Shown: positions 1-64,000 of the stretch, piece after piece | Layout: each line of letters starts with the position of its first letter | Position numbering within the stretch: the first letter of the stretch is position 1 | From: an uncultured Elusimicrobia bacterium | GTDB lineage: Bacteria > Elusimicrobiota > Elusimicrobia > UBA1565 > UBA9628 | Direction of reading: 5' to 3' | NCBI GenBank assembly: GCA_903830945.1 | Contig: CAIKVT010000081.1 | Location: 62,001 to 126,000 of the forward strand | Length of the DNA stretch: 64,000 nt | Notes under the pieces: generated by a model | The model's input: only the letters and a program-made list of their open reading frames with translations | Databases searched by the model: none | What the model was told of the DNA's origin: nothing | Program-made: the position numbers and the translations under genes

Positions 1-945
1 TTCCTGCGCCTGGGCGCGGGCGCGCGCTCTCTGGGCATGGGTGAAGCCTACAGCGCGGTCGCGGAGGGCCCGGATGCTGTTTACTGGAACCCAGCCGGCT
101 TGGCGCGCATGTCTCGGCCCGAGGTCTCCTATACTCGTTCGGAGATGCCGGCGGGGCTCCATGAGGATTTTGCCGCCGTGGCCGCGCCCGTCTCCTGGTT
201 GCGCGGCACCGTGGCTTTTGCCATGACAAGGCTGTCCCAGGAGAATCTTGATTTGGTCAATGTGTCGAACCAGTCCCTCGGGAGCTTCGCTCCTCATTCG
301 GAGGTCTACGCTTTCGCCTACGGGCATCAGTTCTCGGGCAACAACTCGGCGGAGACGGCGCGTGATTGTTTCGGCGACAACTGGAACGTCCCCTACGTCG
401 ATCGCCCTTTGGATTACGAGCGGGAGCCGTGGACCGGCGATATCTCCGCCGGCTTGTCGCTGAAGGTCATAAACGAGAACCTTGGTACCCGTCAAGCCGC
501 TACCGTGGCCGTTGACGGGGGCGCCATATTCCGTCCGGTCGATTGGCACGACCTGATTCTGGCTGGCGCCATCCGCCATGCCGGCAAAAATATCCGCTTT
601 ATCTCCGATTCCGAGCCCCTGCCCGCGGAGGTCGCGGGTTCCATCGCCTACGAGGTGCGCCTGCAGGAGCAGTGGCGCCTCCTTCCCGCCCTGGAGGTGG
701 ATGTGCCCTATGCCGGAAACATCTACGGCAAGGTCGGCTTCGAGGCTGAGCGCCGTATCGCTTCGGGGGTCGTGGCCGCGCTGCGTCTGGGCTTCTCCAG
801 CCTCACGGTCCCGGACCTGGGCCCTATCTCGGGATTGGCGGCGGGGGTGGGCTTGCGCGTGCAGCGATTCTCTTTCGATGCGGCGTTCCAACCCATGGGG
901 GTTCTGGGCCAGAGCTTTCGCTTGGGCGTGGGTTGGAGGTTCTGA
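1..945 (+). CDS. PorV/PorQ-family outer-membrane protein, 5' end missing
   Basis: The reading frame is open from base 1 and the visible part lacks a signal peptide, so the gene begins before the window; about 314 codons remain. The opening residues LGAGARSLGMGEAYSAVA followed by VYWNPAGLA are the hallmark of the PorV/PorQ/UPF0164 barrel family (the N-terminal hatch of FadL-like barrels). The C-terminus ends in alternating hydrophobic strands and a terminal aromatic residue (GVGWRF), as expected for an outer-membrane barrel. Some PorV proteins act as shuttle or anchor proteins in type 9 secretion, but family members without that role are common, so the specific role here is open. An internal ATG at 37 is in frame but is unlikely to be the true start. 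Confidence 0.8.
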   Translation, partial: FLRLGAGARSLGMGEAYSAVAEGPDAVYWNPAGLARMSRPEVSYTRSEMPAGLHEDFAAVAAPVSWLRGTVAFAMTRLSQENLDLVNVSNQSLGSFAPHSEVYAFAYGHQFSGNNSAETARDCFGDNWNVPYVDRPLDYEREPWTGDISAGLSLKVINENLGTRQAATVAVDGGAIFRPVDWHDLILAGAIRHAGKNIRFISDSEPLPAEVAGSIAYEVRLQEQWRLLPALEVDVPYAGNIYGKVGFEAERRIASGVVAALRLGFSSLTVPDLGPISGLAAGVGLRVQRFSFDAAFQPMGVLGQSFRLGVGWRF

Positions 946-1046
946 GGCGGGTTATTGTTGCGCTGGGTGAGCCAGGGGCTTGATGCAGGCTTGTGTATCC
1001 AGCCCAGTGCAGGCTCTTGGTCGTGGTCATGGCTTGCGTGATATCA

Positions 1047-1070
1047 CAAAAGCAGGCCGGGGCCCCCGGC
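1047..1070 (-). terminator. Possible intrinsic terminator of the fab/rnc operon
   Basis: On the minus strand, just after the acyl-CoA dehydrogenase stop, a GC-rich inverted repeat (GCCGGG / CCCGGC, 1056-1070) is followed by CTGCTTTT. The T-run is short, so this is a moderate call. It lies between two convergent genes. Confidence 0.4.
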
Positions 1071-1081
1071 GACAGAAGGGT

Positions 1082-2317
1082 CTAGCCCTGCAGCTTGTTG
1101 GCGGCCGCCTCCTTGATGACCATGGACGCGATCTCGTTGCGCTGGACCTGATTGGTGCCTTCGTATATTTGCGTGATCTTGGCATCGCGCATGAACTTCT
1201 CGACGGGGAAGTCCCGCATGTAGCCGATGCCGCCGCAGATCTGCACGCAGTCCGTGCTCACCTTCATGGCCGTGTCCGAGCAGAGCACTTTGCACATGGC
1301 CGATTCTTTGGTGTAGCGCCGGACTTTAAGTCGGCTCACCTCGTCGAACACCACGGTCCCGTTGGCCATGGCGGCGTCGATCGCCGGCTTGAAGGCCGCG
1401 TCCATGGCCTTAGTCGTGGAATAGAGCAGTGCCCGGCTAGCTTCGATGGCCGTGGCACAGTCCGCGACCATGTGGCTGATAGCCTGGTGGCTCACGATGG
1501 GTTGACCGAACTGCTTGCGCACCCGGGCGTAAGCCAGCGTCTCGTCCAACGCCCCTTGAGCGATGCCTAGGCCCTGCGCGGCCACGCCGGGGCGGGACAT
1601 GTCGAAGGTCATTTGGGCCACGAAGAGGCCATAGCCTTCCTTGTAGAGCAGGTTGCCTTTCGGTATCCGGCAGTTCTGGAACACCAGCTCGTAGGTCGGG
1701 TTTGCGCGGATCCCCATCTTTTTTTCCTTCTTGCCGAATGTAAACCCCGGCGTGCCCTTCTCTATTACGAAGGCACCGATGCCGCGAGCGCCCCGGGCCG
1801 GGTTGGTGGTGGCGAAGACCACATAGGTCTCCGAGACCTCCCCCCCCGAGATGAAGCACTTGCTCCCATTGATGACGTAGTGGTCGCCGTCGAGCTTGGC
1901 CGTGGTCTTCATGGCCGTGGCGTCGGAGCCGGCTTCGGCCTCGGTGATGGCGAATGCGGCGAGCTTCTGGCCCGAAGCCAGGCTTGGGATCCAGCGTTGG
2001 CGCTGAGCTTCGTTTCCGAAGAGCAGGATAGGGATGGTGCCCAGGCCCGAGCCGGCTACGCACAGGGCGATACCGGCGCATCCCCGGGAGAGCTGTTCCA
2101 CCGCCAGGCACAGATCCAGAGTGCCTCCGCCCATGCCTCCGTACTTTTCCGGCAGGTACACCCCTAGGAGATCCGCCTTGCGGATGTCCTCCACCACCGG
2201 CCAGGGAAACTCCTCGGTCCGGTCGTACTCCTCTCTCACCGGCCGTATCTTCTCGCGGGCCAGCTCGTAGGCGACTTCGATGATGGCTTTCTGCTGCTCG
2301 TTCAGGCCGTAATCCAT
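1082..2317 (-). CDS. Acyl-CoA dehydrogenase
   Basis: A 411-residue flavoenzyme of the acyl-CoA dehydrogenase family, which oxidises acyl-CoA to 2-enoyl-CoA using FAD and passes electrons to ETF. The N-terminal helical domain carries YLPEKYGGMGGG. The mid-domain FAD/substrate motif is AITEAEAGSDA. The C-terminal helical domain ends with CGGIGYMRDFPVEK and IYEGTNQVQR; the Glu of YEGT is the catalytic base position of short/medium-chain members. Length is normal for the family. The start has AAGGA about 8 bases upstream. It is the last gene of the minus-strand lipid operon, 19 bp after rnc, which suggests a link to acyl turnover. Chain-length specificity cannot be read from the sequence. Confidence 0.92.
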   Translation of the reverse strand: MDYGLNEQQKAIIEVAYELAREKIRPVREEYDRTEEFPWPVVEDIRKADLLGVYLPEKYGGMGGGTLDLCLAVEQLSRGCAGIALCVAGSGLGTIPILLFGNEAQRQRWIPSLASGQKLAAFAITEAEAGSDATAMKTTAKLDGDHYVINGSKCFISGGEVSETYVVFATTNPARGARGIGAFVIEKGTPGFTFGKKEKKMGIRANPTYELVFQNCRIPKGNLLYKEGYGLFVAQMTFDMSRPGVAAQGLGIAQGALDETLAYARVRKQFGQPIVSHQAISHMVADCATAIEASRALLYSTTKAMDAAFKPAIDAAMANGTVVFDEVSRLKVRRYTKESAMCKVLCSDTAMKVSTDCVQICGGIGYMRDFPVEKFMRDAKITQIYEGTNQVQRNEIASMVIKEAAANKLQG

Positions 2318-2336
2318 GGTGGTTTCCTTTTTACTT

Positions 2337-3014
2337 TTAAGATTCTGGAGCGTCCAGATTTTTCAGGGCGTCGCACGCAGCCGCCTGCTCAGCTTCCTTC
2401 TTGCTCTTGCCTTCGCCGTGGCCGAGGGTCCGCTTGCCGAAGTGGACCCGGACTTTGAATGTCTTGTTGTGTTCCGGCCCTTCGGAGCTTGTGGTCTCAT
2501 AGCTCGGCGGGGCTTTATACTTTTTTTGCAGCATCTCCTGCAGCAGGCTTTTGTAATCTGCCTCGGCCTCCGGCCGGCGGCGATTCAGGCAGTCGCGGAT
2601 GAAGGCCGCGGCCGCCGCATAGCCTCCGTCGATGTAGATGGCCCCGATGAGGGCTTCGAAGACGTTGGATAAGAGGCTCGCTCGGGTGCGGCCGCCGGAG
2701 GAATCCTCTCCCACTCCCAAGAGCAGGTGGGACCCGAGGCCGAGCTCTCCGGCCCAGTGCGCCAGGCTCGGCCGCGAAACCAAGTGGGCCTTCTTCTTGG
2801 ACAGTCCGCCTTCGGCATCTTCCGGATATCGGACATAGAGCTCGTGGGCGACCACCGCGGAGAGGATGCTGTCTCCTAAGAACTCCAGCCGCTCGTTGTG
2901 GACGGTGGACTGGCTCTCCGAGGCATGGGACTTGTGCGACAGCGCTTCCTTGAGCAGCTTTTGGTCGCGGAAGTGGTAGCTGATGACGTCTTCCAGAGAC
3001 GGGAGATGGCTCAT
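2337..3014 (-). CDS. rnc: Ribonuclease III
   Basis: A 225-residue double-strand-specific endoribonuclease acting in rRNA and mRNA processing. The RNase III catalytic signature NERLEFLGDSIL lies at about residues 41-52, and the second acidic cluster (NVFEALIGAIYIDGG) follows. A C-terminal dsRNA-binding domain (about 150-222) ends in the expected KKEAEQAAA helix. Length and domain order match bacterial RNase III. It follows acpP, a pairing common in the fab-acp-rnc arrangement. No strong Shine-Dalgarno precedes the ATG; instead a long perfect hairpin sits 13-50 nt upstream (separate entry), a plausible site of self-regulation. Confidence 0.96.
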   Translation of the reverse strand: MSHLPSLEDVISYHFRDQKLLKEALSHKSHASESQSTVHNERLEFLGDSILSAVVAHELYVRYPEDAEGGLSKKKAHLVSRPSLAHWAGELGLGSHLLLGVGEDSSGGRTRASLLSNVFEALIGAIYIDGGYAAAAAFIRDCLNRRRPEAEADYKSLLQEMLQKKYKAPPSYETTSSEGPEHNKTFKVRVHFGKRTLGHGEGKSKKEAEQAAACDALKNLDAPES

Positions 3015-3026
3015 GCGGGGCTCAAA

Positions 3027-3064
3027 CGGCCCAGACAGGCGAAGAAATTCGCCTGTCTGGGCCG
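3027..3064 (-). promoter_or_regulatory. 17-bp perfect hairpin in the acpP-rnc intercistronic region
   Basis: Arms 3027-3043 and 3048-3064 are perfectly complementary (CGGCCCAGACAGGCGAA and its reverse complement) around a 4-nt loop. It lies between the acpP stop and the rnc start on the operon strand. Only a short T-run (TTTGAG) follows on the minus strand, so it is a poor classical terminator. It could be an RNase III processing site, an mRNA stabiliser for acpP, or an attenuator. Confidence 0.75.
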
Positions 3065-3079
3065 GGCAGGAGTCCGGGC

Positions 3080-3331
3080 CTACTGCTTGGCGTGACCGTT
3101 GATGTAGTCGACGGCCTGACCGACGGTCTGGATCTTCTCGGCCTGATCGTCGGGAATCTCCATGTCGAACTCTTCCTCGAGGGCCATCACCAGCTCCACG
3201 GTGTCGAGGGAGTCGGCGCCCAGGTCGTTGACGAAATGGGCTTCCGGCTTAACCTCTGAGGCGTCCACTCCAAGCTGCTCGACGATGATCTTCTTGACGC
3301 GGTCTGCGACGCTGACGCTGGTATCCGCCAT
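3080..3331 (-). CDS. acpP: Acyl carrier protein
   Basis: An 83-residue acidic carrier protein that holds growing acyl chains on a 4'-phosphopantetheine arm. The modification motif [20 protein letters not shown] is present; the Ser of DSLD is the attachment site. The start is placed at MADTSVSV rather than at an upstream in-frame ATG (3367) because AGGAGG sits 9 bases before it and the shorter length fits ACP. Gene order fabG-acpP-rnc is the classic lipid cluster. The protein is expected to be cytosolic and abundant. Confidence 0.96.
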
Positions 3332-3406
3332 TTCCGTTATCCTCCTATGCTTGGTACCAAGCTTCACCGAGACCGGCCAGATAAGGCGAAGCCTGGTACT
3401 TTTAGC

Positions 3407-4180
3407 CTACATGTACATTCCGCCGTTGACCCCGAGCACCTGCCCGGTTATGTACGACGAATCTTCGCCGGCCAAAAAGAGCGCCGCGCGCGCGATATCC
3501 TCCGGCTCGCCCATGCGTCCGAGCAGGATCGCCTCAAGAAGTTTCTTGCGGGCCTCTTCTGAGATGGTGTCTGTCATGCGCGTGCGGATAAATCCCGGCG
3601 CGATGGCATTGACAAGGATGCCCCGCGAGGCGAACTCGCGGGCGCAGGTCTTGGTGAGCGCGATGACGCCGCCTTTGGAGGCCGAGTAGTTGGCCTGGCC
3701 GGCGTTGCCCTGCTGGCCCACGATGGAGGCGATGTTGATGATGCGCCCCGCGCGGGCTTTGAGCATGCTTCTGATCACCGCCTTGGTGAAATTGAAGGTC
3801 CCCTTGAGGTTGATGTCCAGGACCAGGTCCCAGTCCGCCTCCGCCAGGCGCATGACCAGGTTGTCCCGAGTGATGCCGGCGTTGTTGACCAGGATGTCCA
3901 CCTTGCCGAACTTCTCAAGCGCGGCTTTGACCACGGCCTCGCAGTCCTCGAGCTTAGAGACATCCGCCTTGACGGCCAGGGCCGCAATGTCGGTGGCGGC
4001 GAGTTTGCCGGCCGCCTCCGCGGTCTTGGCCTCATCTACGTCCACGACGACCACGGAGGCGCCTGCGCGGCCGAAGAGCTCGGCCACGCAGTAGCCGATG
4101 CCCTGCGCGGAGCCGGTGACGATGGCGATCTTACCCGCCAGGCGTCGGGTCGCGGCAGCGGCGTCAAGCGCGATACTCAT
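3407..4180 (-). CDS. fabG: 3-oxoacyl-[acyl-carrier-protein] reductase
   Basis: An NADPH-dependent short-chain dehydrogenase performing the first reduction of fatty-acid elongation. The cofactor glycine motif TGSAQGIG is near residue 20, NNAG follows, and the catalytic Ser...Tyr-x-x-x-Lys appears as NIAS and YSASK. Later motifs (AIAPGFIRTRMT) are typical of FabG. The frame is open much further upstream, but that extension overlaps rpmF and is low-complexity; the start at MSIALD, just after the rpmF stop, gives about 257 residues, slightly longer than usual because of a short N-terminal extension. Only a weak ribosome site precedes it, so translation is probably coupled to rpmF. Confidence 0.95.
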   Translation of the reverse strand: MSIALDAAAATRRLAGKIAIVTGSAQGIGYCVAELFGRAGASVVVVDVDEAKTAEAAGKLAATDIAALAVKADVSKLEDCEAVVKAALEKFGKVDILVNNAGITRDNLVMRLAEADWDLVLDINLKGTFNFTKAVIRSMLKARAGRIINIASIVGQQGNAGQANYSASKGGVIALTKTCAREFASRGILVNAIAPGFIRTRMTDTISEEARKKLLEAILLGRMGEPEDIARAALFLAGEDSSYITGQVLGVNGGMYM

Positions 4181-4187
4181 CGATCCG

Positions 4188-4418
4188 CTATTGTTGCTGT
4201 TGCTGCTGCCCGCCCTCGCCTTCTGCGGCCTTCTCCTTCTTCTTGGGCGCGATGGCGAGCCGGCCGTTATACCAACCGCAGATGGGGCAGACGGTGTGTG
4301 GGCGTCGCAGGCTCTTGCAGTTGGGGCAGGCGGAAGCGGTCGTGTGGTCCAGACGCCAGTTCTGGGCGCGGCGGCTGTCCCGGCGGGACCGCGTGTGCTT
4401 GCGTTTTGGGTTTGGCAT
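4188..4418 (-). CDS. rpmF: 50S ribosomal protein L32
   Basis: A 76-residue L32. It starts MPNPKRKHTRSRRDSRR, the conserved basic N-terminus, and carries a zinc-ribbon pair, CPNC and CPIC (about residues 32-35 and 45-48). The C-terminus is extended by a Lys/Glu stretch and six glutamines not needed for the fold. It lies between yceD and fabG as in many bacteria, linking ribosome protein supply to lipid synthesis. Confidence 0.96.
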   Translation of the reverse strand: MPNPKRKHTRSRRDSRRAQNWRLDHTTASACPNCKSLRRPHTVCPICGWYNGRLAIAPKKKEKAAEGEGGQQQQQQ

Positions 4419-4439
4419 ATCTCTCCTGGTGCGAAATCT

Positions 4440-4859
4440 TCAGGCTCCGCAACCGCATGGTTTTTCATTGCGGTCGCCCCCGCATTTGGGGCAGAGTCCC
4501 TTGCAGTCGCTCCGGCAGTAGGCGTGGCCGGGCAGGGCTAAGTGCAACGCTTGACGCACCTCTTCCGTCGCGTCGAGAGTCTGCGCGCCCGCGGGCACGT
4601 CCCCCTCGACTTCGGTGCGGAAACGTTGACGAGCCGGGCCCAGACACCGGACGCAGGCGAATTCCCACTCGCCCTCGATGGTGCCCGAGAACGTAGCCCC
4701 AGACCCGTGCCGAGCGACGCTCAACTGCACATCAAGCGGGCTGGTGATGATCGCGGAATCGGCCAATAAAAGCTGCGTCTTGGCCGCTTCCAGACGGCGC
4801 TCCAAGGCCACGACGGCCTGTTCGCGCAACCCGCTTAGATCGAACTGCAAGTCGGTCAT
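4440..4859 (-). CDS. yceD: YceD/DUF177 family protein
   Basis: A 139-residue DUF177 protein. The family sits directly upstream of rpmF across bacteria and, from work in plants and E. coli, is linked to 23S rRNA accumulation. A central CVRCLGP motif and a C-terminal Cys-rich segment (CRSDCKGLCPKCG, then CGCG) look like a metal-binding cluster. The start is ATG at 4859, 24 bp after the upstream glycosyltransferase, so the genes may share a transcript. Function is inferred from family and context. Confidence 0.88.
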   Translation of the reverse strand: MTDLQFDLSGLREQAVVALERRLEAAKTQLLLADSAIITSPLDVQLSVARHGSGATFSGTIEGEWEFACVRCLGPARQRFRTEVEGDVPAGAQTLDATEEVRQALHLALPGHAYCRSDCKGLCPKCGGDRNEKPCGCGA

Positions 4860-4883
4860 TTTAGCTACTTTTTAATAGGAAAG

Positions 4884-5849
4884 TCAATCGAAACCGGCAG
4901 TTTCCCGGATGAAGTACGGGGGTTTGTCCTTGATGTCGAAATAGACCCGGATGAGGATCTCGGCGACCAGGCCTAAAAGGAGCAGCTGGAGGCCGGCCAG
5001 GGCGAAGAAGATAGAGACTTGGAAGAGGGGCTGGTCCTTGACAAAGATGTGGTCATGGAACTTGTGATATAGGGTATAGAGCGCCATGAGGACTCCGGCA
5101 CCGCCCATGACCAGGCCGCTGCCGCCGAAGAGGTAGATGGGTTTGGCCATGTAGGCGTCCATGAACTTGACGGTGATGAGGTCGAGGAGGACCTTGAAGG
5201 TCCGGCCGAGTCCATATTTGGAGATGCCTTGGGTGCGGGGCCGGTGATTGACGGGGACCTCGACGATGCGGGCGCCGAGGAAGCCGGCGAAGGCGGGGAT
5301 AAAGCGGTGCATCTCGCCGTAGAGACGGACGGATTTAAGATAGACGCTACGGTAGAGCTTGAGGGTGCAGCCGTAGTCGTGCAGGCGCACGCCGGTGATC
5401 CAGGAGATGAGGCCGTTGGCGATGCGGGACGGGAGGATGCGGGTGAGGCCGGGGTCTTGCCGGTCTTTGCGCCAGCCGCTGACCACGTCGTAGCCTTCGT
5501 CGAACTTGGTCAGGAGCATGGGAATATCGTGGGGGTCGTTCTGGCGGTCGGCGTCTAGCATGCCTATGATATCGCCGTGGGCCTGGGCGATGCCGGCAGA
5601 GATCGCGGCGGTCTGGCCCACGTTGCGGCCTAGGCGCAGGCCGCGGAAACCTTTATGGCGCTTGACGAGGGTCTGGATGCCGGCGTAGGAATCGTCGGTG
5701 GAGCCGTCGTCGACGAGGATGACCTCGAAGGGTTTCTTGAGGCTCTCCATGACGGAGGAGACTTCCTTTCCAAGGTCGGGGAGGCTCTCTTCCTCGTTAT
5801 AGACGGGGATGATGATGCTTAGGTGCGGCTTAGGTTCCGGCTCAGCCAT
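4884..5849 (-). CDS. Membrane-anchored family 2 glycosyltransferase (DPM1/GtrB/ArnC-like)
   Basis: A 321-residue GT2. The N-terminal GT-A domain has LSIIIPVYNEEESL, VDDGSTDD and the DAD of MLDADRQNDP, positions that bind the nucleotide and metal. Two C-terminal membrane spans (about residues 230-255 and 275-300) place it in the polyprenyl-phosphate glycosyltransferase group (ArnC/GtrB/DPM1), which moves a sugar to undecaprenyl phosphate on the inner face of the membrane. The donor cannot be read. It is first in the minus-strand yceD-rpmF-fab operon and divergent from the PilB-like gene. Confidence 0.88.
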   Translation of the reverse strand: MAEPEPKPHLSIIIPVYNEEESLPDLGKEVSSVMESLKKPFEVILVDDGSTDDSYAGIQTLVKRHKGFRGLRLGRNVGQTAAISAGIAQAHGDIIGMLDADRQNDPHDIPMLLTKFDEGYDVVSGWRKDRQDPGLTRILPSRIANGLISWITGVRLHDYGCTLKLYRSVYLKSVRLYGEMHRFIPAFAGFLGARIVEVPVNHRPRTQGISKYGLGRTFKVLLDLITVKFMDAYMAKPIYLFGGSGLVMGGAGVLMALYTLYHKFHDHIFVKDQPLFQVSIFFALAGLQLLLLGLVAEILIRVYFDIKDKPPYFIRETAGFD

Positions 5850-5925
5850 GGGCGGTGATTTTACAAAATATGGCGGGGGATGTTGGCTGAAAATATTTAA
5901 TTTTTTCTGGGCAAGATACTATTCC

Positions 5926-5955
5926 TTGCCTCTCATTCAAGGGATAACATAAAAT
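5926..5955 (+). promoter_or_regulatory. Candidate promoter for the PilB-REC gene
   Basis: TTGCCT (5926-5931), an 18-nt spacer and TAAAAT (5950-5955) resemble a sigma-70 promoter in an AT-rich divergent intergenic region. The predicted transcript start is about 15-20 nt before the gene. Confidence 0.4.
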
Positions 5956-5982
5956 AAAAAAGTTACATGGATGGAGGGCCGG

Positions 5983-8124
5983 ATGCCAGAGAAGATCGCT
6001 GCGAGATTTCGGGACGAGTGGCTGGCGCGCGTCGTTTCGGCCATGCCGGAGGTGGGCGCCGCGGCCGTGGAGGCCGTCCGCGCGGCGGGCCAGCCGATAC
6101 TCTGCCACGCTCTCATCGACGAAGGCAAGTTGACGCGCGAGCGCCTGGCTGGGGCGGTTCTGGAATCGCTGCGCTTGCAGACCGTCACGCTCACGGTCGA
6201 GCTCGTAGATAAGATGGCGCTCAGCCTTGTCACCGAGAAAGTCTGCCGGCGCTACGGCGTGGTGCCGCTGCGCTTGGAGGGTGAGACGCTGGAGTTGGCC
6301 ATGGCCAATCCCCTCGACCTCGTGGCCCAGTCGGACATCGAGGCGCTCACCGGCCGTTCTGTGCTCCCCCGCTTCGCCCTGCCCAACGAGGTCTCGGCCT
6401 GCCTGGATGAGATTTTCAACCAGGAGGCCGCGATCTTTGAGCTTCTGGAAAAGATCGGCACCGAAGAGAATGTGGAGATTTTGGGCGACATGCCGGGGGG
6501 GGTAGCCGGGGAAGAGGAGGTCGGCTCCCCGGTCATCAAGCTGGTCAACTCCATCCTCGCCCAGGCTGTCCATCACAAGGCCTCCGACATCCACATCGAG
6601 CACGAGGAGCGCAACAGCCACATTCGTTTCCGTATCGATGGGGCGCTTAAAAACATAATGAGTTTGCCCAGCCGTCTGGGGACCGGCCCGATGGTCTCGC
6701 GCATCAAGATCATGTCGAATCTAGACCCGTCCATCCATATGCGCCCGCAGGACGGCCGCACCAAGATCCGTCTGGGCGGAGCTGAGATCGGCCTGCGGGT
6801 CTCGATCCTGCCCACCGCTTTCGGCGAGAAGGTGGTCATGCGCGTGCTCGACAAGCGCGTTGCCCAGGTGCCCTTCGAAAAGCTCGGATTCTCTCCGGAG
6901 ACGGCTCGAGAGATCGATCTCTGCCTCAATGCCACGCAGGGAATCCTCCTGGTCACGGGGCCCACGGGTTCGGGCAAGACCACCACGCTTTATTCGGTGC
7001 TCAATAAGTGTCGTGCGGAAGCCACGAACATCGTGACCGCGGAAGATCCTATCGAATATAAGCTGGAAGGTATCAACCAGGTGCAGGTCAACGAGAAGCA
7101 GGGTTTGAGTTTCGCCAGCGTCCTGCGCTCGGTGCTGCGTCAGGACCCGGATGTCATCATGGTCGGCGAGATCCGCGACCAGGAGACAGCCGACATCGCC
7201 TTCCAGGCCGCCATGACTGGGCATCTGGTCTTCTCCACTTTGCACACCAATGACACGGTTTCGACCATCGGGCGGCTTGTGGATATGGGCGTGGATCGCT
7301 TCAAGATCGCCCCGGGACTGCTGGCCATCACCGCCCAGCGCCTTGTGCGCCGCATTTGCCTGTCGTGCCGTGCGCCCGTGCCGGAAGATGACATGGACCG
7401 TATCGTCTTTAAGGCGATGCGTGAGCACGGCCTGCCGGCGCGCTCCTGGAAGGGGGCGGGCTGCAATGATTGTGACGGTTCCGGCTACAAGGGCCGAGTT
7501 TCCATTGTGGAGCTCCTGGTCTGCGATCAAGCGATCAAGGACCTCATCAGCACGGGAGCGGCTGAGGCCGTCATTCGCCAGAATGCCGAACGTGCCGGCA
7601 GCCTGCGCACGCTGACCCACGACGCGCTCTGGCAGTTATCCGAGGGGAACACGGACTTAGCCGAGATTCTGCCCTATCTGCATATTAAGGACGAGCCCGC
7701 TGCGGCGGTCGCTGTGGCAGTCGCGCCGCCGAGGTCCGGGGGCAAACCGGTGGTCCTGGTCGCTGACGATGATGCCATCATGCGCCTGCTGGCGCGCAAG
7801 GCCCTGGAAGGGCAGGGTTTCGAGGTGCGCGAAGCGGCCGACGGTGAGGAGGCGCTCACCCGCATCTCCGAGGGCGCGCCCGATCTGCTCTTGCTCGACC
7901 TGGACATGCCCAAGCTCACCGGTCTGGATGTCATCAAGGGCGTCCGGGGGACCTTGGGTCTTCCGGGTTTGCCCATCATCATGCTCACCGCCCAGGCGGA
8001 GGACCAGTCCCAGGAACTGGCATTCTCTTTAGGTGTCGATGACTACATCGTCAAGCCCTTTAAGCCCGGCATCGTGACGGCCCGGATCAAGGCGGCGCTG
8101 CGCCGGGCAGGCCTGCAGATCTAG
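5983..8124 (+). CDS. PilB/GspE-family secretion ATPase fused to a C-terminal receiver domain
   Basis: About 713 residues. An N-terminal MshEN/T2SSE_N-like region (1-150) precedes the hexameric ATPase core with Walker A GPTGSGKTTT (about 326), an Asp box and Walker B region (DPDVIMVGEIRD), and a His box (GHLVFSTLHTND). A tetracysteine zinc site follows (CLSC near 460 and CNDC near 495), typical of type IV pilus or type II secretion assembly motors. Residues 588-713 form a CheY-like receiver domain with the DDD acidic pocket, phospho-acceptor Asp639 in LLLLDLDMP, Thr in MLTAQ and Lys in IVKPF. The start is taken at MPEKI because GGAGGG lies just upstream; an in-frame ATG at 5971 is the alternative. 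The fusion implies that motor activity is controlled by phosphorylation. The kinase gene follows after 8 bp. Confidence 0.92.
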   Translation: MPEKIAARFRDEWLARVVSAMPEVGAAAVEAVRAAGQPILCHALIDEGKLTRERLAGAVLESLRLQTVTLTVELVDKMALSLVTEKVCRRYGVVPLRLEGETLELAMANPLDLVAQSDIEALTGRSVLPRFALPNEVSACLDEIFNQEAAIFELLEKIGTEENVEILGDMPGGVAGEEEVGSPVIKLVNSILAQAVHHKASDIHIEHEERNSHIRFRIDGALKNIMSLPSRLGTGPMVSRIKIMSNLDPSIHMRPQDGRTKIRLGGAEIGLRVSILPTAFGEKVVMRVLDKRVAQVPFEKLGFSPETAREIDLCLNATQGILLVTGPTGSGKTTTLYSVLNKCRAEATNIVTAEDPIEYKLEGINQVQVNEKQGLSFASVLRSVLRQDPDVIMVGEIRDQETADIAFQAAMTGHLVFSTLHTNDTVSTIGRLVDMGVDRFKIAPGLLAITAQRLVRRICLSCRAPVPEDDMDRIVFKAMREHGLPARSWKGAGCNDCDGSGYKGRVSIVELLVCDQAIKDLISTGAAEAVIRQNAERAGSLRTLTHDALWQLSEGNTDLAEILPYLHIKDEPAAAVAVAVAPPRSGGKPVVLVADDDAIMRLLARKALEGQGFEVREAADGEEALTRISEGAPDLLLLDLDMPKLTGLDVIKGVRGTLGLPGLPIIMLTAQAEDQSQELAFSLGVDDYIVKPFKPGIVTARIKAALRRAGLQI

Positions 8125-8132
8125 GAGGAGCC

Positions 8133-9275
8133 ATGGCCAAGAACGTTCTATTGACGGAATTCCTGCCCGCAGAGAGGGCGGCAGCCGATGACCTCCAGCG
8201 CCAGATGGAGGTCATTAAGTCCTTCTTGGTGCTCCCGGAGCTTCTTGATGCCATGATGGGCTTCGCCCTCATCCTTAATAAGCAGCGCCAGGTCGTGTTT
8301 GTGAATGTGGCATTCCTGACCTTTCTGCGCGAGCACGAGGCCCTGCCGCATGTCGGCCAGCGTGTCGGGGAGCTGTTCCACTGCGTTAATTCTACGCGCT
8401 CTCCGAGCGGCTGCGGTACGACGAAGTATTGCCGGGTCTGCGGGTCGGCCCGGGCCGTGGCCGCAGCCGTCGAGGGCCAGGCCGCGGTTCAGGAATTCCG
8501 TCTTCAGTCCCAGGTTTCTGGCGAGGATCTCGACTTGTTGGTCCGCGGCACCCCGTTCAATGTGGGGGAAGATGGGTTCGTCATTTTCGCGGCCGTGGAT
8601 ATCAGCCATGAGAAGCGCCGCCGCGCTTTGGAGCGCATTTTTTTTCATGACGTCACTAACACAGCGAGCGGCATCCAGGGCCTGGCCAGCATCATGATGG
8701 ATGTCGAGCCCGATGTCGCGATCCATGATTTCGCCCCCAAGGTGAAGGTGGCTTCGGATCATCTGATCGAAGAGATCATCTCTCAGCGGGACCTGTCCTC
8801 GGCTGAATCCGGTGAACTCAAGACAAAAACTGCGGCGGTCAACAGCAAAGGCCTGCTGGAGGATTTGGCCACACTCTACTCTCATCATCAGGTCGGCAAG
8901 GGCCGCCATATCGTTCTGGCTCCAGAGTGCTCCGATGTCGCCATGATCACGGACCGCACTCTGCTGCTGCGCGTGTTGGGTAACCTCATTAAGAACGCGT
9001 TGGAGGCTTCACCCTCTGGCGCTGAGGTCCGGGTCTCCAGCCGCCGCGAGGGCGACCGGGCCGTCTTCACGGTCCACAATCTCACTGCCATGCCGCGTGA
9101 GATACAGCTACAGGTCTTCCAGAGGTCCTTTTCCACCAAGGGCAGCGACCGTGGCCTGGGGACATACAGCATCCGCCTGCTGAGCGAGCGCTACCTCAAG
9201 GGCAAGGTCTCGTTCACCTCATCTCCCGAGGATGGGACGGTGTTTACCGCGGTCTATCCGCTGACGCTGGATTGA
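8133..9275 (+). CDS. PAS-domain sensor histidine kinase with a four-cysteine motif
   Basis: 380 residues, no membrane span, so cytosolic. A PAS-like sensor (about 40-160) contains Cys84, Cys94, Cys100 and Cys103 (C-x9-C-x5-C-x2-C, ending GCGTTKYCRVCG), which could bind a metal or sense redox state. The phospho-accepting His172 lies in a short H-box FFHDVTNTASG. The ATPase domain has the N-box NLIKNALEAS and the G-box GLGTYSIRLL. It follows the PilB-REC gene by 8 bp and is its likely cognate kinase (inference). The last 32 bp overlap the convergent GT4 gene. Confidence 0.9.
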   Translation: MAKNVLLTEFLPAERAAADDLQRQMEVIKSFLVLPELLDAMMGFALILNKQRQVVFVNVAFLTFLREHEALPHVGQRVGELFHCVNSTRSPSGCGTTKYCRVCGSARAVAAAVEGQAAVQEFRLQSQVSGEDLDLLVRGTPFNVGEDGFVIFAAVDISHEKRRRALERIFFHDVTNTASGIQGLASIMMDVEPDVAIHDFAPKVKVASDHLIEEIISQRDLSSAESGELKTKTAAVNSKGLLEDLATLYSHHQVGKGRHIVLAPECSDVAMITDRTLLLRVLGNLIKNALEASPSGAEVRVSSRREGDRAVFTVHNLTAMPREIQLQVFQRSFSTKGSDRGLGTYSIRLLSERYLKGKVSFTSSPEDGTVFTAVYPLTLD

Positions 9276-10434
9276 CTTCAGAATCCCGGCCTGAGAGCTG
9301 CAGATACAGCTTCTCCTGCCGGCGCACCATCCCGTCGATGTCGAACTCTGAGTCGATTGAGGCGGCAGCCGCTGCCCCCAGTCTTTTGCGCAGGGACTCG
9401 TCATTGAGCAGGTCCACTACCCGCCGGGCCAGAGCCGTTGAGTCCCATTGCGGCACGAGAAAACCATTCTCGCCGTCACGTACTAAGTCCTTGACCCCGT
9501 CCGTAGCATAGCAGACCGGGACAACTCCCGACTTCATGGCCTCCACCAGCGCCCGCGGCAGACCTTCCCATAAGGAAGTCAGCACAAATACATCCGTGGC
9601 CACCAGAAGTTCCGCCACATCCCGCCGCCAGCCTGGCATTAGGAAACGCGGCTTCAGTACCCCCACTCCGGCCTCAAGCTTGCCGCGCAGCGGCCCATCT
9701 CCCACGAAGACGAAGGCAGCATCCGGCTGGGACCTCGCCACGATCTTGGCTGCGGTCAGGAAATCTTCCGGGTTCTTCTGCGGCTTGAAATTTCCCACGC
9801 TCAAGACCAGGCGAGTCTCAGGCTCGAGGCCCAGACTCTTCTTCTTTTCCGCCGCATCGCAGCGGGCTGGGAATTCGGAGAGCTTCACGCCGGAGCGGAT
9901 GAGGACATAGCTGTCCGGCCGCCCCAGACCATAGCGCCGGGCATAATCCTCGTTGGCCCGGGACACGAAGACCAACGCCGTGGAGAGAGAACCGGCCAGC
10001 CGCTCAGTCACAATGCAGAGCCACTTCTTCAACCATGATTGTCCATCATGGAAGCCAAAGCCGTGGAAAGTGTGCACCACGACCGGCACGCCTGCGGCCC
10101 AGGCCGCCAGCCGGCCCAATATGCCTGCCTTGGAACTGTGTGTGTGCACCACATCAGGCTTCTCTTTGAGGAGAAGACGGCGCAATTCAAAGAAGGCCAG
10201 CAAGTCGCGCCAAGGGGAGATCTCCCGGACCAGATTCCCGGCGAATTGCCACCGCGGCCCATGGCTCGGCCATGACTGCAACTCCGAGTCCAGCCCCCCC
10301 CCAGTTCCGCAAAGCAGCATGGCCTCGAAGCGGCGCGGGTCAAGATTGCGCACCGTGTGCAGGGTGTTCTGTTGCGCCCCGCCCAGGTCCAGTCGGGTGA
10401 TGATGTGGACGACTTTGATCCGTTCGGGGCTCAC
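9244..10434 (-). CDS. Family 4 glycosyltransferase
   Basis: About 396 residues with the GT-B fold of GT4. The N-terminal acceptor half has ITRLDLGGAQQNTLHTV, and the C-terminal donor half has LSVGNFKPQKNPEDFL and the nucleotide-sugar motif SLWEGLPRALVEAMKSG. The GTG start at 10434 overlaps the SpoIID stop (GTGA), so translation is coupled; the longer frame to 10599 would lie inside the SpoIID gene. It probably glycosylates an envelope lipid or polysaccharide; donor and acceptor are not readable. Confidence 0.9.
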   Translation of the reverse strand: MSPERIKVVHIITRLDLGGAQQNTLHTVRNLDPRRFEAMLLCGTGGGLDSELQSWPSHGPRWQFAGNLVREISPWRDLLAFFELRRLLLKEKPDVVHTHSSKAGILGRLAAWAAGVPVVVHTFHGFGFHDGQSWLKKWLCIVTERLAGSLSTALVFVSRANEDYARRYGLGRPDSYVLIRSGVKLSEFPARCDAAEKKKSLGLEPETRLVLSVGNFKPQKNPEDFLTAAKIVARSQPDAAFVFVGDGPLRGKLEAGVGVLKPRFLMPGWRRDVAELLVATDVFVLTSLWEGLPRALVEAMKSGVVPVCYATDGVKDLVRDGENGFLVPQWDSTALARRVVDLLNDESLRKRLGAAAAASIDSEFDIDGMVRRQEKLYLQLSGRDSEVNPASADRPR

Positions 10435-12653
10435 TGCTGCGGCTTCTTGTTCCAGTGAGGGTTCTTGGGTTTTTTGACATGACCCAAGGGGAGTTCGGCG
10501 GGGGTCTCGAACGTCAGTTTTAAAGTTGGGAAATAATGCGACAGAATGACCGGCCACTTGCGGCCAATCCGCGCTTGTCCCAGCATGCCTGCGCGGCATA
10601 GGCCTACCCCGTGGCCGGTGCCCGCGCCCCAGATAATGAAACGGTCCGCCTTCGAGCCCGTCATGAGCGGCTGCACCGTGAAGAGCGTCGAGCGCAAAGA
10701 GCCCGGCGAGAGCACCTCCGCGATCGCCTTGGCGCCCTCGAGGGTCAAAGAGCCTCGTGAGCCCACCACCTCCAGAATCCGTATCCGGTTCGTGGCCGTG
10801 CGCTTGCGCACGAGCAACTGCCGTACCGGTCCGATATCGCGGAGCCGCTTGGCGCGCTCAGTGATGTCTGCGGCCGGGATGATGCGCATCCAGCGTGATT
10901 CCGCGGGAGCGGCGGAGCCGCTGGCTTCGCAGTAGCGGTCCGGTCCTGGATATTCGTGCGTCCAGAGCTCGAGCTGTTCCGGGGAATGTCCTATGCCCGC
11001 CGGATGCTCTCCATCGGAAACCGAGACCATATCTTCCGCGCCGGCCTCCAGAGAGGCCCGGCCGTCCTCCGTCACTCCTCCGCAGTTGTCGTGCTCCATG
11101 ACCAGGGCTACGACCCTGTCCTTGGTCAGCGTGATGCCGGTCGTGGTCCGGACCGCATCAGCCGCGGCTCTCATCTCTTCGCTGAGCCCCAGGTACTTCT
11201 GGCAAGCCTCGGAGTCGCAGATGTCCGTGCGCTCTGGATTTTCGCCGTGGTGGGCCCTGAACCATAAAGCGCGAGAGCGCGACACGACGGCCTGGGCTTT
11301 ATAGGCTTCGTTGTCGCTCTGGTGGGGTAGGGCCGCGGAGACCACTCCATAGAGGTATTCCTCCAAACCCACTTCGTTAATCAGCTTGAAGCCGTAGAGG
11401 TTGGGCGCGACCTCGAGAGTGCCGCGCACCTCCCGGTCGCCCATGTCGAAGCCCGTGCTGTCGATGAAGCGGGCGCTCTTGAGCAGGACCGAGGCTGCCG
11501 GGCCGTTCGGGATGATGCGGAAGCTTTGCTTGGTGGTGAAGACGATGTTGCGCGAGTTGTCGCGTAGCTCGACCAGGTGGCTCTCCGGCCGGAAAGCCAC
11601 CTCCCACTGGTGCAGGGCCTTGCCGTCGTCTTTGATCACGTCTCCCGACAGTGCGACCACCTTGAAATCGGAGTTGGCCACGAAGTCGATGCGGGAGGCC
11701 GTGGTCGGACGCCCGTCCGGCGCCGTGAACAGGCCCACGCGCAGCGCCGGCCCGGGCGCCGGCAGGGCCTCGTCATCGGCCGGCTGCGGCGCCAGCATCG
11801 GCCGCCCGATGCGCCGGACCGGCAGCGCCGACCCCGGGCCTCCCGTGATGGACCCTGCGAGCTTCTTGATCTGACGCGCAGCTTGGGTGTCGGCCGGGTC
11901 CAGGGCCAGCAGGCCCAGGTATGAATACCAGGCCTGCCGGATATCTCCGATCTTGGCCGCCAGGTTGGCCAGGGCCTTCAGGCATTCCAGGTTCTTGGCG
12001 TCGAGGCTCACGCATTGGCGCAGATAGGCCGTGGCCGAGGATCTTTCGCCCATGCTCGAGGCCGTTTGGGCCGCCTCAAAGTTGGCCACGGCCATGATGA
12101 ATGGGCTCTTCATGGCGGAGGTTTGATCGAAAGGGTTCTGCTCGAGCAGTGCTCGCAGGGGCGCCATGGCCTGGCGCGGCTGGGCTTCCATCCGGGTCAC
12201 CACGGCTAGGCCTAGCTGCGACTCGGCGTGGTCAGCGGTGGTGGAGGATCGGTCAAGCCCTTTGAGGAACGAGTCGCGGGCCTCGGGCAGGCGCTTGAGA
12301 GATGCGTAGGCCCAGCCTCGTTGGTTCCAGATGAAGCCGCGGGCGTCCTCCTGTAAGGAGGTCTTGACCCAGTGGGTGAGGGCCTCGTCGTGGAGTCCCA
12401 GGTCGCGCGTGAGGATTGCCAGGTTGGCCTCGGGGTCCGGCGTGGCGACTCCTAAAGTGGCCAGGTATCGGAAGGCGCCTGCGGCCTTGTCCAGGCCGCC
12501 ATCGAGGAAGGCCGTCCAGGCGCCTTCGGCCGCTGCGGCCGAGTCAGCTCTCGCCTGCGGCGTCGCGGATGCGACGTCGTTACCTGCGGCGGCCGTCATA
12601 GGGCTGCAGATGAGCAGAACGAGCGCTAATCCCCGGCCATCTGCGGGCCTCAT
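10431..12653 (-). CDS. SpoIID/LytB domain protein with N-terminal TPR-like region
   Basis: 740 residues. A signal peptide (about 1-22) indicates export. Residues about 35-270 form TPR-like helical pairs (for example GWAYASLKRLPEARDSFLKGL). After a linker, about 400-640 is a SpoIID/LytB module, with LYGFKLINEVGLEEYLYGV and the following AYKAQAVVSRSRAL helix. SpoIID is a lytic transglycosylase acting on glycan strands without stem peptides; in non-sporulating bacteria LytB-type proteins modify or stimulate cell-wall hydrolases. Starts and stops overlap by 4 bp on both sides (ATGA with the upstream gene, GTGA with the GT4), so the three form one coupled unit. Confidence 0.88.
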   Translation of the reverse strand: MRPADGRGLALVLLICSPMTAAAGNDVASATPQARADSAAAAEGAWTAFLDGGLDKAAGAFRYLATLGVATPDPEANLAILTRDLGLHDEALTHWVKTSLQEDARGFIWNQRGWAYASLKRLPEARDSFLKGLDRSSTTADHAESQLGLAVVTRMEAQPRQAMAPLRALLEQNPFDQTSAMKSPFIMAVANFEAAQTASSMGERSSATAYLRQCVSLDAKNLECLKALANLAAKIGDIRQAWYSYLGLLALDPADTQAARQIKKLAGSITGGPGSALPVRRIGRPMLAPQPADDEALPAPGPALRVGLFTAPDGRPTTASRIDFVANSDFKVVALSGDVIKDDGKALHQWEVAFRPESHLVELRDNSRNIVFTTKQSFRIIPNGPAASVLLKSARFIDSTGFDMGDREVRGTLEVAPNLYGFKLINEVGLEEYLYGVVSAALPHQSDNEAYKAQAVVSRSRALWFRAHHGENPERTDICDSEACQKYLGLSEEMRAAADAVRTTTGITLTKDRVVALVMEHDNCGGVTEDGRASLEAGAEDMVSVSDGEHPAGIGHSPEQLELWTHEYPGPDRYCEASGSAAPAESRWMRIIPAADITERAKRLRDIGPVRQLLVRKRTATNRIRILEVVGSRGSLTLEGAKAIAEVLSPGSLRSTLFTVQPLMTGSKADRFIIWGAGTGHGVGLCRAGMLGQARIGRKWPVILSHYFPTLKLTFETPAELPLGHVKKPKNPHWNKKPQQ

Positions 12654-13114
12654 CGGGGATTCTCGCTCACCTTCCGACCGGGTACATCCGCGGGAATCTC
12701 CTCTTCATCGCCTGCGGGGTAAAGAGGGGTGTATCGAACCTTCTTGTGGGGGGCGTCGAACTCGACTTCGGTGAGCATGCGGACCGCTTTGTGGCGGTCG
12801 CGCAGGCTATTGAGCTGCAGGGCCACGTTCGCCTTGCTCCGTAGGGCCGCGACATCGAAGCCCTCGGCCTCGGCCTGGGCTAGGAGCGCCTGGGTCCGCA
12901 GGTGGCGGTGTACCAGCGCGGCCGAGTCGCGTTTCTCCTTAAGCCGCATGATCTCATCGCCTCCGGGGCCGGCGTGACCTTGGGGCGGGTAGCGCCACTG
13001 GCGGTACCAGCGTCGCGGGTACTCCTGCATGCGGCAGGAGGAGTAGATCACCAAGACCGCCAGCGCGGTCAGGGCCCAGTTACGCCAAGTGCAGAGCTTC
13101 AGGATCAGTTCCAC
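12650..13114 (-). CDS. Small single-span membrane protein, unknown function
   Basis: 154 residues. One hydrophobic segment near the N-terminus (about 10-27, ALTALAVLVIYSSC) is followed by a basic Tyr/Arg/Trp-rich patch and a charged helical region (about 50-110). The Cys at the end of the span does not fit a good lipobox, so an N-terminal anchor is more likely than lipidation. It overlaps the SpoIID start by 4 bp, arguing that it is real and works with it. I do not recognise a family. Confidence 0.65.
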   Translation of the reverse strand: MELILKLCTWRNWALTALAVLVIYSSCRMQEYPRRWYRQWRYPPQGHAGPGGDEIMRLKEKRDSAALVHRHLRTQALLAQAEAEGFDVAALRSKANVALQLNSLRDRHKAVRMLTEVEFDAPHKKVRYTPLYPAGDEEEIPADVPGRKVSENPR

Positions 13115-13270
13115 GCTTCGACCACCGGTCTAATTTTACACTTTTTGCGGCCAGGGCGCTGTTTGCTGATCTCTCAATTAAGGAAAGGCGTTTTGGATAG
13201 GGTTTGTTTTTCCGCGGATCAACCCTGTCGTTGTGCGGCGCAGTCAGCACGTCAGCTCGCGCAGCCGCGA

Positions 13271-15004
13271 TCACTCGAGGAGCTTATCGAGGAGCTGGGC
13301 GTCGTCCGCCGGTTTGGCGGGCTGCTTGCCCTCTCCCGCCTGCCTCCTGGGCGCCTTGCGTGCGGGCTTCGGCATCTGCTCCAGAGCCGCAGCGGCTTCG
13401 TCTCCAGAGGCGGTTGACTTTTGGGTCGAGCCGGACTCGGGAGCGGTCACCGGCTGTATGTCGGCTTTTTCCTCGAACATGCCGGGAAGGCCCCTTGCCG
13501 ACGGTTCCTGCCTCGATGTCGGCGTCTTGGCTGCTGCCGGCTGTTTCGGTTTGACGCGGACCTTCCGGCGTCTGGCGGCCGGGGGTTCGCCGAAGAGAAG
13601 GGCCTTGGCCGTGGCGTCGTTGTCGTACGGCGTCACTGTTTTTTCTCCCAGATTGGCCTGGAACATGTAGATCGTCTGCTTACCGGCTGGGGACTTGCCT
13701 CCGTAAAAATTCACCTGAAAGGTCCCCTCGCCCAGCTTCTCGGCCATCCAGGAGAGAGCGGGATTTTTTCCTGGATCAACGGACGCCTCCAGGCGCTGGC
13801 CAATGAGTGTGACCTTATCGCTGCTTGGCCAGTTCTTCACTAGATCGATGGCCTGATGTTTGAACTCTTCGAGCTGGGCCTCTGGCGAGGGCGCCGGGGG
13901 CGTGATCGCGGGCGGAGGAGTCAGAGGGATCGTCGCGGTCGGGTTCGCGCGGCGTGGCGGACGTTGACGGCCCGGGATGAGCCCGGCCTGGAAGGCGAGT
14001 GCGCCCCCGGCGACGAGCCCGAAGCCCACTAAGGCCAGGACCAAGCCTTTCTTGCCTGATTTCGGCTGGGCTTGGTCTGCGGCCATATCGGAGATGACCA
14101 GCTTGGAGCTTGTGCCGGCCGGACGAGTCGTCGGGCCTCCTGGCGGCAGGCCCGAGAGCAGCGCGGGCGGATGGTGCCCTGGGAACAATGGAACGGGCGG
14201 CGGCACGGAGAGTCCCGGCGGCGGCGCATCGATCTGGAAGGAAGCGGGCGGCGGAGCGGAGAGTCCCGGTGGCGGCGCATCGATCTGGAATGAAGTGGGC
14301 GGCGGCGCGGATGTGACGCCGTCCTGACGGTCGTAAAGAGATGCGCTGGTCATCATGGGCGGAGCAGTGGAAGTTTTGGGCGGCAGTGAGGGGGTGGAGG
14401 TCCGCGGGGATTTGAGGAGTTCCACGTCGGCCATGAGGTCGGAGACGCTTTGGCGTTGTTTATCCAGCGAGGTCTCGATGTCCTTGACCATGCTGCTCAC
14501 ACCGGTGATTGAACTCTTTACCTCTTGGACTGTGGACTCTACGCCTTTGACTTCGCTTTCCACGGACTTGACTTCGGTTTCGACCGACTTCTCCAAGGCC
14601 ACGGCGTTGTCGATGGTCTCCCGGAGCTGTGCCACGGCGGCCAGGCGCAGCTCGAAAGACTTCATCCCTGCCTGGAATTGGGCGATGGAGTTTTCCAGTA
14701 GGGTGACTTTTTCCTGGAGGCTGCCGAGAGAGGTGAGGTCTTTATTCGTTGGTTCCGGAGGCAGGCCGGCATGGCGGGCGCTCGCGGGGAAGCTGTTTTT
14801 TCCCATCGCGTCCAACTGGGTGGTTTTGACCATCGAGCTGGAGAGTCCGGGCACCGTTGCGGCGCGCTGCCAATCCCCCAGGCGGGTGCCCTTGCGCCCC
14901 TCCGGGCAGACTAAAGTCTCGGCCGAATAGCCGGGCAACTGCGCGAGGTCATTGGCGTCGTATGGCCCGCAGACCTCGTTGTTTTGGAATATCCAATATT
15001 TCAT
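13271..15004 (-). CDS. GYF_2 (DUF4339) domain protein with coiled coil, Pro-rich linker and membrane span
   Basis: 577 residues. It begins MKYWIFQNNEVCGPYDANDL, a GYF_2/DUF4339 domain (1-60) of a type that binds proline-rich or cytosolic partners. A Ser/Thr/Val/Glu-rich coiled coil follows (about 95-195, with VEKSVETEVKSVESEVKGVE heptads). A Pro-rich region contains two near-identical units around FQIDAPPPGLS. A single hydrophobic span lies near 325-345, then a Pro/Ala linker and a C-terminal extracytoplasmic domain (about 385-475). The product is predicted to have one span with its N-terminus in the cytosol. It heads the envelope operon but is 156 bp from the next gene. Precise role unknown. 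Confidence 0.75.
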   Translation of the reverse strand: MKYWIFQNNEVCGPYDANDLAQLPGYSAETLVCPEGRKGTRLGDWQRAATVPGLSSSMVKTTQLDAMGKNSFPASARHAGLPPEPTNKDLTSLGSLQEKVTLLENSIAQFQAGMKSFELRLAAVAQLRETIDNAVALEKSVETEVKSVESEVKGVESTVQEVKSSITGVSSMVKDIETSLDKQRQSVSDLMADVELLKSPRTSTPSLPPKTSTAPPMMTSASLYDRQDGVTSAPPPTSFQIDAPPPGLSAPPPASFQIDAPPPGLSVPPPVPLFPGHHPPALLSGLPPGGPTTRPAGTSSKLVISDMAADQAQPKSGKKGLVLALVGFGLVAGGALAFQAGLIPGRQRPPRRANPTATIPLTPPPAITPPAPSPEAQLEEFKHQAIDLVKNWPSSDKVTLIGQRLEASVDPGKNPALSWMAEKLGEGTFQVNFYGGKSPAGKQTIYMFQANLGEKTVTPYDNDATAKALLFGEPPAARRRKVRVKPKQPAAAKTPTSRQEPSARGLPGMFEEKADIQPVTAPESGSTQKSTASGDEAAAALEQMPKPARKAPRRQAGEGKQPAKPADDAQLLDKLLE

Positions 15005-15104
15005 AAAATGTCTCTTTGCGTTAGCGTGGGTTCATTGGCGCTGGGATAGAGTATATCAGTGGTTAGGAAAAAATCAATGGCAAAGTTGTTAAATCTTAGG
15101 AAAG

Positions 15105-15134
15105 TTGCATTCGTGGTCGCCACGTTGCTATAAT
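15105..15134 (+). promoter_or_regulatory. Promoter for the tRNA-Lys/tRNA-Leu transcript
   Basis: TTGCAT (15105-15110), an 18-nt spacer and a perfect TATAAT (15129-15134) preceded by TGC, making an extended -10 box. The tRNA starts 9 nt after the -10 box, so transcription probably begins at or very near the mature 5' end. Confidence 0.65.
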
Positions 15135-15143
15135 CCTTGTCGC

Positions 15144-15216
15144 GGGCCATTAGCTCAATTGGTAGAGCAGGTCCCTCTTAAGGACAAGGTTATAGGTTCG
15201 AGTCCTATATGGCCCA
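15144..15216 (+). tRNA. tRNA-Lys(CTT)
   Basis: A 73-nt cloverleaf: acceptor stem GGGCCAT / ATGGCCC, D-arm TAGCTCAATTGGTAGAGCA, anticodon loop CTCTTAA with anticodon CTT, and T-arm ATAGG TTCGAGT CCTAT. No CCA is encoded. The first pair of the anticodon stem is a G-A mismatch. It is preceded by a strong promoter. Confidence 0.95.
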
Positions 15217-15288
15217 GATTTCAGACTTGCCAGGCTCGGGACTGTCCGGTCGGATCCTCGGATCTGGCCTTCAGTCCTGAATTTTTTT

Positions 15289-15370
15289 GGGCGGGTGGCG
15301 GAACTGGCAGACGCGCACGGCTTAGGACCGTGTGCCGTAAGGCATGGGGGTTCAAGTCCCCCCCCGCCCA
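15289..15370 (+). tRNA. tRNA-Leu(TAG)
   Basis: An 82-nt class II tRNA: acceptor stem GGGCGGG / CCCGCCC, D-arm TGGCGGAACTGGCAGACGC, anticodon stem CACGG / CCGTG around loop CTTAGGA (anticodon TAG), a long variable arm and a T-arm with GTTCAAG. No CCA is encoded. It lies 72 nt after tRNA-Lys and just upstream of tig, probably in one transcript. Confidence 0.95.
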
Positions 15371-15446
15371 GGCCGCCCGCCCAGCGCGCGGTAGCGCGCC
15401 AGGACAGACCGTCATCAGGAGCTAGTGCGTTCCAATAGGAGGCTCG

Positions 15447-16760
15447 ATGGGACTCTTCACGACTTCGGATAAGGTTCGGTTCAAGCTGGTCAAGGAGGAT
15501 GCCTGCACGGCTACGTTTTCCGTCGAGGTTCCGGCCGCGCAGGTGGAGGCCGAGAGCCATAACGCCCTCTTACGCTTCCAGCAGCGAGCCAAACTTCCGG
15601 GATTCCGGCCGGGTAAAGCCCCCTTGGATATGGTCCGCCAGCAGTTCGGCGCTCATCTGCAGGAAGAAGTCATCGATCATTTCGCACGCAAGCATGTGCC
15701 GGAAGCCTTGCTCGAACTCAAGCTCAGTCCCGTGGCCGCCCCGGTCATCACGGACGTATCCCGGGAGGCCGGCAAGCCCATGCAGTTCCATCTCCGGGTG
15801 GAGGTGCCGCCTCGTGTCGCGCCCAAGGATTATGCCGGCATTAAGCTGATCCGGCAGGACTATCCGGCCACGGATGAGCTGATCGCGGCCCGGCTGGAAG
15901 AATTGCGTGAGGCCCATGCCCGGCTCGAGGCCGCGGCCGAAGAGTCGGTAGGCAAGGCCCACTACGTGGTCGTTGATTATTCCGCCTCTCGCGGCGGCAA
16001 GCCGCTGGCCGACGCCAAGGGAGTCGGTGAACTTGTCGACATGTCATCCGAGCAGGCCGTGGCCGGCCTGACCGAAGGCCTGCTGGGACTCAAGCGCGGC
16101 GAGAGCAAGGCGATCTCCGTCAAACTCGGCGGCCAGGACACACAACTCGACGTCACCGTCAAGGAGATCAAGACGAAGATCCTGCCTCTCTTGGACGCGG
16201 ATTTCGCCAAAGATATGGGATTGGAGACCATCGACGAACTGAAGGCCAAGCTCAAGGAGGTCATCGCCGAAGAGGGGCGCACGCGCACCGAGCGGGAGCT
16301 TTCGGAGCAGCTGGAGAACGGCCTCCTACAATCCAACCGCATCCCGGTGCCTCCATCATTGAGCCAGGCACAGCTGGAGCATATGATCGAGAGGCTACAA
16401 CGCCAGCTCCTGGGCGGCCGCGGCGAGTTTTCCGTCCAGCAGCTCGACGAGCTGAAGACCAAGCTCCGGCCTCAGGCCGAAGATCGCGTGCGCATCTCCT
16501 TCCTTTTGCCGGCCATCGCGCAGCGCGAGAAGATCGATGTGGCCGAGGCGGAGGTGCAGGCCGAGTTGGAGAAGAGCCTCTCCGCCGCGGAGACCGACGA
16601 GAAGAAGACGCACGTCCGCGCGGCCTTCAGTGAGCGCCGCGACGAGATCCTGGGGATGCTGCGCGACCGCAAGACCATGGATTTCCTGCGCGCCAAGGCG
16701 ACCGTCGCTGAGGCCCCCGCCGGGACGGAAAAGAAGCGATCCGAAGGAGAGAGTAAGTAG
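15447..16760 (+). CDS. tig: Trigger factor
   Basis: A 437-residue ribosome-associated chaperone. The N-terminal ribosome-binding signature FRPGKAPLDMV (about 53-63) is the family's GFRxGKxP motif. The middle peptidyl-prolyl isomerase domain (about 155-240) and the helical C-terminal chaperone arms (250-420) follow in the normal order, and length is standard. The start has AGGAGG 5 bases upstream. It heads tig-clpP-lon, the usual folding/degradation operon. Confidence 0.95.
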   Translation: MGLFTTSDKVRFKLVKEDACTATFSVEVPAAQVEAESHNALLRFQQRAKLPGFRPGKAPLDMVRQQFGAHLQEEVIDHFARKHVPEALLELKLSPVAAPVITDVSREAGKPMQFHLRVEVPPRVAPKDYAGIKLIRQDYPATDELIAARLEELREAHARLEAAAEESVGKAHYVVVDYSASRGGKPLADAKGVGELVDMSSEQAVAGLTEGLLGLKRGESKAISVKLGGQDTQLDVTVKEIKTKILPLLDADFAKDMGLETIDELKAKLKEVIAEEGRTRTERELSEQLENGLLQSNRIPVPPSLSQAQLEHMIERLQRQLLGGRGEFSVQQLDELKTKLRPQAEDRVRISFLLPAIAQREKIDVAEAEVQAELEKSLSAAETDEKKTHVRAAFSERRDEILGMLRDRKTMDFLRAKATVAEAPAGTEKKRSEGESK

Positions 16761-16773
16761 AGGACTTGCGCAC

Positions 16774-17376
16774 ATGCTCATACCGACGATACTCGAGCGC
16801 TGGAACCAAGGTGCCGCCATCAGCTACGACATCTTCTCGCGCCTCTTGAAGGACCGCATCGTCTTCGCCGGAGGCACGGAGGGTGCCGTCACTACCGACT
16901 CCGCCAATCTCCTCATCTCCCAGTTGCTCTACCTCAACGGGGAGGATCCGGAGAAGGATATCAACCTCTACATAAACTCGCCGGGCGGCATGGTCTCCGC
17001 GGGTCTGGCCGTCTATGACACCATGCGGTACATCAAGGCGCCCATCTCGACGATGTGCATGGGCATGGCCATGTCTTTCGGAGCCGTGCTCCTGGCAGCC
17101 GGGACCAAGGGCAAGCGCTTCATCCTGCCCCGGGCTCGGGTCATGATCCATCAACCCCTCATCCGCGGCGATATCTCCGGGCAGGCCTCGGACATCGTCA
17201 TTGAGGCTGATGAGATGACCAAGACCAAGGATAATCTCGTCACCATCCTGCACAAGCACACCGGACAGCCTCAGTCCAAGCTCGTTCAGGACATGGAGCG
17301 TAATTACTACATGTCGGCGGAAGAGGCTCGGGCTTACGGCATCGTAGACCACGTCCTGATGACGCACAAGCCATGA
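16774..17376 (+). CDS. clpP: ATP-dependent Clp protease proteolytic subunit with Ser-His-Asn triad
   Basis: 200 residues, the S14 serine peptidase ring subunit. The nucleophile Ser101 lies in GMAMSFGAVLL and His126 in RVMIHQPL. The third triad position aligns without gaps to Asp171 of E. coli ClpP (ERDRFLSA) but here reads ERNYYMSA, giving Asn177. Listeria ClpP1 has the same Ser-His-Asn arrangement and is poorly active without its partner ClpP2. The start is ATG 16774, matching the family N-terminus (MLIPTILERWNQG). The stop overlaps the lon start (ATGA). clpX, which normally lies next, is absent. Confidence 0.95.
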   Translation: MLIPTILERWNQGAAISYDIFSRLLKDRIVFAGGTEGAVTTDSANLLISQLLYLNGEDPEKDINLYINSPGGMVSAGLAVYDTMRYIKAPISTMCMGMAMSFGAVLLAAGTKGKRFILPRARVMIHQPLIRGDISGQASDIVIEADEMTKTKDNLVTILHKHTGQPQSKLVQDMERNYYMSAEEARAYGIVDHVLMTHKP

Positions 17377-19808
17377 GCCCGGAACCGGCCGCCATACGCC
17401 CGGCACGCCTGCCGCTGTTGGCGGTGCGCGACCTCGTGGTTTTTCCGTATATGGTCCTGCCTCTGTCCGTGGGTCGGGCCAAGTCGATCAAGGCTCTTGA
17501 AGCGGCTATGGGCGGTAGCGGCAAGCTTCTGGCCGTGGTGGCCCAGAGAGACGTGAGCGTTGAGGATCCTCAGCCCAAAGACCTCTTCACCGCCGGGGTA
17601 CTCTGCGAGGTCGTTCAGTACCTTAAGATGCCGGACGGCACCCTCAAAGTGTTTCTGCAGGGGTTGGCCCGGTTGACGATTGGCCGCCTGGAGTTCGCCG
17701 TCGAGCGTGGGTATTGGGATGCCGAGTTGGCATATCCTGAAGTCCCAGAGTCCCTGACCCCAGAGATCCAGGCCTTGATGCGTCATGTCGTGGATACGGC
17801 TGAGCAGCATTTCAAGCTCAGTCGTCGTGGCGGCGCCGACGCTTTGGGTGTTCTGGCGAGCCTCACGGAACCCTCGCAGCTCGCCGACACCGTGGCGGCG
17901 CACGTGGTGGTCAAGAACCTCGACCGGCAGGCCCTCCTCGAGGTCCTGCGGCCCTCGGAGCGCCTGTTCAAGCTTCTTGAGCTCCTGAAGGTTGATATTG
18001 AGATATTGACCTTGGAGCGCAAGATCCACACCAGGGTCAAGAGCCAGATCGAGAAGAGCCAGAAGGAGTACTACCTGACGGAGCAGATGAAGGCCATTCA
18101 GAAGGAGCTTAGGCAGAAGGACGATTTCGCTCAGGAGATCGAGGACTTGCGTAAAGCCATACAGTCCGCCGGCATGCCCAAGGCCGCGCTTGAGGCATCT
18201 CTTAAGGAAGTGGCGCGTCTCGAGAAGATGATGCCCTACTCCCCGGAGTCCACCGTGGCGCGGACCTATCTGGATTGGATGACCGGTTTGCCTTGGTCCA
18301 AGCGGACCCGTGACAGCCTCGACATCACCCGCGCCGCCGCCATCCTTGACGAGGACCACTATGACCTCAAAAAGATCAAGGACCGCATCCTTGAGCATTT
18401 GGCCGTTTGCCGGTTGGCCAAGGGGCTGCGGGGCCCCATCCTCTGCTTCGTGGGCGCGCCGGGCACGGGTAAGACTTCTATCGGCCGCTCCATCGCGCGC
18501 TGCATGAACCGCAAGTTCGTCCGCCTTTCTTTGGGCGGAGTGCGCGACGAAGCCGAGATCCGCGGCCATCGTCGGACTTACATCGGTTCTCTGCCGGGCC
18601 GCATCATCCAGTGCCTGCGCAAAGCGGGCAGCCGGAATCCCCTCTTCCTGCTCGATGAGGTGGATAAGATGGGCATGGATTGGCGCGGCGACCCGGCCGC
18701 GGCGCTGCTGGAGGTCCTCGACCCGGAGCAGAACTCGACGTTCCTGGACCACTATCTCGACGTGGAATTCGACCTCTCCGGCGTCCTCTTCATCTGTACG
18801 GCCAACACTTTGGAGGGCATTCCCATCCCCCTGCAGGATCGCATGGAGATCCTGCGTTTCTCCGGCTATACGCACAGGGAGAAGCTCCACATCGCGCGGA
18901 CCTATCTGCTCCCCCGCCAGCTTAAGGAGCATGGGTTGAAGCCCGAGCAGCTGACCGTCACCGACGCGGCCGTCGTGCGCGCCATCGAGGATTACACTGC
19001 CGAGGCGGGAGTGCGCAGCCTCGACCGGGAGATGGCCAGCTTGGCGCGCAAGGCGGCCAAGCGCTTCGCCTCTGGCGACGCCGGCCTGGTTCGGGTCGAC
19101 GCCGAGAATCTCGGCCAGTTCCTGGGCGTGCCCAAGTTCCACCACGATCGGCGCACCTTCAACGCCTTGGGCGTGGCTACGGGGCTGGCCTGGACCGAGG
19201 TGGGAGGCGTGACCATGGCCGTGGAAGCCGTGAGTGTACCGGGCAAGGGCGAGCTCAAGCTCACCGGCAAGCTCGGCCAAGTCATGTCCGAATCCGGCCA
19301 GGCCGCGTTCTCTTACGTCAAGTCGCTGGCGCCGTCTTTGGGCGCGGCCCCGGATGCTTTCAAGGACGCGGACTACCACGTGCATGTGCCCGAGGGCGCC
19401 ACCCCAAAGGATGGCCCTTCAGCTGGAGTGGCCATTGCGACGGCCCTGGCCAGCCTGATCTCGGGCCGGCCGGTGCTCCCCGGCATTGCCATGACCGGGG
19501 AGATCACACTGCGGGGCCGGGTCCTTCCCATCGGCGGCCTTAAAGAGAAGACTCTGGCCGCGCACCGCGACGGGATCAAGACCGTGCTCTACCCGGATGG
19601 CAATCAGAAGGACCTCGAAGACATCCCGGAGGACATCCTTGGCGAGATGAAGATGGTGCCGATCCGGCACTTCCGAGAAGCCTTGGATTTGGCTTTGAGT
19701 CCAGCGCCGGACTTGTCCGTCCCTTCTGGAAAAGGAGAACGTCCGCCTTTCCCCACGATCGTCAACTTATCTCCGGATGACGCTCCGCCGATGGGAGGGG
19801 TCTCATGA
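17373..19808 (+). CDS. lon: ATP-dependent protease La (Lon)
   Basis: 811 residues in the classical LonA order. The N-terminal substrate-recognition domain (about 1-205, [18 protein letters not shown]) is followed by a coiled-coil helical region, the AAA+ module with Walker [10 protein letters not shown] (about 366) and Walker [11 protein letters not shown], and the S16 protease domain with Ser683 in [10 protein letters not shown] and Lys724 in [12 protein letters not shown]. Both match the Ser/Lys dyad. It degrades misfolded and regulatory proteins in the cytosol. The start overlaps clpP and the stop overlaps a 26-codon frame leading into an ABC transporter. Confidence 0.96.
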
Positions 19809-19885
19809 GAGAGACCTCCCTGTCGTCCATCTCGGGAGAGGAGAACGGCCGCCCTTCAGGGACGGCGGGCCCTTGCCAACCGTGA
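19805..19885 (+). CDS. 26-codon bridging ORF between lon and the ABC ATPase
   Basis: ATG 19805 overlaps the lon stop (ATGA) and has a strong GGGAGGGG site 4-5 nt upstream. The frame runs 26 codons ([20 protein letters not shown]...) and its TGA overlaps the GTG start of the ABC ATPase (GTGA). The ABC start itself has no visible Shine-Dalgarno. The small frame may therefore exist mainly to carry ribosomes into the transporter genes by coupling. The peptide resembles nothing I know, and chance cannot be excluded. Confidence 0.45.
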   Translation: MRETSLSSISGEENGRPSGTAGPCQP

Positions 19886-20619
19886 ACGCACCGGTTTTGG
19901 AGTTTCGCTCGGTCACTAAGACCTACAGCCGTTCTCACTTGGGACGCACGACCCACAGCCGCGGCATCGTGGACCTTACTTGGGAGGTGCCGGAGGGAGA
20001 ATCTTTCGGCCTGCTGGGTCTTAACGGCAGCGGCAAGACCACGACCTTCAAGCTGGCTCTGGGCCTGCTGCGGCCGACCTCGGGTGAGGTCCGCATCCTT
20101 GGCCGCTCTCCTGCCGATGCCGTGGCTTTGGCGGCGGTGGGATTCCTTCCGGAGCTGCCCTATTTTTACCCCTTTCTGACGCCCTGCGAGGCACTCCGCT
20201 TCTACGGCCGGCTTTCCGGTCTGCGCGAGGAGGAGCTGCCGGACCGCATCGCCCGGACCCTGGACCTGGTGGGGCTCACCGAACATGGGAGTCGGCGCAT
20301 GGGGGAGTTCTCCAAGGGCATGGTTCAGCGGGTGGGCTTGGCCCAGGCCGTCCTGCACGACCCGCGGCTCATCATCCTTGATGAGCCGGTGAGCGGATTG
20401 GATCCTTTGGCCGTCAAGGATTTTCGCGAGCTACTCGGTGAGCTGCGCGGCAGGGGTAAGACCCTGATCGTCTCTTCTCACAGCATCTCGGAGTTGGAGA
20501 AGATCTGCGACCGGGTGGGAATACTTAAGGAAGGCCGCCTCGCGCGCTCCATCGCTCACCAGGAATGGGAGGCCGCCGCCGAGGGCCTCGAGGGGCTCTT
20601 CGTGGAGACCGTACGATGA
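19882..20619 (+). CDS. ABC transporter ATP-binding protein
   Basis: About 245 residues from a GTG start at 19882. Walker A LNGSGKTTT, signature FSKGMVQRVGL (a variant of LSGGQ, common in ABC-2 exporters), Walker B LIILDEPVSGLDP and the switch His in VSSHSISELE are all present. It is of the CcmA/DrrA-like multidrug or gliding exporter type. It pairs with the following permease, whose ATG overlaps its stop (ATGA). An upstream in-frame ATG at 19777 lies inside lon and is less likely. Substrate unknown. Confidence 0.92.
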   Translation: MNAPVLEFRSVTKTYSRSHLGRTTHSRGIVDLTWEVPEGESFGLLGLNGSGKTTTFKLALGLLRPTSGEVRILGRSPADAVALAAVGFLPELPYFYPFLTPCEALRFYGRLSGLREEELPDRIARTLDLVGLTEHGSRRMGEFSKGMVQRVGLAQAVLHDPRLIILDEPVSGLDPLAVKDFRELLGELRGRGKTLIVSSHSISELEKICDRVGILKEGRLARSIAHQEWEAAAEGLEGLFVETVR

Positions 20620-21386
20620 GGAACATCGCGATCCTCGCGATGACCGGCTGGCAGGAGAACCTGCGTCGTCGGTTCTATCTGCTCTCCCTGGCCTTCGCCG
20701 GCGTGTTTCTCTATATGAGCCTGATCCTCGGCGTGCTGGCCGTGGAGCAGGAGAATCGGGTCTTGCTCGACTTCGGCCTGGGATTCATCGAGCTCATGGG
20801 CTTGGCCGGAGCCCTTTACGGGGCAACCACCATCGTTCTGCGTGAGATGGAGACCAAGACCGTCTATCTGGTCCTGACCCGGCCGGTGGGCCGCGGCGAG
20901 TACATCCTGGGGCGCTTCCTGGGCCTTATGCTCTCGGTGCTGGCGTCCATGGCGCTCATGTCGGCTTTCCACCTCTGCGTCCTGTGGGCCAAAGGCTGGC
21001 GAGGGCCAGAGCCTTATGCCGCGGCCTTCCTGGGCGCGTACTTGAAGGTCTTGATCATGGCCGCTTTGACCACGTTCCTGGCGATATTCTCTTCCTCGGC
21101 CTTGACCGCTGGAGTCATCTCAGGCGTGGCCTGGACCCTGGGACATTTCCTTCCGGAGATTCGCTTCCTGATCATTCATGGGACCTCCCGGGCCGTCATC
21201 GTGCCTGTCTTCGTGCTTTCCTATATCGTGCCCGACTTGCAGCTCTTCAACCTTCGCGACCGCCTCGCTGCCATCTCCTTGGCCGCGCCGGAGGCAGGCC
21301 TGGCCTGGTGGCTGGGCTATGCGGCCCTTTACACCGCCGTGTGGCTGGCTTTAGCGTGGGGACTGCTGCGCCGCAAGGAGTTCTGA
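20616..21386 (+). CDS. ABC-2 type transporter permease
   Basis: 256 residues with about six hydrophobic segments: near residues 20-40, 55-75, 105-130, 140-165, 180-200 and 230-250. It is the membrane half of the ABC exporter encoded just upstream. Charged motifs such as REMETKTVYLVLTRPVGRGEY after the second span are characteristic of ABC-2 permeases. The start overlaps the ATPase stop (ATGA) and the stop overlaps the next start (TGATG). Export of an envelope component or drug is likely; the substrate is unknown. Confidence 0.88.
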   Translation: MRNIAILAMTGWQENLRRRFYLLSLAFAGVFLYMSLILGVLAVEQENRVLLDFGLGFIELMGLAGALYGATTIVLREMETKTVYLVLTRPVGRGEYILGRFLGLMLSVLASMALMSAFHLCVLWAKGWRGPEPYAAAFLGAYLKVLIMAALTTFLAIFSSSALTAGVISGVAWTLGHFLPEIRFLIIHGTSRAVIVPVFVLSYIVPDLQLFNLRDRLAAISLAAPEAGLAWWLGYAALYTAVWLALAWGLLRRKEF

Positions 21387-22102
21387 TGTCGCGCCGGCTT
21401 CTGGCGGCGCTGTGCTGCTGCGCCGTCCTCAATTTTTTATCATTGCGCGTGCGGCCGGCTGACTGCAGCTTGGGGCAGGGCCTCGCACCGGAATCGGCTC
21501 TGGAGACCTCGGCCTTGGTATCCTTGGGCATGCGGCGCTTGACAGCCGACCTGGGCCTGGTGCGGATGCTCATCTATTACGGGGAGCCCGAGGGCGGGCC
21601 GGAAGTGGGAGAGGCCCAACTGCACTCCCACTACGATCCGGAGCATCCGGAGTTCGCTTGGGGAGGCGGCCGCTATTCGGAGTTGGGGACTCGCGCTCTG
21701 CGCATCCTCGACGCGGATCCGTCTTTTAGCTATGCGGCGCTCTTGGCCGCCGGAGCCCTGGCTTTCAACCTGAACCGACCGGAAGACGCTTTGCGGGTGT
21801 TGGACTACGCCCTGAGCCGTGATCCTCGCAACCTTCAGTTTCAAGCTTATGTCGCGGCCGTAGGTTTCCATCGCCATGGCGACGCGAATGGTGTCATCAG
21901 GCGGCTGGCGCCGGTCCTGGGCACTCCTGACTGCCCAGTCATGATCAAGCATCTGGTAGCCCATCTCTATGCCAAGGACGGACAGCGCCAGAAGGCCATA
22001 TCCCTCTACCGCCAGATCCGCGACACGAGCAAGGATGCGGGCTATCGCCGCATGGCTGAGGTGGCCCTGGAGCGGCTTGTGGTGAGAGGACGTCCGCGCT
22101 GA
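21386..22102 (+). CDS. Exported TPR-type repeat protein
   Basis: 238 residues. An N-terminal hydrophobic segment with CCC (MSRRLLAALCCCAVLNFL) is a signal peptide or anchor. TPR-like pairs follow from about residue 105, with ALRILDADPSFSYAALLAAG, ALRVLDYALSRDPRNLQFQ and AISLYRQIRDTSKDAGYR. The start overlaps the permease stop (TGATG), so it is translationally coupled to the exporter and may be a periplasmic partner. No enzymatic motif is visible. Confidence 0.75.
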   Translation: MSRRLLAALCCCAVLNFLSLRVRPADCSLGQGLAPESALETSALVSLGMRRLTADLGLVRMLIYYGEPEGGPEVGEAQLHSHYDPEHPEFAWGGGRYSELGTRALRILDADPSFSYAALLAAGALAFNLNRPEDALRVLDYALSRDPRNLQFQAYVAAVGFHRHGDANGVIRRLAPVLGTPDCPVMIKHLVAHLYAKDGQRQKAISLYRQIRDTSKDAGYRRMAEVALERLVVRGRPR

Positions 22103-22141
22103 CCGGATGATCGGCGGGGACCGTGTCGCGGCGCGGAATCT

Positions 22142-22149
22142 GCTATCCT
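22142..22149 (+). promoter_or_regulatory. Extended -10 box, short-leader promoter
   Basis: TGC followed by TATCCT, 11 nt before the ATG of the zinc-ribbon protein, with no Shine-Dalgarno in between. It predicts a transcript with about a 5-nt leader. Confidence 0.4.
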
Positions 22150-22160
22150 ATCTTTGAGCC

Positions 22161-22949
22161 ATGGCCAAGCGCTGTCCTTCCTGCCGTACTGAGGTCGCTG
22201 ACGACGCGCGTGTCTGTCCGAACTGCCCATGGAGCTTCCCTGATGAGGAGGCGGACAACCTCCCGTCGTCGGCTCTCGCCCAGGGTTGGTCTCCCCTCCC
22301 CCTGGCCATCACTGTGCTCGTGGCGGCAGTGATCGGTTTTGGCTGGTACTTCGTCGGGAAAGTCTACAACGAGGAAACATCTTCGGCTTCGATGGCCCAT
22401 CCACCAGTCGCTGTGACTGCCGCACCAGCGGCCCCGGAGCAGATGCCGCCGAAGTCGGCCGCGCCGGTGTCCTTCAAGCCTGGGCAGGAGGTCGCGCCGG
22501 CTCCGGATGTGAAGGAAGAGGATGAGGTCGTGTTCATGAGCGTCGTCAGGGAGTCACCGCCGAAACGGGCGAAGCCTGTCAAGGAGTGGAAACTGCGGGG
22601 ATACGTCTATGACCTCATCACGCTACAGCCGGTCCCACATTGCAAGATCACTCTTTCGGATCTGGACACCAATGCGCATTTTGAGACCGCGACTGATTCC
22701 GGCGGTCGGTACCGAGCCATCTTGCCGTCGCTGCCAAACCGCGGATACCTCTTCGATATCGCTGCCTCTGGCTACGTCACGGCCTACCTCAATCCAGGAG
22801 CCGAAGGGGTGCGCGAGAAGCCGGCCGGAGAGCGCCAGGAGCTCTGCAAGGAACTAGGTACGGCGGTTTTGCAGCCAAGCCGCATCCAGCCGCACGGCGG
22901 CGATCCCCTGGTGACTAATTTTTTTATCGCCCCTATTTCCTGCCGCTAG
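22161..22949 (+). CDS. Zinc-ribbon, single-span protein with carboxypeptidase-regulatory-like domain
   Basis: 262 residues. A cytosolic zinc ribbon (CPSC and CPNC, residues 5-8 and 19-22) leads into one membrane span (about 48-68). An Ala/Pro-rich linker and an outer beta-sandwich domain follow (about 145-215), in which LRGYVYDLITLQPVPHCKIT and DSGGRYRAILP match the carboxypeptidase-regulatory/Cna-B-like fold. It probably senses or scaffolds something at the membrane. There is no Shine-Dalgarno, and the upstream -10 box suggests a near-leaderless mRNA. It is convergent with the thioredoxin-like gene. Confidence 0.7.
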   Translation: MAKRCPSCRTEVADDARVCPNCPWSFPDEEADNLPSSALAQGWSPLPLAITVLVAAVIGFGWYFVGKVYNEETSSASMAHPPVAVTAAPAAPEQMPPKSAAPVSFKPGQEVAPAPDVKEEDEVVFMSVVRESPPKRAKPVKEWKLRGYVYDLITLQPVPHCKITLSDLDTNAHFETATDSGGRYRAILPSLPNRGYLFDIAASGYVTAYLNPGAEGVREKPAGERQELCKELGTAVLQPSRIQPHGGDPLVTNFFIAPISCR

Positions 22950-22987
22950 CCTAGGCTGGGTTTCGCTTCGCGAGGTAGTGGGCGCGC

Positions 22988-23467
22988 TTAGGGCAGGCCG
23001 AAGGATGCGGCGACTTCTTCGAGTGACAGATCGGTCGCTCCGGCGGGAATGCCGGAGATCTCCTTCAGGATGAACCCCCTGTCGTCGCTGACCAAGAAGT
23101 GGGGGACGCCTCCGACTTCCAGGGCATCGTGGACGTCGAGCATGGTGCCCGGGCCGAACACCCGGGCATAATCACGCAGCGCCGTCAAAGCGTCCTTGCC
23201 CACCACGAAACGGGTTTCCACGCCGCGCTGGCCGAGGTAGTCCCGCAGGGCAAGGAGCATGGGGGTGCTTTCGCGGCAATAATGGCACCACGGTGCGACG
23301 TAGACCGTCAAACATTTTCGGGCCCCGCAGGCCGATAGCGAAGAGCTTTGTTGGGCCGCGTAGGTGGGCAGCCTTACGTCAGGGAGTCGGTCGCCTTCGC
23401 CGGAGCGGGCGCAAGCCGTCAGCAGGCCGGCGCAGAGGGCGAACAGGATCTTCAGGCCTCTTCTCAT
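22988..23467 (-). CDS. Thioredoxin-like lipoprotein
   Basis: About 159 residues from MRRGLKIL; an in-frame ATG at 23494 would add nine. The signal peptide ends in the lipobox LLTAC, predicting a lipid-anchored periplasmic protein. The active site APWCHYC is a CxxC thioredoxin motif, followed by the conserved helix and a cis-Pro region (GGVPHFLVSD). It likely acts as a disulfide reductase or isomerase in the envelope. It is divergent from thrC, with only about 70 bp between starts. Confidence 0.85.
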   Translation of the reverse strand: MRRGLKILFALCAGLLTACARSGEGDRLPDVRLPTYAAQQSSSLSACGARKCLTVYVAPWCHYCRESTPMLLALRDYLGQRGVETRFVVGKDALTALRDYARVFGPGTMLDVHDALEVGGVPHFLVSDDRGFILKEISGIPAGATDLSLEEVAASFGLP

Positions 23468-23534
23468 CAGATTGATTCTACCATTTTGGCTCATACGTCA
23501 CCGGCGGGGCTGAAAATTTGTAAAGTATGCGCGG

Positions 23535-24776
23535 ATGAGCATGGCACATGTGTCAGGGCTGCGCTGTATCGTCTGTCGCAAGGAGCAAGGGCTTTCAGAC
23601 GCTCTTTATGTCTGCCCCGCGTGCGGGGGCAACCTTGAGGTCGTCTACGACTACCGGGCTCTCCGCAAAAAGCTCACCCGCCGGGCCCTGGCGCGCAATC
23701 AGGACCGCAACCTCTGGCGCTATCGGGATGCCTTGCCCGTCGGAGAGCGTGCGGGCCTATCCGTTCCCCAGGTCGGCTGGACGCCCTTGTACGACGCGCC
23801 GCGTCTGGCTCGACTCGACGGCGTGCGACGCCTTTTTGTCAAGGACGACGGCCGCAACCCTTCGGCGTCTTTCAAGGACCGGGCTAATGCTGTGGTGTTG
23901 GCCCGGGCGCTGGAACTTAAAGTCAAAGTCGTGACCACGGCATCCACCGGCAACGCGGCTTCGTCTTTGGCGTGCCTGGCCGCGGGGTTGTCACTTAAGA
24001 CCGTTATTTTCGTCCCGGAGACCGCTCCCGAGGCGAAGATAGCACAGCTGCTGGTTTTTGGCGCTACGGTCTTGACGGTCCGTGGAACCTACGACGACGC
24101 TTTCGACCTCTGCGGCTGGGCAGCCGCCGAATACGGCTGGTACAATCGCTCCACCGGCGTCAATCCCTTCACCCGCGAAGGCAAGAAGACCGCGGCCTAT
24201 GAGCTCTGCGAGCAGCTGGGCTGGGACGTGCCGGACTTGGTCTTCGTCCCGGTGGGAGACGGCAATATCATCAGCGGGATGTGGAAGGGCTTCGTGGAGC
24301 TGCGCGAGTTGGGGCTCACCCGGCGATTGCCGCGCCTGGTCGCCGTCCAGGCCGCGGGCAGCGCCGCGGTCAAGAGCGCTCTTGAGGGCGATGGCATCAT
24401 CCGGCCGGTCAGCGGCAAAACCGTGGCCGACAGTATCTCGGTGAGTCGGCCGCGCGACGGGGTTGCCGCGGTTCGGGCGGTACGCCAGTCGCGGGGTTTC
24501 GCGGTGGCGGTCAGCGACGCCGAGATCCTCGCGGCTATCCCGGAACTGGCCCGCGGCGCCAACGTCTTCGCCGAGCCCGCGGGGGCGGCAGCCTGGGCGG
24601 GCTTGAAGAAGGCCGCGGCCGCCGGTCGCGTGGCCTCGCGATGCAGCGTGGCGCTATTGGTGACGGGCAACGGTTTGAAGGACGTCGCCAGCGCGCGACG
24701 GTCGGTGGGCGCGCCGTTTCGAGTGGAACCGGACCTGGAGAGTTTGAAGCGCCTGGTCCGAAAGCTGCGGATATGA
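23535..24776 (+). CDS. thrC: Threonine synthase
   Basis: 413 residues, a fold-type II PLP enzyme converting O-phosphohomoserine to threonine. An N-terminal zinc-ribbon-like pair (CIVC and CPACG) is typical of this ThrC subgroup. The PLP lysine lies in NPSASFKDR (about 120), and the phosphate-binding loop TASTGNAASSLA follows. Length fits. There is no Shine-Dalgarno; TAAAGT lies 8 nt before the ATG. The stop overlaps an ATG (ATGA) leading into a second PLP enzyme, so the two are cotranscribed. Cysteate synthase-like paralogs share these motifs, so substrate is the main uncertainty. Confidence 0.88.
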   Translation: MSMAHVSGLRCIVCRKEQGLSDALYVCPACGGNLEVVYDYRALRKKLTRRALARNQDRNLWRYRDALPVGERAGLSVPQVGWTPLYDAPRLARLDGVRRLFVKDDGRNPSASFKDRANAVVLARALELKVKVVTTASTGNAASSLACLAAGLSLKTVIFVPETAPEAKIAQLLVFGATVLTVRGTYDDAFDLCGWAAAEYGWYNRSTGVNPFTREGKKTAAYELCEQLGWDVPDLVFVPVGDGNIISGMWKGFVELRELGLTRRLPRLVAVQAAGSAAVKSALEGDGIIRPVSGKTVADSISVSRPRDGVAAVRAVRQSRGFAVAVSDAEILAAIPELARGANVFAEPAGAAAWAGLKKAAAAGRVASRCSVALLVTGNGLKDVASARRSVGAPFRVEPDLESLKRLVRKLRI

Positions 24777-24793
24777 TTGCACGGGAGGCGAAC

Positions 24794-26257
24794 ATGCCAG
24801 CAAGCGCCGTCGAAAAAGCCAAAAAAAATGCGCTCAACAAGACGATCAAACTCTGCCGGGAGCGGCGCATCCTCATCCCGACTTTCGCCCAGCTCAAGGA
24901 TCCGGCCCTGGTCTCCGCGTCGGTGCGCGCCAAGCTCAAGGGCGTCGGTCTCTGGGATATTAATCCCCTCAACCTCTTCCGCATCACCTGGCATAACGAC
25001 ACGGACACCGGGCTTTTTGGCGGCGTTAACTGCCTGGAAATCCCGCAGGCCATAACCGGGATCAAGGCGCGTGTGGTCGGCTTGGTGGGCAAACACTTCC
25101 CCACCGGCGCGCATAAGGTGGGAGCCGCCTTCGGCTGCCTGGCGCCGCGGCTGGTGACCGGCGAGTTCGACCCGTCGACGCAGAAGGCGGTCTGGCCTTC
25201 AACCGGGAACTACTGCCGGGGCGGGGCTTTCGACAGCGCGCTGTTGGGATGTACGGCAGTGGCCATCCTGCCTGAGGGCATGAGCCGCGAGCGCTTCGAC
25301 TGGCTTGAGTCCATCGGGGCCGAGGTGATCGCCACCCCCGGCACTGAATCCAACGTCAAGGAGATCTACGACAAGTGCTGGGAGATCCGCAAGACCCGCA
25401 AGGACTGCGTGATCTTCAACCAGTTCGAGGAGTTCGGCAACCCCTGCTGGCACTACACCACCACCGGGCCGGCCATAGAGGAGGCATTCGCCAAGCTTAA
25501 GGGCAAGCGCTCCCGCCTGGCCGGTTACGTCTCGGCCACGGGTTCGGCCGGCACCATCGCCGCCGGGGATTACCTGCGCAAGAAGTTCCCTCACGTGCGC
25601 GTGGCTGCATCCGAGGCCCTGCAGTGTCCGACCTTGATGCTCAATGGCTTCGGAGAGCATCGCATCGAAGGTATCGGCGACAAGCACGTTCCCTGGGTGC
25701 ACAACGTGCGGAACACCGACGCCGTGACGGCTATCGACGATGATGACTGTATGCGCATCCTGCGGCTCTTCAACGAGGGCGCCGGACGGAAGGTCCTGGC
25801 CCGGGAAGGGGTCAAAGCTGCGGTGCTGGAGGCCCTGCCTCTGCTGGGCATCTCCGGCATCTCCAACATGCTCGGCGCGATCAAGCTCGCGAACTATTAT
25901 GAACTTGACGAGAACGATGTGGTCTTCACCATTTTCACGGACTCGGTGGAGATGTACCGCTCGCGTCTTATCGAGCTCACCCAGATGCATGGGAAATACA
26001 CCAAGATCCAGGCCGCCGTCGACCTGGAGCGTTGCTTGCGCGCAACCGGCGTGAGCTGGTTCAAGGAGCTCGGTTATTGGGACCGCAAGGCCCTGCATAA
26101 CCTCAAGTATTTCACCTGGGTAGAGCAGCAGGGGCGGTCGTCGGACGACCTGCGCCGGCTCTGGGATCCGGAGTTCTGGGATGAGACCTTCGCCCAGGTG
26201 GTGGAGTGGGATAAGCTCATCGCGGAGTTCAACCGCCGCACGGGCGTGACCCCGTAG
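24794..26257 (+). CDS. PLP-dependent fold-type II enzyme (cysteine synthase/TrpB-like)
   Basis: About 487 residues, longer than typical cysteine synthases. The probable PLP lysine is in HFPTGAHKVGAAFG, the substrate-binding loop in STGNYCRGGAF, and the glycine-rich phosphate cup in SATGSAGTIAAG. The architecture suggests beta-elimination or replacement chemistry. The start is placed at MPASAV because GGGAGG lies 5 nt upstream; an ATG at 24773 overlapping the thrC stop is the alternative. It is adjacent to threonine synthase, so threonine, an O-acyl/phospho-homoserine or a derived amino acid is a plausible substrate, but this is a guess. Confidence 0.8.
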   Translation: MPASAVEKAKKNALNKTIKLCRERRILIPTFAQLKDPALVSASVRAKLKGVGLWDINPLNLFRITWHNDTDTGLFGGVNCLEIPQAITGIKARVVGLVGKHFPTGAHKVGAAFGCLAPRLVTGEFDPSTQKAVWPSTGNYCRGGAFDSALLGCTAVAILPEGMSRERFDWLESIGAEVIATPGTESNVKEIYDKCWEIRKTRKDCVIFNQFEEFGNPCWHYTTTGPAIEEAFAKLKGKRSRLAGYVSATGSAGTIAAGDYLRKKFPHVRVAASEALQCPTLMLNGFGEHRIEGIGDKHVPWVHNVRNTDAVTAIDDDDCMRILRLFNEGAGRKVLAREGVKAAVLEALPLLGISGISNMLGAIKLANYYELDENDVVFTIFTDSVEMYRSRLIELTQMHGKYTKIQAAVDLERCLRATGVSWFKELGYWDRKALHNLKYFTWVEQQGRSSDDLRRLWDPEFWDETFAQVVEWDKLIAEFNRRTGVTP

Positions 26258-26259
26258 CC

Positions 26260-28125
26260 TTGAGGCGCTGGCAGGTCGCGGCGCTCGGCGTCCTTGCTGC
26301 CGCCGTCTGTCTTTGCCTGGTCTGGCGTCGGCTGCTCTGGCAGGGACTCCTGCCGGTGGACGGGAACATGATGACGCTCACTTTCCCGGACTGGCGCCTG
26401 ATGCGGACCCTCTGGGAGGCGCCGCACCTGCCCCTTTGGAACCCTTGGCGCAGCTTCGGCGAGCCGCATCTGGCGGACCCGCAGACCATGGCCCTCTACC
26501 CTCCCATGGTCCTGCTCTCCGCCGGGGAAGACTTTATGGGCTTCCTGCGTCTTTGGGTGGTAGGGCATACTTTGCTGGCGGCGTTGTTCATGGCGGCGCT
26601 GGCGTGGCGGCTCTACGCTTGCGTGCCGGCCGCCGCGGCTGCCGCGGTGGTGGCGGGTTGCAACGGATTCTTCATGGCGCGCGTGACCTTCACCGATCAC
26701 TTCGCCTCGGCCGCTTGGCTGCCTGCGATCCTCTATGCCCAGGAAGTCGGATCTCCCTTGGGCCTGGGATTTTGTCTCGCTCTGCAGTGGCTGGCGGGTT
26801 TCCCCCCCTTTTTCATGGTGAGCCTGGTCGCAGCGGCCGTCTGGGCCGCCTGTCAGGGTCGTCAAGGCGTGATGATCTTCGGGCAAGGGTGTCTCTGGGC
26901 TCTCGGCCTTTGCGCCATACAGGTCGTGCCGTTCCTGGAAATGCTGGTGAATTCGGCGCGCGGCGTGTTTCTGTATCCGGCAGCCGCCGTGAAGTACTCG
27001 GTCCCGGCGCGACAGCTCCTTAAGGAATTGTTCATGCCGCTGTGGTCGTTTTATAGCCCGACGCTGGCCGGCGACCCGGCCATCGTCACCTTCTACGCTG
27101 GCGTCCTGGTTTTGGGCTTGGCCCTCTGGGGGATCGGACGCGGCAGACGTCGCGAGGCCGGCTTCGCTCTGGCAACGGCGGGGGCCTGCCTGTTGAGCCT
27201 GGGCGGGGGCCTGCCCGGCTATCGCATCATCCCGCTGTTCCATGTCTTCCGTTTTCCCGCGAATTGGCTTTTGCTTGCCGCCTCCGGGCTGTCCCTCTTG
27301 TGCGCGGCCGGTATCGCTGTCCTTACGACCGCGCGGGCGCGCTGGCTGGCGGCCGCAGCGGTGACGCTGGAACTCATCCTCTTCGCCCAACCGACCCGGG
27401 TCGCTTGGGCGCGGCCGGGCCTGCTGACGGATGCGCCGGTCCTGGCCCGGACTTTGTCAGGCGGCGCCGGACCGATGAGAATCTACCACACCGGGCGACT
27501 TTTCTCACTCTGGAAGCAAGGCAGTCTGCGGACGGAGGAGGATTATCTCCTGATGCGGGATTTTCTGGCGCCGTCGTTCGGGACGGCTTTCGGCATCCAG
27601 GAGGTCTCCAGTTACCAAACGCTTGCGCCCAGGCTCTCTGTCATGTATGCCCAGCGGCTGGCAGCTCAGCGGCTACCCTCGTCTTTGTTGGACCGGGCCG
27701 GGGTGGCCATGGTGGTCGACTTGGCGCCCGGGGCTGGACGTATCGAGCGCGACACTTTACGCGTCATCCTTAATCCGGGCGCGCGGCCGCGCGTGTTTCC
27801 GGAAGATGCGACTTGCGCTCAGGTGAAGCTCTTGGGATATCATCCGGGGCTAGTGACGGCGAGTGTGGCGGCGGTTCGCCCGACGAAGGTCGTTTTGGCG
27901 GAGACGGACTATCCGGGCTGGCGGGCATGGGTGGATGGTCGGCCTGTGGCATCCGCGCGCTACGACGATATTTTCCCGGCCGTGGCGGTCCTTGAAGGCA
28001 AGCATGAGGTGCGGTTCCGGTTCGTCTCCTTGACTTTCTGGTGGGGCGCCTTGATCAGCGCCGTTACGTTCATCGGCTGGCTGCTGAGCGTCCGGAACTC
28101 TGCCCGGGTTCGCCCTGTTCTATAG
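26260..28125 (+). CDS. YfhO-like polytopic membrane protein
   Basis: 621 residues from a TTG start two bases after the upstream stop. About 11-12 hydrophobic segments fill residues 5-400, and a beta-rich outer domain with a final membrane span (about 590-612) closes the protein. The C-terminal stretch ETDYPGWRAWVDGRPV followed by FPAVAVLEGKHEVRFRF is characteristic of YfhO family proteins, GT-C-like membrane proteins linked in Gram-positives to glycosylation of teichoic acids. The N-terminal Asp in LPVDGNMM fits the GT-C loop. Role here: probable lipid-linked sugar transfer. Confidence 0.78.
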   Translation: MRRWQVAALGVLAAAVCLCLVWRRLLWQGLLPVDGNMMTLTFPDWRLMRTLWEAPHLPLWNPWRSFGEPHLADPQTMALYPPMVLLSAGEDFMGFLRLWVVGHTLLAALFMAALAWRLYACVPAAAAAAVVAGCNGFFMARVTFTDHFASAAWLPAILYAQEVGSPLGLGFCLALQWLAGFPPFFMVSLVAAAVWAACQGRQGVMIFGQGCLWALGLCAIQVVPFLEMLVNSARGVFLYPAAAVKYSVPARQLLKELFMPLWSFYSPTLAGDPAIVTFYAGVLVLGLALWGIGRGRRREAGFALATAGACLLSLGGGLPGYRIIPLFHVFRFPANWLLLAASGLSLLCAAGIAVLTTARARWLAAAAVTLELILFAQPTRVAWARPGLLTDAPVLARTLSGGAGPMRIYHTGRLFSLWKQGSLRTEEDYLLMRDFLAPSFGTAFGIQEVSSYQTLAPRLSVMYAQRLAAQRLPSSLLDRAGVAMVVDLAPGAGRIERDTLRVILNPGARPRVFPEDATCAQVKLLGYHPGLVTASVAAVRPTKVVLAETDYPGWRAWVDGRPVASARYDDIFPAVAVLEGKHEVRFRFVSLTFWWGALISAVTFIGWLLSVRNSARVRPVL

Positions 28126-28366
28126 AGACGATCCGGATCGGCGCGTCTCGAAAAATAAATCACCAGATGCGGTTGATCGTGGCTGGAGCCATGGGCGAGT
28201 CGGCTTTGCAGGAGAATGCCTGCCTGAGCTCCGGCATGTTGGAGACTGCCCCATTGACGCGGTAGCGTCCGGTCGAGTGCGGAAACATCTTGGCCGGGGT
28301 TCTTTAGCGTCATGAACTTGGAGTAGCAGCTCTCGGACTGTATTGCGCGCCGGTGGACGCCGTGGT
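28126..28366. other. Convergent intergenic region with a small inverted repeat
   Basis: Between the YfhO stop and the DUS-like stop. GAGACG (28125-28130) pairs with CGTCTC (28144-28149) around an internal palindrome ATCCGGAT. It has no T-run on the plus strand. No gene was seen. Confidence 0.3.
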
Positions 28367-29377
28367 TCAGATCCCGTCGACGCTGACGTTTCGGACCAGC
28401 GCCGGCTCGGCCGAAAGGAAATCCTCTGTCCGGCGCCGGGCGGTCGCCAGATCGGGTGCGGATTGGACCGCCTTGAAAAATGTGTGACCGAATGAAAAAT
28501 TGCGTGCGAAGTACGGCGCTATGACTTGGAGGCGGATCAGCGCCCGTGTCGGATCAAAATCCTCGGAAATATAGTCGCATAGTCTCCGCCAGATTTCGGC
28601 GTAATCCACGTGCAGACCGGGATTGCGCCATCGCGCGAAGATCCAGGGGCAGGCTGCCGCCATGCGCCCGATCATTACTCCGGAGACCGGGGCCAGCTGT
28701 TCGGCATGCTCGCGGAAGTCTTCCGCGCCGCGGATGTCTCCGCTGGCGATGATGGGCAGGCGCGCCTGTTGGGCCAGCTCGCTGTACAGGGCGTGGCGGG
28801 CGCTGCGTTTGAACTTCTCATCGAAAAAGCGTGGGTGGACTGTCAAGGCGTCGACCCCTTCGTCGGCCATCAGACGCAGCCGGTCTTCCAGTCGGCCGCG
28901 CCAGCCCTCGCTCTGTCGGCCCAGCCGAATCTTCGTGAGGAGGGGCCCCGAGAAACAGCGCCGCATGACCCGCAGTATCTCCCGCAAGCGGGGAGCGTCT
29001 TCGAAAAGGTCCGATCCGCATCCTTGGCGCACCGCGGCATAGGCCGCGCAGGCCGCGTTGAGGTCGAGGCCGTCGGGCCGCAGCGCAGAAAGCCGGTCGA
29101 TGATCTCCGGCAGGTGGGCGGTGTCGGCAACCATCAATTGATAGATGACCTTCCCCTCCTGGGGGCGGCGCTTGAGGCAGGGTGAGCGCTTTTGGTCCTC
29201 GTGCAGGATCATCCGGGCCGAAAGCATCTCCGTACATAGCGCTCCGTAGCCCCCAAAATCCGAGAGTAGACGGCGGAAGGCGCTGTGCGTGATCGCGGCC
29301 ATCGGAGCGCAGAACAGCGGCGGGTTGAATATGACTCCCCGCAGAGCCAGCGGCGCAAGCAGTGGCGCTTCATCCAT
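28367..29377 (-). CDS. Divergent tRNA-dihydrouridine synthase family flavoenzyme
   Basis: About 336 residues from MDEAPLL; an upstream in-frame ATG at 29416 lies across the AGTATACT box. The TIM-barrel features of Dus are visible: FCAPMAAITHSAFRRL (FMN binding), TEMLSARMI, LTKIRLG, IIASGDI and GVMIGRMA. The catalytic Cys is present, but its motif is NAACA instead of the usual NxGCP, and the usual HGR appears as HPRF. The tRNA-binding helical C-domain is retained. It may therefore modify an unusual position or act on another substrate. Divergent from ssb. Confidence 0.75.
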   Translation of the reverse strand: MDEAPLLAPLALRGVIFNPPLFCAPMAAITHSAFRRLLSDFGGYGALCTEMLSARMILHEDQKRSPCLKRRPQEGKVIYQLMVADTAHLPEIIDRLSALRPDGLDLNAACAAYAAVRQGCGSDLFEDAPRLREILRVMRRCFSGPLLTKIRLGRQSEGWRGRLEDRLRLMADEGVDALTVHPRFFDEKFKRSARHALYSELAQQARLPIIASGDIRGAEDFREHAEQLAPVSGVMIGRMAAACPWIFARWRNPGLHVDYAEIWRRLCDYISEDFDPTRALIRLQVIAPYFARNFSFGHTFFKAVQSAPDLATARRRTEDFLSAEPALVRNVSVDGI

Positions 29378-29457
29378 ATCCGGCCTGATTGTAGTATACT
29401 GCCCGGGATAGGCCAAGCAATCATCATTGGACTACACCGCAAGGCGTCGGAGGTGTT

Positions 29458-29895
29458 ATGGGGAATTTGAACAAAGTCATGCTCATCGGCCGGCTTACCA
29501 GAGACCCGGAGGTCAAGACGTTCAGCACCGGCGGCAAGGTGGCTAATATCGGCTTCGCCGTCAATAATCGCCGCAAGAACCAGCAGTCAGGCCAGTGGGA
29601 GGACGTGCCAGTTTGGGTAGACCTGAAGGCGTTCAATAGGGAGACAGGGAGGAAACTCGCGGACCTAGTCGAGCAACACCTCCACAAGGGCCAGCAAGCT
29701 TACTTCGAGGGACATCTGGTCCTCGAAGAGTGGGAAGGTAAGACTGATGGCAAGAAGCAGTCGAAGATGGTCGTCTATGTCGATGATTTCCAGTTTTTGG
29801 AGAAGCGCGAAGGTGATGGGAATGGGCCATCCGCTCAACGCGCTCCGGCGAAGGCCCCTGAGTCCGAGCCCGGCATCGAGGAGGCTCCATTCTGA
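29458..29895 (+). CDS. ssb: Single-stranded DNA-binding protein
   Basis: 145 residues. It starts MGNLNKVMLIGRLTRDPEVK, the classic SSB OB-fold N-terminus (1-110), with the conserved aromatic positions in WVDLKAFN and AYFEGHLVLEEW. The disordered tail ends EEAPF, a variant of the DDIPF peptide that recruits replication and repair proteins. The start has GGAGG about 5 nt upstream. It is followed at 28 bp by an RRM protein, so both may be cotranscribed. Confidence 0.95.
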   Translation: MGNLNKVMLIGRLTRDPEVKTFSTGGKVANIGFAVNNRRKNQQSGQWEDVPVWVDLKAFNRETGRKLADLVEQHLHKGQQAYFEGHLVLEEWEGKTDGKKQSKMVVYVDDFQFLEKREGDGNGPSAQRAPAKAPESEPGIEEAPF

Positions 29896-29923
29896 ATTAT
29901 TTGCCGTCGCAAGGAGACCCATC

Positions 29924-30565
29924 ATGACCAGCAACCTGTTCGCCGGCGGCCTTCCTTACGAGATTACGCGGGAGGAGTTGATGGAATTATTCTCCGCATG
30001 CGGCAAGGTCAGCGACGTCAAGCTCATCATGGATGGGTTTACTGGCCGCTCTAAAGGCTTTGGCTTTGTCGAGATGGCCACGGAGGCCGAGGCGCAGGCC
30101 GCAATCGCCAAACTCAATGGCACGACCCTCGGTGAACGCACGCTGTTCATCAGCGAGGCCAGGCCGCAGGAAAATCGTCCCAGTCGTCCCGGCGGCTCCG
30201 GCGGGTTGCCTGGGAAGCCCGGTTTTGTTGAAAGGCGTTCGGGGGTCAAAGACCGCCGGCGCCGGCAGTCCGTCGTTGCGGGGAATCCTAGGCTGGGAGA
30301 CAAGCCGCGGTCAGACGGCGTGAGGCGGGAAGGCTTTAGCGGCGCAAAACAGGGCAGGAACGGCCCCGGCAGTTTCGGCGGCATGAAAAAGAGGCGGGAC
30401 AAGTTCGGCGGGGGCGCCGAGAAGCGCAGCGACTTCGGCGGCAAGAAAAAGTGGGGAGGCAAGCCTTCCGGGAACACTGATAAGCGCAAAGATTTTGGCG
30501 GCAAGAAAAAGTGGGGCGCCCCGCGCTCGCGTCCCGGCCGTAGGGATGAGCGGCGGCCCTCCTGA
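29924..30565 (+). CDS. RRM RNA-binding protein with a long basic Gly-rich tail
   Basis: 213 residues. Residues 1-80 form one RNA recognition motif with RNP2 LFAGGLP and RNP1 KGFGFVEM. The remaining two thirds is disordered, rich in Gly, Lys and Arg, and contains a repeated unit DFGGKKKWG (near 170 and 193) plus related FGGMKKRRDKFGGG copies. Small RRM proteins with short Gly-rich tails are known cold-shock RNA chaperones in cyanobacteria and others; this tail is longer and much more basic than usual. The start has AAGGAG 7 nt upstream. Confidence 0.88.
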   Translation: MTSNLFAGGLPYEITREELMELFSACGKVSDVKLIMDGFTGRSKGFGFVEMATEAEAQAAIAKLNGTTLGERTLFISEARPQENRPSRPGGSGGLPGKPGFVERRSGVKDRRRRQSVVAGNPRLGDKPRSDGVRREGFSGAKQGRNGPGSFGGMKKRRDKFGGGAEKRSDFGGKKKWGGKPSGNTDKRKDFGGKKKWGAPRSRPGRRDERRPS

Positions 30566-30599
30566 AAATGGACGCTGCGCCGCTGCGGCAGGGTGAGCC

Positions 30600-31184
30600 A
30601 TGCTCCCGCGCCTAGAGACGGGCGTCTGCCTTCTGAGCGAGACCGACCCCGGCCGGCTGCCTCCCTGCGCCGCCGAGGTTGCCTTCATCGGACGCTCTAA
30701 CGCGGGCAAGAGCACTCTGCTTAACTCCGTGTGCCGCCGGGACATGGCGCGTGTTTCCAAAACCCCGGGGCGCACCCGCGCCATCAACGTATTTCGAGTC
30801 GGTCAGGACCGCTGGCTCGTCGATCTCCCCGGGTACGGCTTCGCCGTCGGATCCGAAGCCGAGCGCGCCGGCTGGGGCCCTATGATCGAGGGCTACCTGA
30901 AGAGTCGGCCGTCCTTGCGCATGATCTTCGCGCTCATCGACGCCAAAATCGGGCCGACACGCCTAGACCTGCAGATGGTGGAGTGGCTGCGGTCCTACAA
31001 CCTGCCTTGGCGCCCCGTGGCGAGCAAGGCCGACCAAGTGAAAAAATCTCACGCCCAAGCCCGGAGGCGCGAGGCGGCCCACGCCATGGGCTTGCAGCCG
31101 GAAGATCTGGCTTGGGTCAGCGCCCAGGATGGGTCCGGGCTGCGCGAACTGCGCAACGAAGTTATCGCCCTGCTCACTCCTTAG
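30600..31184 (+). CDS. engB: Ribosome biogenesis GTP-binding protein EngB/YsxC
   Basis: A 194-residue GTPase of the TrmE-Era-like superfamily needed for 50S subunit assembly. G1 is GRSNAGKST (about 31-39), G2 PGRTRAIN, G3 DLPGYG and G4 ASKADQ, a variant of TKAD. The spacing and length match YsxC/YihA. The last 11 bp overlap the convergent ABC-F gene. Confidence 0.95.
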   Translation: MLPRLETGVCLLSETDPGRLPPCAAEVAFIGRSNAGKSTLLNSVCRRDMARVSKTPGRTRAINVFRVGQDRWLVDLPGYGFAVGSEAERAGWGPMIEGYLKSRPSLRMIFALIDAKIGPTRLDLQMVEWLRSYNLPWRPVASKADQVKKSHAQARRREAAHAMGLQPEDLAWVSAQDGSGLRELRNEVIALLTP

Positions 31185-32988
31185 GGCCTGTGCGCCGGGC
31201 CTCCAGCTCCTCCCATCGTTTGAACAGGATGTCGATCTTCCGGCATGCCGCATCAAGATTCCTTTGTCGCTGGATCAGTTCGGCTGCGTCGGTGGCCACG
31301 GCAGGATCATCCAGGGTCAAGCGGATTGCCGCAGCCTGCGCCTCCGCTGCGCGGATGCCGGCTTCCATGTTCTTAAGTTCTTTTGACTCTTTGGCGGAAA
31401 GCTCCGGCCGGCCTTTTTCCAAGGCGGCCGCACTCCGTCCCGGCGGCGACGATGCTTCTTCTTGAGCTTCTTTCCAGTTTTCCCACTGTGAGAGATCGGC
31501 AAAAAAACAGGTCTGGCCCCGGCCGTCGAGAGCCAGGATCTGCCGGCTGACACGATCCAGCAAATAGCGATCGTGGGTCACCAGCACCAGCGCGCCTGAA
31601 AATTCCTGCATGCTGGATTCTAGGACCTCGAGTGATTGGAGATCGAGATCGTTCGTGGGCTCGTCTAAGAGGAGCAAGTCCGCGGGCCTGAGCATAAGTC
31701 TGGCGATCAGCACGCGCGCCTGCTCGCCTCCGGAGAGCCGGCTCAGCGGCATGTCGAGTTGCTCCTGACGGAACAGGAAGCGGGATGCCCAGCCGCGAAC
31801 ATGGATGCGGCTGCCCTTGTAAAGCACATGGTCACCGTTGTCGCAGAGCGCCCGGTGTAGGCTCAGGCTTAAGTCGAGCTGGTCGCGATGTTGATCGAAG
31901 TTCACGACTTGCAGCCCTTCGGCTTGTTGGAGCTCGCCTGAATCCGGCGCCAACTGCCCCGCCAGTAGCTTGAGCAGGGTGCTCTTGCCGCTGCCGTTCT
32001 TTCCGATCAAGCCGAGCTTGTCTCCCGGCCGCAGCGTGAGGTCCAGCGGCCCAAAGAGCTTGCGGCCGCCCATGCTCTTTTCGATCTTGGAGGCTTCGAC
32101 AAGACGTTTGGTCCGGCGGTCGCTGCTGGAGAAATCGATATCCGCGGCGCGGCCTTGTGCGTTGTGGTATTTCAATTCAGAGAGCTCGTCGATCAGCTCG
32201 CCGGCCCTGTCGATACGGGCTTGCTGTTTCGTGGTGCGGGCCTTGGGACCCCGGCGCAGCCAAGCGATCTCGCCGCGCACGATGTTTCTCACCGAGTCCT
32301 CGCGTGCCGCCTGGGCGCTGAAGAGCGCCTCGCGATTCTCCAGGAAACGGCTGTAGTTGCCCGCACTGTTGAAATGTCCTTGCGGGTAGCGTGTGTTGAG
32401 CTCCATGACGCGGTTGCTGACGCGCTCCAGGAATCGGCGGTCGTGGGTGACTACCAGGAAGGAAAACTTTAGGCCGGAGAGGAAGCGCTCCAGCCAGAGC
32501 ACGCCCTCGAGGTCGAGATGGTTGGTCGGCTCGTCTAAAAGCAGCAGGTCCGGCTCGCGCACGACCTCGGCGAGGATGGCCAGCCGCTTGCGCCAGCCGC
32601 CGGAAAGCTCGCCGACCTGTTGATTCGGATACTGGAAGCCTGCATCGGCGAGCCCGGCGTCAGCACGCATATCGATCTCATAATCCTGTAGACCGAGCCC
32701 CTGCAGGGCCTGGATTGATTCCTCACGCACGCTCCAGCCCGCGCGCGCTGGCCCAAAGCGGTCCTGCTGCTCCAGGTAGCCAATGCGCAGGCTGCGCCGT
32801 AAGGATAGGGTTCCGTGGTCAGGGCTTTCCAGGCCGGCGAGTATTTTGAGCAATGTGGATTTTCCCATACCGTTGGGGCCGATAAGGCCGGTACGTTCGC
32901 CGTCGAGGAGTCCGAAGGAAAGGCCTGTGAAGAGCGGACGGGCGCCGAAGCTCTTGGAGAGGTCCTGGCAGCTCAGGAGGATTGACAC
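31174..32988 (-). CDS. ABC-F family ATPase (Uup/EttA-like)
   Basis: 604 residues, two ABC cassettes in tandem and no membrane segments. Cassette 1 has GPNGMGKST, VGELSGGWRKR and LLLLDEPTNHLD. Cassette 2 has GKNGSGKST, LSGGEQARVLIA and LLLLDEPTNDLD. The linker between them (about 240-300) is the charged helical P-site tRNA interaction motif of ABC-F proteins. A C-terminal coiled coil (about 520-600) resembles that of Uup, which binds DNA or ribosome. It is a translation factor or resolves stalled ribosomes; subfamily uncertain. Confidence 0.92.
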   Translation of the reverse strand: MSILLSCQDLSKSFGARPLFTGLSFGLLDGERTGLIGPNGMGKSTLLKILAGLESPDHGTLSLRRSLRIGYLEQQDRFGPARAGWSVREESIQALQGLGLQDYEIDMRADAGLADAGFQYPNQQVGELSGGWRKRLAILAEVVREPDLLLLDEPTNHLDLEGVLWLERFLSGLKFSFLVVTHDRRFLERVSNRVMELNTRYPQGHFNSAGNYSRFLENREALFSAQAAREDSVRNIVRGEIAWLRRGPKARTTKQQARIDRAGELIDELSELKYHNAQGRAADIDFSSSDRRTKRLVEASKIEKSMGGRKLFGPLDLTLRPGDKLGLIGKNGSGKSTLLKLLAGQLAPDSGELQQAEGLQVVNFDQHRDQLDLSLSLHRALCDNGDHVLYKGSRIHVRGWASRFLFRQEQLDMPLSRLSGGEQARVLIARLMLRPADLLLLDEPTNDLDLQSLEVLESSMQEFSGALVLVTHDRYLLDRVSRQILALDGRGQTCFFADLSQWENWKEAQEEASSPPGRSAAALEKGRPELSAKESKELKNMEAGIRAAEAQAAAIRLTLDDPAVATDAAELIQRQRNLDAACRKIDILFKRWEELEARRTGPKE

Positions 32989-32997
32989 GGGAAGTGG

Positions 32998-34476
32998 CTA
33001 GGACATGGCGGCGAGGATTTGCTTCAAGGGAATCAGGGCGAATCCCGTGAGGCGGTCAGACATGCCGTAGGGCAGAACTAGTTGGCCGTCGTGCACGAGC
33101 GCGCCGCAGGTGTAGAGGACGTTGGGCACGTAGCCCTCCCGCTCAATGCCTTCCGGGCGCATCAACGGTTCGCGCAGGCGGCCGATCACTTTGGATGGGT
33201 CCTTCCGATCCAAAAGGAATGCGCCGAGGCAGTAGGTCCGCATGGGGCCTACGCCGTGGCTTAAGACAAGCCAACCAGCCTCCGTTTCAATGGGACAGCC
33301 GCAGTTCCCCGTCTTGATGAATTCCCAGGGATGGACGGGGGAGAGCAGTAGGCTGGCTTCGTTCCAAAAATGTACATTGTCGGAATACATTAGGAAGATG
33401 TTTTCTCCATCTTGCCGGGAGAGCATGGCAAAACACCCGTTGATCTTGCGTGGGAAGAGGGCCATCCCCTTGTTGCGCACGCCGGGGCCGTTGAGGGTGG
33501 CGAACTTGAAGTGCCGGAAGTCCTCCGTGGCGAACAACTGAGGGAGGACGTTGCGCCCGTCATAGGCGGTGTAGGTGGCGTAGTAAATTATCTTCCCCCT
33601 CTCGTCGCGATGCGCTGTCAAGCGCACGTCCTCCAGGCCGTTGCTCTGGATGGAGGTGACGGGGAAGATGATCCTTTCGGAAAGTTCTTGGTCCAGCGGA
33701 AACCGGATGTCGTAGTTGGACTGCGCCAAGAGCCAAAGGCCCTTGGCGGTATTGTGATCTCCGATCCTTTGGCCGGGCGCCGTTTCGTGCAGAACTCCTT
33801 TGAGCGCGCTCTTGAGATCCTTGATGGTGAAAAAATCCGCCAGCCGACCCAGCACGCGCTCTACCCAGGCCCCGCCCAAACCCATTTCCGCGACCTTCCG
33901 TCCGAAGAGCGCTTTGTGATAGGCCGAGTTTTCAATCAACTCGGGCTCGGTCAGGAATCTTGATGCCGGGTCCAGGGCGATGCCGTGGTGGGCGTCGATG
34001 ACGCCGCTGCGGAAGGAGATGGAGGAGATATGCCCTTCCCCCGTCGAGCGGAGACTCAAAAGGAAGCGCAGGCTCCCTTTGGGTAACTTCATCTGGTCTG
34101 GATGGGGCAGGATGGACGGATTGAAGAGCGCCGCGGATTCGGGCGAATATTCGAACATAAAGTAAGAGCCGATCAGGAATTTTCGCGCTTCCGAAACTTT
34201 GCGCCCCGCGGGCATGAGATGCTCCAGGTCGTGGAACCTTCTCACGAGGCGTTCGGTCAGCCAGCGGTGGCGGGAGGAGAACTCCGCCAAGACCTGCTCT
34301 AGAACGCGGTGGACGGTTTTCTCCGGAAGCGCCAGAACCCGCCGGAGGATCCTGAGGTATTCCTCGTCGGAAGCGAACCCCAGGCGCCGTAGGACCACCC
34401 GGGTTTGGTCGGGGGAGAGTCGGACCTCCGTGCGGCGGACGTTGATATTCCGGGCGGTGCCAGAGTGTCCTTTCAT
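32998..34476 (-). CDS. GH130 family phosphorylase/hydrolase
   Basis: 492 residues. The C-terminal 320 residues form a five-bladed beta-propeller with GH130 hallmarks: DVRLTAH, YYATYTAYDG, GVRNKGMALFPRKING and the GCPIETEAGWLVLSHGVG stretch that binds sugar and phosphate. GH130 enzymes act on beta-mannosides, most by phosphorolysis, releasing mannose 1-phosphate. The N-terminal 170 residues are helical and longer than in short members. Its start overlaps the stop of the GT4-glycosidase fusion (ATGA), so they act together, probably in making and remobilising a mannose-containing glucan or oligosaccharide. Confidence 0.85.
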   Translation of the reverse strand: MKGHSGTARNINVRRTEVRLSPDQTRVVLRRLGFASDEEYLRILRRVLALPEKTVHRVLEQVLAEFSSRHRWLTERLVRRFHDLEHLMPAGRKVSEARKFLIGSYFMFEYSPESAALFNPSILPHPDQMKLPKGSLRFLLSLRSTGEGHISSISFRSGVIDAHHGIALDPASRFLTEPELIENSAYHKALFGRKVAEMGLGGAWVERVLGRLADFFTIKDLKSALKGVLHETAPGQRIGDHNTAKGLWLLAQSNYDIRFPLDQELSERIIFPVTSIQSNGLEDVRLTAHRDERGKIIYYATYTAYDGRNVLPQLFATEDFRHFKFATLNGPGVRNKGMALFPRKINGCFAMLSRQDGENIFLMYSDNVHFWNEASLLLSPVHPWEFIKTGNCGCPIETEAGWLVLSHGVGPMRTYCLGAFLLDRKDPSKVIGRLREPLMRPEGIEREGYVPNVLYTCGALVHDGQLVLPYGMSDRLTGFALIPLKQILAAMS

Positions 34477-36764
34477 TTCGATGAGGGTACGATAGGGCTT
34501 TTGAAGGCGGCTATTTCATTGTGCACCTGCTGCATCTCCGCCAAAGAAATGAGGAACGCCAGGGTGGACTCGGCCCCCTGGTTTTGGTTCACGCGGTCCA
34601 TGTGCAGTCCGTCTCGGCATCCGCCGGTGTTGGCATCATAGAGAAACAGGCCCAAATCGTTGCGCCCCAAGAACCAATCGAAGGCGCGGCGCGCTTGGCT
34701 GAACCAATAATCGTCCGAGGTGCAGCGGTATGCCTCTAAGCAGGCGGACACCATGGCCTGTGCCTCGATGGGCTGTTGGTCGAAATGGGCGCGCTGCCCG
34801 CCGCGCTTGTAGAAGCCGTTGGATCCGACGGGGCGGGAATAGCCCCCTTCGGCGGTTTGGATCTTCGCCAGCCAGCGCAGGGTCGTCAGGCCTGTCTCCA
34901 GCACGTCAGGCCGGGCGGTCCACCGGCCGCTGAGAATCAGCGCGTGAGGCAGCTGAGCGTTCATATAGGTGACCGTATCCTCGAACCAGGGCCACTCGAG
35001 ACTGGCGGTGCGCTCGTAGAGCCCCATCAAGAGGTCCGTCAGGGCGACCCGCACTTGGCTCACCTGCCGGTCTCCGCTGAATCGGCGCAGGTACTCATGG
35101 GTGCCGGTCAAGGCCATGGCCCAGGCCCGGGGCGAACTGAATCCCGTGACCGGAGACAGCGCCTGGGCGAAGATTTGCCCGGCCAAAGTTTGAAAGCCCG
35201 GGTTTTTTGATCGGCCCACACAGGTCCCTAGGGCCCATAGAGCGCGACCGCAACAGTCCTCCGATATGGGCTCGTCCCTCCAGGACCGGTTGAACTCCAT
35301 GAGGTTGCGGAACCGGTTCTTCTTGGGGTCGAAGGCGTATTGCAGGAAGGCGGCGTAGATGGTGGCTGCGTTGAAAAGCTGGGGCGAGTCTTCCCCTAGT
35401 TCCTCCAGCAGCACCGTCAAGATCAGGGCCCGGGCGTTGTCGTCGGTGCAGTAACCGGTGGAGAAGTTCGGCACTGCCACGATGGCGTGTTGGAAGATCC
35501 CTGAGGAATCGGTCATGCGGTAGAGGTGGTCCAGCTTTAGGTCCGGAAGCTCGGTGAGCTGCTTGTCGAGGGTCTTCACCGTGAAAAGTTTCCGGGTCAG
35601 GCCGGCTCTCTGGCGTCGCGCGTTGGCAAAGGCTTGCATGTAGGAACAGGCCACATTTCCCCACACCATGTCCCGCCCAATTTTGTAAGCGTTCTTCCGC
35701 ATGGTGTTGCGGCGGGCATCGTCCGTCAACAGCCCCGCCACCGCCTGGGCGATGGCGTCCGGGTCGTTGAAGGGAACCAATACCCCACGGTCGTCCGCCA
35801 AAAGCTCCTGGGCATACCAATAGGGCGTCGACACCACGGCTTTGCCCGCGCCGAAGCAATAAGCCAAGGTTCCGGAGGTGATTTGTGCCTCGTTCAAATA
35901 AGGGGTGATGTAGATATCCGCGGCGCCGATAAACTCCTTCAGTTCAAGTATATCCACGAAGCGGTTGTAAAAGATCACATTTTTTTGGACGCCGTTCTTT
36001 TCGGCCAACAGTTCCAGTCTGAGGCGGTAGGACTCGCCTTGTTCTCGCAGGAGATTCGGATGAGTGGCCCCCAAGATGATGTAAATCACGTCGGGGTGAT
36101 TCGCCACGATTTTGGGCAAGGCGTTGAGCACGCTCTCGATTCCCTTATTGGGGGAGAGCAGGCCGAAGGTCAAGAGCACCTGCTTGCCCTCCACGCCGAA
36201 GAGGCCCTTGTAGCCGCTGGATTCCACGAAGGAAGTTTCTGGGATGCCGTGGGGGATCATGTCGATCTTGGCCGCGGGCGCCTGGTACACATCCTTCAGG
36301 AATCCCGCGCCTTTTTGCGACATCACCACCAGCCGGGTGGAGAGGTGAATCAGCTCCTGCATCACGCGTTTTTGATCGGCGTTGGGATCCTTGAGCACGG
36401 TGTGCAAAGTGGTCACGATGGGGATGTCCACCTCTCGCAGCAGGGCTAGGAGGTGCCCGCCTGCCGTCCCCCCGTAAATTCCGTACTCGTGTTGAACGCA
36501 AACCACGTCTACGTCGCTGATGCCCAGAAAATCAGCGGCCCGGCGGTAGGAGGCAAGGCTCTGTTCTTCGATCTCGAAACGGACTTCCGGCGGGTAGTCG
36601 TAGCCGCCCGCTATGTCATTGACGGGCACGGCAAAGCACCTCACCTTGGGAAACTGGGCCGCCACGGAGGTGCATAGGTCCGTAGTGAAGGTGGCGATTC
36701 CACAGAGCCTGGGCAGGTAGTCTCCCACGAAGGCGATGTTCCTGATTCCAGAGTGGGATTCCAT
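34473..36764 (-). CDS. GT4 glycosyltransferase fused to a glycosidase-like (alpha/alpha)6-barrel domain
   Basis: About 763 residues. Residues 1-400 are a GT-B glycosyltransferase of family GT4: FVGDYLPRLCGIATFTTDL, QHEYGIYGG, FGLLSPNKGIE and the donor-site motif NEAQITSGTLAYCFGAGKAV. Residues about 415-755 are a helical-barrel domain with TDDNARALIL, ALWALGTCVG and DGLHMDRVNQNQGAESTLAF, resembling a glycoside hydrolase/epimerase toroid. The start is placed at MESHSGIRNI, since the longer frame begins with TTG. The gene is coupled to GH130 by ATGA. A synthesis-plus-trimming enzyme is implied; substrate is unknown but mannosyl is favoured by the GH130 partner. Confidence 0.85.
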   Translation of the reverse strand: MESHSGIRNIAFVGDYLPRLCGIATFTTDLCTSVAAQFPKVRCFAVPVNDIAGGYDYPPEVRFEIEEQSLASYRRAADFLGISDVDVVCVQHEYGIYGGTAGGHLLALLREVDIPIVTTLHTVLKDPNADQKRVMQELIHLSTRLVVMSQKGAGFLKDVYQAPAAKIDMIPHGIPETSFVESSGYKGLFGVEGKQVLLTFGLLSPNKGIESVLNALPKIVANHPDVIYIILGATHPNLLREQGESYRLRLELLAEKNGVQKNVIFYNRFVDILELKEFIGAADIYITPYLNEAQITSGTLAYCFGAGKAVVSTPYWYAQELLADDRGVLVPFNDPDAIAQAVAGLLTDDARRNTMRKNAYKIGRDMVWGNVACSYMQAFANARRQRAGLTRKLFTVKTLDKQLTELPDLKLDHLYRMTDSSGIFQHAIVAVPNFSTGYCTDDNARALILTVLLEELGEDSPQLFNAATIYAAFLQYAFDPKKNRFRNLMEFNRSWRDEPISEDCCGRALWALGTCVGRSKNPGFQTLAGQIFAQALSPVTGFSSPRAWAMALTGTHEYLRRFSGDRQVSQVRVALTDLLMGLYERTASLEWPWFEDTVTYMNAQLPHALILSGRWTARPDVLETGLTTLRWLAKIQTAEGGYSRPVGSNGFYKRGGQRAHFDQQPIEAQAMVSACLEAYRCTSDDYWFSQARRAFDWFLGRNDLGLFLYDANTGGCRDGLHMDRVNQNQGAESTLAFLISLAEMQQVHNEIAAFKSPIVPSSK

Positions 36765-36889
36765 CATCCAGATGATGCCATATTGGATGGTCAAGCGTCA
36801 CTCGGGATATCGCCAGCATCCTTGAAGAGCAGCAGTCGGAGTGGATTCAAATCCGCCGCCCTGGAGAGCATCGCCAAGGCAATCTGATT

Positions 36890-36898
36890 TGCTAAAAT
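36890..36898 (+). promoter_or_regulatory. Extended -10 box before wecB
   Basis: TGC followed by TAAAAT. This box covers the first possible ATG (36897), which argues that translation starts at the next ATG (36912) from a leader of only a few bases. Confidence 0.4.
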
Positions 36899-36911
36899 GA
36901 CCGCGACCTCA

Positions 36912-38015
36912 ATGGCTCGCCCGAACATATTGGTCGTCATAGGCACCCGCCCCGAAGTCGTCAAGATGGCTCCGGTCGTCGCCGCATTGCGGCCCTCCCA
37001 GCGCTGGCGCGCCACGGTCGTCGGCACGGCGCAGCACCGCGGGCTCATGGATCAGATGCTCGAGACCTTTGGGCTCAAGCTCGATTATGACCTCGATCTC
37101 ATGCGTCGCGGCCAGACGCCCGCGCAGGTCCTCTCAAGGACCGTCGAGCGCCTGGCGCCGGTGCTGCGCAGAGAGAAGCCGGCGCTCGTGCTCGTCCAGG
37201 GCGACACCACGACCGCTCTCGGCGCGGCGCTTTGTTCGTTCTATCAGCGTGTGCCGGTCGGACACGTCGAGGCTGGGCTGCGCTCCTTCGACTTGATGCG
37301 GCCGTTTCCCGAGGAGGGCAACCGCGTCTTGATCGATCGCGTGGCCGACCTCATGTTCGCGCCGACGCGTGAGAGCCGCGCCAACCTGCTCGCGGAAGGC
37401 TTGCTCGCGCGCAAGATTTGCGTCACGGGGAACACCGTGGTCGATGCCGTCCAATGGTTGCTCAAGCGCAAGCCGGTCTGCCTGCCGGTGCCTCTTGAGC
37501 GGTTCCTGGCCTGCGCTGGCCCCAAGGCTATTATGACGATGCATCGGCGCGAGAGCTTCGGCGCGCCCGTGCGCGAGGTGTTTGCCGCGGTCAAGCAACT
37601 GCTGGGCGAGTATCCGCGGATGCGTTTGATCTATCCGGTTCACCCGAACCCGAACGTGCGCGGCCCGGTCGAGAAGTATCTGGCCCACCCGCGCATCCTG
37701 CTGACGCCGCCGATGAGCTATCCGGAGTTCATCCATATGGCTAAAGCCTGCGACCTGATCTTGAGCGACTCGGGCGGCGTACAAGAGGAGGCGCCGAGCC
37801 TGGGCGTGCCTGTCGTTATCCTGCGCGAGGTCACCGAGCGTCCCGAGGTGCTGCGCACGGGGCTGGCCGTCTTGGCCGGCACGGATCAGGCCAGAATTAT
37901 GCGCGCCGCGCGCCGCTTCCTTGCGCAAGGCCGGCGCCGCGCGGTCCGCAGCCCGTTCGGCGATGGCCACGCCGGCCGGCGCATCGTCAAGCGGATTCTG
38001 GATTTCCTTGGTTAG
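36912..38015 (+). CDS. wecB: UDP-N-acetylglucosamine 2-epimerase (non-hydrolysing)
   Basis: About 367 residues with the GT-B-like epimerase fold converting UDP-GlcNAc to UDP-ManNAc. Diagnostic motifs are GTRPEVVKMAPVV at the N-terminus, VQGDTTTALGAAL, GHVEAGLRSFD, PFPEEGNRVLID and SDSGGVQEEAPSLGVPVVILR. Length is normal. The start MARPNIL is preferred over an ATG five codons earlier because that one lies inside the -10 box. It is the first gene of a three-gene module with an exported deacetylase/hydrolase fusion and a processive GT2, so UDP-ManNAc or UDP-GlcNAc is the likely polymer precursor. Confidence 0.94.
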   Translation: MARPNILVVIGTRPEVVKMAPVVAALRPSQRWRATVVGTAQHRGLMDQMLETFGLKLDYDLDLMRRGQTPAQVLSRTVERLAPVLRREKPALVLVQGDTTTALGAALCSFYQRVPVGHVEAGLRSFDLMRPFPEEGNRVLIDRVADLMFAPTRESRANLLAEGLLARKICVTGNTVVDAVQWLLKRKPVCLPVPLERFLACAGPKAIMTMHRRESFGAPVREVFAAVKQLLGEYPRMRLIYPVHPNPNVRGPVEKYLAHPRILLTPPMSYPEFIHMAKACDLILSDSGGVQEEAPSLGVPVVILREVTERPEVLRTGLAVLAGTDQARIMRAARRFLAQGRRRAVRSPFGDGHAGRRIVKRILDFLG

Positions 38016-41000
38016 AACTTTTCTGCTGGCAGCGGCGATCGCGGCTCGTGCCGCCGGCGTGCCGGCGGCCGCGCCGCAACTGGCCGACGGGCCTTCCGTG
38101 CTCGTCATTTACGACGGGCCGGAGCAGGCGTCCAATCCCGCACGCATCGATGCGTTGTACGTGGGCAACCTGCTCGGTCATTTCACGACGAGGCGCACGC
38201 TGCGCACGCTCGAGCAATATCGTGAGGGCGACTGGAAGGGCTACGACGCCGTCTTCGGCATCGTCTACCGCAAGCACTACCGCGTGCCCGACGCGCTGCT
38301 GCGCGACGCGTCGCGCAGCGATCGCCCGTTCTGCTGGCTCGGCAACCAGCACGGACAGCTCGATCGCTACGGCGCGTTGCGCCGACATGGGGTGGCCTAT
38401 GAACGCTTCTTTGAGAACGCGCCTCTGAACCAGGTCGTCTATAAAGGCCGCACGCTTGACAAGGGCGATCCCGACACCAACGTCGTGCGCATCGTCGACG
38501 CGCGTCGAGCTCGCGTGTTGGCCTGGGCTACCGGTCGCACGCAGCTCCGGGTCCCCTACATCGTGCAGAGCGGACATTTCTGGCTCGTGGCCGACTCGCC
38601 GTTCTCCTATGCCAGCGAAAGCGACCGGTATCTGGCTTTTGCCGACGTCCTGCACGACATCTTGGGCATCGAGCATGCCGAAGACCATCGCGCGATCCTG
38701 CGCATCGAAGACATCAACGCTCTCTCCCGCCCCGCGCAACTCTCCGCGACCCTTGACGTGATCCGGCGCCATAAGATCCCGTTTGCCTTCGGCTTTGTGC
38801 CGACCTATGTCAATCCTACCGAGCGGTTGTATCTGCGCTTGGCCGACATGCCTAAAGTGCTTGCCCAGCTCCAGAGATACGTGCAGCAAGGCGGCGCGCC
38901 GATCCTGCACGGCTACACGCACCAGCGCCGCGGCGTCACGACTGATGACTACGAGTTCTGGGACGACTTTGCAGATCGCCCCGTGCGCGATGACTCCGAC
39001 GCGTTTGTGGCCCATCGCCTCGAACACGCGCTGCGCGAGTCCGCGCTGGCCGGCCTTTATCCGATCGCCTGGGAGACGCCGCATTACGCCGCCTCCGCGA
39101 TCGACTACCGCGTGATGCGGCGCTACTTCGATACGGTATTTGAGCGTCGCCTCGTCGTCAACTCGCTGGGTACCGACCAACTGTTCCCGTACCCGGTGGT
39201 CGATCTCTACGGGCAGTACGTGATCCCCGAGAACCTCTCGTACGTTCCGCAGGACAATCCGACGCCTGACGCCATACTCAAAGCGGCCAAGGCGGCCTGG
39301 GTCGTGCGCGACGGATACGCGAGCTTCTTCTACCATCCATTCCTCAAGCCCGAGCTTCTGGACGCCTTGATCGGAGGCATCGAGCAGCTCGGCTTCCGCT
39401 TTTTCGACGTGCGCCGCCTGCCCAACATGACGCACGGGGACGGCGAGATCGTCGCCACACGCGGGGGCACGGCCGAGATCTCCGGCACCGGCGGCTACCT
39501 GATCGAGCGCGTCGTCGGCGCCGATGGGGCGCCGATACGGCAGAAGTTCTCAAAAGTGATCGAGTCCGGCCCGATCCGTCGTGAGGTCGAACTCTCGCCG
39601 GGGCAGACTTACGTCGCGCTCAGGCAGGAGACGATGCCGCCCAGTTTGCTGAACCGACTCGTGAGGTTGGCAAAGGGAGACTTTACCGCGCTCCAGCGCC
39701 GTTGGGAATCGGTGCTGACTGGCCGTATCGCGCAAGAGCCGGTCCAGGCCGTGCTGCTCTGGAATCCCAAGGCTCGTGGCGAACAGGCCAAGGACCAGGA
39801 GAGCTTCCGCGCGACGCTTGACAGCGCCGGCTTTCCTGTCGAGAAACTCGAGTTGTCGCGGCTGGCGCAGGAAGCGGAGGACTTCGATCCGTTCACGCTG
39901 CTGGTCGTGCCGTCGGCCTCCGCCAAGGCGCTGTCGGAGAAGCAGACCGAGCGTATCGTGCGGACCGTTAAGGGCGGCATCACGCTGGTGACCGACGGCG
40001 AGAGTCCGCTGTCGCGCGCGCTCGGCGTGCGCTTGGGCGAGGCGTCCACGGTGAACTCCGTCACGAGCCGCGTGTTCGCCAACGAGGAAAACCGTTGGGC
40101 CGACCATCCGGTCGTGCCCTGGGTGGAACAGCCGGTGGTCGAGGACGACAGCGTCTATTACGCGGACCGTGATTTCGGCCATCCTCTGGTCATCGGCGGC
40201 CAGCTCGGCCAGGGCCGTTTCCTGTATTTCGCGCCGCTCTACGATCCTCTGACCGGGGGCGGCTACGGCCGTTTTCCGGGGCTGCCGTACTTGCTGATCA
40301 GTGAGTTCCATGTGCGCCCCATGCTCAAGCGCCGGGGCGCTGATGCGTATTTTGATCCGGGCTACCGCAACAACATCAGCATCGAGCGCCTGGTGCCGCT
40401 CTGGAGGCGCTCGGGCATCCGCGCGGTGCACGCCGCGGCCTGGCATTTCTATGACAAGTATAGCTATGACTATGCGCGGCTCATCCGCGTCGCGCACCAG
40501 AACGGCATCCTCGTGTACGCCTGGCTCGAATGGCCGCACATCAGCGACCACTTCTGGAACCGCCATCCTGAGTGGAGGGAGAAGACCGCGCGGCTGAGCG
40601 ACGCCCACGTGGGCTGGCGCTTTCTGATGAACCTTCAGAACCCGCAATGCTTAAAAGCGGCGTTGGACGACCTCAAGAGCTTTTTACTCGCTAACGACTG
40701 GGACGGCGTCGACGTGGCTGAGCTCACCTTCGAGTCGCAGGGCCCCGAGCATCCGGAATCGTTCACCCCGTTCTCCGCGCAGGCGCGCGCCGGATTTCAG
40801 AAACAGAGCGGCTTCGATCCTGTCGAGCTGTTCGACGTTTCCTCGCCGCACCATTGGGCCAAGGACGGCGCGGGACTTAAGGCTTTTTACGACTATCGCC
40901 GCGCCGAGAATCGGCGCCTGCTGGGCGCGGTCTTGGGCGCCGTCGACGAGGTGAGCCGCGGGCAGGGCCACCCTTGGGAGACGATCGTGACTTTGATTGA

Positions 41001-41973
41001 CGTCTTCAGCCATCCGGATCTGTCGGACGAGCTCGGCATCGACGGGCCCGGAACTATCGAGGCCGTCAACCGCCGCCAGGCCAAGCTCCAGGTCGAGGAT
41101 CCGGCCCGGGATTGGTCCAAGCCGCCAGAGCGCTACGCGGCGCTCGGCGAGCGCTACCGCGGCCTGCGCCTGAACCGGCCGTTCTTGATCGACATCAACG
41201 TCGTGCCCGTCCATCCCCCAGGACAGGTCGGCTTCGCGACGGCGCAGCAGACCGGCTCGGAACTCCTGCGCCTGTGGCAGGTGGCGGCCGGGCAGGCGTC
41301 GCGGGTCTGTCTCTACTCCGAGTCGAGCGTGGCCGAGCAGGACTGGGACATCCTGCCGTACGCGATGGCCGACAGGGCCGACGTGCGCAAGGACGGCTCG
41401 GCGTGGGTCATCAAGGCGCCGTATACGGTGATCCTTGAGCTTGATGACCGCACCTCCAAGCGCTGGCTCGACGGGAAACCTTGGCCTTGCTCTGATAAAG
41501 GTGATGCGGTGATTCCGTCCGGCGAGCATCGGTTGACGCTGGCTGGTTCCAAGCGCTCATGGTTCGACACCAGCGAGCTGGAGACGAGGCTGATCTCGAT
41601 CTCGGGAGAGCTCCTGGGCGCGCAACCGCACGGCCGTGGGCTTGAGCTGGAATACTCGTCGCCGGGCCGATGCGCGATGATGTTCAATAACCCATTCTCC
41701 AGGATCTTGATCGATGGGAAGCCGGCCCCTCTTCCCATGCTGCGCGGCGACAGCGGCTATGTCGTCATGGCGCCGCCCGGACAACATCGTTTGACCGGCA
41801 TCAGCGAGGCGACTTTCGGCTACGCCGTGCGTTTCGCGAGCCTGATCCTGGCTTCGCTGATCGTGCTGTTTGGGTTGGCCTCGAGCGGTCTGCTGGCCCT
41901 CTTGTTCGCGCTGACGGCGATCAAACGGCGCCTGCTGGCATTGCGCCGCTGGCTGCGCAAGGGGGGCGCGTGA
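38008..41973 (+). CDS. Giant exported DUF2334 deacetylase-like / glycoside-hydrolase-like fusion
   Basis: About 1,321 residues from TTG 38008, which gives a clean signal peptide (MVRTFLLAAAIAARAAG) and an 8-bp overlap with wecB; the longer frame inside wecB is unlikely. Residues about 30-480 are a DUF2334 polysaccharide-deacetylase-like domain with Asp235 in RIEDI, His301/His305 in HGYTH and Glu356/His359 in ETPHY. About 480-785 is a mixed domain, part resembling a glutamine-amidotransferase-like fold. About 785-1130 is a TIM-barrel hydrolase-like domain (start near RNNISIERL, acidic residues Asp902 and Glu905 in DVAEL). A C-terminal membrane span (about 1272-1300) anchors it. PgaB and PelA also combine a deacetylase and a hydrolase. 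The stop overlaps the next start (ATGA). Confidence 0.82.
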   Translation: MVRTFLLAAAIAARAAGVPAAAPQLADGPSVLVIYDGPEQASNPARIDALYVGNLLGHFTTRRTLRTLEQYREGDWKGYDAVFGIVYRKHYRVPDALLRDASRSDRPFCWLGNQHGQLDRYGALRRHGVAYERFFENAPLNQVVYKGRTLDKGDPDTNVVRIVDARRARVLAWATGRTQLRVPYIVQSGHFWLVADSPFSYASESDRYLAFADVLHDILGIEHAEDHRAILRIEDINALSRPAQLSATLDVIRRHKIPFAFGFVPTYVNPTERLYLRLADMPKVLAQLQRYVQQGGAPILHGYTHQRRGVTTDDYEFWDDFADRPVRDDSDAFVAHRLEHALRESALAGLYPIAWETPHYAASAIDYRVMRRYFDTVFERRLVVNSLGTDQLFPYPVVDLYGQYVIPENLSYVPQDNPTPDAILKAAKAAWVVRDGYASFFYHPFLKPELLDALIGGIEQLGFRFFDVRRLPNMTHGDGEIVATRGGTAEISGTGGYLIERVVGADGAPIRQKFSKVIESGPIRREVELSPGQTYVALRQETMPPSLLNRLVRLAKGDFTALQRRWESVLTGRIAQEPVQAVLLWNPKARGEQAKDQESFRATLDSAGFPVEKLELSRLAQEAEDFDPFTLLVVPSASAKALSEKQTERIVRTVKGGITLVTDGESPLSRALGVRLGEASTVNSVTSRVFANEENRWADHPVVPWVEQPVVEDDSVYYADRDFGHPLVIGGQLGQGRFLYFAPLYDPLTGGGYGRFPGLPYLLISEFHVRPMLKRRGADAYFDPGYRNNISIERLVPLWRRSGIRAVHAAAWHFYDKYSYDYARLIRVAHQNGILVYAWLEWPHISDHFWNRHPEWREKTARLSDAHVGWRFLMNLQNPQCLKAALDDLKSFLLANDWDGVDVAELTFESQGPEHPESFTPFSAQARAGFQKQSGFDPVELFDVSSPHHWAKDGAGLKAFYDYRRAENRRLLGAVLGAVDEVSRGQGHPWETIVTLIDVFSHPDLSDELGIDGPGTIEAVNRRQAKLQVEDPARDWSKPPERYAALGERYRGLRLNRPFLIDINVVPVHPPGQVGFATAQQTGSELLRLWQVAAGQASRVCLYSESSVAEQDWDILPYAMADRADVRKDGSAWVIKAPYTVILELDDRTSKRWLDGKPWPCSDKGDAVIPSGEHRLTLAGSKRSWFDTSELETRLISISGELLGAQPHGRGLELEYSSPGRCAMMFNNPFSRILIDGKPAPLPMLRGDSGYVVMAPPGQHRLTGISEATFGYAVRFASLILASLIVLFGLASSGLLALLFALTAIKRRLLALRRWLRKGGA

Positions 41974-43238
41974 TCGAGTACGGCGCGGGCCTCTTGGTCG
42001 AGCTGGTATTCCTGTCGACCGTGGCGCTGATCTGGATCATGCTCGTCTACCAGTTCGTGCTGACTATGGCAGGCTACCTTTACAGCCTCAGCGCCGCGCG
42101 CGAAAGGCGTCGGCTCGACGCCCTTCGCGCGGAACTGCCCGGCGTGTCCGTGCTGATCCCGGCGCATAATGAGGAACTCGTTATCGAGCGAACGGTCGAG
42201 ACGATCCTGGCGTCCGACTATCCAAAGGACAGGCTTGAGCTGATCGTGCTCGATGACGCCTCGACTGACGGCACCGCCTCGATCCTCGACAGGCTGGCCG
42301 ATCGTTACCCATGCCTGCGCGTTGTCCACGTGCCGGTCCATGAAGGTGGAAAAGGCAAGGCTGCCGTGCTCAACCGGGGATTGACGCTGGCGCGGCACTC
42401 CTTGATCGGTGTCTACGACGCCGACAATCTGCCGGAGCCCGCGGCCTTGCGTTATCTGGCGGCGCAATTCGATCTCGAGCCGCGCTTGGGTGCCGCGCTG
42501 GGTAAGTTCCGCACGATCAACCGTAAGAAGAACCTGCTCACCCGCTTCATCAATATTGAAGGACTGAGCTTTCAGTGGATCGTTCAGGCCGGCCGCTGGA
42601 AGCTGCTCAAGATCGCCACGCTGCCGGGCACAAACTTCATCGTGCGCAGGGACGTGCTCGACGAGGTCGGCGGCTGGGACGAAGAGGCTTTGACCGAGGA
42701 TGCCGAGCTGTCGCTGCGCATCCTGGAGGCGGGACACCTCATTAAGTTCGTGCCCTATTCGACGACTTGGGAGCAAGAGCCCGAGGACCTGCGCACGTGG
42801 TTTAAGCAGCGCACGCGCTGGGCGCGGGGGTCCTTCTATTTGATGCGTAAATTTTTCTTGAATGTAGGCAAGGCCAAGAATAAGGCGCTGGCTTTTGAGG
42901 TGTTCTACTTCTTGGCGCTCTATTACGTGTTCCTCGCCGCGATCGTCGTGTCGGCGCTCTTGTTCGCGCTCTCGGCGACCGGCTTAGTCTCGATCCCCGT
43001 GCCGGGTCCGTACCTCGAGGTCTGGCTTGCCGCCTACTGCCTGTTCGCCGCGGAGATCATGTTGATGCTCTCGCGCGAGCCGCATGAGGACTCGCCCTCG
43101 AATATGTTTTACTGCATGGCGATGTACTTTACTTATTGCCAGCTCTGGCCGCTGGTCGTGGCCAATGCCTTCTACCTCGAGTACATCAAGAAAGAGCGGC
43201 GCGTCTGGGTCAAGACGCGCCGCTACACGCAGTCTTAG
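41970..43238 (+). CDS. Processive family 2 glycosyltransferase (PgaC/BcsA-like synthase)
   Basis: 422 residues. One N-terminal span (about 8-35) precedes a cytosolic GT2 domain with VSVLIPAHNEE, LDDASTDGT, YDADN (DxD), GTNFIV, TEDAELS (catalytic Asp) and the processivity motif QRTRW. Three C-terminal spans lie near 310-340, 350-372 and 385-405. This is the layout of hyaluronan, chitin, PNAG and cellulose synthases, which couple polymerisation to export through the inner membrane. Context with wecB and the deacetylase/hydrolase fusion points to an amino-sugar polymer. No c-di-GMP PilZ domain or PgaD-like partner is visible nearby. Confidence 0.92.
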   Translation: MIEYGAGLLVELVFLSTVALIWIMLVYQFVLTMAGYLYSLSAARERRRLDALRAELPGVSVLIPAHNEELVIERTVETILASDYPKDRLELIVLDDASTDGTASILDRLADRYPCLRVVHVPVHEGGKGKAAVLNRGLTLARHSLIGVYDADNLPEPAALRYLAAQFDLEPRLGAALGKFRTINRKKNLLTRFINIEGLSFQWIVQAGRWKLLKIATLPGTNFIVRRDVLDEVGGWDEEALTEDAELSLRILEAGHLIKFVPYSTTWEQEPEDLRTWFKQRTRWARGSFYLMRKFFLNVGKAKNKALAFEVFYFLALYYVFLAAIVVSALLFALSATGLVSIPVPGPYLEVWLAAYCLFAAEIMLMLSREPHEDSPSNMFYCMAMYFTYCQLWPLVVANAFYLEYIKKERRVWVKTRRYTQS

Positions 43239-43466
43239 TGCCTCAGCGTATCGCTGATATCTTGCGTCGGAATCGTGACTGCGCTTGAAAAGGGTCCTTA
43301 AACCCGAGCCGGGCGTCGTGGCAGAGTTTTCTGTCGCCCCCGATCTCTCAGGTGCTTGGGTAACTTCAGGTCCACCTCGGCCGGAGAGCCCTTGAGATGA
43401 CCTTGAAGTCGAGCTTGGATAACAGGCAAGATGCTAGCTTGCGCCATGCCTGAAATTTCGTTTTAG

Positions 43467-43472
43467 TATACT
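43467..43472 (+). promoter_or_regulatory. -10 box, likely leaderless S9 peptidase mRNA
   Basis: TATACT, inside the self-complementary AGTATACT, ends 7 nt before the ATG of the S9 peptidase. No Shine-Dalgarno is present, so the transcript probably starts at the initiation codon. Confidence 0.45.
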
Positions 43473-43479
43473 TGTCAGT

Positions 43480-45948
43480 ATGAGTCGTCACGCTGCCCTG
43501 CTGCTGTTGCTGTCCCCCCCGTTCGTCTTCGGGGCGCTTTCTCCGGCGCTTGCCGAGACCGCCTATCAGAAGCCGCCGAGGGAAGTCCTCGATGTTCTCC
43601 ATGCGCCGGTCGCGCCGGACGCGAGCATTAGCCCGACGCGCGACGCGATGATCCTGGCGACGCCGGTGCGCTATCCCTCGATCTCCTATCTCGCGGAGCC
43701 GATGCTGCGGCTGGCGGGTGTGCGCATCATCCCGCGCACGCGGCGGCTGCAGAACGCAGGATACTGGAGCGCCTTGAGTCTCGTCGCGCTGCCCAGCGGC
43801 GCTGAGCGCCGCGTGAGCCTGCCTGCAGACGCCAGGGTCGGGATCCCTGCCTGGAGCGCGGACGGCAAGCGCTTTGCTTTCACCAATCTCGGCGCGGACT
43901 TCGTCGAATTATGGGTGGGAGACGCGGCCTCGGGGCAGGCCCACAGGATCGCGGGCGCGCGCCTCAATCCGTTCCTTGGTTGGCCGCTTTTGTGGATGCC
44001 GGACCAGAAGACGCTGCTCGTGCGCGCGGTGCCGGAGGGACTTGGCGCGCCTCCGGCGCAAGACGTTGCGCCGCTCGGCCCGTCTGTCCAGGAGGCCTCC
44101 GGCGAAAAAGGCGCCAGCAGCACCTACGAGGTGCGCGACGTCCTTAAGAGCCCGAAGGATGAGGAGCTTTTCGACTACTATGCGGCTACGCAGCTTTTGC
44201 TCGTGGACGCCGAAAGCGGTCGCATCACGCCTTTGGGCAAGCCTGCCTTATATGCGGACCTCTCGCCTGCGCCGGACGGGCGCCACCTGCTCGTCGTGAC
44301 GATTCAGCGGCCGTTTTCTTATCTTACCACGCACGAGCGCTTCCCTCGAGAAGTCGATGTCTGGGACAGTTTAGGACGCGTGGAGCGCCATGTGGCCTCC
44401 ATTGCGCTGGCCGACCGCGTGCCGATCTGGGGAGTGAGGACCGGGCCGCGCGATTTCCACTGGCGGCCGACCGAGCCCGCGACGCTCGCTTGGACCGAGG
44501 CGCTCGACGACGGAGACTGGAAGGTGCAAGTCCCCCATCGCGACCGTGTCATGATGCTCGAGGCGCCGTTTGCGGGGGCTCCGGCCGAAGTCCTTCAGGT
44601 GCGAGACCGCGTCGAGAGCATCCGATGGGGAGAGCGCCGCGACTTGGCGCTGGTCACTAGCGTGGACATGATCAAGCGCTGGACCCAGACGCGCGTGGCG
44701 GATTTCGGTCACCCCCAGGCGAGCACCCGCCTCATCTGGGACATGTCGAGTGACGAGGCCTACCATCACCCGGGCTATCCGGTCATGAAGACTCTGCCCA
44801 ACGGCATGAGGGCGGTGCTTCAGGATAAAAATTCGATCTATCTTGATGGCGAGGGCGCTTCGCCTGAGGGTGACCGGCCCTTCTTGGACCGGTTGGACCT
44901 GAAAACGCTCAAGACCGAACGACTCTTCCGCTGCGACCGTTCGTCCTACGAGCAGTTCTACACCTGGCTCGATCTTAAGGCCGGGGCCTTCCTCACCCAG
45001 CGTGAGAGCCCTCAGGATCCGCCGAACTTCTTCGTGCGGACTTTTTTGGGCCGCGTCAAGGCGCCGGCGGGCGAAGCGGTTCGCACGAGCACGCTTCAGG
45101 CCATCACGCACCTGTCGGATCCGACGCCGCAGCTGCGTGCGATCACCAAGCGCCTCGTCACGTACAAACGCGCCGACGGCGTCAATCTGTCATTTACGCT
45201 CTATCTGCCCCCAGGATACCGGGAGGGCACGCGCTTGCCCGCGATCGTGTGGGCCTACCCGCTCGACTACTCGGATCCGAAAATGGCGGGGCAAGTGACG
45301 GGCTCGACGCAGACCTTTACGAGGATCGGCTGGCCGCTGCATCTATTCCCGCTCCTGGCGGGCTATGCGGTCATCGACAATCCGCTTATGCCCGTGGTGG
45401 GTGATGCCAACCGCATCTACGACACTTACATGGAGCAGCTGGTGGCTGGCGCGAAAGCCGCGGTCGACAAGGCGGTGGAGCTCGGCGTGGTGGACCGCGA
45501 CCGCATCGGGATCACGGGGCACAGCCACGGCGGCCTGATGACGGTGAACCTGCTTGCGCACTCGGACCTATTCCGCGCGGGCGTGGCGCGAAGCGGGGCT
45601 TACAACCGGTCGCTGACGGCGTTTGGATTCCAGAACGAGCGGCGCACGCTCTGGGAAGCGCCGGAGATCTACACGAAGGTCTCGCCGTTTTTTCATGCGG
45701 AGAAGATCAAGTCGCCGCTTTTGCTCATCCACGGCGAGCTGGACGCGAATCCAGGTACGGTGCCCCTGCAATCGCAGCAGCTCTTCGAGGCGATCCGCGG
45801 CAATGGAGGCACGGCGCGTCTGGTCATGCTGCCATTCGAGTCACACGGCTATCGCGCCATGGAGTCCACCGAGCACGTGCTTTATGAGATGCTCGCCTGG
45901 TTCGATAAGTACGTCAAGAACGCATCGCCGCGGGTCGAGGTCCGCTGA
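43480..45948 (+). CDS. Secreted S9-family prolyl oligopeptidase-like serine peptidase
   Basis: 822 residues with a signal peptide (about 1-25). An N-terminal beta-propeller-like region (about 60-560) leads into an alpha/beta-hydrolase domain with Ser682 in GHSHGG, Asp755 in GELDANPG and His789 in ESHGY, a complete catalytic triad in S9 order and spacing. It most resembles the dipeptidyl-peptidase/acylaminoacyl-peptidase (S9B/C) branch and probably cleaves peptides in the periplasm. It lies after the polysaccharide module but has its own promoter, so a functional link is not implied. Confidence 0.92.
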   Translation: MSRHAALLLLLSPPFVFGALSPALAETAYQKPPREVLDVLHAPVAPDASISPTRDAMILATPVRYPSISYLAEPMLRLAGVRIIPRTRRLQNAGYWSALSLVALPSGAERRVSLPADARVGIPAWSADGKRFAFTNLGADFVELWVGDAASGQAHRIAGARLNPFLGWPLLWMPDQKTLLVRAVPEGLGAPPAQDVAPLGPSVQEASGEKGASSTYEVRDVLKSPKDEELFDYYAATQLLLVDAESGRITPLGKPALYADLSPAPDGRHLLVVTIQRPFSYLTTHERFPREVDVWDSLGRVERHVASIALADRVPIWGVRTGPRDFHWRPTEPATLAWTEALDDGDWKVQVPHRDRVMMLEAPFAGAPAEVLQVRDRVESIRWGERRDLALVTSVDMIKRWTQTRVADFGHPQASTRLIWDMSSDEAYHHPGYPVMKTLPNGMRAVLQDKNSIYLDGEGASPEGDRPFLDRLDLKTLKTERLFRCDRSSYEQFYTWLDLKAGAFLTQRESPQDPPNFFVRTFLGRVKAPAGEAVRTSTLQAITHLSDPTPQLRAITKRLVTYKRADGVNLSFTLYLPPGYREGTRLPAIVWAYPLDYSDPKMAGQVTGSTQTFTRIGWPLHLFPLLAGYAVIDNPLMPVVGDANRIYDTYMEQLVAGAKAAVDKAVELGVVDRDRIGITGHSHGGLMTVNLLAHSDLFRAGVARSGAYNRSLTAFGFQNERRTLWEAPEIYTKVSPFFHAEKIKSPLLLIHGELDANPGTVPLQSQQLFEAIRGNGGTARLVMLPFESHGYRAMESTEHVLYEMLAWFDKYVKNASPRVEVR

Positions 45949-45999
45949 TATGGGAATGATGCGTGGGCCTTGGAAGAGGGAAGCGGCAGTTGCTTTTTT

Positions 46000-46020
46000 A
46001 AGGATAATCAATCCTTTTTT
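46000..46020 (+). terminator. Weak intrinsic terminator after the S9 peptidase
   Basis: AAGGAT (46000-46005) and ATCCTT (46011-46016) form a 6-bp stem with a 5-nt loop, followed by a T-run. The stem is AT-rich and short. Confidence 0.4.
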
Positions 46021-46140
46021 GTTCAGGGGCTCGTTTTTCCTCTTTTTCCGTTAACAGCGGATTGGATGGTTGGTTAGGCTGGGATTGTCTTTGGAATAAG
46101 CAGGTCTTCAGGTAACATATGCCAGATTCCCCCGAGCGCT

Positions 46141-47205
46141 TTAATGCCGACCATAATGCAGGGTGAATAATTCCATGAACTCATCGCCGTAGGCCGTGCA
46201 GTCGGCGCGGCAGGAGAATTCCCGCCCCAGCGCCTTGTCGAACAGCGCCCGCCACTGGATGCGCAGCATGTGGTAATCCGTTCGCCGTCCGCGCTCCTGG
46301 GTCAGGAAGGAGACCATCTCGGTCATCCAAAAATTATCGATACAGGCCGCAGTCACTCCAGGGTGGGCTTCGTGCGCTGAGACGAAATGCATCATGCGGC
46401 CATAGGTCTGGTAGAGGGACAAGGCCAGCTCGGGCGAATGCAACTGAGGCGCGTCGTGGTCGCCGTCCAGCTCAAAGAGGACGAGATGGTCAAATCGGTC
46501 GCGCAGGCGACTCAGCATTTGAAGCTTCGTCTCTAAAGGCATATGGTGGATGGAGAGAGCGGCCAGCGCCAGGTCGTAGTGCTCACTTATGCTCTCGGCC
46601 GCGTCTTCGCAACGGGCCTGCAGACGCCGCACCGGGACACCTGGGCATTCCCGTTCCAGCGTGCGCATGGCCACATCCAGCATGCCTACGGAGGGGTCCA
46701 GCAGCAGCACCTCTATCTTATCGCCCGTCTTGCCAGCGGTCCGCATTGCGTTGAGCACGGCAGCGGTCAGCGTGCCGTCTCCGCAGCCGATGTCCAGGAA
46801 ACGGAACGGATGCAAGATTGCAGGTAGGGAATCCGTTATCTGCTTGACTAGGTTCGCGCGTGCGGTCCGCATCTGTGGCACGGTGGTAAAATGGACGTAG
46901 GGGCGTGCGTCGGCGAAGCAAACTGTCGGCGCCTCCAACCGGCCGTGGTGGCGCTCTAAGAAGCCGTTGACGAAGGCGTTGGTGATTAGTCCCGGATCCT
47001 CGTGCCTGGCGCCGGTGGATAGCCAGGACCGGCCAAGCCCCGTCTGGTTCCGGGCTAGAAGAGCAGTGCCCACGAAGAAGTGGAATGCGGGCATGAGGTT
47101 GGCCCGGACCTCGGGTCGGAAAGCCTTTGGCTCGGCGGCGGATGCTTCGATCTCCCCCAACTGCCGCTGCCACGCTTTACGCTCCGGCTCGGATAGGAAC
47201 AGCAT
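46141..47205 (-). CDS. SAM-dependent class I methyltransferase
   Basis: 354 residues from MLFLSE, selected because AAGGAGG lies 6 nt upstream; the ATG at 47223 precedes that site. Motif I FLDIGCGDG (about 130) binds S-adenosylmethionine, the acidic loop is LLLDPS, and post-motif strands include YDLALAALSIHHM and HLVLFELDGDHDA. The N-terminal 120 residues are helical and not recognised. The protein is cytosolic. The substrate is unknown; the fold of the core resembles small-molecule and lipid methylases. It is flanked on both sides by intergenic DNA and is likely monocistronic. Confidence 0.82.
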   Translation of the reverse strand: MLFLSEPERKAWQRQLGEIEASAAEPKAFRPEVRANLMPAFHFFVGTALLARNQTGLGRSWLSTGARHEDPGLITNAFVNGFLERHHGRLEAPTVCFADARPYVHFTTVPQMRTARANLVKQITDSLPAILHPFRFLDIGCGDGTLTAAVLNAMRTAGKTGDKIEVLLLDPSVGMLDVAMRTLERECPGVPVRRLQARCEDAAESISEHYDLALAALSIHHMPLETKLQMLSRLRDRFDHLVLFELDGDHDAPQLHSPELALSLYQTYGRMMHFVSAHEAHPGVTAACIDNFWMTEMVSFLTQERGRRTDYHMLRIQWRALFDKALGREFSCRADCTAYGDEFMELFTLHYGRH

Positions 47206-47223
47206 TTTCCGCCTCCTTCGCAT

Positions 47224-47574
47224 TTAGACCAGCCGGTATTATACCCTGTGTCGGCGCGATTATGAAAAGAGAACTGCAGTCAGGAACTGAGTCCTGTTAA
47301 CTTGGGGGAATTCGCAATCATCGGATTCTGATGCTGTGATGTGAGTGGGCGCGGGAATATCGCGCAGTTCACGCGAAGAGATGCTCCTCAATTAGTATCT
47401 GTTAGGGGAAACGGCAAAAACCACGACGAGAGAAAAAGGGCGGCGGCTAACTTTCGACCGTACGCCCTTCTTTGGGCCGTTGTTAAATTGAGTCATTCCG
47501 AGATTTCGGCGGGTTATGCTTAACCCGAATAGAACACTAATCGAACGTCCCGTTACCCACGAATCGGGGTCGGC
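47224..47574. other. Intergenic region holding repeat copy A
   Basis: No coding frame is convincing. Most of the stretch (47296-47500) is a degenerate copy of the dispersed two-hairpin repeat described in its own entry. Confidence 0.5.
47296..47500 (+). repeat. Dispersed two-hairpin repeat, copy A (degenerate)
   Basis: It aligns with copy C at 62906-63105 from GTTAACTT onward. Shared stretches include the ATCATCGGATTCTGATGCT region, CGCGCAGTTCACGCGAAGAG and CCACGACGAGA. Hairpin 1 (AGATGCT...AGTATCT) is kept with a wobble pair; hairpin 2 survives only as GGGCG...CGCCC. Confidence 0.65.
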
Positions 47575-48078
47575 CTAGGGCCGCTCAAATAGGGCAGGGT
47601 CATAACCGAGCCGCCGGGCCTGATCAAAAAGTTGGGCTTCGAGCGCAGTGTCGAGTTTTGGCTCACGTGCGAGCAGCCAGAAATAGTCTTTGTATGGACT
47701 TCCAATCATGGCCCAGCGATATTCGGTATCGAGGCCGACGATCCAATAGTCTCCCGTGAATGGCCAGAAGAAGCGTACTTTGAGCCGGGAGTTGCTGGGG
47801 TGGGCACTCCAGCCGACGGCCCTGGCAGTCTTGACCTTGCGGGCCTCGCCTTTGCGGCATGTATTGATGACGTCGACCCGCCCGTCGGAACGCAGGCCAT
47901 AGTCGGCGGTAACGTCGCGACAACCGCGCTCGAAGTATTTGGTGTAGCGGACGATTTCGTACCAGCGGCCCATATAACGAGAAAGGTCGACCTGGGGCAT
48001 GGGCTGGGAGTCGAGCACTGGACTATGAGCGCAGGCTGAGAAGAGCAGCGCCGCGGCAAAGGTAATGGGGGCTTTCAT
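47575..48078 (-). CDS. blc: Bacterial lipocalin (Blc-like lipoprotein)
   Basis: About 167 residues from MKAPITF. The signal peptide ends in the lipobox FSAC, predicting an outer-membrane lipoprotein. The lipocalin signature YMGRWYEIVRY (about 36-46) is followed by the barrel strands, the FFWPFTGDYWIVGLD region and LAREP near the C-terminus, all as in Blc. Blc binds lysophospholipids and fatty acids and is induced under envelope stress. In-frame upstream ATGs (48126, 48096) do not yield a signal peptide as neatly placed. Confidence 0.92.
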   Translation of the reverse strand: MKAPITFAAALLFSACAHSPVLDSQPMPQVDLSRYMGRWYEIVRYTKYFERGCRDVTADYGLRSDGRVDVINTCRKGEARKVKTARAVGWSAHPSNSRLKVRFFWPFTGDYWIVGLDTEYRWAMIGSPYKDYFWLLAREPKLDTALEAQLFDQARRLGYDPALFERP

Positions 48079-48408
48079 AGGCGTGTCCGCTGCTATCATA
48101 TCAAACTGACCCGGCTCCACTGGCATGCAAGGCGTGGCGCACTGCTACTCCGATTCTGCCGCCGATCACCCCCATCAGTATGTTTCGCATCTTTTCAGAA
48201 ATGAACCGCCCGGAGTCTGTCCTGTCCAGTTTCGCCGCGCTGCTATCCAGGTCTAAAGACCCTTGTCATCTGCCAGGTGGGTCGCTACATTGTTATCTCT
48301 GGCTTTGAGCGTGAGCAGCGACGATAAGGCCGTCGTTCAGGCAGGCTTGAAGATGGTCCGGTCCGGTCGTATTGGGCTAACATGTCATAGAAGCAGGGAG
48401 GGTACTGC

Positions 48409-48672
48409 ATGATCGTCAAAGTCCGAGTTATGCCAAACGCGGCAGACAATGAGGTGGTCAACCGCATCGGAAGCGTTCTTCGGGTGAAGGTCAAGGCCTC
48501 GACAATAGACGAGAAGGCAAACGCCACGCTGAAGAACTACTTGGCTGAGTTCTTTGAGGTCCCGTCGGACAAGGTCAATATTCTGCGCGGCATCAACGGC
48601 GGCGAGAAGACCGTCGAGATATTGGGCCGGACCGAAGAGCAGTTCGATCAGGTTATGGATTGCATCCCCTGA
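48409..48672 (+). CDS. yggU: DUF167 (YggU) family protein
   Basis: 87 residues of the small DUF167 alpha/beta fold: VKVRVMPNAADNEVV, VKVKASTIDEKANATLKNYLAEFF and KVNILRGINGGEKTVEI are characteristic. Function is unknown across bacteria, archaea and eukaryotes. GGAGGG lies 7 nt before the ATG. It is preceded by about 280 bp with no recognised gene and followed at 89 bp by the SWIB gene. Confidence 0.9.
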   Translation: MIVKVRVMPNAADNEVVNRIGSVLRVKVKASTIDEKANATLKNYLAEFFEVPSDKVNILRGINGGEKTVEILGRTEEQFDQVMDCIP

Positions 48673-48696
48673 GCGGTCAGGCAGACGGCCGTGCCG

Positions 48697-48725
48697 TTGA
48701 CCTGAGACGGTAAATCATGCAAAAT
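48697..48725 (+). promoter_or_regulatory. Candidate promoter for the SWIB gene
   Basis: TTGACC (48697-48702), a 17-nt spacer and CAAAAT (48720-48725) lie 36 nt before the start codon. Confidence 0.4.
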
Positions 48726-48761
48726 GGATGCTTATCCTGGACTAAAAATAGGAGAACCATA

Positions 48762-49013
48762 ATGATCAAGAAGAACAGCGCGTTCATGAAGCCCCTGACT
48801 CCCAGCACTGACCTCGCCAAGATCGTAGGGGCCAAGCCCCTGCCCCGCACAGAAGTGGTCAAGAAGCTCTGGGCGTACATCAAGAAGAATAAGCTCCAGG
48901 ATACTAAGAACAAGCGGAACATCAACGCCGACGAGAACCTGAAGGTCATCTTCGGCAAAAAGATGGTCAACATGTTCGAGATGACGAAGCTCGTCAGCAA
49001 GCACCTGAACTAG
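48762..49013 (+). CDS. SWIB/MDM2 domain protein
   Basis: 83 residues, almost entirely a SWIB domain: FMKPLTPSTDLAKIVGAKPL, EVVKKLWAYIKKNKLQD, KRNINADENLKVIFG and VNMFEMTKLVSKHL are the consensus helices. SWIB domains are best known from eukaryotic chromatin remodelers but occur as small stand-alone proteins in Chlamydiae and scattered bacteria, where they are thought to bind DNA or topoisomerase. The start is at MIKKNSAF with AGGAG 8 nt upstream; the ATG at 48717 is too far from any ribosome site. It is followed by a strong terminator. Confidence 0.93.
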   Translation: MIKKNSAFMKPLTPSTDLAKIVGAKPLPRTEVVKKLWAYIKKNKLQDTKNKRNINADENLKVIFGKKMVNMFEMTKLVSKHLN

Positions 49014-49037
49014 ACCGCCCAGAAGCGTAAAGCCAAA

Positions 49038-49080
49038 CGAACCTCCCGCTGGGGACGACCTGGTGGGAGGTTCGCTATTT
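49038..49080 (+). terminator. Intrinsic terminator of the SWIB gene
   Basis: A perfect 10-bp stem CGAACCTCCC (49038-49047) and GGGAGGTTCG (49065-49074) around a 17-nt loop, followed by CTATTTTGT. Confidence 0.8.
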
Positions 49081-49153
49081 TGTGGGCCTATAGCTGCGCC
49101 AGTGCAATCTCCCGCGCCTTGACCAGTTTGCGACACTCCCTGGCACTGTGGCC

Positions 49154-49275
49154 TCAGTCAGGCGCGCAGACAATCAGCATCTGTTTGGGGAAGTGCCCGA
49201 AATCACGATGACTAAAAAATGAGCGTTGGCTAACTTCAGCCGCCGCTATTTTGCAGCATCACTAAAATTCTCCCC
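49154..49275 (+). repeat. Dispersed two-hairpin repeat, copy B (5'-truncated)
   Basis: It aligns with copy C through CAATCAGCATCT, the GCGTTGGCT...AGCCGCCGCT stem and TTGCAGCATCAC. It lacks about 20 nt that form the 5' arm of hairpin 1. Hairpin 2 keeps 9 of 10 pairs despite changed bases. Confidence 0.7.
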
Positions 49276-49477
49276 GGGGGGTACTTTGGAAGAGGGAGGC
49301 ATCAGTTTTGATGTCCATTTTGTCCGCTTTTAAGCCCTTGGAAATATTGATTTTTAGAATCTTCCCGCAAAATTATCTTGGTTCCATAGAAATAAATCAG
49401 GAATTGGCCAATGGAGAATTCGGTGTCCACTGACTTGAGACGGACATGGGACCCCCCCCATCAAGTGACCCTCAAAT

Positions 49478-49486
49478 TGATAGAAT
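49478..49486 (+). promoter_or_regulatory. Extended -10 box, likely leaderless promoter
   Basis: TGA followed by TAGAAT, 5 nt before the ATG at 49492, with no Shine-Dalgarno. Confidence 0.4.
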
Positions 49487-49491
49487 AAGCC

Positions 49492-49893
49492 ATGTCCACG
49501 TCGACCGGCATACCCAACTTCGCTCAGAGCCCCGTTGACCAATCCGGCCCCCTAGTTGCCGTCCCTAACGACCTCACCCCTTATGAACTTCTCCAGGACG
49601 TAGGCATTGTCGATCCCAACGTTCGTGAGGTCGATGCCGTCGTCCTTGGCCATGAGCCCCGACCTTCGTTGTGGCGCCGCATCGCGGCTCGGGCCGCTAT
49701 CGGGGTCGCACTGGGTGGTCTGGGACTCGGTGCCATTGTCGTTGGCGTAGTCCTCACGGCCACAATCGTTGGCGCGATTATCGGTGTGCCGATGATCCTC
49801 CTAGGAGTAATCCTCTGCGGCACTGCCCTGCTCGCTTCGTTTTCTCAGGGCCAGGTGCAATCTTTCGTTGTCTGTCACTGGCCCCGTTACTGA
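49492..49893 (+). CDS. Small membrane protein, unknown function
   Basis: 133 residues. A soluble N-terminal half (about 1-60, Pro/Asp/Val-rich) is followed by two adjacent Gly/Val-rich membrane spans (about 68-90 and 94-115) and a short tail. No family was recognised. It lacks a ribosome site and may be translated from a leaderless message. Confidence 0.6.
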   Translation: MSTSTGIPNFAQSPVDQSGPLVAVPNDLTPYELLQDVGIVDPNVREVDAVVLGHEPRPSLWRRIAARAAIGVALGGLGLGAIVVGVVLTATIVGAIIGVPMILLGVILCGTALLASFSQGQVQSFVVCHWPRY

Positions 49894-49933
49894 CGTCTCC
49901 CGAAAGGGGGTTTCGTGTTTTAGGGAGAACCAT

Positions 49934-50155
49934 ATGAAGATGCATCTCTTCGAGTTCAACTCCATCGACGTCTCTCCATATAACCAGGTCACTGCGAATT
50001 GGGTTTCAGAGGTGGGTAAACGGCACCTCGCCCGACGGATGCACTGGGTGTTTGCGCGCGCTGAGGCATGCCGGGCGCGGGCGGGGAACGTCACGGCCAC
50101 TGCTCAGAAGCAGATATTGAGCAGCTCCGCGACCTGCCCAACGGGGGAGGGTTAA
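49934..50155 (+). CDS. Small protein, unknown function
   Basis: 73 residues from the ATG at 49934, which has AGGGAG 7 nt upstream. It starts MKMHLFEFNSIDVSPYNQ and has a basic middle (GKRHLARRMHWVFARAEACR). No family was recognised; its opening loosely resembles the N-terminus of a larger family and could be a gene fragment. It is in the same direction as, and 40 bp after, the small membrane protein. Confidence 0.45.
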   Translation: MKMHLFEFNSIDVSPYNQVTANWVSEVGKRHLARRMHWVFARAEACRARAGNVTATAQKQILSSSATCPTGEG

Positions 50156-50266
50156 ACTCCGGGCTTAATATTGTGAGCGAAACGTCTCAAAACCCCAAGA
50201 TGTAGTGTTGAAAAAGTTCATTCGGGCCTTTAAGCTCAATGGAGAGCTGGACCAATTCCTATCCAT

Positions 50267-50331
50267 GCGGGGTAAAGCAGCCCGGTAGCTCGCAAGACTC
50301 GTACCCTTGAGAAGTCGCTGGTTCAGATCGG
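50267..50331 (+). pseudogene. Degenerate initiator-tRNA (tRNA-fMet)-like remnant
   Basis: It starts GCGGGGT, then has AGCAGCCCGGTAGCTCG (the D-arm core of bacterial initiator tRNA) and GTCGCTGGTTCAGATC (T-arm). The anticodon arm is scrambled (CGT at the anticodon position, poor stem) and the 3' half of the T-stem and the acceptor are lost, so it cannot fold as a working tRNA. Confidence 0.65.
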
Positions 50332-50344
50332 AAAGAGTGGCGGG

Positions 50345-51811
50345 CTACAAATACGGGGTCAGCAATCGTGTAATGCCGTCGCGCAGGCGAACGGGCAGTG
50401 AGCGGCCGTCGACCTCCTCCAGCGTCACAGCACGGCCGCCATTGCGTTTTATCTCGACCCAGTGATCGAGCCTCTGGGCCAGCTCAACGTCGTAACATTC
50501 CAAGCTGAACTCGAAGTTGAGGCGTAAGCTCCTGGGATCCCAGTTGGCCGAGCCCAGTAGCACCCAGCACCCATCCACCAGCATGAGTTTCGAGTGATCG
50601 AATGGGGGCGGGGTTAGCCATATCCGGCATCCATGCTCGAGCAGTTGCGACCACATCGCCCGGGAGGCCCACAAGACGAACGGCAGGTTGCTGCAAGCGG
50701 GCAGAATGATGTCGACCTGCACCCCCCGCATGGCTGCCAGATTCAATGCCGAGATCATGGCCGCGTCGGGTAGAAAATATGGAGTCATGATCCGGATCGA
50801 ATGGCGGGCGATCGAAATAGCTCCCAACAAGGTCCAAAGCAGCTTCTCAAAATTCTCATCCGGGCCATCGGCCACGCCTCGCGCTAACACCGATCCCGCG
50901 ATTTCGGTTTTGGGGAACCACGCATCACCACGAAGAGCTTCGCCGGTCGTAAACAGCCAATCGTCGGTGAATACTTCTTGCAATTGGGTGACCACAGCGC
51001 CCTGCACCCGAAAATGAATATCCTGCACCGGATTGGGCGGATGGCGCTGCAGGCAGTGTCCCACCCGGATATTCATGCCGCCGGTAAATCCCGTGCGCCC
51101 ATCCGTCACCAGGATCTTGCGGTGCGTGCGCATGTTCATCGACATAAGATGCCATAAAGCAAACGACGGGAGGAACAGGGCATGTTCCACCCCCTCCCGG
51201 CGTAGCGTGTGGACTATGGTAGGCCAGGAATACAGAGTCCCAGTCGCGTCGAGCAGCACCCGCACTTTCACGCCCCGGCGCGAGGCATCGCCCAGCGCAT
51301 GCGCAAAGGCTGACCCGACTTCGTCGCGATCGAAGATATAGTTCGCGAAGGAGACGCTTCGGCGTGCGTGTTGGATTGCTTCCAGCATGGCTGGATAGGC
51401 CTCATCGCCGTTGACCAACGGATCGATGCGGTTTCCCGACAGCAATGGGCGCTCTACCACTCGCCCAACGACTCGAGCCAGCATCATGAGATGTCCTCCA
51501 TGATCAGGCAGGTGGCGCTGCAACTCTTCCGGCAGACATTCGTGTTGCGTGACTTGGGCCCGGTACCGCTCCAGGTTCCTTCGCAGCAGGGAGGCTTTAT
51601 GACGAAGGCGATTGACTCCGAAGATGAAGTACAGGACAGCTCCGACCAAGGGCGCAAGCCAAACGAGGCCCACCCATGCGATGGCCGCGCGCGAATCACG
51701 CTTATGGAGGACCGCGTGCCCAGTCGCCGATACGGAGAAAAGCAGCCCGAATCCAATGATGGCGATGTGCCAGAGGTGATGCGCGAGATGACCAGTGGCC
51801 GTCGTCATCAT
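50345..51811 (-). CDS. cls: Cardiolipin synthase (phospholipase D superfamily)
   Basis: 488 residues. Two N-terminal membrane spans (about 12-32 and 42-65) with the linker DSRAAIAWVGLVWLAPLVG are typical of Cls. Two phospholipase D HxK motifs are present: THRKILVTDGRTGFTGGMN and DHSKLMLVDGCWVLLGSAN. It joins phosphatidylglycerol molecules at the inner membrane to form cardiolipin. Length is standard. It is transcribed leftward toward the pseudo-tRNA, with about 70 bp to the next gene. Confidence 0.95.
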   Translation of the reverse strand: MMTTATGHLAHHLWHIAIIGFGLLFSVSATGHAVLHKRDSRAAIAWVGLVWLAPLVGAVLYFIFGVNRLRHKASLLRRNLERYRAQVTQHECLPEELQRHLPDHGGHLMMLARVVGRVVERPLLSGNRIDPLVNGDEAYPAMLEAIQHARRSVSFANYIFDRDEVGSAFAHALGDASRRGVKVRVLLDATGTLYSWPTIVHTLRREGVEHALFLPSFALWHLMSMNMRTHRKILVTDGRTGFTGGMNIRVGHCLQRHPPNPVQDIHFRVQGAVVTQLQEVFTDDWLFTTGEALRGDAWFPKTEIAGSVLARGVADGPDENFEKLLWTLLGAISIARHSIRIMTPYFLPDAAMISALNLAAMRGVQVDIILPACSNLPFVLWASRAMWSQLLEHGCRIWLTPPPFDHSKLMLVDGCWVLLGSANWDPRSLRLNFEFSLECYDVELAQRLDHWVEIKRNGGRAVTLEEVDGRSLPVRLRDGITRLLTPYL

Positions 51812-51882
51812 GGCCCGTCCCTGAGGTCAGCCAGCATCTTCCGCATGGCACACTCTCTGCGATAATTCCGTGATGGCTGGCC

Positions 51883-52764
51883 TTATTTCTGCTCCTCCTT
51901 GGGCGCGGGCAATGCGGATGGCGAAAGTAGATTCGCGCTGAGCGAGAACTGCAACCCGGCGCTCCAAACGGTCTCAGTCTGTGTAAAAAACTGGCCTTCT
52001 AAGCGCGGGCCCTTCATGACTTGCACGAAATAGGTGATGCCGCGGCCCATGGAATAGTCAGCCGCGGTCTTAAGTCCCAATTGCGAGGTCCAAGTGGGTC
52101 TCCAGGCCGTCCGCTCCCAGGTCTGCATATCATTGGCCCAATACGGATGCCAGTGAGCGCTCTTGGATGTGTTGAAGTGGATTTCTGCCCCGCCTTGGAC
52201 TGCTTGGTAGCCGATCCAAGCCGGCTTGGTATGAATGGCCCTGGTATATCCGCCGTAAAGACGCAGGGGTTCCACCGGATTGAGGGCCAAGATGGCCCGC
52301 AGTGCTTCCCAAGAATGGCTTACGGTTTGGATATTTTTGTCCTTAAGGTAATCGTCTCCCAGGTGAGAGCTGTCATGGTAAAACATCATCCTCATGGATG
52401 CCTTTCCCATGCGGAAATCGAGAGGGACGTTCCCGTAATAATCGATCACTTGGATGTCATGCGATGTGGCGTCAAAGCGCGTGAAAATAGCCCCGCCGAG
52501 ATTCAATTGCGCGGCGCCTATGTCACCAGGAAATGCCAGTCGATATATCCCTAGATAATCACCCAGGTCGACGCGTGCGATCCCTCGCTGCTTGGCGACG
52601 ACTCCTAAGGAAAAGCCAAAATGAGGATCGGTCGGATCGGCAAGCAAGGGCGCAAAGAGTTCGTGTGCCGGAGGAAAGCCCATGTTTTGATATGCGGCAC
52701 AGACAGGGAAGGGGGTGCCCAGCAGAAGAAGCCCCAAGGCGGCTTTGGGAGCCGACCAGGCCAA
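51883..52764 (-). CDS. DUF1207 outer-membrane/periplasmic protein
   Basis: 293 residues with a signal peptide (about 1-24, LGLLLLGTPFPVCA). The conserved DUF1207 opening LFAPLLADPTDPHFGFSLG is followed by alternating beta-strand patterns and the motif FYHDSSHLGDDYL. Many DUF1207 proteins are predicted barrels in the outer membrane with no known function. It follows the small barrel gene by 55 bp, so both may share a transcript. Confidence 0.82.
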   Translation of the reverse strand: MAWSAPKAALGLLLLGTPFPVCAAYQNMGFPPAHELFAPLLADPTDPHFGFSLGVVAKQRGIARVDLGDYLGIYRLAFPGDIGAAQLNLGGAIFTRFDATSHDIQVIDYYGNVPLDFRMGKASMRMMFYHDSSHLGDDYLKDKNIQTVSHSWEALRAILALNPVEPLRLYGGYTRAIHTKPAWIGYQAVQGGAEIHFNTSKSAHWHPYWANDMQTWERTAWRPTWTSQLGLKTAADYSMGRGITYFVQVMKGPRLEGQFFTQTETVWSAGLQFSLSANLLSPSALPAPKEEQK

Positions 52765-52819
52765 AGCTGATCGCCGTAAGCACCTGGTTCCGTTCGAGCT
52801 AAGCCAGTAGGTGCCCGTT

Positions 52820-53272
52820 TTAGGTCCCCTTGAAGTAGTATCTTAGGCCGAGACCCGCGTCCAGACCAACGCTGTCGCCGGGAGACAGGCGGAAGACAGG
52901 AACGACCTCGAGGAATATCTCTACGGGATTGCGCGGCAGCCAGTAGGCGATGCCAGCCACCGTGCGCAGTCCGAACTCATTGGGAGACACGGTCCTGAAC
53001 TGGGCGCCCAGTCCAAGATAGACGGGAAGTTTTCCCTCAGACGGTTGAGGCAGCACCTTCCAGCTGTGCCATAAGTAGTCACCATACAGAGCCAACCTGG
53101 TGCTGAAACCTACACCGGCATCCAGAGCCTGACTGTCGGTAAACCAAAACTTGGCCGTGCCACCCGTCGGATTGCCGAGGATGACGCCTGCCCCGACGTC
53201 GCCCGCTTTCTGTGCCCACAGCGGGTTAACCCCGGCCGCGAACAGGTAAACCAAAGCCAATAACATTTTCAT
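52820..53272 (-). CDS. Small outer-membrane beta-barrel protein
   Basis: 150 residues. Signal peptide (about 1-20, ending PLWAQ). The rest alternates hydrophobic and polar residues with turns, and ends GLGLRYYFKG, suggesting an eight-stranded barrel. GAGGAG lies 8 nt upstream of the ATG. A promoter-like module about 80 nt upstream (53342-53385) also occurs before the gene at 57737. Function unknown. Confidence 0.75.
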   Translation of the reverse strand: MKMLLALVYLFAAGVNPLWAQKAGDVGAGVILGNPTGGTAKFWFTDSQALDAGVGFSTRLALYGDYLWHSWKVLPQPSEGKLPVYLGLGAQFRTVSPNEFGLRTVAGIAYWLPRNPVEIFLEVVPVFRLSPGDSVGLDAGLGLRYYFKGT

Positions 53273-53341
53273 CGTTTAATCTCCTCGGTAGGACTCAGGC
53301 CATCCGTTTATGTTGATACGATACTCTTCCCACCCTGGGGC

Positions 53342-53385
53342 CGCCATACGGAGTTATACGCTCGGCTATAGGTAAGATTCCCGTG
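53342..53385 (-). promoter_or_regulatory. Shared promoter-like module, copy 1
   Basis: On the plus strand it shows ATACGGAGTTATACG then TAGGTAAGATTCCCG. It aligns closely with 57812-57852, and both lie about 80 nt upstream of a minus-strand gene. On the minus strand it provides TATAAC as a -10 candidate. Confidence 0.5.
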
Positions 53386-53408
53386 TCCGCTCCAATCCTC
53401 GTGCGGGA

Positions 53409-53690
53409 CTAGAACCGGAACAATTCGCCTTCATTCAACTTCTCCAGGACGGGGGCTGCTCTCGGTTTTGCAGGTTGGCGGTATCCTGCACCTTGGATTG
53501 GAGATAATTATAGAGCCCGCGAGGGGTGACGGCACCATCAGCGTTTTTGGCTTCACCGGTCAAGCCTTTCAAAAAGTAATAGGTGAAAATGCCATGGCCC
53601 TGCTTTGTAAGGGTGGTGACCTCTTGGCATGCGACCGTGGTAAAGAGCGTCATCTTACTGTCCAGGGAGTGTGCCACCGAGACATCCGGA
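53409..53690 (-). pseudogene. Caspase-like (peptidase C14) C-terminal remnant
   Basis: About 90 residues of a caspase-domain C-terminus remain: MTLFTTVACQEVTT, GHGIFTYYFLKGLTGEA and GLYNYLQSKVQDTA. The catalytic His/Cys-bearing N-terminal part is missing. A frameshift in a run of C residues near 53452 breaks the end: reading on in the other frame restores PVLEKLNEGELF before a stop at 53409-53411, consistent with a 1-nt loss. It is a decayed gene directly downstream of the DUF2914 and WD40 genes. Confidence 0.7.
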
Positions 53691-53691
53691 A

Positions 53692-54858
53692 TCAGCGCAG
53701 AACGGTGTGCGTGGGCGACGCCGCGGCCGAATCGTCCTCGGTCACCGTCAAATCGATGCATCCCAATTCCCTTTGGTCGGAGGTCTCCACGCGCACGCGC
53801 CAGCGACCCGGCTGGTAGCGGCTCTTGATCGTGTCCGCCCGGAATCCGCCCTCGCGCCCGCCGATGATGTCGAGCGGCATGACGTCGGACTCCTGCCAGC
53901 CGGCCACGAGGTCCAGGAAAAGCCAGCGCACTTGCAGTCTATCCTTGAAGCGCGCGGGAGAAAACACCGAGATGAAGCAATGGACCTTGTCGCCCGGTCG
54001 GGAGAGAAAGCTCTGGTCGCCGCGCTGCCAGAACTTCCAGCGCGGGCGGGTCGTGGTGAGGACGAATCGGTCCCCCACGCGGCTCACGTCGTGATAGATC
54101 CCAATCGCAGAAATGGAGAGGGGGACCGGTGGGATGAGCTTGGCGAAATAGAGCCACGTAAAGCATGCCAGCACAGCGGCGAAGGGGATGAGCACGTGCT
54201 TGCATATCGCGTAGGGTTGGCTGGACAGGCGGCGCTGCAACAGCCACGCTAAAGCCCCCATGACCAGCGCGGCCGCAGCCATGGAGCCAATGAAGGGCCA
54301 AGTCCCGATCGAGCCCACCAACATGGGCACGAGGTAGGTGCAATAGGAGATCAAGCAGAGGCTCAAAATCCCCATGCGCATCGTGGTGCCGGATGTTTTG
54401 AAGGGCTTGAGCTCGTTGACGGCCAGCATCGCCGCGAGGATCAGCAGGAAGGTCAAGGAGGCACCCAGCGAGGCGCTCTTGAAGTAGAACACGGTATAGA
54501 TGTTGAGCAAAGTGCCCAGCATGAAATGGGTGGCGGTCGTATGATAGCGCCAAAAGGTCTGCAGCCGCCGGGGAGGAGAAAATCCGCCGTAGATCTCACT
54601 CAACTCCAAGCCCGTCAACAGCGCGCAGAGGAAGAGATAGGCCGCCTGTTGGATGATATTGCCCAGGCGGTCGATGCGGCCCACGGCCAGCATGTCGAAA
54701 AGAAAGCCAGCGATGAAAAATCCGGCCGTGCAGGCCGGCTCATGCTCGAAATAGAACTTCTTGACACGCGCGCCCAAGGGCCAGGACGTCGGCGCAGAAG
54801 GCGGAAGGATCGGCGATGGGTTCAGGCCAATCATGGGAGGCAGCCCGCCGGCCGTCAC
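53692..54858 (-). CDS. Membrane protein with C-terminal DUF2914 domain
   Basis: 388 residues. Seven or eight hydrophobic spans fill residues about 45-275. The periplasmic C-terminal domain (about 280-375), with RWKFWQRGDQSFLSRPGDK, SRYQPGRWRVRVET and ELGCIDLTV, matches DUF2914, often found in envelope or sensor proteins. The ATG overlaps the stop of the WD40 gene (ATGA), so they are translated together. The downstream neighbour is the caspase remnant. Function unknown. Confidence 0.8.
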   Translation of the reverse strand: MTAGGLPPMIGLNPSPILPPSAPTSWPLGARVKKFYFEHEPACTAGFFIAGFLFDMLAVGRIDRLGNIIQQAAYLFLCALLTGLELSEIYGGFSPPRRLQTFWRYHTTATHFMLGTLLNIYTVFYFKSASLGASLTFLLILAAMLAVNELKPFKTSGTTMRMGILSLCLISYCTYLVPMLVGSIGTWPFIGSMAAAALVMGALAWLLQRRLSSQPYAICKHVLIPFAAVLACFTWLYFAKLIPPVPLSISAIGIYHDVSRVGDRFVLTTTRPRWKFWQRGDQSFLSRPGDKVHCFISVFSPARFKDRLQVRWLFLDLVAGWQESDVMPLDIIGGREGGFRADTIKSRYQPGRWRVRVETSDQRELGCIDLTVTEDDSAAASPTHTVLR

Positions 54859-55856
54859 TTCGCTCCGGCTTGCGGCTCAGCGGTCTTGGCTTCAGCCAAG
54901 GCCTTCGTCACGTCCCTTAGGCGCAGGGTCCCGTCGTTGCTCGCGGAAAGCGCGCGTCCGCCGTCCGGGGAGAATGCCACCGCGCGGATGACGTCCGTGT
55001 GGCCGCTCCAGACCTTGAGGCATCTGCCGCTGGCCGCGTCCCACAATCGGAGCGTGAAATCCTCGCCGCCCGATAGGACCAGTCGTCCGTCAGGGCTGAA
55101 AGCAAGGGCTCGGATGGGTTTGCTATGGCCTTTCCACAGTCCGCGCAGCTCTCCGGTTGAGGTGTCCCAGACCTTGATGGTGTTCTCCCGGCCTCCGGTC
55201 ACGCCGGTCTTCCCATCCGGGGATAAGGCAGCCGCTAGAATGATTCCGGTGATGCCTTCCAAACGTGTGACGACCTTGCCCTTGGTCACGTCCCAGACCT
55301 CGGAGTCTCCGCCACCGGTTAGAGCCCATCTGCCGTCGGCAGAAAAGGCCGCGGCCGCCACGTAATCGGAGCGTCCTCCCCAGTATTCGACCTCATGGTC
55401 GCTGGCGAAATCCCAGAGCTTCAGGGTGCGGTCGCTGCATCCGGAGATGACCTTGCCGCCGTCCGGCGAGAAGGCGGATACGTAGATGAAGACGCCGTGG
55501 CCGGGATAGACGAGGACCGGCTTGCCCGTGGCGATGTCCCAGCTCCGAAAGGAGAGTTCGTCGCTGACGGAGAGGGCGGTCACGCCGTCCGTGGAGAAGG
55601 CTACGGTCGTCACGGGGCTCTCGTGGCCTGCGAATATCTTCAAGGTCTGGCCCTTGGCTACATCCCAGAGCCGCACCGTCTTGTCCTGGCTACCGGAGAG
55701 GGCTCGGGTCCCGTCCGGAGAGAAGGTCACGCAGGTCACATCGTCGCCATGTCCGGTCCCAGTCCAGCCGGCCGTGAATTCTTTGGCCGCCGAGGCCGGG
55801 AGCGCCCATAAAACCGTCAAGGCGGCGAGGATGGGCCTGCGCAGGCGATAGGTCAT
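54855..55856 (-). CDS. Secreted WD40 beta-propeller protein
   Basis: 333 residues with a signal peptide (about 1-24, AALTVLWALPASA). Seven WD40 repeats follow, most with the AFSPDG ... LSGS.D ... LWD pattern, for example TFSPDGTRALSGSQD with VRLWDV, and AFSPDGGRALSASND with LRLRDV at the end. Such propellers are scaffolds. The start is MTYRLRRP with GGAGGAG upstream; a longer frame lacks a signal. It is translationally coupled to the DUF2914 membrane protein. Confidence 0.9.
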   Translation of the reverse strand: MTYRLRRPILAALTVLWALPASAAKEFTAGWTGTGHGDDVTCVTFSPDGTRALSGSQDKTVRLWDVAKGQTLKIFAGHESPVTTVAFSTDGVTALSVSDELSFRSWDIATGKPVLVYPGHGVFIYVSAFSPDGGKVISGCSDRTLKLWDFASDHEVEYWGGRSDYVAAAAFSADGRWALTGGGDSEVWDVTKGKVVTRLEGITGIILAAALSPDGKTGVTGGRENTIKVWDTSTGELRGLWKGHSKPIRALAFSPDGRLVLSGGEDFTLRLWDAASGRCLKVWSGHTDVIRAVAFSPDGGRALSASNDGTLRLRDVTKALAEAKTAEPQAGAK

Positions 55857-55912
55857 GGGATTCTTTCTCCTCCGGAGTCCGGTCAGTCCACTCAGGCGCT
55901 GGCCCCGGATGG

Positions 55913-56158
55913 CTATGCCTTCTTGATCAGGCGCGTGATCCAGACCAGGACCACGGCTCCTAAAAAAGCAACGACGATCGCTCCGATGATCCCTCCACCA
56001 GGCCAGATCCCCAGCATGCCGAAGAGCCATCCACCCACGATGCCGCCCAAGGTGCCGAGGATGATGTCGGCGATGACGCCGTATCCTCCCCCTTTCATCA
56101 TCTGGCCTGTGAGCCGTCCTGCGATGAGCCCGACAACCATGAAATAGATCAAACCCAT
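55913..56158 (-). CDS. GlsB/YeaQ/YmgE family membrane protein
   Basis: 81 residues with three short spans and the family pattern VVGLIAGRLTGQMMKGGGYG, ILGTLGGIVGGWLFG and GGGIIGAIVVAFLGAVVLVWI. These proteins are common, stress-linked inner-membrane proteins of unknown mechanism (formerly transglycosylase-associated). Confidence 0.93.
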   Translation of the reverse strand: MGLIYFMVVGLIAGRLTGQMMKGGGYGVIADIILGTLGGIVGGWLFGMLGIWPGGGIIGAIVVAFLGAVVLVWITRLIKKA

Positions 56159-56182
56159 AATCGCCGCCCCCTTACGCCTCGA

Positions 56183-56626
56183 TCAGATTATACCGCGCCG
56201 CCTATGCCTCGGCCTTCGTGTCGGACCCTGGAAGTCTCGCAGGATTCTAGCCGTGATCTGGCGATCCGTCATCTTGTCGGCTGTTGCCATACCGATGATG
56301 CGTCCGCTCAACCCGGTCTTCCCCAAACGCTTTTTCAACTCGTCCTTGGCTTCCCCGGGGCCGAATATTTGGATGGCCTCAGCATCACGGATACATAAGA
56401 TGACCTTGTCGTAGTAGATGCTGAGGTGGCCCATGATGACCGTTTCCCGCATATCATCCGATGGCGATTGCTGCGGACCATACTGAGTCTTAGAATGCGG
56501 CCCGCCATAAGGTCGGAGTTGTTTCTCGACGTTGGATTCGATCCGTATCGTCACGTCCCCTTTATCCGCAACCACCACGATGACGGCCTTCCTGTGATCG
56601 ATCCAAAGGCCCGCTTTTGTCTTCAT
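56183..56626 (-). CDS. Conserved hypothetical protein, possible eRF1/Pelota-like fold
   Basis: 147 residues. MKTKAGLWIDHRKAVIVVV, the ESNVEK region, then HLSIYYDKVILCIRDAEAIQIFGPGEAKDELKKRL resemble small proteins of the bacterial archaeo-eukaryotic release-factor (baeRF) or host-attachment type. No catalytic residues can be assigned. The basic Arg-rich C-terminus (PTRRPRHRRRG) could contact RNA. The fold call is tentative. Confidence 0.6.
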   Translation of the reverse strand: MKTKAGLWIDHRKAVIVVVADKGDVTIRIESNVEKQLRPYGGPHSKTQYGPQQSPSDDMRETVIMGHLSIYYDKVILCIRDAEAIQIFGPGEAKDELKKRLGKTGLSGRIIGMATADKMTDRQITARILRDFQGPTRRPRHRRRGII

Positions 56627-56640
56627 AGATCCCTCCCTCG

Positions 56641-56956
56641 CTATATCAGCTGCTTGCTGATATGTGCCCAGGAGCCTTTGAGCTCTTCGACCATGTATTT
56701 CAACTCCGAGCCGCCGACGCGCTTGACCCGTCCATAGCGCTGCGCGGTCTTGTCCACGAGCCTGTGGTAGGCTTCTCGATCTATCTCCTTAAGGTTCTCC
56801 AATTTCTCAAGCACCTCGCCTTTCAGCTGCAAGGATCATCCTAAAATCCTCTCGCGGTTCTTGGCCCCCCCGTTTTCCGCGGAGGAGGCAGGCTCCTGCT
56901 GCGGCAATGGCAGCAATCCCGACTCCCGCGCCGATCAGCTTTTCCCGATGCCTCAT
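56641..56956 (-). pseudogene. Split small membrane-anchored protein (frameshift plus in-frame TGA)
   Basis: An N-terminal piece from ATG 56956 reads MRHREKLIGAGVGIAAIAAA and continues to RGKRG, one membrane span. At a run of seven G the continuation GAKNRERILG is found only one frame over. That frame then meets a TGA, and beyond it continues with LQLKGEVLEKLENLKEIDRE to 56641. In relatives I remember, a Trp occupies the TGA position, in a KxW...KGEVLEKLE pattern. The last 63 codons are open from a TTG at 56832 and could still be made. It is probably a decayed gene, or sequencing error at the G-run plus a nonsense change. Confidence 0.55.
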
Positions 56957-56989
56957 ATTTCTTCTTGCGCCTTTCGGCTGAGACGGGGT

Positions 56990-57430
56990 TCAGACGGGCT
57001 TCTCGGCCGTCGAGCTGCTATCGCTGAGAGGTTTCATCTTGTCGTAGATCTGCTGCGCCGAAACCCGATTCTCGGACGAGTCGAAGGTGCCCACGGTTAC
57101 GCGTATCCGTGTGACGCGGTCGGACTTGCGAAGTAACTCGACGATCACTGGCTGTCCTTGCGCGTTGCGCGCCTCGAGCTTGCCGTAGGCCTCGTCCTTC
57201 TTAGACGCGGTCACCGGCATCTTCAATTCCATCAGGGCCGCGTTGGCTGCATCCCAGGTCTTGTCCAGGGGAGACGCTTGGTACACCTGCAGCGTGTTGT
57301 GCATATACTTGGCTGTGCCGTAGGCGGTCCCGCCCGCGGCCCCGGCCAGCACCGCCAGGAAGCAACCCTGCAGCGAGCCCAGCGCCGCTAGGGCCAGCCC
57401 AATCAAGAGCGCAGCTCTAAAGGTCTTCAT
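56990..57430 (-). CDS. DUF3568 family lipoprotein
   Basis: 146 residues from MKTFRAAL. The signal peptide ends in the lipobox LQGC. The following AVLAGAAGGTAYGTAKYM, ASPLDKTWDAANAALMEL and IYDKMKPL segments match DUF3568, a small secreted family of unknown function. The start overlaps the upstream gene by 14 bp. Confidence 0.8.
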   Translation of the reverse strand: MKTFRAALLIGLALAALGSLQGCFLAVLAGAAGGTAYGTAKYMHNTLQVYQASPLDKTWDAANAALMELKMPVTASKKDEAYGKLEARNAQGQPVIVELLRKSDRVTRIRVTVGTFDSSENRVSAQQIYDKMKPLSDSSSTAEKPV

Positions 57431-57737
57431 TTGACAAGTCCACCGAGAAACGGCAGGTCCGGGATGTGGATTTCTGACCGTCATTCTGCGGCTGGATCCT
57501 GGTGATTGCTTGGTGTTGTCCCGACATATAACCCGACCAGTCATACCACCAATACCCTTCGGCTTGGCGGCAAGCCTGCCAGTCATTGCTATCGATCGAT
57601 ATCTCTACCCGGCTCGCCTCTCTCGCCTCGATGCGGAATGTGTAATCGGGGCTGGTGACCACTTCTTTGTCCTGAGGATAATCCACCGTGATCTCTGCCG
57701 CGGCTACCGATTTCCAAGTTGAATGCATTTTTCTCAT
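57417..57737 (-). CDS. Small Ig-like/carbohydrate-module-like protein
   Basis: 106 residues from MRKMHSTWKS with AGGAG 7 nt upstream. A single beta-sandwich-like domain: ITVDYPQDKEVVTSPDYTFRI, VEISIDSNDWQACR and GYWWYDWSGYMSGQH, the last pattern being reminiscent of Ig-like or CBM48-like folds. No signal peptide, so probably cytosolic. The preceding 85 nt hold the second copy of the shared promoter-like module. Confidence 0.65.
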   Translation of the reverse strand: MRKMHSTWKSVAAAEITVDYPQDKEVVTSPDYTFRIEAREASRVEISIDSNDWQACRQAEGYWWYDWSGYMSGQHQAITRIQPQNDGQKSTSRTCRFSVDLSNEDL

Positions 57738-57811
57738 TTTGATCTCCTGCGCGATCCCGCTGCGCCTGGCTCTTCCGCCTATTCTCATTTTATCCCCATG
57801 CCGATATTCCA

Positions 57812-57852
57812 CCAATACGGAATTATACGGAGGCCCTAGGTATAATCCCGGA
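57812..57852 (-). promoter_or_regulatory. Shared promoter-like module, copy 2
   Basis: On the plus strand it reads ATACGGAATTATACGG then CCCTAGGTATAATCCCGG; on the minus strand TATAAT (57822-57827) lies about 85 nt before the gene start. See copy 1 at 53342-53385. Confidence 0.5.
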
Positions 57853-57884
57853 GAGACCGCAGCGCGCCGGGGAGGTGCCGGGCG

Positions 57885-58547
57885 CTATCGGAGGGAAGTC
57901 AGCCCGTGCTGGATGGCGTACTTGGTAAGACCCGCGACCGTGCCGATCTTAAGCTTGCGCGACAGATGCTCCCGGTGCGCTTCCGCCGTCCGGACGCTGA
58001 TGCCCAGCTTGCGCGCGACTTCCTTATTGGCTAAGCCCTCGGCCAGAAGGGAAAGCACTTGCCGTTCCCGGTCGGTCAATGCACCGGCGCCTTCGGTGTC
58101 GGCCGAAGGCTTCGACCCGGGAGCCAGGATAGCGTCAGTCATGTCGAAAGGAAAATGCAGGCCGCCCTTGAAGACTTGCTTGATGGCATCGAGCAGATGC
58201 TCCGTCGGCTCGTCTTTCATCACATAGCCATGCACGCCGCACCGGGCCATCCTCACCACATATTCCTCGGTGGCGTGGATGCTGAAAGCCAAGAGCTTGG
58301 CTTTGGGGACGATCTGGCGTAGACGCTTTGCTAATTCCCCGCCGTCCAAAGACGGGAGGTTGATATCCAGTACGATGACGTCGGGTGAGAGCCGCTTGGC
58401 CTTACGCAGGGCTTTTGGGGCATCACCAGCATCCCCGACCACCACGATTGAGTCTTGGTGGGACAGGTACGAGCGCACACCGTCCCGCACGATGGGATGG
58501 TCGTCCACCAAGAAGACCTTGATCCGGCCCATGTCCCTGTCTTTCAC
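57885..58547 (-). CDS. NarL/FixJ-type response regulator
   Basis: 220 residues from GTG 58547, which overlaps the stop of the kinase remnant (GTGA); ATG 58532 is the alternative. The receiver domain (1-120) has the DDH pocket, phospho-acceptor Asp in VIVLDINLP, Ser in LAFSIHA and Lys in YVMKDEP. The C-terminal LuxR helix-turn-helix (about 155-215) has LTDRERQVLSLLAEGLANKEVA and SVRTAEAHREHLSRKL. It is intact, while its partner kinase is broken, so it may be regulated by another kinase or acetyl phosphate. Confidence 0.92.
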   Translation of the reverse strand: MKDRDMGRIKVFLVDDHPIVRDGVRSYLSHQDSIVVVGDAGDAPKALRKAKRLSPDVIVLDINLPSLDGGELAKRLRQIVPKAKLLAFSIHATEEYVVRMARCGVHGYVMKDEPTEHLLDAIKQVFKGGLHFPFDMTDAILAPGSKPSADTEGAGALTDRERQVLSLLAEGLANKEVARKLGISVRTAEAHREHLSRKLKIGTVAGLTKYAIQHGLTSLR

Positions 58548-59050
58548 CTGTGGTCCTTGCCTGCGCCGTCCATCGGCACTCGGATGACGAGTCTCGTGCT
58601 GTGCCCCAACTGGGAATCAAAATCTACGGTCCCGCCGACGGAGGTCGCTCGCTCCCGGATATCGATCACCCCCCCCGGGCCGCCGGCCCGCCATCCGCAA
58701 CCGGCCGCCGGAAAACCCGCGCCCGTTGTCGCTGACTGTCAACTCGAGGGCGCGTCGCGTGCGGGCCGGAGATTTCGCCACTCGCGTTGCCCGAGAATGT
58801 TTCCCGACGTTATTGAGGGCCTCTTGAGTAATATGAAAAATGGCCAGCGAAAGTTCCGGATCGACGGGCTTCTGAGAGCCCGCGTTCCGGAACAGCACCG
58901 GGATGCGCAAGCGCTTGGTGGAATCACGACACAGAGGTTGTAGGGCCGGCTGCAGACCAAGATCCTTCAATTCTGAAGGCATCATGTCCCGGGATACTCG
59001 GCGAATCTCCGCTATGGCGCAATCCAGGACATGCGTGACGCTGGCGATCC
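58544..59050 (-). pseudogene. NarX-type sensor kinase remnant, frameshifted
   Basis: The surviving C-terminal part has a DHp second helix (IRRVSRDMMPSELKDLGL), the N-box ITQEALNNVGKHSRATRV and the G1 box VSDNGRGFSGG. A frameshift in a run of eight C (plus strand, about 58669-58676) shifts the G2 region; reading one frame over gives GVIDIRERATSVGGTVDF and ends RVPMDGAGKDHR before the stop at the response-regulator start. The H-box helix and sensor domain upstream are not recognisable. Confidence 0.7.
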
Positions 59051-59657
59051 GGATGGAAAAGGCCTTTTTGTTCTTCTTCAGAATACAACCACCATACGAT
59101 TTTGGAGTTGGCTTGGCAAGACCGCCCCATCCCGCACAGACGGCTCCCGCGCAATCTCGGCAGCCGCTTCGGCCCGTCCAAGCGGTCTAGCCGGCCGCTA
59201 TTTCCACGCAGGCCCTTCGGCGAGCGCGTCGCGCCGAGTCGCGCAAGGCCAAACTTTCAGGCCACTGCAGGGCTACTTTGCCAGAGCTACAAGCCGTAGC
59301 ACCGAAGAAATAGGCGGATCAGGTCGTCGCCAGTCTCGGGGATTCGCTTGGGCTACTCGATCGTTATTTCATTTCTCACGCTCTTCACGCCATTTATGTT
59401 GTAAACAAGTTTGCTCACTCGGGCCTTTTTGGCTTCATCCCTTACTCTTGACGTCGAAGATGTCTGCCACGATTTCCCGGGCTAGGTTCTTGGCCGTTCT
59501 GAGGCGCCTTTGTCAGAGCATACTCTCCTGGCCAGCCCAGCATCCATTAGGAATTAAGTCTAGCCTGATAGGTAGTTTTGCGGCAGTCCTGGCCAGGCAA
59601 CAAGTGCATAGTCGCACCCGCGATGTCTTACGTCTTGGGTTGCATCAGTAGAACTAC
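59051..59657. other. No gene recognised upstream of the Cys-rich repeat gene
   Basis: About 600 bp between the kinase remnant and the next promoter. The open frames here lack family motifs and are not credible. It probably includes the eroded 5' part of the kinase. Confidence 0.4.
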
Positions 59658-59658
59658 G

Positions 59659-59689
59659 AATTGGCCAATTGCGGCTCCTGCATTAGAAT
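59659..59689 (+). promoter_or_regulatory. Promoter with overlapping 12-bp palindrome
   Basis: TTGGCC (59661-59666), a 17-nt spacer and TAGAAT (59684-59689) precede the Cys-rich repeat gene by 30 nt. The perfect palindrome AATTGGCCAATT (59659-59670) covers the -35 box and could be an operator. Confidence 0.5.
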
Positions 59690-59719
59690 ATGTTGACGAC
59701 AGATTCAGGGAGGTTGCTT

Positions 59720-60334
59720 ATGCGAGCAGTCATATGGTGCCTTATGCCGTTCTTGTTCTCTGGGCTGGCGTTGGCCCAGCAGCCTCAGCCAAAAGAGCAA
59801 GCTCCGGCCGCGTCCCAGCCGAAGAGGCCCGCGTTGAGCGAGGGGGCCTGCAAGGCTGAAGTCGAGAAGTTCTGCAAGGACCGGGAGAAGGGGGATGTCG
59901 GCGAATGCCTCATGCAGAATGAAGCCTACCTGTCCAAAGCGTGCACAGCGGTCGTGAAGGAGCGCTCCGACCGTAAGCACCTGGAGGCCAGAGATAAGAC
60001 CAGGGCCGCCTGTAAGGCCGATATCAAGAAGTTCTGCCAGGACAAGACCAAGATCGACGAGTGTCTCGATGAGAACAAGGAGGATGTCTCCGTCGTCTGC
60101 AAGGCAGCCCTCGATCTGGTGCAGGCTTATTCCGAGGACATGCGCCACGAGGGCTGCGGGGCTGACATCGACAAGTTCTGTACGAACGTGGACATGGGGG
60201 ACAGCGCCCAGTGCCTCAAGCAGCACAAGAGCGAGCTTTCCGACTCCTGCAAGGCCACTCTGGATAGGGTCCGTACGAAGAAATCCGGCGGGACGGAGCA
60301 GAAGATGACCGAGAAGGTTATCGAGAAGAAATAG
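59720..60334 (+). CDS. Secreted Cys-rich repeat protein (GLG1-like repeats)
   Basis: 204 residues from ATG 59720 with GGGAGG 5 nt upstream. Signal peptide about 1-20. After a Pro/Gln/Ala linker, at least three repeats of about 55 residues each carry four cysteines in the pattern C-x7-FC ... CL ... C, for example CKAEVEKFCKD ... GECLMQNEAYLSKAC, CKADIKKFCQD and CGADIDKFCTN. This is the cysteine-rich GLG1 (Golgi apparatus protein) repeat pattern, found also in bacteria. The pairs probably form disulfides in the periplasm. Function unknown; it is highly charged, Lys/Glu-rich. Confidence 0.85.
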   Translation: MRAVIWCLMPFLFSGLALAQQPQPKEQAPAASQPKRPALSEGACKAEVEKFCKDREKGDVGECLMQNEAYLSKACTAVVKERSDRKHLEARDKTRAACKADIKKFCQDKTKIDECLDENKEDVSVVCKAALDLVQAYSEDMRHEGCGADIDKFCTNVDMGDSAQCLKQHKSELSDSCKATLDRVRTKKSGGTEQKMTEKVIEKK

Positions 60335-60394
60335 GTCTTTCGCGCAGACGGGCCGGCGCCGCACTCCGGCGACATCTCTGTATTATGGCCTTTG

Positions 60395-60416
60395 CCAGGC
60401 CCCCGAGGGGGCCTGG
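60395..60416 (+). terminator. Strong hairpin after the Cys-rich gene, no T-run
   Basis: CCAGGCCCC and GGGGCCTGG form a 9-bp stem with a CGAG loop. There is no U-tract after it, so it could be a Rho-type or mRNA-stabilising structure. Confidence 0.45.
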
Positions 60417-60451
60417 GCGGGGAAGTCACTTAAGATAACGGCTATTGTGTC

Positions 60452-60480
60452 TTTAAAAATAAATTTATCCGGACTACAAT
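60452..60480 (+). promoter_or_regulatory. Candidate promoter for the CHASE3 histidine kinase
   Basis: TTTAAA (60452-60457), a 17-nt spacer and TACAAT (60475-60480). The predicted start of transcription is near 60487, next to a 7-codon frame (ATG 60488) whose stop overlaps the TTG start of the kinase (TTGA). Confidence 0.45.
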
Positions 60481-60507
60481 CTTTCACATGAAGCAGGGTG
60501 CGAAAAT

Positions 60508-61929
60508 TTGAAAATCATTCACAGAATCTATGCTTCGTTTGCCGGAGCGGTCTTGCTGCTTATGCTGGGGGTGGCGCTCTCGTTTTTTGCTTTTGGGCGG
60601 ATCGAGAAAGCAGCCGCGGCGCGGCGGCATACCTTCGTCGTCATTGACTCTGCGAATGATTTGTTGTCTAAATTGAAAGATGCCGAGACCAGTCAGCGCG
60701 GCTATCTCCTGACCGGCGACAAGGCCTTCCTGGAACTGTATTTGGCCGTGCGCTACGACATCGGTGGCAGTCTGGACAAATTGCGTCGCTCGGCTTCGAT
60801 CCGTGCTGCCGATAAGTATCTGGACGCAATGGCCCCACTGATTGCTGCCAAATTAGCGGAACTGTCGTCTGTCATAGAATTGCGCCGCAAGCAGAACTTG
60901 GCTGCCGTTATCGCGGTTGTCCGCGGTGGTCGAGGCAAGCGCGAGATGGATTCGATTCGCACTGAGATGAGCGGCTTCATCCAGATTGAGGAACGCGCGC
61001 TGGCACAGCGCGACGCCGATTTTCAATCGGACATGCGCCTTATGTTATCGATCATTATGGTGGCTAGCGTGTTTGCGTTACTACTTGCCATTTTTTTCGT
61101 CTATTTGATTTATCGAGAAGCACAGCAGCGACTCGAGAATCTGGTCCAAATCGAAACGCAGCGGTCGCTTGAAATTCAGAAGGAGGCGAATACCCAGTTG
61201 CAAAAGGCCAACGCCAAAGCTGAGGAACTCAATAAGTTTAAGTCCAGCCTTGTCTCGGTGGTGAGCCATGAGGTCGGCAATGCGTTGTCGGTCATGACGC
61301 TCGCCATGATTCTTCTGGAGGAAAAGCTCCCGCCGGAATGGCTTAAGGATAGCGACCGACTTTTCAACATGATCCGCACCAACATCGATGCGCTCACCAT
61401 GGCCGTTCAAAACCTGCTCAACATGGGTCATCTCGAAGCCGGGAAACTCGCTATCCACCCCAAGCCTACCGATGCCGCAGAGATTTTAAGAAGCGTCCTC
61501 AAGTGCATGGAATTGCTTTGTGAAAAGAAAGCGCTCCGCGTGTCCTTGGAGCTCCCGGATGATCTTCAGCGGGTACGCGCAGACCAGGCCTCCTTGACCT
61601 TGGTGATCAGCAATCTGCTGAGCAACGCGATCAAATATACGCCTGAAAACGGACTCATTGTTCTGGGGATTGAAGCAAAAAATTCCCACCCAGGCTACTA
61701 TCGGATATATGTGAAGGACACGGGCATCGGGGTCTCCGAGGAAGAGCGCGCCAAAATATTGGGCGGCCATTACCGGTCGGAAAACGGAAAAAAAATGACC
61801 TTAAAAGGGTTCGGTATTGGACTTTCGCTGGCCCAACAGATCGTCGAGGCACATGGCAGCACCATCGAAATCGATGGCGGCCTGGGAAAGGGTTCACGTT
61901 TTTCTTTCTTATTGTCGATTTCATCCTAA
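60508..61929 (+). CDS. CHASE3-domain sensor histidine kinase
   Basis: 473 residues from TTG 60508. Two membrane spans (about 9-30 and 178-203) bracket a CHASE3 extracytoplasmic sensor (about 37-175) with the marker KDAETSQRGYLLTG. A coiled coil leads to a HisKA domain with His254 in VVSHEVGN. The ATPase domain has NLLSNAIKYTP, VKDTGIGV and GFGIGLSLAQQIVEAHGS. No response regulator is adjacent except a stub on the opposite strand; its output is probably elsewhere. The composition of this gene is more AT-rich than its neighbours. Confidence 0.92.
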   Translation: MKIIHRIYASFAGAVLLLMLGVALSFFAFGRIEKAAAARRHTFVVIDSANDLLSKLKDAETSQRGYLLTGDKAFLELYLAVRYDIGGSLDKLRRSASIRAADKYLDAMAPLIAAKLAELSSVIELRRKQNLAAVIAVVRGGRGKREMDSIRTEMSGFIQIEERALAQRDADFQSDMRLMLSIIMVASVFALLLAIFFVYLIYREAQQRLENLVQIETQRSLEIQKEANTQLQKANAKAEELNKFKSSLVSVVSHEVGNALSVMTLAMILLEEKLPPEWLKDSDRLFNMIRTNIDALTMAVQNLLNMGHLEAGKLAIHPKPTDAAEILRSVLKCMELLCEKKALRVSLELPDDLQRVRADQASLTLVISNLLSNAIKYTPENGLIVLGIEAKNSHPGYYRIYVKDTGIGVSEEERAKILGGHYRSENGKKMTLKGFGIGLSLAQQIVEAHGSTIEIDGGLGKGSRFSFLLSISS

Positions 61930-62321
61930 AAAGCCGGCGAATCGGACGTAAGACGATGAGGCTGGTGGCCACGTGGAAGTCCTTTAGGTTGCGCCGCACG
62001 ATCTCCGCGTGCGCCAGGTCGTCTTCCAAGAGCAGAATGAGTAGGGGTTCTCCTCCGGCCTGAAGATTAAAAACGGCGATATTAAAAACCTTGGAAAGAG
62101 ACTCAGAACCATGTCTCAGGATGATGGCGCTGTTCTTAAGTCAATCCTTAACCAACTAAAATCAGTCAAAGAGTTAAATTCTAGCGTCCATTCTTTGGCG
62201 CATGCCTAGAGGAAGTTGGGCCGACCCCGGCATTATCTTTCGGCTTCAAGGTGTGATATCATTAGCATGCAATTATTCATCTTGAGTACAAGGACTGAAA
62301 CAAAAGCGGACCTGCTATCCC
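61930..62321. other. Intergenic region with a response-regulator remnant
   Basis: Apart from the minus-strand stub at 61935-62060 there is no credible gene in the 390 bp between the histidine kinase and the next frame. The DNA from 62080 to 62260 is AT-rich and featureless. Confidence 0.5.
61935..62060 (-). pseudogene. Response-regulator N-terminal stub
   Basis: Minus-strand reading gives PLLILLLEDDLAHAEIVRRN followed by LKDFHVATSLIVL, the first strand, acidic pair and helix of a CheY-like receiver. It has no start codon, and homology stops at the kinase's 3' end. Only about 40 residues remain. Confidence 0.55.
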
Positions 62322-62840
62322 ATGAACGAATGGACACCAGCAAGAGTTCTTGAGCGTGCGGCCGATGGGCCGATGCGTGTCGCCATTTTCTGCAGCGTCC
62401 TTGACCGGGCTGATAAGGATACCCGAGATCAGGTGCGTAAGCGCATAGCGGCGGCTCGAGGATTCCGCAAGATATTTGTAGATCGACTCCCGAACGCTGG
62501 ACTTGCCGCTCATTTAACTGGTCTCTCACATCTAGAGAGCCTATCCGATATTCTTAAAGATGGTTTGAGAGCGTTTCATATACATGAGCGGGCGAAGTTG
62601 ATGCGCGAATTCCTTGACCTATGCGGCATCCCCAACAAGGATGGACTCGCGGAGAAACCTGACATCTCCTCCCTTACGGTTGAAAAGATCGTGGCGACCG
62701 CACACAGACTTATTGGTCCTTTTCAAGAGCAGGATATCATCCTTTACGTTGCCTCTGCGGCTGTCTGCGTCGAGAGCTGGGGAGAGCTTTTTGGAGCAGC
62801 CGCAGATAAGCTGTTAGCCGAGCGCGCTGCGCGCAAGTAG
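62322..62840 (+). CDS. Hypothetical protein
   Basis: 172 residues, soluble, mixed helical, with no signal peptide. Two Asp/Arg-rich helices (ADKDTRDQVRKRIAAARGF) and a C-terminal helical segment (ESWGELFGAAADKLLAERAA). No family recognised and no clear ribosome site; composition looks coding. Confidence 0.5.
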   Translation: MNEWTPARVLERAADGPMRVAIFCSVLDRADKDTRDQVRKRIAAARGFRKIFVDRLPNAGLAAHLTGLSHLESLSDILKDGLRAFHIHERAKLMREFLDLCGIPNKDGLAEKPDISSLTVEKIVATAHRLIGPFQEQDIILYVASAAVCVESWGELFGAAADKLLAERAARK

Positions 62841-63579
62841 GGGCTCAGTGACGTGTCCCCCTCCTAAATTTTGGAGGGCTTCACGAGTGATTGGCGCTGG
62901 ACGCTGTTAACTTCCCGAACCATATCATCATTGGATTCCGATGCTTTGATGTAAATATTTTTTGGAATGTCGCGCAGTTCACGCGAAGAGATGCTCGTGG
63001 ATCAGCATCTCTTTTGGGAAACGGCCAAAACCACGACGAGAAAAAAAAGAGCGGCGGCTGACGTTAGCCGCCGCTCTTTTTGCAGCATCACAAATTTGCT
63101 CCCCCTCGTCAACGATTATCGAACTTGGGCTCAGGGCGAAAACGCATTGAAACTGCTCAAAGTGGCTGTTTCGGCCGGTTCTCCAGGGGGGCGATAGGTC
63201 TATAATCGAACCGGGGACTGGTGCAGTCGACTGATCTTTACGTGCGAGCACCCCCCCCGCACGTAATCGGGCATCAGGGCCCTCCAAGGAACTCCCCCAG
63301 GACCGCCGCAGGCCCCGGCCAGGAAGGCGTAGGGCCCGTCCGAGCCTCTCTGGCAGTCCCGGACACGGCCGAGAACGTGGTCCCGGCCGCGCCAGCAGGA
63401 CCGGTTGGGGTCGTGAGCAGGGGAGCGGCGGCAAGTGCGGCTCGAATGAGGCCGGATTTTAGTAGACTTTGACGGCGGGCCAATATGGAACAATGCCTGT
63501 CTGGAGTCCAGCTTTAGGAGGGACATGCCAATCTGGGGCACGATCTTCCATTAAGTCAAGAGGGATAGGAGGTGTGAAC
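62841..63579. other. Intergenic region holding repeat copy C
   Basis: 740 bp. The first part carries the best copy of the two-hairpin repeat (62906-63105). The rest, 63106-63579, is GC-rich with poly-C/G tracts and no credible gene; a TATAAT-like box occurs near 63200 without a good -35. Confidence 0.5.
62906..63105 (+). repeat. Dispersed two-hairpin repeat, copy C (best preserved)
   Basis: Hairpin 1: AGAGATGCT and AGCATCTCT flank an 8-nt loop, then TTTT. Hairpin 2: AGAGCGGCGGCT (63048-63059) and AGCCGCCGCTCT (63066-63077) form a perfect 12-bp stem with loop GACGTT, bracketed by an A-run and a T-run. Hairpin 2 has the form of an intrinsic terminator on both strands. Copies A (47296) and B (49154) share its backbone. 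Confidence 0.75.
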
Positions 63580-63873
63580 ATGGTCAAGGTCAAGGAAGTC
63601 GAAGGGAGGTTGGTCTGCACTTTCCCGGAACGGATGAATACACTGGCCTGCCAAGCCCACGGGCCCCAGCTCTTAGATGAGATCGCCCGGGCGCAGAAAC
63701 CGGTAACTTTCGACATGAAAGGCGTCATCTATGTGGCCTCGTCCTTCCTGCGCCTATGCCTGTGCACGCTCAAGACGCTCGGCCCCGAGAAGCTGGTCTT
63801 GGACAATGCGTCACCTGAAGTCAAAAAGGCCATCATGCTCGCCAAGATGGACTCTTTTCTCATAATGCAGTGA
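63580..63873 (+). CDS. STAS-domain protein (anti-anti-sigma factor-like)
   Basis: 97 residues from ATG 63580 with AGGAGG 8-9 nt upstream. The fold order and MKGVIYVASSFLRLCLCTLK, with a Ser pair at the phosphorylation position of SpoIIAA-type proteins, indicate a STAS domain. Such proteins release sigma factors or regulate partners when not phosphorylated by a kinase. No kinase, phosphatase or sigma factor is beside it. Confidence 0.85.
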   Translation: MVKVKEVEGRLVCTFPERMNTLACQAHGPQLLDEIARAQKPVTFDMKGVIYVASSFLRLCLCTLKTLGPEKLVLDNASPEVKKAIMLAKMDSFLIMQ

Positions 63874-64000
63874 GTTTGCAGGCGGAACAAGTCCTCTTTG
63901 GGCCGCAGTTGCGCATATCCCTTCTGTCAGGATAACGTCCCCCCAAAAACTGTAGGGTTTTAACTTGTCGAAGAGTGGCACTACTCCACTCGTGCCAGGG
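63874..64000. other. Window end, no gene
   Basis: 127 bp after the STAS gene. A small inverted repeat TGGCAC ... GTGCCA lies near 63976-63997; without visible downstream sequence it cannot be classed. Confidence 0.4.

Follow-up and report, generated by a model that had tools for sequence, protein, structure and literature searches.

A receiver-bearing pilus-type ATPase and its adjacent histidine kinase in an uncultured Elusimicrobia bacterium: a candidate two-component system with a motor as output

Among the closest described systems is EmvR from Xanthomonas oryzae, a lone receiver that binds PilB and lowers its ATPase activity by about 40%, an effect lost in the D15A, D59A and T87A variants; the experiments described in the available text detected no transfer of phosphate to it from the kinase ColS (PMC11973254). 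Whether the CheY-like receivers PilG and PilH act on the motor of the pilus has yet to be settled, and a 2024 review states, in its accessible part, that an interaction between PilG/PilH and PilB had never been reported (PMC11656802). Among the published cases considered here, as far as their text was available, only EmvR has direct biochemistry.

Here, we analyze a locus in a window of 64,000 nucleotides (contig CAIKVT010000081.1) from an uncultured Elusimicrobia bacterium, where a receiver domain is part of the motor protein and a kinase gene follows on the same strand. The motor is best read, on the basis of its sequence and gene context, as a supernumerary pilus motor that would be gated by aspartyl phosphorylation. 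Taken as a whole mechanism, a two-component system having a pilus-type motor as its output and switched by phosphotransfer is the reading that we regard as fairly probable.

The motor and its fused receiver

The pilB-REC gene (5983..8124, + strand) encodes 713 residues and combines an MshEN-like domain, a T2SSE ATPase, and a C-terminal receiver. The enclosing open reading frame covers 5971-8124 (+), the ATG at 5983 being the likeliest start, with GGAGGG upstream, and residues are numbered from this codon. The matches to MshEN (PF05157, 5e-18), T2SSE (PF00437, 5.1e-127), and Response_reg (PF00072, 1.1e-27) are all above the curated cut-offs. The T2SSE score of 424 bits (cut-off 24.9) places the protein in this superfamily, and the receiver, with 96.9 bits (cut-off 30.2) and the signature residues D595, D596, D639, T669, and K691, has the sequence features of a response regulator. 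Thus, the PilB/GspE-type motor with a C-terminal CheY-like domain (Asp639, Thr, and Lys) described in the sequence-only reading is borne out by both the Pfam domains and the signature residues checked.

The MshEN match lies at 6172..6429 (+) and the motor domain at 6523..7668 (+), the latter with K332 in Walker A, E354, E396 in the Walker B region, H421, and four Cys residues (459, 462, 494, and 497); the Walker A, catalytic Glu, His box, and four-Cys motifs are all present. K332, E354, and E396 are each present in 39/39 full-length members of the phylum. Also, a D-E-W signature at residues 11-13 (6013..6021, +) is the same in all 14 sequences of alignment A1; as D[EN]W it is found in 36 of the 39 full-length members, being absent only from three outside the main branch, and in 1/25 plain T2SSE relatives of the phylum.

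Regarding the machine that this motor serves, the protein falls below the cut-offs of both the PilB equivalog (TIGR02538, 528.9 bits against 675.65) and the GspE equivalog (TIGR02533, 528.3 bits against 630.25). An AlphaFold2 single-chain model (mean pLDDT of 89.4, pTM of 0.66) has PilB/PilF as its nearest solved folds, so that, judging from the predicted fold, pilB-REC would work like PilB although it is below the PilB equivalog cut-off. The near-equal scores on the two models would fit a motor for a type II-like secretion pseudopilus or for a competence pilus, rather than for a motility pilus, with the phospho-control unchanged; nonetheless, the nearest structures and the occurrence in the same genome of a PilM-N-O-Q-like/PilB/PilC cluster (L017) argue against this alternative, which we consider doubtful. 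The names PilM/N/O/Q, PilC, and Tad used for neighboring genes are presumed from sequence appearance. No pilus or secretion machine genes are encoded near the window motor, and no pilin, PilC, or PilM-Q genes were seen beside the pair among the neighboring genes read. The genome has seven T2SSE matches above 360 bits versus two PilC/GspF-type platform loci.

The receiver domain (7753..8088, +), whose predicted phospho-acceptor Asp639 is encoded at 7897-7899, follows an Ala/Pro-rich linker (7678..7752, +) that is predicted to be disordered, with pLDDT below 50 for residues 570-581. A non-functional receiver pocket had been named in the sequence-only reading as one of two observations that would speak against phospho-control; judged by its residues, the pocket is intact: D639 and K691 are kept in 39/39 full-length members of the phylum, position 669 is T in 36, S in two, and I in one, and the acidic pair is D35/E4 at 595 and D38/N1 at 596. 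The linker varies from 16 to 89 residues in 39 members, with 39% Ala+Pro. A receiver on so variable and flexible a connection, together with the monomer pTM of 0.66, is compatible with a phosphorylation-dependent localization tag or docking module (toward the pole, the platform, or other receivers) that leaves the catalytic rate unchanged. In the same direction point the phosphorylation of Pseudomonas PilG, needed for the polar localization of PilB according to the available text of PMC12632253, and the small GTPase encoded beside the Pseudomonadota version described below. However, EmvR is a receiver able to change PilB catalysis (PMC11973254, available text), and we hold the localization alternative as possible but less probable than a motor switched by phosphotransfer. 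As to the model itself, a monomer cannot separate localization from catalytic gating.

The adjacent kinase and the conservation of the pair

The kinase gene (8133..9275, +; 380 residues) starts 8 nt downstream of pilB-REC, and its ribosome-binding site GGAGGA (8124..8129, +) overlaps the stop codon of the motor gene. It encodes a PAS-like domain, an HDxxN phospho-acceptor helix, and a HATPase_c domain (PF02518, 1.1e-14, 55.2 bits against a cut-off of 26.4). The H-box reads FFHDVxN, where H172, D173, and N176 are invariant in 14/14 family members, and His172 (codon 8646..8648, +) is the predicted phospho-donor; the HATPase_c score and the H-box His together identify a histidine kinase. At E 0.01, none of the 14 members matches HisKA. 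The sequence-only reading had proposed an adjacent soluble PAS histidine kinase. Adjacency and kinase identity stand, as does the PAS assignment at the family level, since PAS_8 is matched by 4/14 members (best E 7.4e-8), whereas in the window protein the PAS fold gives a weak match below the cut-off (PAS_4, E = 0.064), and solubility is a reading from the sequence. Four Cys residues of the PAS region (C84, C94, C100, and C103; codons spanning 8382..8441, +) are invariant in 14/14 members and could form a metal, Fe-S, or redox site. Moreover, the G1 box carries N316 in 14/14 members, where typical histidine kinases carry Asp, and therefore nucleotide binding by this kinase may be unusual.

A kinase orthologue is found directly downstream of pilB-REC in the window and in eight further species (L210, L212, L214, L219-L223), with gaps from -4 to 22 nt, and these species belong to another family of the same class (the f13 group). 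In addition to the nine intact pairs, one is split over two contigs of genome G285, where the motor gene is cut by a contig end (L232), with its probable receiver part found on a second contig, at whose end it immediately precedes the kinase (L296); at L231, a kinase fragment lies beside the motor gene. When the gene neighborhoods read are compared by eye, the window and the f13 loci have only the motor and the kinase in common. Both trees place the window as sister to the f13 group, the kinase tree with a bootstrap of 92 and an SH-aLRT of 97 (not starred), and the ATPase tree with an SH-aLRT of 99, obtained by a quick method with a warning of joined long branches. By conserved operon and agreeing trees, motor and kinase would thus be a cognate two-component pair.

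The kinase is absent beside 9/20 members of the window's own subfamily: seven of the 17 in the tree (L211, L213, L215, L217, L218, L224, and L225), all of which keep the acceptor Asp and the Lys, and the fragmentary L228 and L229. Also, 17 other loci of the kinase family were read. In 15 of them no ATPase-REC gene adjoins the kinase (L091-L096, L098, L287, and L289-L295), one of these (L289) having another receiver gene directly downstream, and two (L097 and L288) have flanks too short to tell. Genomes with this kinase family (E < 1e-40) have pilB-REC in 18 of 24 cases, versus 36/294 genomes overall, which leaves 6/24 without a pilB-REC match. The whole genome contains 76 receiver and 47 HATPase_c domains above the cut-offs, which leaves room for cross-talk or for a different target. 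The subfamily members with no adjacent kinase, these separated loci, the kinase genomes lacking a pilB-REC match, and the 76 receivers are what could be expected if the adjacent kinase mainly served another response regulator, the fused receiver obtaining its phosphate from other kinases or from acetyl phosphate and adjacency reflecting co-expression only. Against this stand the exclusive sharing of motor and kinase between window and f13 loci, the agreement of the two trees, and the operon itself, where, as the sequence-only reading had noted, no separate response regulator occurs among the neighboring genes read; we judge this alternative unlikely.

Distribution of ATPase-REC fusions

The survey of ATPase-REC fusions suggested in the sequence-only reading found the family in 36 of the 294 genomes of the phylum and a further, separately placed lineage in Pseudomonadota. 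The main ATPase-REC branch does not include three proteins of the phylum (L233, L235, and L234), which also have no D[EN]W signature, and therefore, in the quick tree, the ATPase-REC proteins of the phylum are not one clade. A directly adjacent two-component gene on the same strand occurs for 21 of the 39 pilB-REC genes with enough flank, for 0/22 plain T2SSE genes in the phylum, and for 3/75 in other phyla, the last count being possibly an underestimate because the kinase profile was narrow and did not pick up those preceding L174 and L154. The 21/39 leaves out two L234 positives, for which one receiver neighbor is the tandem sister gene and the other lies about 1.2 kb away; L090 and L214 have L234-like neighbors and are outside the 39 for short flank. 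The 39 genes in this count and the 39 aligned members are different sets, and neither represents independent cases because both hold several copies per genome and close relatives. Genes around the loci were read with codon-weighted calls, except for the A+T-rich L208, L209, L227, and L233, where such calls gave no motor gene and open frames were read.

Other branches of ATPase-REC adjoin different kinases or lone receivers. For example, the second copy in this genome (L018) is accompanied by HAMP-kinase/PAS/REC/REC-kinase genes, whereas the companions are REC-kinase-REC-REC at L085 and L230, REC-kinase-REC at L083, and CHASE-PAS-kinase at L226. At L103 and L141, the match extends beyond the ATPase, and L141 has a separate receiver gene. 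In an Acidobacteria fusion (L175), the pocket is lost (E639 and A691), and therefore fusion does not by itself imply phosphorylation of the receiver; nonetheless, with acceptor and Lys invariant throughout the phylum set and kinases or receivers recurring beside the gene, a REC fold kept purely as a structural add-on is very improbable for pilB-REC.

In Pseudomonadota, seven REC-MshEN-T2SSE loci were read (L174 from Marinobacter sp. C7, L154 from Rhodoferax sp., and L282-L286), and in 7/7 the gene has an intact REC pocket and is preceded by a kinase gene and a small GTPase gene (Pfam match Arf), which we take from its sequence to be MglA-like. As in the window pair, the motor is fused to an intact receiver and a kinase gene is directly adjacent; however, the REC is N-terminal, the protein falls in a different branch of the ATPase tree, the kinase lies upstream, and a GTPase is added. 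When the Marinobacter protein was searched against plasmids, one record covered at least 80% of the query, at 36% identity. Among the papers listed by searches of the open-access literature, none dealt with an ATPase-REC fusion or with the Pseudomonadota operon, apart from a single sentence on MshEN and REC in PMC5013675. With Marinobacter sp. C7, among others, the idea is testable outside an uncultured lineage.

The c-di-GMP motif was sought as two copies of the 24-residue RLGxx(L/V/I)(L/V/I)xxG...LxxxLxxQ or in a relaxed form. No copy, strict or relaxed, is present in the window protein and 38 full-length relatives (39/39 without). A comparison of 32 REC members, the window protein and the kinase-linked ones not among them, with 25 plain phylum relatives had the same outcome for the REC members, at least one copy being present in 16/25 of the plain ones. 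According to the available text of PMC5013675, imperfect motifs can still bind, and MshEN and REC domains occur in combination. The MshEN plus T2SSE architecture is common to pilB-REC and the c-di-GMP-gated MshE/PilB ATPases of that study, although the latter carry the published motif.

Proposed mechanism and comparison with known systems

Since the motor carries its own receiver and has a kinase in its operon, both kept in relatives, sensing probably switches the motor directly and not via gene expression. This had been predicted in the sequence-only reading as direct phospho-control rather than transcription, and it holds in part: the conserved pocket, the operon kinase in eight further species, the agreeing trees, the class-wide pairing, and the similar pairing in Pseudomonadota favor it, whereas the kinase-less subfamily members and the 15 separate kinase loci weigh against a strict one-kinase-one-motor version of it. 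We infer the phosphotransfer, the phosphatase activity, the response of the motor and its direction, the use of a shared platform, and the signal. The PAS kinase would respond to a cue from inside the cell, possibly redox or metal sensed at the four invariant Cys residues, and would autophosphorylate on His172, from which the phosphoryl group would pass to Asp639 of the motor; the HDxxN motif suggests that the kinase may also remove it. Then, the tethered receiver would alter how active the hexameric motor is or how it docks to a shared platform of the type IV pilus, and the signal would in this way set filament assembly without transcription.

A wider and more tentative proposal is that the phylum holds interchangeable pilus motors that swapped c-di-GMP gating through MshEN for aspartyl-phosphate gating. 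Several per genome, in part equipped with a kinase or relay of their own, would compete for one shared platform, different cues (perhaps redox or metal) choosing the motor. As part of this same tentative reading, the motor-receiver fusion with an adjacent kinase would have at least two origins, the order of the domains being reversed between them. The natural fusion and adjacent kinase fix the stoichiometry and remove the target search, so phosphate, motor activity, and docking become measurable in one purified chain.

Control of PilB by a response regulator in trans is already known from EmvR, and in pilB-REC the receiver belongs to the motor chain itself. In the parts of the cited reports available, EmvR-PilB resembles pilB-REC in having a receiver on a PilB-type ATPase, EmvR acting directly, needing its conserved Asp/Thr, and being bound by a histidine kinase (PMC11973254). 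However, EmvR is a separate protein and ColS has its own regulator, ColR, whereas the kinase of pilB-REC is in the same operon. In Pil-Chp of Pseudomonas, the CheY-like PilG and PilH steer the extension motor PilB (PMC12632253, PMC11656802), but each is a protein of its own and receives its phosphate from a CheA-like kinase, unlike the one chain and simple PAS kinase found here. Finally, in Synechocystis a phosphomimic of the receiver protein Rre6 binds the pilus motor PilT2, although in this case the motor is for retraction and the two are separate proteins (PMC7656254).

Architecture of the motor and its kinase

The motor gene (5983-8124, + strand) encodes a protein of 713 aa in which an MshEN-type N-terminal region and a T2SSE motor domain precede a receiver (REC) at the C terminus. 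By both sequence and fold, this protein comes closest to PilB/PilF/GspE (PDB code: 5tsg, E 2.7e-124; top Foldseek structures 5tsh and 5oiu, with target TM of 0.86 and 0.92, respectively). It passes neither the PilB equivalog model (528.9 of 675.65 bits) nor that of GspE (528.3 of 630.25 bits). The sequence-only reading had described an ATPase with a C-terminal receiver carrying Asp639, Thr and Lys, and D595, D596, D639, T669 and K691 are all found. In the AlphaFold2 model (mean pLDDT 89.4, pTM 0.66), motor and receiver are both confidently folded while the residues joining them (570-581) fall below a pLDDT of 50, so that the receiver looks tethered to the motor rather than rigidly packed.

Among 39 full-length members from the phylum, neither the receiver residues D639 and K691 nor the motor residues K332, E354 and E396 vary, with T669 being T in 36, S in two and I in one, D595 being D in 35 and E in four, and D596 being D in 38. 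Judging from these conserved residues, both the switch and the motor look active. Moreover, the published MshEN c-di-GMP motif, strict or relaxed (PMC5013675), occurs in 0 of these 39 members, the window's included; the relaxed form is present, in one copy or more, in 16 of 25 plain relatives, which have no fused receiver. Thirty-six of the family members carry a D[EN]W signature. This is consistent with an input changed from c-di-GMP to phosphate, a motif test being no binding test.

The PAS histidine kinase gene said to adjoin the motor gene is indeed there (8133-9275, + strand), with a ribosome-binding site that overlies the motor gene's stop codon. Its product of 380 aa comprises a PAS-like domain, an HDxxN phospho-acceptor helix and HATPase_c. 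Because glycosyltransferase genes on the opposite strand border the pair on both sides, the operon consists of these two genes. The activity of the kinase is a prediction, its sequence having no HisKA match and Asn at the G1 position, where Asp is the usual residue of kinases. Also, four cysteines of the PAS region (C84, C94, C100 and C103; window 8382-8441) are invariant in 14 of 14 relatives, possibly forming an Fe-S, zinc or redox site.

Fifteen T2SSE matches are present in the genome of the window (3.24 Mb, 84 contigs), where the ATPase-REC genes are three: the window's, L018 on contig C24 and L020 on C1. Seven matches exceed 360 bits (C69, C60, C24, C58, C81 and two on C1), and an eighth gene of PilB size, on C31, scores 144.6. 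T2SSF platform domains are found at three loci only (C58, C60 and C29), none of which shares a contig with an ATPase-REC gene; we take them to be two of PilC/GspF type and one pair of the Tad kind. Under these assumed names, seven high-scoring motors stand against two PilC/GspF-type platforms and one Tad-kind pair. Elsewhere, the proteins of window 13271-15004 and L016:2686-4761 have similar N termini, presumably GYF-like; in this genome, the L016 gene immediately precedes the plain PilB-PilT pair. Window 53692-58547, where no pilB-REC was called, holds two neighboring genes of unknown role and a NarL-type regulator, resembling the surroundings of L079, a pilB-REC locus from a genome of the same genus.

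Conservation of the motor-kinase pair

The motor family profile matches 36 of the 294 genomes of the phylum, in 17 of 90 genera, at E 1e-180 or better. When the surroundings of 42 ATPase-REC loci were read, orthologues of the window kinase were found directly downstream of the motor gene at eight (L210, L212, L214 and L219-L223, the last range including L220, L221 and L222), with 45-50% identity to it and gaps of -4 to 22 nt; at L231, a kinase fragment follows. The species with linked orthologues belong to f13, another family of the window's class. In the ATPase tree, built by a quick method, the window protein is sister to f13 members (SH-aLRT 99) and not to the two other copies of its own genome, and in the kinase tree the window kinase is sister to a group with all linked f13 kinases (bootstrap 92, SH-aLRT 97).

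Within the 17 tree rows of the window's ATPase subfamily, the pair is intact in nine and absent in seven (L211, L213, L215, L217, L218, L224 and L225). In the remaining row, L232 of genome G285, a contig end cuts the gene after the motor domain; this would most likely be a tenth pair, because at the end of another G285 contig (L296) a receiver end like that of the motor family (152 bits) directly precedes a kinase orthologue. L228 and L229, both fragmentary and not in the tree, also lack the kinase, which gives, for 20 members, ten with the kinase (G285 included), one with the fragment and nine without. Since the window branches outside f13 and yet has the pair, the simplest reading is that the pair is ancestral and was lost in some lineages later, the tree alone being no proof. 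An FKBP-type peptidyl-prolyl isomerase gene (L213:8302-9054) and look-alikes of it come after the motor or motor-kinase genes at many f13 loci.

Twenty-four of the 294 genomes contain the kinase family at E < 1e-40, and 18 of these 24 have the motor family as well, against about three expected if independent (motor in 36/294), a contrast that kinship inflates. As counter-evidence, 15 of 17 further kinase-family loci (L296 aside) do not adjoin a motor gene, the other two (L097 and L288) being too short for a call. One unlinked member, L289:1473-3128 (G110), is immediately followed by a receiver gene in the same orientation, perhaps a separate partner.

Two-component neighbors and fusions in other phyla

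For the 39 ATPase-REC genes of the phylum with at least 400 nt on each side, a script found a receiver or kinase gene bordering on the same strand in 23, or 21 after removal of two artefacts at L234, compared with 0 of 22 plain T2SSE genes collected from the phylum and 3 of 75 from other phyla (Fisher p 9e-6 and 2e-9, respectively). When the window-type pairs are set aside together with the two rows of L234, the count is 12 of 28 (p 4e-4 and 5e-6, respectively); as the rows are related sequences, all these p values are guides only. As a class, then, the ATPase-REC family is tied to two-component genes, which vary by branch. L018 has a HAMP kinase, a PAS protein, a single receiver and, overlapping the motor gene, a REC-kinase; L085 has REC-kinase-REC-REC and a lone receiver, with profile matches arranged in the same way at L087 and L216; L086 has a shorter hybrid, L083 REC-kinase-REC and L226 a CHASE-PAS kinase. 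If the receiver is an input port, a constant motor-receiver with changing kinases is the pattern expected. Such a same-strand neighbor is absent at ten loci outside the window's subfamily (L020, L080, L081, L082, L088, L089, L208, L209, L227 and L235). Two ATPase-REC genes lie in tandem at L234:3578-8149, in a genome of another family, and in a Buchananbacteria bin (L141:5779-7506) a plain PilB-type gene is followed on the same strand by a separate receiver open frame, perhaps an unfused version.

The survey of ATPase-REC fusions proposed from the sequence yields, beyond the 36 genomes of the phylum, five T2SSE-REC fusions among the best 80 matching loci from named genomes of other phyla. The receiver stands at the C terminus in two of them (a bin of Calditrichota and one of Acidobacteria), at the N terminus in another two (Marinobacter sp. 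C7 and a Rhodoferax bin) and internally in the fifth (a Rubrobacter bin). The full-length Marinobacter-type protein is found in 6 of 274 genomes of its class, Marinobacter included. All seven Pseudomonadota loci read (L174:3465-7509, L154:942-5065 and L282-L286, where similarity to L174 supplied the gene names) have the order small GTPase (Pfam Arf; presumably MglA-like), histidine kinase and REC-MshEN-T2SSE, with 0-33 nt between kinase and motor genes, and keep receiver D35, D36, D79, T107 and K130 and motor K510 and E574. This fusion likely arose separately, although this is not proved, because the ATPase tree separates L174 and L154 from the window's family and places them with the phylum member L234 (support 85-94, none starred). 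In the Acidobacteria fusion (L175:5425-7998), E and A stand in place of the acceptor Asp and the Lys; it exemplifies a dead receiver in a motor fusion.

Proposed phosphorylation of the motor and known systems

Overall, we lean toward the adjacent kinase phospho-gating the motor, in which case phosphate on the receiver would alter motor catalysis or docking. Inhibition by the receiver would be a fair first guess by analogy, because EmvR, a lone receiver of Xanthomonas oryzae, lowers the ATPase activity of PilB non-competitively and needs Asp15, Asp59 and Thr87; phosphotransfer to EmvR from its kinase ColS was not detected in that study (PMC11973254). In the literature searched, no paper was found that describes an ATPase-REC motor paired with a kinase of its own. 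Receivers acting in trans on pilus motors are already known from EmvR-PilB and, in Synechocystis, Rre6-PilT2 (PMC11973254 and PMC7656254), and one sentence of PMC5013675 records that MshEN proteins may carry REC.

Follow-up and report, generated by a model that had tools for sequence, protein, structure and literature searches.

The chemistry of ManNAc exopolysaccharides is known from Listeria, where the Pss exopolysaccharide is induced by c-di-GMP; for the E. coli NGR polymer (N4 glycan receptor, NfrBA-YbcH) this composition has been deduced from genetics. The enzymes that modify such polymers are poorly understood. The Listeria polymer is reported to be composed of beta-1,4-ManNAc with alpha-1,6-galactose (PMC6307706). 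For NfrB and WecB it was reported that wecB is linked to the synthase gene where no other wecB exists (PMC8669469). In the literature that we searched, DUF2334 is hardly ever named and we found nothing on exopolysaccharides of Elusimicrobia.

We analysed a stretch of 64,000 nucleotides from an uncultured Elusimicrobia bacterium (the window), which carries a three-gene cassette of wecB, a deacetylase-hydrolase fusion and a GT2 synthase. Within 6.3 kb it is predicted to bring together a precursor enzyme, a synthase and both modifying activities. As in Listeria Pss, whose synthase falls in the same branch of the tree, the GT2 gene comes immediately after a DUF2334 gene, the DUF2334 protein carries a membrane helix at its C-terminus and a ManNAc precursor is implied. 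However, only here does the deacetylase have an intact HxxxH site and share one polypeptide with a second GATase-like domain and a hydrolase of GH153 fold; wecB lies in the operon, and PssA, the BcsB-like PssD and the GGDEF protein PssE are missing. The host is also expected to be diderm, as Elusimicrobiota and Aminicenantota are taken to be.

The resemblance to the Pga system lies in an exported protein with predicted deacetylase and hydrolase activities in the same order as in PgaB, and in a GT2 of the same broad group. Unlike PgaB, the fusion has a DUF2334 domain instead of the PgaB sub-family of CE4, two extra GATase-like domains, a C-terminal anchor and twice the length; the cassette lacks PgaA and PgaD, its GT2 scores far under the PgaC cut-off, and wecB is added. 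With the E. coli NGR system it has in common a GT2 that would depend on WecB, a proposed ManNAc polymer and the linkage of wecB where the genome has no other copy, but NfrB is distant, the NfrA outer-membrane channel is not seen at our locus and an MshEN c-di-GMP domain is lacking.

Gene content and layout of the cassette

The first gene, wecB (36912-38015, + strand), encodes a non-hydrolysing UDP-GlcNAc 2-epimerase expected to supply UDP-ManNAc. Its product reaches 401.5 bits against TIGR00236, where the equivalog cut-off is 210.15, and 331 bits against Epimerase_2. The fusion gene (38008-41973, + strand) overlaps wecB by 8 bp, has a TTG start and encodes a 1,321 aa protein predicted to be a secreted, membrane-anchored deacetylase-hydrolase. 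The GT2 gene (41970-43238, + strand) has a GTG start overlapping the TGA stop of the fusion gene (4 bp) and encodes a processive, PssC-like synthase with N- and C-terminal membrane segments. The first-pass annotation had described this coupling by 8 and 4 bp and had taken wecB for a UDP-HexNAc precursor gene; the ORF coordinates bear out the former and the TIGR00236 score the latter.

A leader with the extended -10-like sequence TGCTAAAAT (36887-36911, + strand) forms the first conserved bases of the cassette in a four-genome alignment. In all four of these close cassettes TGCTAAAAT is found, with single-base changes, about 14 nt 5′ of the conserved wecB ATG, and this short distance suggests that the wecB transcript may be near-leaderless. 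A promoter-like match was found at 36871-36898, but the count of such matches is no higher than chance.

Domain structure of the fusion protein

The only Pfam family matched by the fusion is DUF2334 (PF10096, residues 228-455), with 138 bits against a gathering cut-off of 26. The N-terminus carries a signal-like stretch. Using a nine-sequence alignment, we obtained AlphaFold models of residues 26-545 (mean pLDDT 84) and 560-1275 (mean pLDDT 79). The first model opens with a Rossmann/GATase-like domain (residues 28-223; 38089-38676, + strand; pLDDT 84), which resembles the middle domain of GH42 (Z 14.4) and the N-terminal part of Agd3. The predicted CE4-type deacetylase domain follows (DUF2334, about residues 224-481; 38677-39450, + strand), recognised by PF10096, the fold and the invariant columns, and its modelled fold matches CE4 polysaccharide deacetylases with Z of 15-17.6. 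Residues E234-D235, H301, H305, W355-Y360, R434-D435 and H443 are invariant, and in the predicted CE4 fold E234-D235, H301 and H305 likely correspond to the Asp/His/His metal site.

Taken together, the two domains of the N-half matched Agd3 with Z 13.8 over 383 residues (rmsd 7.1), and human NDST1 was their top Foldseek match. Agd3 (CE18) and the N-deacetylase of NDST1 both have a Rossmann-like domain before the deacetylase, as in the model of the fusion, but their substrates are different and sequence searches with the fusion found neither.

The hydrolase half starts with a second GATase-like domain (residues 581-741; 39748-40230, + strand), recognised in the model and from weak DUF4350, GH42M and DUF7408 matches in homologues. 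It continues with a predicted TIM-barrel hydrolase domain (residues 775-1129; 40330-41394, + strand; pLDDT 79), a C-terminal beta-sandwich region seen in the secondary structure of the model (residues 1132-1265; 41401-41802, + strand) and a transmembrane anchor predicted from hydropathy (residues 1268-1306; 41809-41925, + strand), after which comes a basic tail. The five best solved matches of the modelled barrel are PgaB C-terminal (GH153) domains (Z 24.4-23.8, the best with rmsd 3.8 over 313 residues), followed by GH42 (22.7), and the cell-wall hydrolase Cwp19 matched with Z 21.9. Carboxylates D783, E841, E905, D998, D1031, D1062 and E1105 are invariant and are found where most strands of the barrel end. 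E905 (WDGVDVAEL) was set by eye, without a computed residue alignment, against D466 (FDGILFHDD) of E. coli PgaB, which we take to be the counterpart of D474 in Bordetella PgaB. The Bordetella residue has been named the probable catalytic acid (PMC5933820).

Profile searches gave no GH153 or GHL13 match to the fusion, phmmer and hmmsearch against PDB returned weak alpha-galactosidase matches only, and hhalign of the C-half with E. coli PgaB was meaningless (E 0.44). As sequence methods do not find GH153, we do not file the fusion in this family. The exported, anchored fusion of DUF2334 and TIM-barrel domains proposed in the first-pass annotation agrees with the PF10096 match, the predicted barrel, the signal-like stretch and the C-terminal hydrophobic segment. 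Modelling of the two active sites, which had been put forward as a check, placed their likely residues at positions invariant in all aligned homologues.

Standalone N-halves and C-halves of the fusion exist away from a GT2. C-half homologues without the deacetylase half were seen at L025:2287-4512, L066 and L067.

The GT2 synthase and its relatives

The motifs D150xD152, T242E243D244 and Q280RTRW284 are invariant in nine homologues of the synthase, as expected for the processive GT2 with DxD, TED and QRTRW that had been recognised at first reading. Its best NCBIfam match is PgaC_IcaA (TIGR03937), but the score of 176 bits falls short of the equivalog cut-off of 422 and the protein was not accepted as a PNAG synthase. 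By tblastn of plasmid records we found a GT2 of Listeria monocytogenes to which it is 45.6 % identical over 410 aa, versus 27 % to E. coli PgaC. The Listeria gene stands in a row of five (membrane protein-DUF2334-GT2-BcsB-GGDEF) matching the gene content of the published pssA-E set (PMC4125290), and we equated the record with pss by gene content and order. Judged by sequence, PssC is the closest relative of known chemistry of the cassette GT2. In the tree, the cassette GT2s group with PssC and with one synthase of Enterococcus and two of Acinetobacter; E. coli PgaC (91/93) and NfrB (100/100) are separated from them. NfrB, on the other side of the 100/100 branch, matched the cassette GT2 with a BLAST E of only 0.16. 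To our knowledge, donor-sugar specificity cannot be read from the sequence of a GT2.

Both Acinetobacter loci (L085:4350-11941 and L087:4231-10976) contain a PssC-like GT2 with wecB within about 4 kb; one has a BcsB-annotated gene and the other a weak DUF4434 match. These operons likely represent a Gram-negative Pss-type system.

The DUF2334 protein of the Listeria row (presumed PssB, L083:4470-5966) scored 23.3 bits in Pfam, just under the cut-off, and 9.7 bits against the N-half of the fusion, and it is without the HxxxH motif. Because of this low score and the missing motif, the cassette and Listeria deacetylases are not close orthologues. The presumed PssB is called a deacetylase in papers, but its catalytic site looks degenerate, as HxxxH is missing.

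On a Comamonadaceae and a Streptomyces plasmid, further DUF2334 homologues (31-33 % identity) are encoded in the vicinity of wecB and a GT2 gene. The Comamonadaceae operon (L071:8800-17746) is of the Nfr type with the order wecB-NfrB-small protein-DUF2334-NfrA-DUF4434, where the NfrA-like protein is a TPR porin and the DUF4434 gene is YbcH-like. The Streptomyces plasmid carries wecB-GT2 and, divergently, DUF2334-GH113. From these gene sets it looks as if one job may be done by hydrolases of different barrel families (the fused GH153-fold domain, DUF4434 or GH113).

Conservation and lateral transfer

Full-length homologues of the fusion occur in Elusimicrobiota (88-89 % identity in three genomes, and 55 %, 37 % and 36 %) and in Aminicenantota (33-38 %). 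The distribution is patchy: counting partial matches, the fusion was matched in 12 of the 341 genomes from the home phylum and in 16 of 297 sampled Aminicenantota. The records found by name were all MAGs of Elusimicrobia and Candidatus Aminicenantes. In both phyla, wherever the contig of a full-length homologue extends far enough, the gene after the fusion is GT2, and this order is conserved far beyond chance. The complete order wecB-fusion-GT2 is present in four Elusimicrobiota genomes (the window and three others) and in at least four Aminicenantota genomes, and wecB adjoins fusion-GT2 in most loci of adequate length. The search for the gene order in relatives, suggested with the initial reading, thus recovered fusion-GT2 throughout and wecB mostly beside it.

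The seven genomes with a cassette-linked wecB contain no other true wecB, and three genomes with an unlinked fusion-GT2 pair have wecB elsewhere (483-490 bits). A second match to the wecB profile in the genome of the window (237 bits) falls in a distant clade. All bootstrap trees of wecB require three changes for the linked genes, and wecB was thus probably recruited to the cassette more than once; a single origin is possible.

Some short DUF2334 genes of other Elusimicrobiota (L014:2404-7438 and L016:2620-7102) are preceded by a glmS-like gene and one for a nucleotide-sugar dehydrogenase, a different amino-sugar context.

We compared the divergence of the fusion with that of rpoB. The fusion of G036, which belongs to another family, is 89 % identical to that of the window and has diverged by 0.25 at four-fold sites, versus 73 % and 1.22 for rpoB; for G017, of another genus, the values are 88 % and 0.41 versus 83 % and 0.86. 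In the four-genome alignment, nucleotide similarity spans 36868/36886 to 43237/43238 of the window, which is the operon with its -10-like leader; it is lost upstream of the leader and stops at the stop codon of GT2. A synonymous divergence well below that of rpoB, together with homology that breaks off exactly at both ends of the operon, indicates that the cassette has been transferred between genera and families as one exact unit. Vertical descent alone was rejected for the window and G036 on the four-fold divergence of 1.22 in rpoB against 0.25 in the fusion. Mis-binning of G036 was also rejected, its contig having a yihA of its own that is 67 % identical, as expected for another family. No insertion signatures were found at the cassette flanks, where repeats did not exceed chance-like short matches. 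The window and G036 both have yihA ahead of wecB, and this pair may therefore share an insertion region or have recombined locally.

Search for exit and c-di-GMP components

The lack of a porin, PgaD and a c-di-GMP domain, already remarked on in the first-pass annotation, holds at the locus and extends for the PgaA barrel to the whole genome. No porin or PgaD gene is found within or beside the operon, and PgaA_barrel (PF21197) has no match in the genome of the window, while the E. coli control was positive. BcsB (PF03170, the PssD type) was found in none of the 10 cassette genomes, with positive controls. Poly_export is present in just four of the 10 cassette-bearing genomes, and a Wza-type exporter is therefore not a consistent partner. 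There is no PssE-type c-di-GMP receptor in the three-gene operon and the next gene is an S9 peptidase. PilZ proteins are common elsewhere in the genome, unlinked to the cassette.

Interpretation of the cassette

We consider the cassette to be a condensed, synthase-dependent module for an exopolysaccharide of the Pss type; its product is most likely a ManNAc polymer that is deacetylated in part. We put the probability of this reading at about 70 %. ManNAc is the probable monomer to judge from the kinship of GT2 with PssC, from wecB being linked where no other true copy exists, and from the DUF2334 homologues near wecB and GT2. WecB would convert UDP-GlcNAc to UDP-ManNAc, and the PssC-like GT2 would polymerise ManNAc at the inner membrane and thread the chain out. 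The fusion, bearing a signal, would be held at the inner membrane by its C-terminal helix. There its DUF2334 domain would partly de-N-acetylate the chain and its GH153-fold domain would cut it, as PgaB does with PNAG. Both activities on a ManNAc polymer, and the topology, are predictions from the models and from analogy with PgaB. Several observations stand against the Pss-type reading: the BcsB-like PssD is part of the Listeria operon yet was not seen in any of the cassette genomes, the operon is without a c-di-GMP receptor and the genome without a PgaA-type porin, the GH153 likeness is one of fold alone, and the Listeria DUF2334 protein is only distantly like the N-half of the fusion. The module stands as a synthase-dependent amino-sugar polymer system in which deacetylase and hydrolase are paired as in PgaB, but, given the PssC kin and the Nfr-type operon of Comamonadaceae, not as the undescribed system that the first-pass annotation had suspected.

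A divergent PNAG system of the Pga/Ica type, in which GT2 would make beta-1,6-GlcNAc, the fusion would act as PgaB and wecB would serve another pathway, appears unlikely. PgaC_IcaA is the best NCBIfam match of GT2 and PgaB has the nearest fold to the barrel, but 176 bits are far below 422, GT2 is much closer to PssC than to PgaC in identity, the PgaA barrel is absent from the genome and PgaD from the operon, and the repeated linkage of wecB is left unaccounted for. The original comparison with PNAG and Pel is disfavoured as chemistry. We regard as equally improbable as the PNAG system a mixed polymer, for example of ManNAc with GlcNAc or uronic acid, for which the same machinery would use sugars supplied by genes outside the cassette. 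The galactose on the Listeria polymer would fit it, as would the short DUF2334 genes behind glmS-like and nucleotide-sugar dehydrogenase genes in some Elusimicrobiota, but the cassette has just one GT2 and one precursor enzyme.

That the fusion is a peptidoglycan or scavenging enzyme merely travelling with wecB and GT2 is very improbable. Cwp19 is among the fold matches of the barrel (Z 21.9) and both halves occur alone away from GT2; however, fusion and GT2 are adjacent in every judgeable full-length case in two phyla, their genes overlap start to stop, and they have been transferred together. Within the Pss-type reading, a bolder version is that the cassette is a distinct, laterally spread ManNAc system suited to diderms. 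Such a system would do without a BcsB-like periplasmic partner and without a dedicated TPR porin, as the anchored multidomain enzyme would process the chain at the inner membrane and pass on a short, partly deacetylated product. We hold this version only tentatively and think it rather doubtful.

The same components with exchanged parts are found in Elusimicrobiota, Aminicenantota, Betaproteobacteria and Actinomycetota, and the cassette opens the substrate of DUF2334 to a direct test in a laboratory host.

Neighbouring genes

The cassette is adjoined by a divergent two-gene unit (32998-36794, - strand) with a 4 bp overlap, encoding a GT4 glycosyltransferase, much extended at its C-terminus, and a GH130-like mannoside phosphorylase; no such unit is present in the fetched flanks of other cassettes. 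Downstream of the cassette, 43480-45948 encodes a protein of the prolyl-oligopeptidase (S9) family, whose best NCBIfam match is a partial one to lasso-peptide isopeptidase with 77.6 bits, far under the cut-off.
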